DNA of 32,314 nt from a virus. Numbering within the stretch: position 1 is the first letter of the stretch; each line of letters begins with the position of its first letter. The position numbers were made by a program, and so were the translations under genes. The DNA is taken from IMG/VR virus record IMGVR_UViG_3300044971_001481, positions 1 to 32,314 of that record; one strand, written 5' to 3'. This document shows positions 1 through 32,314 of the stretch, piece by piece. The notes below the pieces were generated by a model. The model saw only the letters and a list, made by a program, of their open reading frames with translations, did not search any database and was not told the DNA's origin.

Positions 1-175
1 TTTGGATGTAGGTTTTTGCGGACTTAAAGTTGTTAGCAGTATGAACCTGCTGACCGTTATGGAGAATTACAAACTTCTTTCCCCAGGGAACTGCTGCCCA
101 TTCTCCATTCTTAGTCACATATCCGTTCGGATCTCCTGGTTTTGCATTCAGGAGACCTTCGTTTTGAATGTTCAT
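1..175 (-). CDS. Small conserved phage protein, C-terminus cut by window edge
   Basis: An open frame starts at an ATG (175-173) and runs off the left end of the window after 58 codons, so the true length is unknown. The start MNIQNEGLL is followed by a short stretch rich in Gly, Trp and Lys (GEWAAVPWGKKF) and has no recognisable catalytic motif. The ATG overlaps the stop of the preceding 47-aa gene (ATGA overlap), so the two are translationally coupled and co-transcribed. I do not recognise the function. The reading frame is convincing because of the overlap and because the upstream partner has a strong ribosome binding site. Confidence 0.65.
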   Translation of the reverse strand, partial: MNIQNEGLLNAKPGDPNGYVTKNGEWAAVPWGKKFVILHNGQQVHTANNFKSAKTYIQ

Positions 176-315
176 CCGAATACTGCAGTCACACCAATCA
201 CTTTAGCACTTGGATTGCGGGCAAGTGCAGTACGCCTAGCATCCTGATAATCTTTTGCCTCTACGATCTCATCAAAGACCTTACCAGCAACAAACAGTTG
301 AACTTTGCAGCGCAT
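172..315 (-). CDS. Conserved 47-aa cyanophage protein of unknown function
   Basis: The chosen start is the ATG at 315-313, which has an excellent AAGGAGG ribosome binding site about 8 nt upstream. The longer open frame reaching back to 474 has no such signal and would overlap the endonuclease gene. The protein starts MRCKVQLFVAGKVFDEIVEA and ends GVTAVFG: a small alpha/beta-looking protein with alternating hydrophobic strands and no cysteine pair or catalytic motif. I recall similar small ORFs in many cyanomyophages, but no function is known to me. It is coupled by an ATGA overlap to the gene at the window edge and probably has its own promoter just upstream (355-363). Confidence 0.75.
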   Translation of the reverse strand: MRCKVQLFVAGKVFDEIVEAKDYQDARRTALARNPSAKVIGVTAVFG

Positions 316-354
316 TGGGGGATTCCTCCTTGTGTTTGAGTATTGTAGGGCAGA

Positions 355-363
355 ATGATAGCA
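355..363 (-). promoter_or_regulatory. Possible extended -10 promoter for the 47-aa gene
   Basis: On the minus strand the bases read TGCTATCAT, an extended -10 element one mismatch from TGnTATAAT. A weak -35 (CTGGCA) lies about 18 nt upstream. It sits between the endonuclease stop (387) and the ribosome binding site of the 47-aa gene, so that gene need not depend on readthrough. Inference from motif only. Confidence 0.35.
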
Positions 364-386
364 GAGTGAAGCAGAGTGTGCCAGTT

Positions 387-866
387 TTAAGACCGTCTTT
401 TCTTCCTCCATTCTCTCATATAAAGTGCGTGGGCGCTTATCTGCTCCTCTGGGAGGCGCTTTCCCTTGTTCCAAGCAGTTCTGCCCTTTAGAGAGTCTTT
501 CATCGCTTGTAGGGTCTCTGGGGTGTGCCTGCGACCGTAAAAACCATTCATATCACCACTTCTCTTCTTACAATTTTCTTTATGCCTTTCAGTACCAAAG
601 TATCCAGTATCTCCACCTGCTCCACCTTCACTTTTATTGTATAGAATGCCAGTTTTTATATCCTTCCTACCAAATACAGCAATCATATAAACTTCGTGCT
701 TAAATGCGTCTTCTTCAGTTAAGTTATTTTTAAGGATAAGTATCCTTTCTTTTGGTGGAACAGTATGAAATCCGTGCTTAACATACGCACGATTTCCTTT
801 CCCCTTACCAATATAATAAGGTGTGCCGTCTTCACGCAAGTATGCGTAAGTGTAGTATTCTTTCAT
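387..866 (-). CDS. Free-standing GIY-YIG homing endonuclease with NUMOD3-type tail
   Basis: A 159-aa protein. The N-terminal GIY-YIG-like nuclease domain (residues 1-75) shows TYAYLREDGTPYYIGKGKG (6-24), in which the paired Tyr and YIG tracts are the family signature. The Glu in FKHEVYMI (about 58) fits the catalytic metal-binding Glu. The C-terminal half has NUMOD3-like DNA-contact motifs, GFYGRRHTPETLQAMKDSLKG (108-128) and AWNKGK (131-136), and a very basic end (WRKKRRS). Such stand-alone nucleases are mobile genes of T4-like phages that cut recipient genomes and copy themselves in. It sits between a helicase gene and small conserved genes. The start codon directly abuts the 3' arm of a perfect inverted repeat whose loop holds a late promoter. 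No strong Shine-Dalgarno is visible in front of the ATG. Confidence 0.85.
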   Translation of the reverse strand: MKEYYTYAYLREDGTPYYIGKGKGNRAYVKHGFHTVPPKERILILKNNLTEEDAFKHEVYMIAVFGRKDIKTGILYNKSEGGAGGDTGYFGTERHKENCKKRSGDMNGFYGRRHTPETLQAMKDSLKGRTAWNKGKRLPEEQISAHALYMREWRKKRRS

Positions 867-947
867 TGTAGGTCTTGGCGAGACTATATCTATTTATTAT
901 AGCATAAAGGTGGGACTTACGCAACTACATTTCCGCCAAGACCTACA
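867..947 (-). promoter_or_regulatory. 14-bp inverted repeat with late promoter in its loop, upstream of GIY-YIG gene
   Basis: TGTAGGTCTTGGCG (867-880) and its exact complement (934-947) flank a 53-nt loop; the inner arm touches the ATG at 866. Read on the minus strand, the loop contains AATAAATA (898-891), close to the T4 late promoter TATAAATA. Fused to it is an extended -10, TGCTATAAT (904-896). RNA reading through from the helicase gene would form the hairpin over the start region. RNA begun at either loop promoter would carry only the 3' arm and stay open. The repeat and promoter matches are read directly; the control role is inferred from T4 I-TevI and Aeh1 mobE. Confidence 0.7.
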
Positions 948-965
948 GTTGCTGCCCACATATAT

Positions 966-2147
966 CTATCTCTTGACTATACTATCAAGCATCTCACCAC
1001 GACCAAAGATGGTATCAACAACATTCTGAAGTCGCTTTTCGGTGGAAATACCAACTTGAGAGTAAATAGGCACGACACACAAACCAAAGGTCTTACAATC
1101 ACTACCCTTACGAAGAACTCGTCCAATAGTTTGGGTCATCTCAATCACATCCATATTACGAAGGAAAACCACAGTTTCCAACTCACTAATATTAATACCT
1201 TCACTCAATATGCTTCTATGGAGACAAACAAACTTTTTGTTAGAGTTTTTTCCCCAAGCATTAAGAGTATCAAAGAAAACCTCACGGTTGACTTTCTGAC
1301 CGTCAATCACGGCACCAGTCTTACTGGTGATATAAAGATAAGAATATCCCATATCATTCAGTTGAGTAGCAAAATCAGTTTGCGACATCAAGTTGATAAG
1401 TTGTTTAGCACTCTTAACGCAAACAAGAACCTTGCTGGTGCTATTTTCTTGTAGAGTTTCTATAATATTGTTACAGTCACGGTCGGCAGAAATCTCATTT
1501 GCTTTAAGCACCTCAAACTTCTTTGCTTTAATAACTGGAGGAAGGATATAACCCTCTTCCACCAGTTTAGGAGCAGGAACACGGTAAATAATATCACCAT
1601 AAACGGCAACATCATTCATCCCAGGCTTGGAAATAGTCGCAGAAGTCCGACGAGTAGCAGTAAAGAAATAGCAGCGGTCAGCATTAGCAGCGAAATGCTC
1701 CGTAGCAGGGAAAAAGTGACGCTGAACGCTGTTGTGTGCCTCATCAAAGTAAATGGTATCAACTTGAATGTCTGCCTGCTGCAGACGCTGCAGGGAGTTG
1801 TAGGTGGTGAAAATCAGTTGATGCTTATAGGCACGGCGAGACCAGTTATGAATCTCAGAAGGTTTGGTGGTGCTTTGGTGATGCGTCTCACCACTATGAA
1901 CGTGCAGAACAGCAGCAGTCGTGATAAACTCAAGAAACTCAGAAGACAGTTGCTCGGCAAGCATAATGCGAGGAGCAACCACTACAATCGTCTTAGGAGC
2001 ATCGGATTGAAACTCACGCAGAGCATCAAAGATAGCAACGTTGGTCTTACCACCACCAGTCGGAAAAATAACCTGACCTTTACGATACTGCAGCAGGGCA
2101 TCCAGAGCACGTTGCTGGTGAGGACGGAGTTGAATCACAGGTCTCAT
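966..2147 (-). CDS. Superfamily 2 DEAH-box DNA helicase (UvsW/restriction-helicase-like)
   Basis: A 393-aa protein with the complete SF2 motif set: a Q-motif-like start RPHQQRALDALL (8-19), Walker A PTGGGKTN (29-36), DEAH (135-138) in IYFDEAHNS, motif III FTATR (162-166) and motif VI QTIGRVLRKG near the C-terminus. Motif VI includes the arginine finger. The fold is that of type III restriction/UvsW-like helicases, which remodel branched DNA in T4-type recombination and replication restart. It is shorter than T4 UvsW (about 500 aa) and lacks an obvious extra N-terminal DNA-binding domain. The ATG at 2147 follows an extended -10 promoter 14 nt upstream. Its own terminator is unclear, so transcription may continue into the endonuclease hairpin region. 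The exact biological role is inferred. Confidence 0.9.
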   Translation of the reverse strand: MRPVIQLRPHQQRALDALLQYRKGQVIFPTGGGKTNVAIFDALREFQSDAPKTIVVVAPRIMLAEQLSSEFLEFITTAAVLHVHSGETHHQSTTKPSEIHNWSRRAYKHQLIFTTYNSLQRLQQADIQVDTIYFDEAHNSVQRHFFPATEHFAANADRCYFFTATRRTSATISKPGMNDVAVYGDIIYRVPAPKLVEEGYILPPVIKAKKFEVLKANEISADRDCNNIIETLQENSTSKVLVCVKSAKQLINLMSQTDFATQLNDMGYSYLYITSKTGAVIDGQKVNREVFFDTLNAWGKNSNKKFVCLHRSILSEGINISELETVVFLRNMDVIEMTQTIGRVLRKGSDCKTFGLCVVPIYSQVGISTEKRLQNVVDTIFGRGEMLDSIVKR

Positions 2148-2160
2148 CGCGTATGAAACT

Positions 2161-2169
2161 ATTATAGCA
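2161..2169 (-). promoter_or_regulatory. Extended -10 promoter of the helicase gene
   Basis: The minus strand reads TGCTATAAT (2169-2161), a perfect extended -10 (TGnTATAAT); no good -35 is seen. The same TGCTATAAT string recurs before the left GIY-YIG gene, the Phd-like gene, gp32 and the Mom-like gene, so it looks like the phage's host-sigma70 (early/middle) signature. It lies 13 nt upstream of the helicase ATG, leaving a very short leader. Confidence 0.65.
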
Positions 2170-2172
2170 GAA

Positions 2173-2203
2173 AACCGCCCCTGGTGCGACCCAGTGGACG
2201 GTT
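2173..2203 (-). terminator. Hairpin between tail fibre and helicase genes, probable terminator
   Basis: AACCG (2173-2177) pairs with CGGTT (2199-2203), and CTGG (2181-2184) with CCAG (2191-2194), around a 6-nt loop. A short T-run follows on the minus strand. It is placed after the tail-fibre stop (2289) and just before the helicase -10, so it would insulate the helicase from late tail-fibre transcription. The U-tract is weak, so termination may be partial. The rest of the 141-nt gap holds no gene that I can see. Confidence 0.45.
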
Positions 2204-2288
2204 CTCAAAGTGTCCTTGAAGAGGCTTAGATTCTCATCTTCAACCCAGACAAAGGTAGTCTAGCAGCATTATGGGGTTAAGTCAAGTA

Positions 2289-3968
2289 TCAGTGGAAATC
2301 AACCCAACCAGTTCCTGTGTATCCTTGGAACTTACCAGCATCTGTGTTAAAAATAACAGATCCAGTGCTTGTAGAAAGTCCTGTTCTTTCTGCGTTTGTG
2401 TAAGTAGGAAGAACTAATTCAGTGGTAGCAAACACGGTTGATATGCTAGCAGTGTTTGAAACATTTAAGGATTCTGAGTTTATATTAGATAAGTTTGCAG
2501 TTCCAGTACCATTTCCAAATGAAGATGCAGTAATTATTCCAGAAATATTGGCGTAAGTGCTATTAACTGCAGTTGCAGAAATTGTAGTTGCGGTTACGGT
2601 CCCACTTGCTTTTACATTTCCAGAAGAACTAATTCCAACTCCATTTATACTATCTGGATTACCACCAACTTGGAGACTATAAGATGTTGGTGATGTACTC
2701 GTAGATACTCCTAAGGTTCCAACTAATTGAGAGTTGAATAGAATTGTTCCTGTAACTGAAAGAGACCCTCCAACAGTTAAGTTACCTGCAATGGTTGAAG
2801 CTCCACCAACATATGAACTTCCAGTTACAGTGGATGTTCCAACAACATCAAGAGTGCTAATTGGGTTTGCTTGATTAATTCCCAACTTACCATCATAAGT
2901 TAAAGTCATTAATGATGTATTTGGATTTTGACCATAAATCCAATTGAAGTTTCCTGTACCTACACCAGCACTTCCGTACTGTAGATAATAGTTGACATTT
3001 CCATCATCATAGTTTATAATATCTAAAGATTGATCAGTGCTATAAACATAAGATAGATTGCTGTTTCCAAATCTAATTCTACCTACACCCTTACCTGAAC
3101 TATCAGATCTTGCTACAGAAATACTTGCTTCATTAGATACACTTTGAATGTGAACTGAAGATATTCCAGATTGTCTAATGTATACTTGAGTTGTAGGATT
3201 ATCTGTACCTACACCAACTTTTTGATTTACAAGTAAATTATTAGTAACAGTTGCAACTCCAATAGAAGCACCAGATACTGAAATTATAGAGGTGGTTGTA
3301 ATACCATTTGCAGTTGATGCCGTTCCAGTTAGATTTCCAACAAAGGATCCTGCTGTAATAATTCCAGATACAATAATATTTGAAGGAAGCCTAGATGTGC
3401 TTATTGTTCCTGTGCTGATATTATCAGCATTTAACGCTGTAATATTTCCACCATCACCAACAAAAGCATTTGCTGTAACTATACCACTTACCTTGATATC
3501 GCCAGTTGAGTTAAACCCAACTCCAGAACTTGTGTCTGGACTTCCACCAACCTGGAAGTAATAATAAGGATAATTTGTTGCTACTCCAACAGCACCAGCA
3601 GCGTAAATACTAGTTATTCCAATCCCCGTATTAACATCAACCCATTGGGATGTTGGAATATTGATAAGTCCAGAACCATCTCCATAGAAAGTCGCAACAC
3701 CAACTGATGAAGTAATAATACCAGAACTAATTGTAACAGTACCATCAGTTAAGGATGTAAATGTACCTATTCCAGGTACAAGTAAATTAGAAATTGTAGC
3801 ACTTGTCGCAGTGATGAGACCAACTACTTTTGTAGTTCCTCTAATATCTAAAATCTCAGTAGGTACTGAAGTTCCAACTCCAACTAAACCGTTTGAATTT
3901 ACGATAAAATTATCATCATCAACCTGAACACCATTCCTAAGATTAAATGACTTTCTATAATTTGCCAT
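2289..3968 (-). CDS. Repetitive beta-rich tail fibre protein
   Basis: A 559-aa protein rich in Gly, Ser, Thr, Val and Ile with tandem short beta repeats. VGVGTxxPT-type turns recur (residues 30-36, 251-258, 361-369), as do SGIITAS/GIVTAN strands. There is a clear internal duplication: FQVGGSPDTSSGVGF (138-152) and LQVGGNPDSINGVGI (432-446), each followed by an S-G-x-K-x-SG-x-VTA stretch. The C-terminus, FNTDAGKFQGYTGTGWVDFH, is a motif common at the ends of phage fibre repeats. There is no enzymatic domain, signal peptide or membrane segment. It probably forms a trimeric fibre attached to the baseplate and helps receptor recognition. It lies downstream of the 1887-aa collar protein gene, separated by 36 nt containing its own late promoter. 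Confidence 0.8.
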   Translation of the reverse strand: MANYRKSFNLRNGVQVDDDNFIVNSNGLVGVGTSVPTEILDIRGTTKVVGLITATSATISNLLVPGIGTFTSLTDGTVTISSGIITSSVGVATFYGDGSGLINIPTSQWVDVNTGIGITSIYAAGAVGVATNYPYYYFQVGGSPDTSSGVGFNSTGDIKVSGIVTANAFVGDGGNITALNADNISTGTISTSRLPSNIIVSGIITAGSFVGNLTGTASTANGITTTSIISVSGASIGVATVTNNLLVNQKVGVGTDNPTTQVYIRQSGISSVHIQSVSNEASISVARSDSSGKGVGRIRFGNSNLSYVYSTDQSLDIINYDDGNVNYYLQYGSAGVGTGNFNWIYGQNPNTSLMTLTYDGKLGINQANPISTLDVVGTSTVTGSSYVGGASTIAGNLTVGGSLSVTGTILFNSQLVGTLGVSTSTSPTSYSLQVGGNPDSINGVGISSSGNVKASGTVTATTISATAVNSTYANISGIITASSFGNGTGTANLSNINSESLNVSNTASISTVFATTELVLPTYTNAERTGLSTSTGSVIFNTDAGKFQGYTGTGWVDFH

Positions 3969-3989
3969 TTGTAGCTGCTTTATTTAAAG

Positions 3990-3997
3990 TATTTATT
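3990..3997 (-). promoter_or_regulatory. Late promoter octamer AATAAATA for the tail fibre gene
   Basis: AATAAATA on the minus strand, one base from T4's TATAAATA, 21 nt upstream of the ATG at 3968. A second, weaker TTTAAATA lies just downstream. Late expression fits a virion protein. Confidence 0.55.
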
Positions 3998-4004
3998 TTT
4001 AAAA

Positions 4005-7000
4005 TCACGCATAACGGATAATGTATCCAAGAGCAATATATGGAGGTAGATTATTTGCAGATTGTATTGGGTGAGTATGAGCTACAGTATTACCTGCACC
4101 ATCTCCACCAGATAGACCTGTTCCGCCTCCGTGTGAGTGAAATCCTCCATTATTGGTCCTACCAGAATCTGGACCAGATCCTGTACCAGCAATAGCATAT
4201 CTGTAGTTATCTTGGGAATAAGATCCAGTTCTTACCATATGCGGACGACCCCCATTATCTACCAAGGAGTTAAATCTAGATCCTCCAATTTCACCACTAT
4301 TAACTGTAAGGTGATTGTGATCTCCATCACCACCGATTGTGTGATTGTGTCTAGGTATTTGAGTTATACCAAGAGCAGTTCCATCAGTATTTCCAGTATG
4401 GTTATGAGTAGTTGTTCCCCCAGTTGCATTTCTAGCATAAGCACTTCCAGCACCAACAACAAATCTATCCATCAAGTTTGGAAGATTGAATGTTGTAGAT
4501 CCATTCCCCGCACCAAAAGTTGTTCCAGTAATTGCGAACAAAGCACTAAATGTAGTTCTAGAAACTGCAGATCCATTACATAGTAACCATCCAGTTGGAA
4601 CGCTAGTTACGTTTCCAGACCACATTACGACAGATCCTATTGGAGCAATGCTTTGTGAATTAATCTGCCCTATTGTAGCAGTTCCAGTAATTGAAGCATT
4701 ATTGGAAACATTCAAATCGGTTGTACTAGTAATACCAGTAACGATAGCACCAGTTGAAGTGGTTTCAAGTTTCTTAGCATTATCAAAGTATAGTTCATTG
4801 TTACCATTCACTGAGAATTTAGCAAGAGTTTCTCCACCAATAGATTCAAAGCGAATATCTCCACTTAAATTTCTTAAGTAAAGATTACCAGTAGAATTGT
4901 CTACAAAACTATTAGTACCATTGGTATAGATTGAAAGATTAACACTATCACCAAAGGTTAGTTTATTAGTGCCTTTTACGCTAATATTGTTGTAAACATT
5001 TGTTCCACCAAAAATATTGATAGAATCTACGTCAGTATTAGTAAATCTTACTTTTCCACTAAAGGTTGATTGTGCCTTAATTCTAAGATCCTTATTAAAT
5101 GTTACAGGACCATCAAACTGCGACAATACTTGTCCAGAATCACCACCTTCAACAAGAAGTCTTTCTTTAACTGTTACTTCATCATATACTACGCTAAGTC
5201 TTGAAGGATCTTCACCAGTTACGGTTGGATTTGGAATATCGTATGAGACAGTTTCTCCACTCGATGCAGAGGTCTTTGTATTTCCATTAAATACATCACC
5301 ATCACTATTCATCGCAGTGTAAACAACTACACCACCAGAACGTTCTTGAGATTGTGCTAGGAAGTCTTCTCTTTCAGTAAGAGTCTTAACTTGTATCTGT
5401 GGTAAACCAGTTGAATAGTTACCTGGACCATATCCAAGGTATTCAAACGTATGACCAGATGCTCTTAGAATTGAAGGTCTACGGAACTCAATAGCAACAG
5501 GATCAATCTTACGAATCAGCGATCCTGCATCATGGTTTTCTTGACGTGTACCGAGAGCACCACGAATAACGTTAATCTGAGTATTGTTATCGCTGCTTGT
5601 TACTCTCAGGATCTCATTATCAATTTGAATATAGGATCCTAAAGGTAATCTGTTGGATGTAGCACCTACACCAAGAACACTAAATGTCGTTTCGGTTGTA
5701 ATGGAAGAAGACAGAGTGAATGTTTCATTTGCATAGAATGGAACAGATCTTGTTCCAATATTTTCACCATTTATATTAGAAACACCCTGGTTAGATGATA
5801 AACCGTGCTTCAGAATATAACCATTTGTTGCTGCTATTGATTTATTTGTTACGGCAGTAAACGTGTTTACTCCAACTCTCTCATTAACCAAATAATCACC
5901 CAAATTATTGTTGTTTGAATCAATTACTCTAAACTGATTGCCTGCAACTAATCCGTGAGCAGATACTGTGGTGAACGTAGTAATCCCTGTCCTTGATGTG
6001 TAATCTGTTCCAGTAATTCTAACTGAAGGACCGACTAAGAATGCATACTGACTAGAGAGAATCGTTGGATCTCCAGAAGTCTTAGCAATAGAAATAGTTG
6101 TTGCAGATCCAACAGAATTAATTCTGTAATAACCATCAGAGGTTGTTCCAGCACCAGTAAGTTGAATTACATCACCGATATTTGTGGAAATTCCTGATGT
6201 TACTACATTAAATCTAGCAGCACCATTACCAGCACCAATTCTAGTCTGATCAAAGTAAAGAGCGCCAGCACTATAACCAGAACCAGGAGCGATAATTTCA
6301 GCAGAAGTTACAGAACCTCCACTTACTACAACTTTCGCAGTAGCACCTCCCCAACTTCCAGTTTGAGAACCATTCAGAAGTTTTACATTATAATATGTAC
6401 CATTGCTATAAGATGCACCAGCAGTTAGCGAACTATACGTTACAATTCCTGCAAAACCGTGATTTCTTCCAAAGGTAATTGTTGCAATTCCACTGGTTGA
6501 TACAACTGAAGATATTGTAAGACCGATACCAACACTCTTCAGCATCAAGTCAGATGCTTCTCTTGTAATACTCTTTTTCAGATCATTTGTTACAACATCA
6601 CCAATTGGTGAACGTTTAGCAAAAGACTTCGCGGATGGAGGGTTTGCATTTACATTATCTCGGTCTAGCTGTGGATAAAGATCTACAGGTAACTGACTGA
6701 ACTTGAGATTTGTAAACTCTGATGGAACCGCGTTATTTGCGTCAAGAACATACAGGTGATAAATTCCATCTTGAACATTATAAACATACTGAGAGATAAC
6801 CTCATTTCTGTAAACATACAGGTTGCCCTGCATATCATTTCTTTCAAATCTAGGTAGTTCTATATTTCTAACATTTACGTCACTTGTAAATGTTCCGGGT
6901 GTGTGAGCAACTCCAAAAACATCAGTTGTAGAATATTCAAATGTTACATCATCAGTAACAGAAATCTGGAATAGTCCATTGTATCCTAGATTGTATTCAC

Positions 7001-9668
7001 CAGTTGTATTTGTTGTACTCTTTACACTCTTAATTGCTACAATATCTCCAGTCTGAAGATTATGTGGAAGTTCAGAGATAACTGTGACTGTATTTGAAAC
7101 AGCAGAGCAGGTACTAATAAATCTTGGGTTCTTATTATATCCATAATCTGTAGATGCAATACTTATTCTTGTGAAGTCTGCATTATTTCTAGCTCCAGTG
7201 GAACTTGAAGTCTGAATAATAAATCCATTTTCAGGATCTTTAGAATTTACAAGTTCTTTTGGAATTACAACTCTAACCTTGTAGAGTTTTTCATCTAAAC
7301 TTCTTTCATCAGAAATTCTCTTTACATAAACAAGATCGGTTGTGGTTCCATAAGTTGCAGTTCCACCAGATGCAAATGCATTATAGATTTGGTTGTTTGC
7401 ATTAGTATGAATGAACCAACTTGAATTAACTGGATCAAACTGAACTGGCGATCCGATATCTCCAGATTCCTTATCAGATACTCTACTTAAGATACTTAGA
7501 TTTGTTCCACCATATACTGTAAGTGTTTGGTTGGAAATTGAGTTTGTATACGAAGTAGCAAGTTTGATTTCAGTTGCACTTGTACGAACAGCATAATATG
7601 TGCGATGAGCATCAATGTTTTCTGGATAATCTCCATCATCACTTATGATGATAACTTTTTCACCAGTTTGAATCTTGTGATTTCCAAGAGTAAAGACACT
7701 TGATGTTAGCGAAGAAACTGGATATGATTTAACAGCACTAATGGTTCCGATTGCTGTTGTAAATCCACTGCTGGCGATAATATTATCGCACATATAGATA
7801 TCGGATGAGAAAGTAGTGCCCGATCCTACAAAGTAAAGTTTATCATTCAGTCTAGCACCAATTCTATATCCCTGAGTCTGGGATGAAGGAGCACTATCTG
7901 ATGCAGTGAAACCAGCAAGATATAAATGACTGGAGATACCTACAGAGGTAGTAAGACCTACATCCAGTGATAACCACTCAATATCATCTTCTTCAGTTGT
8001 ATCAACTGCTCTTGGAGGAATAATCGCAGTGATGAATGCATTATTATCTTTATCAAATGCTGCTCTTCTAAATCCTGCAGAGTTCAGTGAGATTTGACCA
8101 AAGTTGGAGTTAGAGTTGGTAATAGAGGCATCACCACCACTTTCTGCATCAAAATGTTTGGTGAATCCGATCGCAAATACAGAAACTACCTGAATGAATG
8201 CATCATTACTGATCTTGATATGACTTGTTTCCCATCCAGATCTGTAAACTGCATCTGAATCTAAATGGTATACTTGGTTAGAATCTGTTTGAGAAGCACC
8301 TTCCGCAAGAGAAGATCCATAAACAGGAACGATTGGGTTTACGCCTTGATAAGTTCTAGATGTCTTATCATATTTTACAAATGCACGGTCATCCTTTTGT
8401 AGAGAAACCGCAGTAAACTGTGCAACAACGGTACTTCTAAATCCAGATGCTTTGCTTCCATCGGCATGAAGACCATTCATGCCCCATACTGAACGTAGAG
8501 AACAGTTAAAGATGTATGGAGAAGCTCCAGAAACAGTATCCGTTTCAATTGTTACCGTTGCTGATGATGCACTTGGACTTGGATTGATGTTTGGATAAGA
8601 TGCTAATCCAGGTAGCAAGTAAGTAAATGTTGTGTCGCTAAGTATATTTTGAACTTTCGTCGAAATATTATATGGTGCAGTTACACCAGATCCACTGACT
8701 CCTCTAATCTTGATTGGAGTTCCTACGTTTAAACCATGAGCTTCTTCTGTTGTAACGGTAACAACCGAGTTAGCAGTGCTTCCATTTCCAGAAATGATGG
8801 AAGTAATTGTAATAGGATCTGAAGCAAATGCACCAACGATTTCCCATTCTGGGCGTTGCTTTGCAAATCCTTCACTATCAACTGGGAACTTCTGATCAAT
8901 ATCACGAATTGCATTATATGCATTACAAACCTTACTGTAATACATATCAAGGTCTGTAAGACCATAAGTACCAATTTTGTTTACACCATCACAGAACTCA
9001 AAGCAAGTGAGTTTGTGGTGTGAAAATACTGGAGTTGATTGATATGCTGCGCCAAAGTTATCTGGATTTGTATATACGAGACCAGTATCATCACCATCAA
9101 ACATGGAGAACTGCCAGAAGTAGCAGGCACCAGTAATTCTAAAGAGAGCAGAATTATTAACAGAAGAATCTGTTGGATTTGGAACATATTTTGGTCTGAT
9201 TTTTGTCTTACGAAGATCTAGACCAATAATTGAAGTTCCTCTTGGAACAACAACACCACCATAATAACTGTTAAACTTATAAAGAATATTGTCTTCTTGA
9301 GTTAAGTCAAAGTTTGAATCTAGATCAAGAGATAGAACAGAAGATGCTAAAACTCCTGCTCCCCCCGCTCTAGAGACTGCAAAAGCAGCCCCACCATTGT
9401 CGTAAATTGCATATCCAGGTCTGTTATCAACTACGTGCTCTCCTGGAAATAGAAGAATTGTAGTTTTTTCTACTAAATCATTATTATCACCCTTCACATA
9501 AGAGAATCTCGCTGCTTCTATGAGAGCTCTCTGAATAGTTTTAAATGGTTTAGCAAGAGAATTTCCCTGATTCGTAATTGAATCTGTAGCATCAAGATCA
9601 TTGGGATTTACATATAAAATGCGACCTTCAGTGTTCTTGATAAAGTTATCTAACTTATTCAGAGGCAT
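4005..9668 (-). CDS. Giant baseplate/tail-fibre protein with C-terminal tail-collar domain
   Basis: At 1887 aa this is the largest gene of the window. The N-terminus (MPLNKLDNFIKNTEGRILYV, then DLDATDSITNQGNSLAKPFK at about 25-44) is a conserved cyanophage structural-protein opening that resembles pectate-lyase/beta-helix entry segments. The middle consists of long Ser/Thr/Gly-rich beta repeats. At about residues 1670-1735 a phage tail collar domain is visible: GWLLCNGSAVSR, then TTFNLPNLMDRFVVGAG. It is followed by His-rich HNH/HSH loops (NHTIGGDGDHNH, HSHGGG, AHTHP) that in short fibres coordinate iron or other metals. It ends LPPYIALGYIIRYA, the usual end of collar proteins. The role is host adhesion as part of the baseplate/fibre apparatus. 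A late promoter (CATAAATA) lies 33 nt upstream. Confidence 0.85.
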   Translation of the reverse strand: MPLNKLDNFIKNTEGRILYVNPNDLDATDSITNQGNSLAKPFKTIQRALIEAARFSYVKGDNNDLVEKTTILLFPGEHVVDNRPGYAIYDNGGAAFAVSRAGGAGVLASSVLSLDLDSNFDLTQEDNILYKFNSYYGGVVVPRGTSIIGLDLRKTKIRPKYVPNPTDSSVNNSALFRITGACYFWQFSMFDGDDTGLVYTNPDNFGAAYQSTPVFSHHKLTCFEFCDGVNKIGTYGLTDLDMYYSKVCNAYNAIRDIDQKFPVDSEGFAKQRPEWEIVGAFASDPITITSIISGNGSTANSVVTVTTEEAHGLNVGTPIKIRGVSGSGVTAPYNISTKVQNILSDTTFTYLLPGLASYPNINPSPSASSATVTIETDTVSGASPYIFNCSLRSVWGMNGLHADGSKASGFRSTVVAQFTAVSLQKDDRAFVKYDKTSRTYQGVNPIVPVYGSSLAEGASQTDSNQVYHLDSDAVYRSGWETSHIKISNDAFIQVVSVFAIGFTKHFDAESGGDASITNSNSNFGQISLNSAGFRRAAFDKDNNAFITAIIPPRAVDTTEEDDIEWLSLDVGLTTSVGISSHLYLAGFTASDSAPSSQTQGYRIGARLNDKLYFVGSGTTFSSDIYMCDNIIASSGFTTAIGTISAVKSYPVSSLTSSVFTLGNHKIQTGEKVIIISDDGDYPENIDAHRTYYAVRTSATEIKLATSYTNSISNQTLTVYGGTNLSILSRVSDKESGDIGSPVQFDPVNSSWFIHTNANNQIYNAFASGGTATYGTTTDLVYVKRISDERSLDEKLYKVRVVIPKELVNSKDPENGFIIQTSSSTGARNNADFTRISIASTDYGYNKNPRFISTCSAVSNTVTVISELPHNLQTGDIVAIKSVKSTTNTTGEYNLGYNGLFQISVTDDVTFEYSTTDVFGVAHTPGTFTSDVNVRNIELPRFERNDMQGNLYVYRNEVISQYVYNVQDGIYHLYVLDANNAVPSEFTNLKFSQLPVDLYPQLDRDNVNANPPSAKSFAKRSPIGDVVTNDLKKSITREASDLMLKSVGIGLTISSVVSTSGIATITFGRNHGFAGIVTYSSLTAGASYSNGTYYNVKLLNGSQTGSWGGATAKVVVSGGSVTSAEIIAPGSGYSAGALYFDQTRIGAGNGAARFNVVTSGISTNIGDVIQLTGAGTTSDGYYRINSVGSATTISIAKTSGDPTILSSQYAFLVGPSVRITGTDYTSRTGITTFTTVSAHGLVAGNQFRVIDSNNNNLGDYLVNERVGVNTFTAVTNKSIAATNGYILKHGLSSNQGVSNINGENIGTRSVPFYANETFTLSSSITTETTFSVLGVGATSNRLPLGSYIQIDNEILRVTSSDNNTQINVIRGALGTRQENHDAGSLIRKIDPVAIEFRRPSILRASGHTFEYLGYGPGNYSTGLPQIQVKTLTEREDFLAQSQERSGGVVVYTAMNSDGDVFNGNTKTSASSGETVSYDIPNPTVTGEDPSRLSVVYDEVTVKERLLVEGGDSGQVLSQFDGPVTFNKDLRIKAQSTFSGKVRFTNTDVDSINIFGGTNVYNNISVKGTNKLTFGDSVNLSIYTNGTNSFVDNSTGNLYLRNLSGDIRFESIGGETLAKFSVNGNNELYFDNAKKLETTSTGAIVTGITSTTDLNVSNNASITGTATIGQINSQSIAPIGSVVMWSGNVTSVPTGWLLCNGSAVSRTTFSALFAITGTTFGAGNGSTTFNLPNLMDRFVVGAGSAYARNATGGTTTHNHTGNTDGTALGITQIPRHNHTIGGDGDHNHLTVNSGEIGGSRFNSLVDNGGRPHMVRTGSYSQDNYRYAIAGTGSGPDSGRTNNGGFHSHGGGTGLSGGDGAGNTVAHTHPIQSANNLPPYIALGYIIRYA

Positions 9669-9700
9669 TGTATTATGACTTCTAAATTATTTCTATGTTT

Positions 9701-9708
9701 TATTTATG
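9701..9708 (-). promoter_or_regulatory. Late promoter octamer CATAAATA for the giant collar protein
   Basis: CATAAATA on the minus strand (9708-9701). It overlaps the stop codon (TAA 9706-9704) of the preceding gene and lies 33 nt upstream of the ATG at 9668. The same octamer occurs in two endonuclease hairpins and after the glutaredoxin gene. Confidence 0.55.
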
Positions 9709-10006
9709 AAGTCAAATCCTCCCCATATTCAGTTTCAAAATCATCTGGTAGATCTTCTGGATTTTCTAACTCTACAGGAAACAGCATTGGATGTGCTTCC
9801 TCATCTATGAGGTAGAAAGAGTTTCTGTATAAATCGTCTGGTTCATATGTACGTTGTTTATCTGCTTCTCTACAAAGATCTTGATCATATAAGTGCCCTT
9901 CTGGAAGTTCGTCAAATGTGAATGGAACGTGATTGATAAAATACATCTTCACAATCATACTGCCATCGTTATACCAACAGTATGCGTGATCGATACGATA
10001 AGACAT
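9704..10006 (-). CDS. 100-aa acidic protein of unknown function
   Basis: The protein starts MSYRIDHAYCWYNDGSMIVK and becomes strongly acidic toward the C-terminus (ENPEDLPDDFETEYGEDLTS). It is rich in aromatic residues, with no signal peptide, membrane helix or known motif. The ATG at 10006 follows GGGAG about 8 nt upstream, and an AATAAATA late promoter overlaps the end of the upstream tRNA region. Lying between the tRNA cluster and the collar gene, it may be a late virion or morphogenesis protein, but nothing in the sequence proves this. I do not recognise it. Confidence 0.7.
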   Translation of the reverse strand: MSYRIDHAYCWYNDGSMIVKMYFINHVPFTFDELPEGHLYDQDLCREADKQRTYEPDDLYRNSFYLIDEEAHPMLFPVELENPEDLPDDFETEYGEDLTS

Positions 10007-10027
10007 AGGACTTACTCCCGTATCTTA

Positions 10028-10035
10028 TATTTATT
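10028..10035 (-). promoter_or_regulatory. Late promoter octamer AATAAATA after the tRNA
   Basis: AATAAATA on the minus strand, directly after the 3' end of the tRNA gene at 10041 and 21 nt upstream of the 100-aa gene. It would separate late expression of that gene from tRNA transcription. Confidence 0.5.
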
Positions 10036-10040
10036 TTTGA

Positions 10041-10113
10041 TAGGCGTGGTCGGATTCGAACCGACCCTGGAGGCGTTTTAAGCGCCCTGTCTCTGCCGCT
10101 GGACTACACGCCC
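10041..10113 (-). tRNA. tRNA with anticodon UAA (Leu by anticodon) but a short variable loop
   Basis: Cloverleaf read by hand on the minus strand: acceptor GGGCGTG with CACGCCT (first pair G-U), TA at 8-9, D-arm GTC/GAC with GG in the loop, anticodon stem GGGCG/CGCCT, loop CTTAAAA, 5-nt variable loop CCAGG, T-arm GTCGG-TTCGAAT-CCGAC, discriminator A. No CCA is encoded. The anticodon UAA would read UUA (Leu), yet bacterial tRNA-Leu normally has a long variable arm, so the charging identity is uncertain. It would help decode an AT-rich phage genome. A consensus sigma70 promoter lies just upstream. Confidence 0.85.
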
Positions 10114-10125
10114 GTGTATAAGACC

Positions 10126-10154
10126 ATTATAACTCTTAGAGTTGCAGTGGTCAA
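10126..10154 (-). promoter_or_regulatory. Consensus sigma70 promoter for tRNA(UAA)
   Basis: The minus strand has TTGACC (10154-10149), a 17-nt spacer, then TATAAT (10131-10126). The -10 ends 12 nt before the 5' end of the mature tRNA. This is one of the strongest promoters in the window and indicates early or middle tRNA expression independent of the HNH gene. Confidence 0.75.
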
Positions 10155-10155
10155 G

Positions 10156-10227
10156 TGCTCGTTGTCGGTTCTGCCCCGACCTTCGATCGTTTATGAGACG
10201 ATTGCATTCCTAGATTGCTAAACGAGC
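10156..10227 (-). tRNA. tRNA with anticodon CAU and an atypical T-loop
   Basis: 72 nt on the minus strand: acceptor GCTCGTT fully paired with AACGAGC, TA at 8-9, D-arm GCA/TGC with GG in the loop, anticodon stem ATCGT/ACGAT, loop CTCATAA (anticodon CAU), variable loop CGAAG, T-stem GTCGG/CCGAC, discriminator A. The T-loop is GGCAGAA instead of the usual TTCRANY, which would disturb the D-loop/T-loop contact and may hide the gene from standard tRNA finders. CAU may mean Met or, if modified to lysidine, Ile (AUA). Its first ten bases are also the end of the HNH gene. A degenerate tRNA cannot be excluded. Confidence 0.7.
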
Positions 10228-10592
10228 GTGATTAGACCTTCGTGTATTTTACGATGACAATTTGCACAAACTAAAATACATTTAGAAATTTCTTCTTGAA
10301 TTTTTTGCCAAGAATTTCCTTGTATCATTTGTGCTACACCCTTCTCTTTTACATTTGGATCCAAATGATGATAATCCATACAACACGCTGGATGATATTC
10401 ACCACAAGCAGAACAACAAATATTTTCTTTCAAGTTTGTAAGATTTTTTTTGTTTTGTTTTGCTCGATTTTGCCTGTTTGCGTAATGTCGTGCCTTGTAT
10501 TCTGGGTCGTTTTTAAGTTTATCTCTTAACCAATTACGTTGATACTCTCGTATCACATCACAATCAGCAGAAGTTTTTCTTTTTCTAGGCAT
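10218..10592 (-). CDS. HNH homing endonuclease inserted in the tRNA cluster
   Basis: A 124-aa protein. The N-terminus is basic (MPRKRKTSADCD, with many Arg/Lys to residue 50). It is followed by a zinc-supported HNH fold: C60xxC63, then DYHHLDP (73-79) with the catalytic His, then ISKCILVCANCHRKIH (102-117) giving C109xxC112 plus the Asn and the last His of HNH. It lies between a class II tRNA (10667-10754) and tRNA(CAU). The last ten bases of its frame, encoding Leu-Val-stop, are the 5' end of tRNA(CAU). Upstream is a 12-bp hairpin with CATAAATA in the loop. A clear Shine-Dalgarno is missing, so expression may be weak or structure-controlled. A mobile gene is the best reading. Confidence 0.85.
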   Translation of the reverse strand: MPRKRKTSADCDVIREYQRNWLRDKLKNDPEYKARHYANRQNRAKQNKKNLTNLKENICCSACGEYHPACCMDYHHLDPNVKEKGVAQMIQGNSWQKIQEEISKCILVCANCHRKIHEGLITLV

Positions 10593-10605
10593 ATTAAGTT
10601 ATAAG

Positions 10606-10638
10606 TAACTCATAACTATTTATGAAAGTTATGAGTTA
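10606..10638 (-). promoter_or_regulatory. 12-bp hairpin with late promoter, upstream of HNH gene
   Basis: TAACTCATAACT (10606-10617) is perfectly complementary to 10627-10638 around a 9-nt loop. On the minus strand the octamer CATAAATA (10624-10617) spans the loop and first base of the 3' arm, so RNA begun from it would start inside the 3' arm and could not form the stem. The HNH ATG lies 13 nt beyond the arm. This is the same design as at the two GIY-YIG genes. Here the arm does not cover an obvious ribosome binding site, so the effect is less certain. Confidence 0.6.
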
Positions 10639-10641
10639 TTC

Positions 10642-10664
10642 GCTATTCGCAAATAACGAATAGC
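10642..10664 (-). repeat. 8-bp hairpin directly after the class II tRNA
   Basis: GCTATTCG (10642-10649) pairs with CGAATAGC (10657-10664) around a 7-nt loop, two bases from the tRNA 3' end at 10667. There is no T-run, so it is more likely a 3' processing or stability element than an intrinsic terminator. Confidence 0.5.
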
Positions 10665-10666
10665 AA

Positions 10667-10754
10667 TACGAGTGCCTGGATTCGAACCAGGTCAAAGCCG
10701 CTAATCTGGCGGAAAGAGTTTATAAGACTCCTCTGACTACCAAGTCTCACTCGC
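10667..10754 (-). tRNA. Class II (long variable arm) tRNA with anticodon UAU
   Basis: 88 nt on the minus strand: acceptor GCGAGTG with CACTCGT (first pair G-U), a short D-arm containing TTGGTA, anticodon stem GGAGT/ACTCT with loop CTTATAA (anticodon UAU), a long variable arm with stem CCGC/GCGG (loop CAGATTA), T-arm CCTGG-TTCGAAT-CCAGG, discriminator A. UAU would read AUA (Ile), but long variable arms belong to Leu, Ser and bacterial Tyr tRNAs. The D-arm also departs from consensus (A at position 8, short loop). The anticodon and structural class therefore disagree, and the amino acid identity is left open. Confidence 0.75.
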
Positions 10755-10762
10755 TTCTGCGT

Positions 10763-10936
10763 TTATGATGCCTCGTTGTTTAACTCAGTGTGTATTCGTA
10801 TGAGGTCATCATCCGCAGGAACCATAATTGCCGCTCTACCATTTTCATCAATTATACCTAATCGTTCTCCGTTTTCCACTCTCTCAATTAGTTCGTCAAA
10901 CCTCTCTTGAAATTCTTCCACCGTGAAAACTTCCAT
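10763..10936 (-). CDS. 57-aa Phd/YefM-type antitoxin-like protein
   Basis: The ATG is at 10936-10934 and the stop at 10765-10763. The protein begins MEVFTVEEFQERFDELIERV, continues ENGERLGIIDENGRAAIMVP and ends in an acidic tail. The pattern (an N-terminal strand/helix leading to FxxxxDELIxxVENGE, then a strand, ENGRAAIMVPA) is typical of the Phd/YefM DNA-binding antitoxin domain. No toxin partner (Doc, YoeB) is visible next to it; the nearest gene is a 66-aa protein unlike known toxins. It could be an orphan repressor or an anti-toxin countering host defence. A combined sigma70/late promoter lies just upstream. It ends 8 nt before the class II tRNA. Confidence 0.75.
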   Translation of the reverse strand: MEVFTVEEFQERFDELIERVENGERLGIIDENGRAAIMVPADDDLIRIHTELNNEAS

Positions 10937-10951
10937 TCGTTTCTTTGTCGA

Positions 10952-10967
10952 TATTTATATTATAGCA
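10952..10967 (-). promoter_or_regulatory. Overlapping extended -10 and T4-consensus late promoter
   Basis: The minus strand reads TGCTATAAT (10967-10959) directly fused to TATAAATA (10959-10952), the exact T4 late consensus. The two share one base. It lies 15 nt upstream of the Phd-like ATG, so this gene may be transcribed both early (host sigma) and late (phage sigma). The same fusion occurs before the left GIY-YIG gene. Confidence 0.6.
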
Positions 10968-11168
10968 TCATTGCCCATAAACTGCAAGATCAGCATACTC
11001 AATTTGCTCAGGATCCAATTGTGCAGTCACAACTTCCAACACATTCATAAACTCTTCTACAGTATCGCACTCCACCAGGCGCTCACTACCTTGATCGCTC
11101 AGAAGAAGAAAGGTGCGGGTGCAGACATCAATCACAATACCTTGGACGGTCTCTTGTGCGGTGCTCAT
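10968..11168 (-). CDS. 66-aa conserved protein of unknown function
   Basis: It starts MSTAQETVQGIVIDVCTRTF at the ATG 11168-11166 and contains alternating strands (GIVIDV, FLLLSD) followed by an acidic helix-rich C-terminus (EEFMNVLEVVTAQLDPEQIEYADLAVYG). There is no catalytic motif, membrane segment or cysteine pair. It is driven by an excellent sigma70 promoter about 27 nt upstream, so it is an early gene. It is transcribed toward the Phd-like gene, 31 nt away. It could be a host-takeover protein, but that is only context. I do not recognise the family. Confidence 0.7.
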   Translation of the reverse strand: MSTAQETVQGIVIDVCTRTFLLLSDQGSERLVECDTVEEFMNVLEVVTAQLDPEQIEYADLAVYGQ

Positions 11169-11194
11169 TGGGGAGTTTCGTTGATTACCCCCAT

Positions 11195-11223
11195 ATTATA
11201 GGGCGTCTGGCGCTGGGCGTCAA
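11195..11223 (-). promoter_or_regulatory. Strong sigma70 promoter of the 66-aa gene
   Basis: TTGACG (11223-11218), a 17-nt spacer, then TATAAT (11200-11195) on the minus strand. It lies immediately after the stop of the coiled-coil structural gene at 11230 and marks the border between the late tail operon and early genes. Confidence 0.75.
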
Positions 11224-11229
11224 GGGGTC

Positions 11230-11907
11230 TTAAGGATAAGTTTTGATTATCTCAATGGCTCCCCGTATTCGGGTATTCTCTTCTCCCAATATACGGACTG
11301 TAGAATTATGGGCGTATCTTTCAATTTCATATTCGCGCCTCTCAGATTTTACTTGATTTGCTCCTGTGACCAAACTGTTTAATTGACTTCTAAGTGAAAC
11401 AATTTGATTTTGTCTTGAAGTAATGGATGATGCGTGAGACACACAAACTGAAGAAGTGCAAGGTATTCTATAACAATTTGATAAGTCTCCATACAAACTT
11501 CCTATACCTGTTTGAGAAGAATCACTTTGAGTATAAACCAAATACGTTCCAATTCCAGCGTTAGATTGAACTAAAATGGTATTTGAACTATCAAAAGGAT
11601 CATCACCATCATATGCCGAATTAGAAATATTCTCACTATAAACTCTAACAACATCAGGATAGACAGTTGTTACTCCAACGGTTGTTCCACATCCAACTGC
11701 ATATGCATTAGTTGATAAAGAAACAATTTCTTGTTGAAGAGTATTGATTTCTGCGGTGATTGAAACAATTTTTGAATCTACATTTGTGCAAGGTGATGAA
11801 AATAAGTCAATATTTTCTTGAGTTTCAACTTTACTATCCTGTAAAGTTTCTATTGCACCATTATTTGAAACTATTTTTTGTTCTAGAACTTCAGTTAGAA
11901 ATTTCAT
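11230..11907 (-). CDS. Coiled-coil tail/baseplate-associated protein
   Basis: A 225-aa protein. Residues about 1-70 form a heptad-rich helix (LEQKIVSNNGAIETLQDSKV and on through NTLQQEIVSLS). The middle (70-155) is a Ser/Gly/Tyr-rich beta region with four cysteines (VGCG, NCYRIPC, VCVS). A second coiled coil follows (RQNQIVSLRSQLNSLV, about 165-180), and the C-terminus is basic. This helix-sheet-helix layout suits a trimeric fibre or spike accessory. It overlaps the S74-domain gene by 17 nt and is the last gene of the tail operon, so it is probably a virion protein. I know of similar ORFs next to spike genes in cyanophages but not their function. Confidence 0.7.
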   Translation of the reverse strand: MKFLTEVLEQKIVSNNGAIETLQDSKVETQENIDLFSSPCTNVDSKIVSITAEINTLQQEIVSLSTNAYAVGCGTTVGVTTVYPDVVRVYSENISNSAYDGDDPFDSSNTILVQSNAGIGTYLVYTQSDSSQTGIGSLYGDLSNCYRIPCTSSVCVSHASSITSRQNQIVSLRSQLNSLVTGANQVKSERREYEIERYAHNSTVRILGEENTRIRGAIEIIKTYP

Positions 11908-12568
11908 TTACTTTCTCCTTCAATTCTTCAATTTGTTTTTGCTGCTCTTTAATTGCTTCAATCAGAAGACCCACCAGGTTTCCATATTGAACACCTTTGA
12001 ATCCATCAGGATTATCACCAACAACTTGTGGAATGACTTTTTCTACCTCTTGAGCAATGACCCCGATTTGTTTTTTATGATCTTCTTTGAACTCAAATTC
12101 AACTCCACGAAGAGAAGATACTTTATCTATAGCATTTTCAATCGTCTTTATGTTTTCCTTGAGTCTTTCGTCAGAAGAAGGTAGTTTTTTTGCTAGAGCA
12201 ATTTCAGCTTCAAGATTTTTTCCGTTTACATATACTCTTCCAATCAGATTAGTTCTACCAACAACAGTCAAATTTCTAGATATGAAACTGAGACCACCAA
12301 AAAGATACGCTCCAGAAAAGTTTATAATTTTTCCACCAGTTCCAATGATATTCGGAACATAAGGTTTCTTATCAAAAGGATTAATAACCATAAACAAGTT
12401 TCCACAAATCGCCTTTTCTCCAAGTGTTAGAGAATTGCTTTGTGCTACTAGTTGCCCGGTAACTTTTACATTTTGATTAAATGTAGTATTGTCATGATAA
12501 AATTTTTCCTTGCCGATCGCAGGGAAAATTGGAAATCCTAAAAGATCAAATAAAGTTTTTACAGACAT
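11891..12568 (-). CDS. Tail spike/fibre protein with C-terminal S74 auto-cleaving chaperone domain
   Basis: A 225-aa protein. Residues 1-125 are beta-rich fibre (VKVTGQL, GTGGKIINFSGAYLFGG). The C-terminus is a peptidase S74 / intramolecular chaperone domain: LPSSDERLKENIKTIENAI (129-147) with the Ser132-Asp133 cleavage dyad, then GVEFEFKEDHKKQIGVIAQEVE (155-176) and IPQVV. It ends in a coiled coil (EAIKEQQKQIEELKEKVNE). Such domains trimerise the fibre, then cut themselves off at the Ser, leaving a mature product here of about 130 residues. It abuts the spike gene (stop and start share a base at 12568) and precedes the coiled-coil protein. It is probably a small fibre at the baseplate tip. 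Confidence 0.85.
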   Translation of the reverse strand: MSVKTLFDLLGFPIFPAIGKEKFYHDNTTFNQNVKVTGQLVAQSNSLTLGEKAICGNLFMVINPFDKKPYVPNIIGTGGKIINFSGAYLFGGLSFISRNLTVVGRTNLIGRVYVNGKNLEAEIALAKKLPSSDERLKENIKTIENAIDKVSSLRGVEFEFKEDHKKQIGVIAQEVEKVIPQVVGDNPDGFKGVQYGNLVGLLIEAIKEQQKQIEELKEKVNEISN

Positions 12569-13140
12569 TATGCTATACCTACAAAACTACTGACTGCACC
12601 AAGAACATCTAAACCACCAAGGAATACATCATCAATATATTCTGCACCAACTGGAGAAAGTGCAAATGCTCTTTTACCAAATGTATCTAGAATAGCATTT
12701 CCTGTGAGTGCAACCTGATCTATTTTATTTGCTTTTTGAATAATTCTTCCTGCACCAGAAACTAGATTAATATTTCTACCAGCTTTGAGGTCTAGATCCT
12801 CAACAGCCTCAATCATAATGGTTTTTCCTTTTATTTTTACCGTCCCATTACTCATCGCAGTGATACAAATGTCTCCACCCATTCCAGTGAGACATATATC
12901 AACATTTCCATCCGATCCAGTATTCCCCGCGACAATTTCAATACCTTTATCATTAAACATTCTAAAGGTACCAGTCTCGCTAAAAGATTGCAAATGGACA
13001 TCATTACCACCTTTTGTCCAAGCATATAATGAATAGACCGATGAACCATCAGATCCAATCATAGGATCATTGGTTGTGATTCTAAAATTCGGACCAATAC
13101 TTATATAATCTTTAGCTTCGTAATTAAGTTGTGTGCTCAT
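12568..13140 (-). CDS. Beta-helix spike protein (gp5 C-terminal-domain/VgrG-tip-like)
   Basis: The ATG at 13140-13138 was chosen; a longer frame would use TTG at 13149. The ATG sits one base after the stop of the upstream hub gene, which suggests coupling. The 190-aa product has repeating short strands (GIEIVAGNTGSDGNVDICLT, GGDICITAMSNGTVKIKGK, MIEAVEDLDLKAGRNINLVS), the pattern of triple-stranded beta-helix needles in T4 gp5C and VgrG tips. Its hydrophobic C-terminus (DVLGAVSSFVGIA) may fold at the tip. It would form the membrane-piercing needle, encoded separately from the OB-fold hub protein next to it. This split differs from T4, where needle and OB fold are one chain. Confidence 0.75.
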   Translation of the reverse strand: MSTQLNYEAKDYISIGPNFRITTNDPMIGSDGSSVYSLYAWTKGGNDVHLQSFSETGTFRMFNDKGIEIVAGNTGSDGNVDICLTGMGGDICITAMSNGTVKIKGKTIMIEAVEDLDLKAGRNINLVSGAGRIIQKANKIDQVALTGNAILDTFGKRAFALSPVGAEYIDDVFLGGLDVLGAVSSFVGIA

Positions 13141-13141
13141 T

Positions 13142-21567: not shown

Positions 21568-22002
21568 ATGTCGTATAAAGGAAAATACAAACCATCATAT
21601 CCAGAAAAATACTCAGGAGATCCTACAAATATAATTTACAGGTCTCTGTGGGAGAGAAAGTTTTGTGTATATTGTGACTTAAATGAAAGCATTATTGAAT
21701 GGTCTTCGGAAGAAAAATCAATTGCATATAGATCTCCCATTGATGGTAAGATACATCGATACTTCCCAGACTTTTTAATTAAGGTTAGAGAACCTAATGG
21801 ATCAATCAAAAAATACGTGATTGAGATTAAACCAAGAAAACAAACTCTTCCTCCACCAAAACCTCAGAGGCAAACTAAAAAGTATATTAGTGAGGTTTAC
21901 GAATATGCTAAAAATCAAGCAAAATGGGAAGCAGCAAAAGAATGGTGTGCTGATAGAGGATATGAGTTTAAAGTAATCACCGAAAAAGAACTTGGGATTT
22001 GA
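21568..22002 (+). CDS. 4: Head completion protein gp4
   Basis: A 144-aa protein with the T4 gp4 pattern: MSYKGKYKPSYPEKYSGDPT, then IIYRSLWERKFCVYCDLNES (about 23-42), the W-x-S-E segment EWSSEEKSIAYRS, YFPDFLIKV (67-75) and KYVIEIKPRKQT (82-93). The Asp in FPDF and the E-x-K in IEIKP fit a TnsA/restriction-endonuclease-like fold, which is how gp4 is often described. In T4 it is needed to stabilise the DNA-filled head before tail joining. It is the first gene of the plus-strand operon and is read from the CTAAATA late promoter that begins right after the opposing gene. Confidence 0.9.
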   Translation: MSYKGKYKPSYPEKYSGDPTNIIYRSLWERKFCVYCDLNESIIEWSSEEKSIAYRSPIDGKIHRYFPDFLIKVREPNGSIKKYVIEIKPRKQTLPPPKPQRQTKKYISEVYEYAKNQAKWEAAKEWCADRGYEFKVITEKELGI

Positions 22003-22004
22003 TC

Positions 22005-22379
22005 ATGCCTAGAAAAACACTCCAACAAAGGAAAGTAAATAGAGTTGCTCCACTCGTTAAAAAACTGATTGGTACAGAAAGTTCTGATGACTTAATGATT
22101 GAATTGATGAGTGTTTTAAAAGAAACTAAAAGTCCTCCAGTCGCAGGTAAGTATTATGTTTTTGTGTATAACGCTAAAACTACTGGATTGCTGTATGATC
22201 AAAATCCTCTAGTTGCCGTTACTGAAGTATACAAATGGGGATTTAGAGGTATGAACTATCATTGGGGGGAGATGAGGCAATATACTTGGGATGAAGTTGC
22301 TGGTGGAATGTATGAGGTCTACGAACAAGAATTAACTGATTTAAGAAGGTTACCTTTCGGCAACATTAGAACTAAATAA
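22005..22379 (+). CDS. Conserved 124-aa protein between gp4 and gp48
   Basis: The ATG at 22005 was chosen, two bases after the gp4 stop; an upstream TTG at 21999 is less likely. The N-terminus is basic (MPRKTLQQRKVNRVAPLVKK). The C-terminal half has a characteristic aromatic block, GKYYVFVYNAKTTGLLYDQN (50-69), then YKWGFRGMNYHWGEMRQYTW (79-98). The KWGFRGxNYHW run looks like a conserved phage-structural signature that I have seen in cyanophage ORFs near gp4. No enzyme motif is visible. Its place suggests a role in head completion or the tail baseplate, but this is inference only. Confidence 0.75.
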   Translation: MPRKTLQQRKVNRVAPLVKKLIGTESSDDLMIELMSVLKETKSPPVAGKYYVFVYNAKTTGLLYDQNPLVAVTEVYKWGFRGMNYHWGEMRQYTWDEVAGGMYEVYEQELTDLRRLPFGNIRTK

Positions 22380-22392
22380 TTAGAAAAGATAA

Positions 22393-23346
22393 ATGCCAGA
22401 CCCATCTCTTGGAACACCACAAGGAACTAACCCTCCTGCTGGAAGTAACAAGGTTAGCACATTTAACTACAGATATCCGTTAACCAAGTTAACATCTGCG
22501 GATGATTACTTGAAAATTGATATCTTTGAATATATTCCACCAGGATTTGAAGCAATAGGTGATACTTTTGCTCTGCCCTCTTCGGATAGCGTTGGGTATA
22601 GTGATATAAAAGGAACTATTATATTACCAATTCCAGAAACTATTCAAGATTCAAATGTTGCTATGTGGGGAGAAAGTTTTTTCAACCCTATAGCAGGAAG
22701 TGTTGCGAGGGTCGTTCAAGAAGGTCTTAATAGTAAATCACTTGATGAAGTAAGACAAAAAGCAAAAGGTGCTGCAGAGGCTGTTTTTGGAGCAGCATCA
22801 TCAGGATCAACACAAAAATACTTACAAGCACTTGGAATCACTCTTGGAACAAATGTCCTTTTAGGTGGAAGTGGTACTGATGTCGGTAAAGCAGCTTCTC
22901 GTCTTGCGGGAGTTGTTGCTAACTCAAACATTGAATTAATATTTACTGGAGTGACCTTAAGAGAAGGATTCTCATTTTCATTTGATATTGTCCCAAGATC
23001 TCAAAAAGAAGCAGAAGAAGTTAAACAAATTATTAGAACTTTTAAGAAAACTAGTGCAGTTCAAAAAGGGGCAGCAAGTGGCGCAGCTGCTGGTCTATTT
23101 TTAAAAGCACCGAATGTTTATAGAATACAATATATGAGTGGGGGAAGACCGCACCCATATTTAAACAAATATAAAATGTGTGCTCTTCGGGGTATGGCAG
23201 TAGACTACACCGGTGGTGGAACTTATGCTACTTATTCGGATGCTACTCCGATAAGTATGCAAATGACTCTAAGTTTTCAAGAACTCACACCAATTTACGC
23301 AGAGGATTACGATACAACCATTGGTTCAGAAGGAGTTGGATACTAA
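22393..23346 (+). CDS. 48: Baseplate tail-tube cap protein gp48
   Basis: A 317-aa protein. The N-terminal segment (FNYRYPLTKLTSADDYLKID, 24-43) opens a tube-fold beta sheet. The middle (100-180) is Ala/Gly-rich and helical (AKGAAEAVFGAASSGSTQKY). The C-terminal half has strands and a helix typical of tube-associated proteins: GVTLREGFSFSFDIVPRSQK (187-206), EAEEVKQIIRTFKK (207-220), NVYRIQYM (241-248) and a final ISMQMTLSFQELTPIYAEDY (284-303). That end pattern is shared by T4 gp48 and gp54. gp48 caps the hub dome and starts the tube with gp54. Its TAA shares one base with the gp53 ATG. Assignment to gp48 rather than gp54 follows its linkage with gp53. Confidence 0.75.
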   Translation: MPDPSLGTPQGTNPPAGSNKVSTFNYRYPLTKLTSADDYLKIDIFEYIPPGFEAIGDTFALPSSDSVGYSDIKGTIILPIPETIQDSNVAMWGESFFNPIAGSVARVVQEGLNSKSLDEVRQKAKGAAEAVFGAASSGSTQKYLQALGITLGTNVLLGGSGTDVGKAASRLAGVVANSNIELIFTGVTLREGFSFSFDIVPRSQKEAEEVKQIIRTFKKTSAVQKGAASGAAAGLFLKAPNVYRIQYMSGGRPHPYLNKYKMCALRGMAVDYTGGGTYATYSDATPISMQMTLSFQELTPIYAEDYDTTIGSEGVGY

Positions 23347-23996
23347 TGTCTTATTTCAGAGAACTTCCAAATTTAGAATACCAATCATTCTTATCAGATA
23401 GTAAATCTTCTGATGATTATTTGCTAGTTAAAAACCTTTTCCGTAGGGTTAAACTTCGTGATGATCTTCAAAATGTTTTTACTGTTTTTGATAAGTATCA
23501 GATCGTTGACGGTGCTAGACCAGAAACAGTTGCTGAAGAATTGTATGGTAGTCCTCAGTATGACTGGGTTGTTATTATAAGCGCAGGAATTACTAGAATT
23601 AGAGATCAATGGCCATTAAGTGATAGACAAGTCTATGATTATGCAGAAGGAATTTATGGAGATGATTTAAACGCAATTCATCATTATGAAACAACGGAAG
23701 TCAAGGATTCACAAAACAGATTGATTCTCCCTGCAGGAAAAATAGTTGATTCAAATTTCACAATTCCAAATCCAAATTTACCAATTCAATCTTTGAATCC
23801 AGTTGTTGGTGTTACAAACTATGAGTATGAAGTTAAGAAAAATGATGAAAAGAGATCAATTTATGTTCTCAAGCCAAGATACCTGCAGCAAGTTCTTATA
23901 GACATAAGAAAAGAGATGATTTACGACAAATCATCTCAATATGTAACTAGAACTCTGATCAAGACTGAAAATACTAAGAAGTCAAATCCATTTTAA
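23346..23996 (+). CDS. 53: Baseplate wedge protein gp53
   Basis: A 216-aa protein. The ATG at 23346 overlaps the gp48 stop by one base and yields MSYFRELPNLEYQSFLSDSK. An in-frame upstream extension to 23178 would lie wholly in gp48 and is rejected. The N-terminal region has the gp53 signature: FRRVKLRDDLQNVFTVFDKY (about 30-49), YQIVDGARPETVAEELYGSP (49-68), YDWVVIISAGI (70-80), then WPLSDRQVYDYA. The C-terminal part (YEYEVKKNDEKRSIYVLKPR) resembles the small LysM-like end of gp53. gp53 joins wedges to the hub in baseplate assembly. The last 15 bp overlap the convergent Mom-like gene. Confidence 0.88.
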   Translation: MSYFRELPNLEYQSFLSDSKSSDDYLLVKNLFRRVKLRDDLQNVFTVFDKYQIVDGARPETVAEELYGSPQYDWVVIISAGITRIRDQWPLSDRQVYDYAEGIYGDDLNAIHHYETTEVKDSQNRLILPAGKIVDSNFTIPNPNLPIQSLNPVVGVTNYEYEVKKNDEKRSIYVLKPRYLQQVLIDIRKEMIYDKSSQYVTRTLIKTENTKKSNPF

Positions 23997-24572
23997 TTCT
24001 AGATTCTTATCAAAAATCATCACATATCGGTGCTTGCGGGAGCGTTCTTTCCACTCTCCTTCAGCACCTTTTACTTTTCCACGAGAGTGTTTAGTTCCAT
24101 CTGAATAGTAGAAATCTTTTTTTGGATCTGTAAGACCTGCGTATACAAAATTGCAAGCGCGGTAAATTGTACCAGCATGAAAATTAGAATCGGCGTAAGA
24201 TATGATTGCCTTGACTTCAGTATCTTTTCGCAATCGCTTAATCGTTTTTGAAACGAACCAAGAAGTGATATTATACTCGCTCTGTTGAGTTTGTGGATGA
24301 ATGCAGAGTCTTGAGAGTTCGAAAAGTCCTTGTTGCTCATTTCTTTCAAGCCCAAATGCTCCCTTTGCAATTTCAGGAACTGGAAGACCTGTGAAGATGC
24401 ATACACCAACAGGTCCTCCAATATTTAGAGGAGAGAAATCATTTTTCTCAAACAAACCGTAATTATATCCTGACTTATATCCTTTGGAAAAATCTTTAAG
24501 ATAGTGATAAGTCAGTAGGAGATCTTCTGCCTGCTTTTTTGTGATTCGGTCAATATAATAGTCAGATTTCAT
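23982..24572 (-). CDS. Mom-like GNAT-fold DNA modification / antirestriction protein
   Basis: A 196-aa protein resembling phage Mu Mom and related GNAT-like enzymes that modify adenines to evade restriction. Key runs are GPVGVCIFTGLPVPEIAK (53-70), FELSRLCIHPQTQQSEYNIT (84-103), the helix WFVSKTIKRLRKD, then IISYADSNFHAGTIYRACNF (123-142). The last has the YADxxxxHxGxIYxAxNFxYxG pattern of Mom, continues with VYAGLT and closes with KHRYVMIF. Mu Mom adds a methylcarbamoyl group to adenine. This gene is convergent with gp53 (15-bp overlap) and follows gp32. Its start directly abuts the gp32 terminator, with a promoter partly inside that hairpin. No cofactor gene is adjacent. The chemistry in this phage is inferred. 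Confidence 0.8.
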   Translation of the reverse strand: MKSDYYIDRITKKQAEDLLLTYHYLKDFSKGYKSGYNYGLFEKNDFSPLNIGGPVGVCIFTGLPVPEIAKGAFGLERNEQQGLFELSRLCIHPQTQQSEYNITSWFVSKTIKRLRKDTEVKAIISYADSNFHAGTIYRACNFVYAGLTDPKKDFYYSDGTKHSRGKVKGAEGEWKERSRKHRYVMIFDKNLELKWI

Positions 24573-24598
24573 AAAAAAGGGGAGACCTTGCCTCCCCT
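24573..24598 (-). terminator. Intrinsic terminator after gp32, ending at the Mom-like start codon
   Basis: AGGGGAG (24578-24584) pairs with CTCCCCT (24592-24598) around GCAAGGT (minus strand) and is followed by a run of six T (24578-24573) ending exactly at the ATG (24572) of the Mom-like gene. The gene therefore has almost no conventional leader and no usual Shine-Dalgarno. Confidence 0.75.
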
Positions 24599-24600
24599 GT

Positions 24601-24628
24601 ATTATAGCACAGAATCAGTCTTCGGCAA
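24601..24628 (-). promoter_or_regulatory. Extended -10 promoter for the Mom-like gene, nested at the terminator
   Basis: The minus strand has TGCTATAAT (24609-24601) with TTGCCG (24628-24623) 16 nt upstream of the TATAAT, inside the 3' end of gp32. Initiation about 7 nt downstream would fall inside the first arm of the terminator hairpin, so this RNA could not form the full terminator, unlike gp32 readthrough RNA. Confidence 0.55.
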
Positions 24629-25535
24629 GTTTGGCAAAGTAACTGAGAGCGTCATCATCCTCATCTTCCTCAACCGCAGCACGGCGAGTAGGTTGGAGAT
24701 TGTTGAGTTCGCTACGAAGATCAGCATCGAGTTCCTTCACAGGACCACGGGTGTATTCTTCTTCACTCTCAACTTCTTCATCTACACGGTGAGAACCTTT
24801 GGAACCAAGCACATAGTCAAGACGCTTCTTCAGTTCATCATAAGACTTGAACTGATCAGCAGAAACGAGTTCAGCAAGAGAATATTGCTTCTTCCAAATT
24901 GCTTCCATTGCGTCATCATCGTCCAGAAGAGGAGAAGGATTTGCAAACTCACTGGAATCATAATTACGATAACCAGCAACGTTCTTTGCCTTCAGTTTGA
25001 AGTTAGCACCTTGCCAAAAATCAAACGGATCAATCGCTTCTTCGTCTTCAAACTCTGGTTGCATTGCAGCAGTCAGTTTGTCGAAGATCTTTTTACCATA
25101 CTTGAACAAGAAGACCTTACCTTCGTTAGAAGGGTTAGCAGGATCCTTCACCACATAAATGTTAGACACATAAGTCAGTTTACGCTTTTGCTTACGGGCA
25201 AGTTCCTTACCAGCATCAGTGCCGTTGTTCCACAGTTCGGAGTTCAGTTCAGACACAGGATCCTTCTGACCCAGAGTAGTCAGAGAGTTCTCAATATACC
25301 AACCACCAGGACCTTGGAATGCGTGACTGTAGAGTTTCACGAACGGAAGGTCCTCACCATTCGGAGCGGGAAGGAAACGGATAACGGCATAACCATTGCC
25401 GCTCTTATCTACATCCAGTTTCCATACGCGGTCATCACTAGAACCGCTACTTGTATTCATTTTTTCAACTTCTTTGACCAGCTTGGCAGTAAGATTGCCA
25501 AGTTTGGACTGCTTTTTAAGGTCGGAAAACGACAT
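24615..25535 (-). CDS. 32: Single-stranded DNA-binding protein gp32
   Basis: A 306-aa protein with the T4 gp32 three-part plan. The basic N-terminal cooperativity segment is LKKQSKLGNLTAKLVKEVEK (6-25). The OB-fold core includes GYAVIRFLPAPNGEDLPFVK (48-67), the AFQGPGGWYIENSLTTLGQK signature (73-92) and KLTYVSNIYVVKDPANPSNE (119-138). The acidic C-terminal tail (EEDEDDDALSYFAKLAED) binds partner proteins such as gp59. The zinc-binding Cys/His set of T4 gp32 is not obvious. It covers ssDNA in replication, recombination and repair. A strong own promoter and a repeat-rich leader precede it; an intrinsic terminator follows. It is the last gene of the 33-59-DUF1825-32 cluster. Confidence 0.93.
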   Translation of the reverse strand: MSFSDLKKQSKLGNLTAKLVKEVEKMNTSSGSSDDRVWKLDVDKSGNGYAVIRFLPAPNGEDLPFVKLYSHAFQGPGGWYIENSLTTLGQKDPVSELNSELWNNGTDAGKELARKQKRKLTYVSNIYVVKDPANPSNEGKVFLFKYGKKIFDKLTAAMQPEFEDEEAIDPFDFWQGANFKLKAKNVAGYRNYDSSEFANPSPLLDDDDAMEAIWKKQYSLAELVSADQFKSYDELKKRLDYVLGSKGSHRVDEEVESEEEYTRGPVKELDADLRSELNNLQPTRRAAVEEDEDDDALSYFAKLAED

Positions 25536-25537
25536 TT

Positions 25538-25579
25538 GGATTACCTCGGATTAATTGGATTCGGGGGATTACTTGGATA
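25538..25579 (-). promoter_or_regulatory. Five spaced repeats in the gp32 leader, candidate autogenous operator
   Basis: On the plus strand GGATTA, GGATTA, GGATTC, GGATTA and GGATAT start at 25538, 25548, 25557, 25566 and 25575 (spacing 10, 9, 9, 9). The gp32 mRNA thus carries UAAUCC-type repeats up to the Shine-Dalgarno GAGG. T4 gp32 represses its own translation by binding its leader cooperatively; a repeat of monomer-sized spacing fits such an operator. Function is inferred. Confidence 0.6.
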
Positions 25580-25607
25580 TTATAGCAGGGATGACCTCAG
25601 CGGTCAA
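25579..25607 (-). promoter_or_regulatory. Strong sigma70 promoter of gp32
   Basis: TTGACC (25607-25602), a 17-nt spacer and TATAAT (25584-25579) with TGC before the -10, on the minus strand. The -35 lies in the last codons of the DUF1825 gene. It would give gp32 extra expression above the 33-59 readthrough. Confidence 0.8.
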
Positions 25608-25929
25608 CATACTGCTTTAGAGATTCGATTGTTTTGTCCATACTCTTGAACAGGATGCTCATATCAGTCTCTGGTGGAAAACCCATCAGGGCAACTGACT
25701 TGCGAAGATTCTCTTTCATCTCAACCGCTTGTGGGTCATCAGAAAGAGACAGACGTGTATACATCACACGCTGCTTTTCAAGAAGAACCTGTAGTTTTTC
25801 AATATGTTCCAGTTTTGTTTCGCGGTCCATCATACCAAAAGTGAGAATACTTCCATAAATCTCTTCTTGTATCTTATTGATTTCTTTCAGTTCTTCTTGA
25901 ATAATATCAGAATCGAAAAAGCTACTCAT
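25597..25929 (-). CDS. DUF1825-family protein of cyanobacterial type
   Basis: A 110-aa protein: MSSFFDSDIIQEELKEINKI, then QEEIYGSILTFGMMDRETKL, EHIEKLQVLLEKQRVMYTRL, SLSDDP and a C-terminal helix to SLKQYVDR. The layout FFDSxIxQEE...LxxFGxxDRExKLxxIExLxxLLEKxRxxYxRxxLSDDP...MK is that of DUF1825, a helical protein family I know from cyanobacteria and cyanophages; its function is unknown. Its presence is one of the better host indicators in this window. It sits between gp59 (8-bp overlap) and gp32, a place with no T4 counterpart. It might act in replication or late transcription. It could be mislabelled gp33 elsewhere; the better gp33 candidate is upstream. Confidence 0.8.
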   Translation of the reverse strand: MSSFFDSDIIQEELKEINKIQEEIYGSILTFGMMDRETKLEHIEKLQVLLEKQRVMYTRLSLSDDPQAVEMKENLRKSVALMGFPPETDMSILFKSMDKTIESLKQYVDR

Positions 25930-26518
25930 TTATAATGTCCCGTAAAATTTTTTTAAACTGGAATACATCAATATTTAGAAACGGCATATATTTTTTAACT
26001 TTTAAACTGACGGTTTCCCACACTGGATCCAAAAGTTTTTTATCAAAGTCCTTTGAAAAATGAAATATTTTTTCGTAGATTGTTAAAGTTTCTAAGGATA
26101 ACTGCCCGCTTAGAAACTTTTTGAGGACTGGTGGATGCCCTTTGGAACAATTCAAGGCATCCTGTAATTTTGTCTCCAAGAAGAATTCGTTGCTTTGCTC
26201 TTTGAATAAGTAAGTCAAACTCTGTTGTCTCCGCATCCAATCTGCGTAAGTTCTTTCTCCAGAATTGATAATTTCTCCAATCCATAAGTTTTGCGGGTTA
26301 TCTGTGGATACAAAGTTTGATACTAAAAAATCTACGACTTCTTTATCATTATACTTGCGACTCGTTTTTTCAAACCAGTATTTGTCCTTTCTTTTATTGA
26401 AGGATGTAATACTGGCACGAGTCTTCGCACCGTATTTAAAGAAGTCGTATTTTGGATTTGTGAAATGATTTTTAAGTGACAAATAATGCTGATAAGTTTC
26501 AAAAGGAGTCACGATCAT
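25922..26518 (-). CDS. 59: Replicative helicase loader gp59
   Basis: The start at ATG 26518 gives MIVTPFETYQHYLSLKNHFT, matching the start pattern of T4 gp59; a longer frame to 26575 would overlap gp33 further. At 198 aa (T4: 217) it shows YDFFKYGAKTRASITSFNKR (24-43), RKDKYWFEKTSRKYNDKEVV (43-62), VSNFVSTDN and NLWIGEIINSGERTYADWMR (75-94), and a C-terminal helical domain with VWETVSLKVKKYMPFLNIDV. In T4 gp59 loads gp41 helicase on gp32-coated forks. It overlaps gp33 by 4 nt and DUF1825 by 8 nt, so the four genes are coupled, as in the T4 33-59-32 order. Confidence 0.88.
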   Translation of the reverse strand: MIVTPFETYQHYLSLKNHFTNPKYDFFKYGAKTRASITSFNKRKDKYWFEKTSRKYNDKEVVDFLVSNFVSTDNPQNLWIGEIINSGERTYADWMRRQQSLTYLFKEQSNEFFLETKLQDALNCSKGHPPVLKKFLSGQLSLETLTIYEKIFHFSKDFDKKLLDPVWETVSLKVKKYMPFLNIDVFQFKKILRDIINE

Positions 26519-26775
26519 AAAGGAAGTTTTGCTCTTGATGTTTTTTTCATGAAGTTGAGACGGATAGCATCCCACTTCAGACGTTCTTTCAAAGGTTTTG
26601 AAATGAGTTTTGTAACTGATTCTACCTCAAGACTATTGATTTCACAATAGTGAACAATTGCATCAATGTAATTTAAGTTTTCCTCTGCAACAATCTTTTC
26701 AATTTCCAGAGCAAACTTAGAAGGTGTTAGAAACTTATTCTCTATTACCTGTTCTAATTCTTTATTTGGTTCCAT
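26515..26775 (-). CDS. 33: Late-transcription coactivator gp33
   Basis: The start at ATG 26775 gives an 86-aa protein: MEPNKELEQVIENKFLTPSK, FALEIEKIVAEENLNYIDAI, VHYCEINSLEVESVTKLISK, then a basic end KKTSRAKLPL. The central run IEKIVAEENLNYIDAIVHYCEIN parallels T4 gp33 (IEKMVEE...SYLEATTAFLEENSI), and the C-terminal LPL resembles the hydrophobic end by which T4 gp33 contacts the sliding clamp. gp33 bridges RNA polymerase and the clamp for late promoters, together with gp55, which is not in this window. It overlaps the nuclease gene by 14 nt and gp59 by 4 nt, the T4 gene order. A longer frame to 26874 is rejected because it lies inside the nuclease gene. Confidence 0.75.
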   Translation of the reverse strand: MEPNKELEQVIENKFLTPSKFALEIEKIVAEENLNYIDAIVHYCEINSLEVESVTKLISKPLKERLKWDAIRLNFMKKTSRAKLPL

Positions 26776-27442
26776 AGAGTTCCAGTTTATCTCCAACAAA
26801 CTTTCTAATGTATTGGGTGAGCAGTTTGATGTATTTTGTTTTGTCTCTTTCTTCATAAACGACGCATTCTCCATTTTCGCAAGCCATAATGATTACAAGT
26901 TTTTTAATTGAAATACCAGTCAACTCGTATAGCATACATCCGTAAGCCATACATTGAACAAAATAATGTTCAATCCATTCTCGTGGTTTTGGTTTTTTAG
27001 AAGTCTTAAAGTCAATTATTGCTAATTCGCCATCGTATTCAGCGATACAATCAACTGTCCCCGCAATTCCTAATTGCTTACTATATAGGGACCCTTCAAG
27101 GGCGTAGATATTATTTATACGATTGAGTTCTGGTTTTGCAATCTTAAAGAGAAAATCAGAGATTGGTTTAACTTCTGGTAGTTTTTCATTTTTAAGATAA
27201 TGCTCGGTAAGAGAGTGCATGTCTGTCCCACGACTTGTTGCCGCTTTTGTAACACGCTCCGCTTCTTCTTCTCCAACTTTTTTACGCCACTTAATAAAAA
27301 TTTCTTTATTAAAATGACTGGTCACCGATGTGATGGAGACCAGTCGGAGGAGTTCTTCTGCGGCAGGAACTTTATAATACCTTACACCATCAATTGTTTC
27401 ACGCTCCAACTGAGGGAGATCAATATCAATATGATTAAACAT
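26762..27442 (-). CDS. PD-(D/E)XK exonuclease (Cas4/MGME1-like)
   Basis: A 226-aa protein of RecB-family nuclease type: SITSVTSHFN near 36-45, SRGTDMHSLTEHYL (70-83) with the conserved His, GTVDCIAEYDGELAIIDFKTS (128-148) giving active-site D131 and D144-x-K146, and QCMAYGCMLYE (163-173) with the conserved Q/Y helix. All catalytic elements are present. Such small nucleases in cyanophages are thought to act in DNA recombination, replication or degradation of host DNA. There are no four cysteines as in Cas4, so no Fe-S cluster is expected. It shares one base with phoH upstream and overlaps gp33 downstream, forming one operon. Confidence 0.85.
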   Translation of the reverse strand: MFNHIDIDLPQLERETIDGVRYYKVPAAEELLRLVSITSVTSHFNKEIFIKWRKKVGEEEAERVTKAATSRGTDMHSLTEHYLKNEKLPEVKPISDFLFKIAKPELNRINNIYALEGSLYSKQLGIAGTVDCIAEYDGELAIIDFKTSKKPKPREWIEHYFVQCMAYGCMLYELTGISIKKLVIIMACENGECVVYEERDKTKYIKLLTQYIRKFVGDKLELYGTK

Positions 27443-28194
27443 TAAAAACCAGCTTCCATTTTAGCAAGAATGTATTCTTTGACTAGTCCAGAACGAACAA
27501 TATCGTCAACACCAAACTCAATTATATCAAAAGAAGGCATTTTACGCAATACCGTCATAAAATCAATAATACCATTACGTTCATTTGTTTTCTGCAAATC
27601 TGACTGAGATGCGTCACCGCAGAAACAAATTCTAGTGTTCTCACCAACACGAGTGATAATTGAATCTAATTCGTGGAAATTTAGATTCTGGAATTCATCA
27701 ACAATAATGATTGCGTTATCAAGAGTTGTTCCGCGAAGGAACGAAGTAGACCAGAACTTGATTGTTTCTTGTGATTTAAGATTTCCATAGAGCATCTCAA
27801 ACTCCGAATCACTAGACATTTGGAACATATACTTCACCATATTCTTATAAGGAATCTGGTAAATATCTGCCTTATCGTCGTGAGTTCCAGGAAGGAAACC
27901 AATTTCTCTTGTAGCAACTAGAGAACGAACCAAGTAGATTTTTTCGTAGGGAGTTCTTTCATCAAGGACATCTTTTAAAGCATTATATAATGTAATAAAA
28001 GTTTTGCCTGTTCCAGCGCAACCGTAAGCAATCAAATGTTTTTGTTCTTTATAAGAATTGAATAACTTTTTTTGATTCTCTGTAAGTGGTTCAATATCGA
28101 TGAGATATTCAGAACTCAGTGGTTTTTTACGCTTCATTTGACGAGTTGTAAGACCAACCCCGATTGGTTGTTCTGCTCTTTTTCTTCTTGCCAT
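27442..28194 (-). CDS. phoH: PhoH-like ATPase
   Basis: A 250-aa P-loop protein: basic N-terminus MARRKRAEQP, PLTENQKKLFNSYKEQKHLI (36-55), Walker A GCAGTGKT (58-65), VRSLVATREIGFLPG (89-103) with the SxVxxxEIGFLPG signature of PhoH, Walker B IIIVDEFQN (162-170), and TRICFCGDASQSDL (187-200). It matches the usual phage PhoH length. PhoH is an ATPase frequent in marine phages; in hosts it is linked to phosphate stress, but its phage role is unsettled. The stop overlaps the nuclease ATG by one base (TAATG). A late promoter (AATAAATA) lies ahead of the preceding small gene. Confidence 0.92.
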   Translation of the reverse strand: MARRKRAEQPIGVGLTTRQMKRKKPLSSEYLIDIEPLTENQKKLFNSYKEQKHLIAYGCAGTGKTFITLYNALKDVLDERTPYEKIYLVRSLVATREIGFLPGTHDDKADIYQIPYKNMVKYMFQMSSDSEFEMLYGNLKSQETIKFWSTSFLRGTTLDNAIIIVDEFQNLNFHELDSIITRVGENTRICFCGDASQSDLQKTNERNGIIDFMTVLRKMPSFDIIEFGVDDIVRSGLVKEYILAKMEAGF

Positions 28195-28200
28195 AAGTGG

Positions 28201-28443
28201 TTATAGTTTTTTTACAGTTGATCCAGGTGCTTTGCTTGCTTTAGAAAGTACTTCATTCCACGAAGGGTGCTTAGAGGTTAATTTGTTCCTCCAATCTCCG
28301 ACTTCTTGAGCGGCAGCACACCCTTTACTCCAATCTTTATCCCAGTCCGGATTATCTTTTCTCCACTGGTCGTAATCGGCAATAGTCATGCTCAATTCTT
28401 TTTCTTCACCCGTTTTAAGGTTTTTAACTGGATATAAAGGCAT
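28201..28443 (-). CDS. 80-aa conserved phage protein upstream of phoH
   Basis: The ATG at 28443 was chosen over a TTG at 28449. The protein reads MPLYPVKNLKTGEEKELSMT, IADYDQWRKDNPDWDKDWSK, GCAAAQEVGDWRNKLTSKHP, SWNEVLSKASKAPGSTVKKL. The start (PLYPVxNLKTGEEKELxMTIxDYDQWxKDNPxWxxDWS) is a pattern I associate with small cyanophage proteins sometimes labelled FmdB-like, but the zinc-ribbon cysteines are absent. The pattern GDWRNKL...WNEVLSK...PGSTV is conserved in such ORFs. Function unknown. It is 6 nt from phoH and is the first gene after the GIY-YIG insertion. Confidence 0.75.
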   Translation of the reverse strand: MPLYPVKNLKTGEEKELSMTIADYDQWRKDNPDWDKDWSKGCAAAQEVGDWRNKLTSKHPSWNEVLSKASKAPGSTVKKL

Positions 28444-28466
28444 TTTCAAAAGTTTTGTATAAAAAA

Positions 28467-32314: not shown

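Follow-up and report, generated by a model that had tools for sequence, protein, structure and literature searches.

A promoter-enclosing RNA module that probably locks homing-endonuclease translation in read-through RNA

The window analysed here is a 32,314-base virus record with T4-like genes, in which an inverted repeat ends directly at the start codon of a homing-endonuclease gene. We think it probable that this repeat is helix P2 of a portable RNA module, and that P2 would act as a translational lock on read-through RNA that is bypassed by local initiation. RNA reading through from the upstream gene would hold both arms, P2 would fold and the bases before the start codon would be buried. 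RNA begun between the arms would lack the distal arm, carry a leader of about 19-25 nt and be translatable. Placed in a foreign operon, the selfish gene would then not be expressed from the RNA of that operon; the nuclease would be made when its local promoter fires, which would be late and, in the class 1 modules described below, perhaps also host-type. The folding of this helix over the translation start in read-through RNA is a computed result, and the promoter placement, which would yield RNA without the 5' strand, was judged by motif and spacing only. Promoter use, transcript ends and the block to translation are what we infer from these sequences.

The two nuclease genes of the window

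By family and fold likeness the left gene is a predicted homing endonuclease. It matched NUMOD3 (E 2.4e-6) and the homing-endonuclease family phrog_314 (5e-12), and the Pfam GIY-YIG model gave no match to it. Residues Y5, Y7, Y17, Y18, G20, R26, E58 and N77, which we take to be the GIY-YIG residues, are invariant among 23 aligned sequences. The protein was also modelled with AlphaFold2, with modest model quality (pLDDT 71, pTM 0.43); a Foldseek comparison of the model with the PDB gave 46 matches, of which the best nine were UvrC GIY-YIG domains (E 0.05-0.24, prob 0.87-0.98).

Table 1. Positions of the features discussed in the text (window coordinates unless a locus is named).
Feature	Position	Strand	Remarks
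Left homing-endonuclease gene	387..866	-	159 aa, GIY-YIG + NUMOD3; profile/family matches
P2b, proximal arm, left gene	867..880	-	touches ATG of left gene
Predicted late start A, left gene	885 (offset 13)	-	leader 19 nt
Late-promoter motif AATAAATA	891..898	-	32 nt 5' of left ATG
Sigma-70-like pair	896..924	-	TTGCGT (919-924), 17 nt, TATAAT (896-901); overlaps late motif; sequence
P1, 3' strands	910..925	-	GTTGC (921-925), CCCAC (910-914), conserved GTAAGT (915-920) between; alignment A1
P2a, distal arm, left gene	934..947	-	within P1 loop
P1, outer 5' strand GTGGG	955..959	-	inner GCAAC 948-952; alignment A1
Upstream helicase gene	966..2147	-	presumed source of read-through RNA
tRNA gene	10041..10113	-	Rfam
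Right homing-endonuclease gene	28467..29114	-	NUMOD3 repeats; phrog_314 homing endonuclease
Class 2 P2b, proximal arm	29121..29136	-	
LP2, late motif CATAAATA	29140..29147	-	predicted start G 29134, leader 20 nt
Predicted LP1 RNA, 59 nt	29147..29205	-	P1 hairpin + terminator hairpin (29152-29173)
Class 2 P2a, distal arm	29188..29203	-	
LP1, upstream late-type motif TCTAAATA	29211..29218	-	overlaps thyX stop
glnA-like sequences	L335 about 800-890; L340 same; L002 upstream of 3302		

The first-pass annotation had described exactly complementary arms, a proximal arm adjoining the start codon, and a late motif fused to a second box in the loop. All of this was recovered: the arms match over 14 nt (100%) with 53 nt between them, the coding sequence begins at the base next to the proximal arm, and AATAAATA overlaps TATAAT in the loop, which reads TTTATGCTATAATAAATAGATATAG on the minus strand. 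Perfect repeats of at least 14 nt with a 15-120-nt spacer occur twice in the whole window, at the left and the right nuclease gene, while the same search on 100 dinucleotide shuffles of the window gave a mean of 0.01 and never reached two. The right-gene repeat is a perfect 16 bp with a 51-nt loop that encloses CATAAATA. Since the arm sequences of the two repeats differ, neither is a copy of the other. The right nuclease gene itself ends in AATAAATAA (window about 28460-28475); this late-type motif could drive the gene that follows.

Folding of the right-gene module as RNA gave -51.5 kcal/mol (z -8.5). At the left site, the folding check proposed in the first-pass annotation came out less clearly: the plus strand reached z -4.6 as first folded, but the sense strand (146 nt, -38.1 kcal/mol) only z -2.54, and 2 of its 200 shuffles folded equally well. 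The single left sequence is therefore only moderately unusual, and the comparative evidence is far stronger. Opening the left start region (-15..+5) was computed to cost 13.9 kcal/mol in read-through RNA versus 2.5 in RNA from the loop promoter. By eye the left leader AGTCTCGCCAAGACCTACA holds no GGAG-like site; the start-adjacent bases themselves are covered by the helix. We also considered the arms as terminal inverted repeats of a mobile element and rejected this reading because the repeat encloses the promoter and not the gene. An extra 9-nt repeat (843-851/915-923) was rejected as a further pairing, since it looks accidental.

Occurrence and build of the modules

Relatives were collected by two IMG/VR protein searches (the best 80 of 97 and the best 80 of 90 confirmed loci). 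We used 123 of these 160 loci, 37 of the second set being dropped because the match stopped short of the first residue; the 123 represent 83 distinct upstream regions. A helix scoring at least 9.5 lies near the ATG in 60 of the 68 distinct upstream regions that carry N[AC]TAAATA 22-60 nt 5' of the ATG, and in 0 of the 15 that lack a late motif (Fisher 4e-11). Eight loci have the late motif and no such helix (L047, L050, L053, L058, L064, L083, L088, L150). Pooling the protein-search loci with phage S-SRM01, named phages and pattern matches gave 126 distinct modules. Three of them without a helix (L394, L400, L401) were dropped, which left 123 distinct modules with 71 distinct arm pairs. Class 1 comprises 52 modules (25 distinct arm pairs) and class 2 comprises 71 (46 distinct arm pairs), the protein-search loci having been sorted by eye. 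As the modules are related by descent, these counts overstate their independence.

In class 1, the P1 hairpin, which holds the distal arm in its loop, is followed by the promoter and by the proximal arm at the ATG. P1 reads GTGGG-CA-GCAAC / GTTGC-GTAAGT-CCCAC, and its variants keep the pairing. The word GTAAG[TA] between the P1 halves (window 915-920) is invariant as GTAAG in the class 1 alignment A1; it showed no complementarity to the genes in general. A sigma-70-like element, TTG[AC]-16/18-TA[TA]AA[AT], lies over the late motif in 32 of 52 class 1 modules, with the left gene among those that fit, and could allow early expression. Class 2 combines a smaller P1 with an intrinsic terminator and a second late-type motif, LP1, before P1. 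The proximal arm in class 1 mostly reaches the ATG or stops no more than 4 nt short of it, and in class 2 it mostly ends 7-15 nt before the ATG; the late motif keeps a near-constant place in the loop across modules. The complementary word of the 9-nt repeat rejected above, ACTTACGC, is equally common after class 2 modules (15 of 24 YTYAY-type genes) and class 1 modules (31 of 48), and 14 class 1 matches that have other gene starts lack it, L409 among them being a chance match; that pairing was rejected on these counts.

Outside the protein searches, a 14-base class 1 pattern had at least 119 IMG/VR matches. Among the matches listed, 95 were distinct; 33 of these have a helix scoring at least 10 (TAAATA in 32 of the 33), three more have TAAATA with 9 bp, and the other 59 have neither. 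A scan of the whole S-SRM01 genome covered 274 TAAATA sites and found nine matches at eight places with a score of at least 10, against about two predicted from decoy hexamers. Five of the places lie before nuclease relatives, one before 56059 (a gene without family assignment), one before a gene-49-like endonuclease VII and one elsewhere. A further module, at the nuclease relative 18053, contains two G.U pairs and falls below the score-10 cut. Altogether, 6 of 12 listed S-SRM01 nuclease-like genes carry a module. The remaining six, taken as nuclease-like by family match, annotation or N-terminus, have none by eye (122512, 91458, 207752, 209850, 211986, 14565). The last of these (14565-15116) is a different GIY-YIG-like gene 3' of thymidylate synthase; CATAAATA is present there and no hairpin was seen. 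Rfam matched only a tRNA in the window, elsewhere than the modules. Among 18 related loci searched at E up to 0.5 it gave four matches, none at the modules, which correspond to no known RNA family in this search.

Readings of the helix

Compensatory changes maintain the pairing between the arms. In the set before removal of the three modules without a helix, a module's own arms scored at least 9.5 in 49 of 52 cases (class 1) and 69 of 74 (class 2), and exchange of proximal arms between modules lowered this to 17% and 9.5%, respectively. Among the 71 distinct arm pairs, the interior non-Watson-Crick pairs comprise 22 G.U, one A.C and five others (binomial 6e-6). Interior mismatches were treated alike on both strands, and an A.C here is a G.U on the opposite strand; the bias to G.U thus points to selection on the sense RNA. 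In eight modules, namely seven of class 2 and the left one, opening of the start region (-15..+5) was computed to cost 9.7-22.4 kcal/mol in read-through RNA versus 1.6-6.2 in the local RNA, which fits a lock on read-through RNA that is bypassed by local initiation. The hairpin-lock reading of the first-pass annotation is in part supported, computationally, by sense-RNA selection, by the near-constant loop motif, by the position of the helix near the ATG and by the opening energies; its promoter, however, may not be late only. That annotation had proposed neither the P1 hairpin nor the occurrence of the module at many nuclease genes. A plain lock leaves the conserved P1 and, in class 2, LP1 and the terminator unexplained. 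The only moderate fold of the left site by itself, the eight late-motif loci and the six of 12 S-SRM01 genes without a hairpin, the presence of a module before the unassigned gene 56059 and the sigma-70-like element of class 1 also speak against it.

Other functions of the repeat fit these data less well. The helix could be a signal for RNA processing or decay, such as an RNase III site or a protector of the 3' end of the upstream message, and helices of 10-16 bp that tolerate G.U pairs would suit such a role; yet the proximal arm keeps its place relative to the start codon, not to the upstream stop, and a late motif lies between the arms, so that we judge this unlikely. We see a small chance that the repeat acts as DNA, as a protein-binding operator around the promoter. 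Its arms flank the promoter, and endonuclease autorepression has a precedent in I-TevI, which, according to PMC2988022, represses its late promoter through an operator resembling its homing site. However, a 22:1 bias of G.U over A.C is not expected from selection on DNA, the same modules precede different nuclease families, and the tested arm words are not repeated in S-SRM01 or the window outside the module. The arms had also been considered as homing sites themselves and were rejected as such: the tested words occur only one to two times in S-SRM01 or the window, as the module alone predicts. Template switching can keep repeats matched, and a palindrome might in this way stay perfect without any function, or arise by chance. 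This is hardly credible here, given the shuffle mean of 0.01 against two observed repeats, the strand bias of the mismatches, the tie of the helix to late motifs (Fisher 4e-11) and the presence of the repeat in relatives.

A more far-reaching reading, to which we give limited credence, concerns class 2. It would be a two-RNA system, in which an LP1 RNA of 53-62 nt pairs in trans with the LP2 nuclease message and limits its translation. P1 would present the distal arm in its loop, the RNA would end at the terminator, and class 1 would be the simpler cis form. Its own promoter and terminator are present in class 2 as sequence motifs. Of the 71 class 2 modules, 68 carry LP1 in the form N[AC]TAAATA, the second base being A or C without exception, and 69 have a terminator-like hairpin, which is found in 0 of 52 class 1 modules. 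Moreover, a class 2 pattern made of the terminator tail and LP2 only matched 86 IMG/VR stretches. Eighty of these are 47 distinct places with a helix in 43, and 41 of the 43 carry LP1, which was not part of the pattern; the remaining six stretches show arms and LP1 by eye. In class 1, TAAATA occurs 60-90 nt upstream in 14 of 52 modules, never with A or C before it, as if it were only the stop codon of the preceding gene. Ordinary S-SRM01 late motifs (upstream of 96 genes typed from 2 of 5 S-SRM01 pieces) do have A or C before TAAATA in 38 of 42 cases, and CTAAATA is given as the late motif of phage Aeh1 in PMC1524935.

Starts were predicted by the T4 rule, which places the late motif at -13 to -6 (PMC1524935). 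The base at +1 is then a purine in 68 of 68 cases after LP1 and 67 of 68 after LP2 (32 of 38 at ordinary S-SRM01 motifs). A T stands at -1 in 66 of 68 cases after LP1 and in 64 of 68 after LP2; as this holds for only 14 of 38 ordinary motifs, the T is not general and may reflect shared descent. The predicted 5' end of the LP1 RNA coincides with the first paired base of P1 or lies a few bases from it, and the RNA would measure 53-59 nt in seven modules and 58-62 nt in further ones. Two tandem late-type promoters on one strand are thus predicted to yield a small RNA and a nuclease message complementary to it. Cofolding gains of -11.7 to -19.5 kcal/mol were computed for own pairs, and of -9.5 at most for foreign pairs within S-SRM01, where the own message is the best cofolding partner for all six class 2 RNAs. 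Plain duplex energies, which ignore internal structure, are on the other hand unspecific, the S-SRM01 RNAs of 48536 and 192520 being slightly better with a foreign message, and two similar modules in one contig cross-pair (-13.7, -18.3). The P1 swap test was weak (45 of 53 real pairs versus 50% of swapped ones), and three of 71 class 2 modules (S-CREM2, L380, L405) have no LP1. Empty relatives of the thyX site already carry TCTAAATA at the stop, so that LP1 of the right gene may be native. LP1 and LP2 would furthermore fire together, which offers no clear timing logic. Action of the class 2 LP1 RNA in trans is possible on this evidence. The wider proposal, of interchangeable control modules of cyanophage homing endonucleases that move across unrelated nuclease families, with a self-targeting antisense RNA on top of the cis lock in class 2, is put forward with similar reserve.

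Mobility of the modules and relation to known systems

The genes 3' of the modules encode GIY-YIG, HNH and endonuclease-VII-like proteins as well as two phrog_5018 proteins; most other module-borne genes were judged by their first residues only. An initial guess of PD-(D/E)XK for L490 and L469 was dropped when PHROGs assigned them to phrog_5018, of unknown function, and a PDB sequence search with L490 returned two weak matches to designed proteins only. Upstream, 54 hairpin loci with a readable frame of at least 60 codons fall into 20 gene groups (blastp E 1e-3). Within one family, phrog_655 (MNYLKVYCN...), class 1 modules occur in L507 and L440 and a class 2 module in L403, which shows that modules are swapped.

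At two sites the module lies within the insert. In relatives without the left gene the helicase stop runs straight into the next small gene. The left insert begins no more than about 10 nt after the helicase stop. Its end is the nuclease stop; the sequence behind it, AACTGGCACACTCTGC, is shared in part by the empty relatives L222 and L237. These borders place the module inside the insert. The DUF1825/gp32 site is empty in the window, and the class 2 insert of S-SRM01 starts there with TAAATA directly after the stop, which indicates that LP1 arrived with the insert at this site. Class 2 modules without an intact nuclease gene behind them were seen in L349 (from 4473) and L370 (from 5299); L349 reads ATT where relatives read ATG, and both modules look like relics of lost inserts. 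In L121 (3131-3398), matches to a group I intron (E 7e-15) and to abiF RNA (E 4e-6) lie 3' of the nuclease gene. Homing-endonuclease-like genes of RN05-S, S-B43 and Sf-CH5 have a glutamine (glnA) riboswitch-like sequence upstream by eye, and nothing there reaches the Rfam gathering score; in L070 an Rfam match below threshold lies at 1969-2022 (24.9 bits, E 0.45).

If true, the lock would show how a selfish gene lands in many operons unexpressed, bringing its own RNA lock and promoter. A lock of this type is independent of the nuclease type and hence recognisable from sequence. The module could be used to find unannotated nucleases, of which three are filed as 'translation initiation factor 2' and others as 'hypothetical', and it is a candidate compact timing device. 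The three are GIY-YIG/NUMOD3-type genes (S-SRM01 62515, B23 41542 and Sf-CH5 156271).

The principle of the lock is a known one; what differs is how the module is built, how widely it occurs among nuclease families, and the second promoter with its terminator. PMC2988022 and PMC3014915 describe for I-TevI, segB and mobE a start that is buried in read-through RNA and freed by a nearby late promoter, and T4 I-TevI, I-TevII, I-TevIII and segB as well as Aeh1 mobE share the principle of a start freed by local late initiation. The T4/Aeh1 precedent invoked in the first-pass annotation is thus stated in PMC2988022, but the T4 hairpins are built differently, and none of 15 T4 homing-endonuclease genes has the arrangement found here. 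Our T4 genome scan gave no helix score of at least 8.5 around TAAATA at these 15 starts or at e, soc and 49. By eye, T4 I-TevI and e have a short hairpin whose 5' strand contains or adjoins the late motif, whereas in the present modules the promoter is flanked by arms of 10-16 bp, for the most part separated by about 40-60 nt, and P1 is present as well; class 2 adds LP1 and the terminator. A consensus Shine-Dalgarno sequence sequestered in the helix is stated for the three I-Tev genes in PMC2988022, whereas the left leader has no GGAG-like site by eye. T4 e, soc and 49 (PMC3014915) likewise have a late start inside or next to an inhibitory structure but are host phage genes rather than mobile cassettes; gene e is served by two late promoters, and both RNAs lack the 5' part of the structure.

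The trans-acting class 2 RNA is the novel reading. A cyanophage RNA tied to a homing-endonuclease gene is also described in PMC2984593 and PMC12197685, namely CfrI at psbA/F-CphI of S-PM2; this antisense RNA is about 225 nt long and on the opposite strand, whereas the class 2 RNA would have 53-62 nt and lie on the same strand. F-CphI of S-PM2 has both a terminator and a late motif, but inspection by eye gave no matching arms. Type I toxin-antitoxin systems use a small structured RNA that is complementary to the message of a harmful gene around its start. The predicted class 2 RNA differs in lying in tandem on the same strand, and its predicted target is a homing endonuclease. As of 2010, no small trans-acting regulatory RNA from T4 had been functionally characterised according to PMC3014915. 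PMC5931967 describes a 36-bp repeat within the leader of psbA in S-PM2d, which is different from the modules here. In the portions of CC-licensed literature consulted we recognised no description of a cyanophage endonuclease hairpin or small RNA of this kind.

Two endonuclease-VII-like genes of S-SRM01 have short-loop repeats and form a cyanophage parallel to T4 gene 49. At 126172 (L171 28172-28582) a 12-bp repeat with a 31-nt loop surrounds a late motif, and at 142306 (L171 44306) the repeat TTTATAATAC/GTATTATAAA surrounds TATAAATA.
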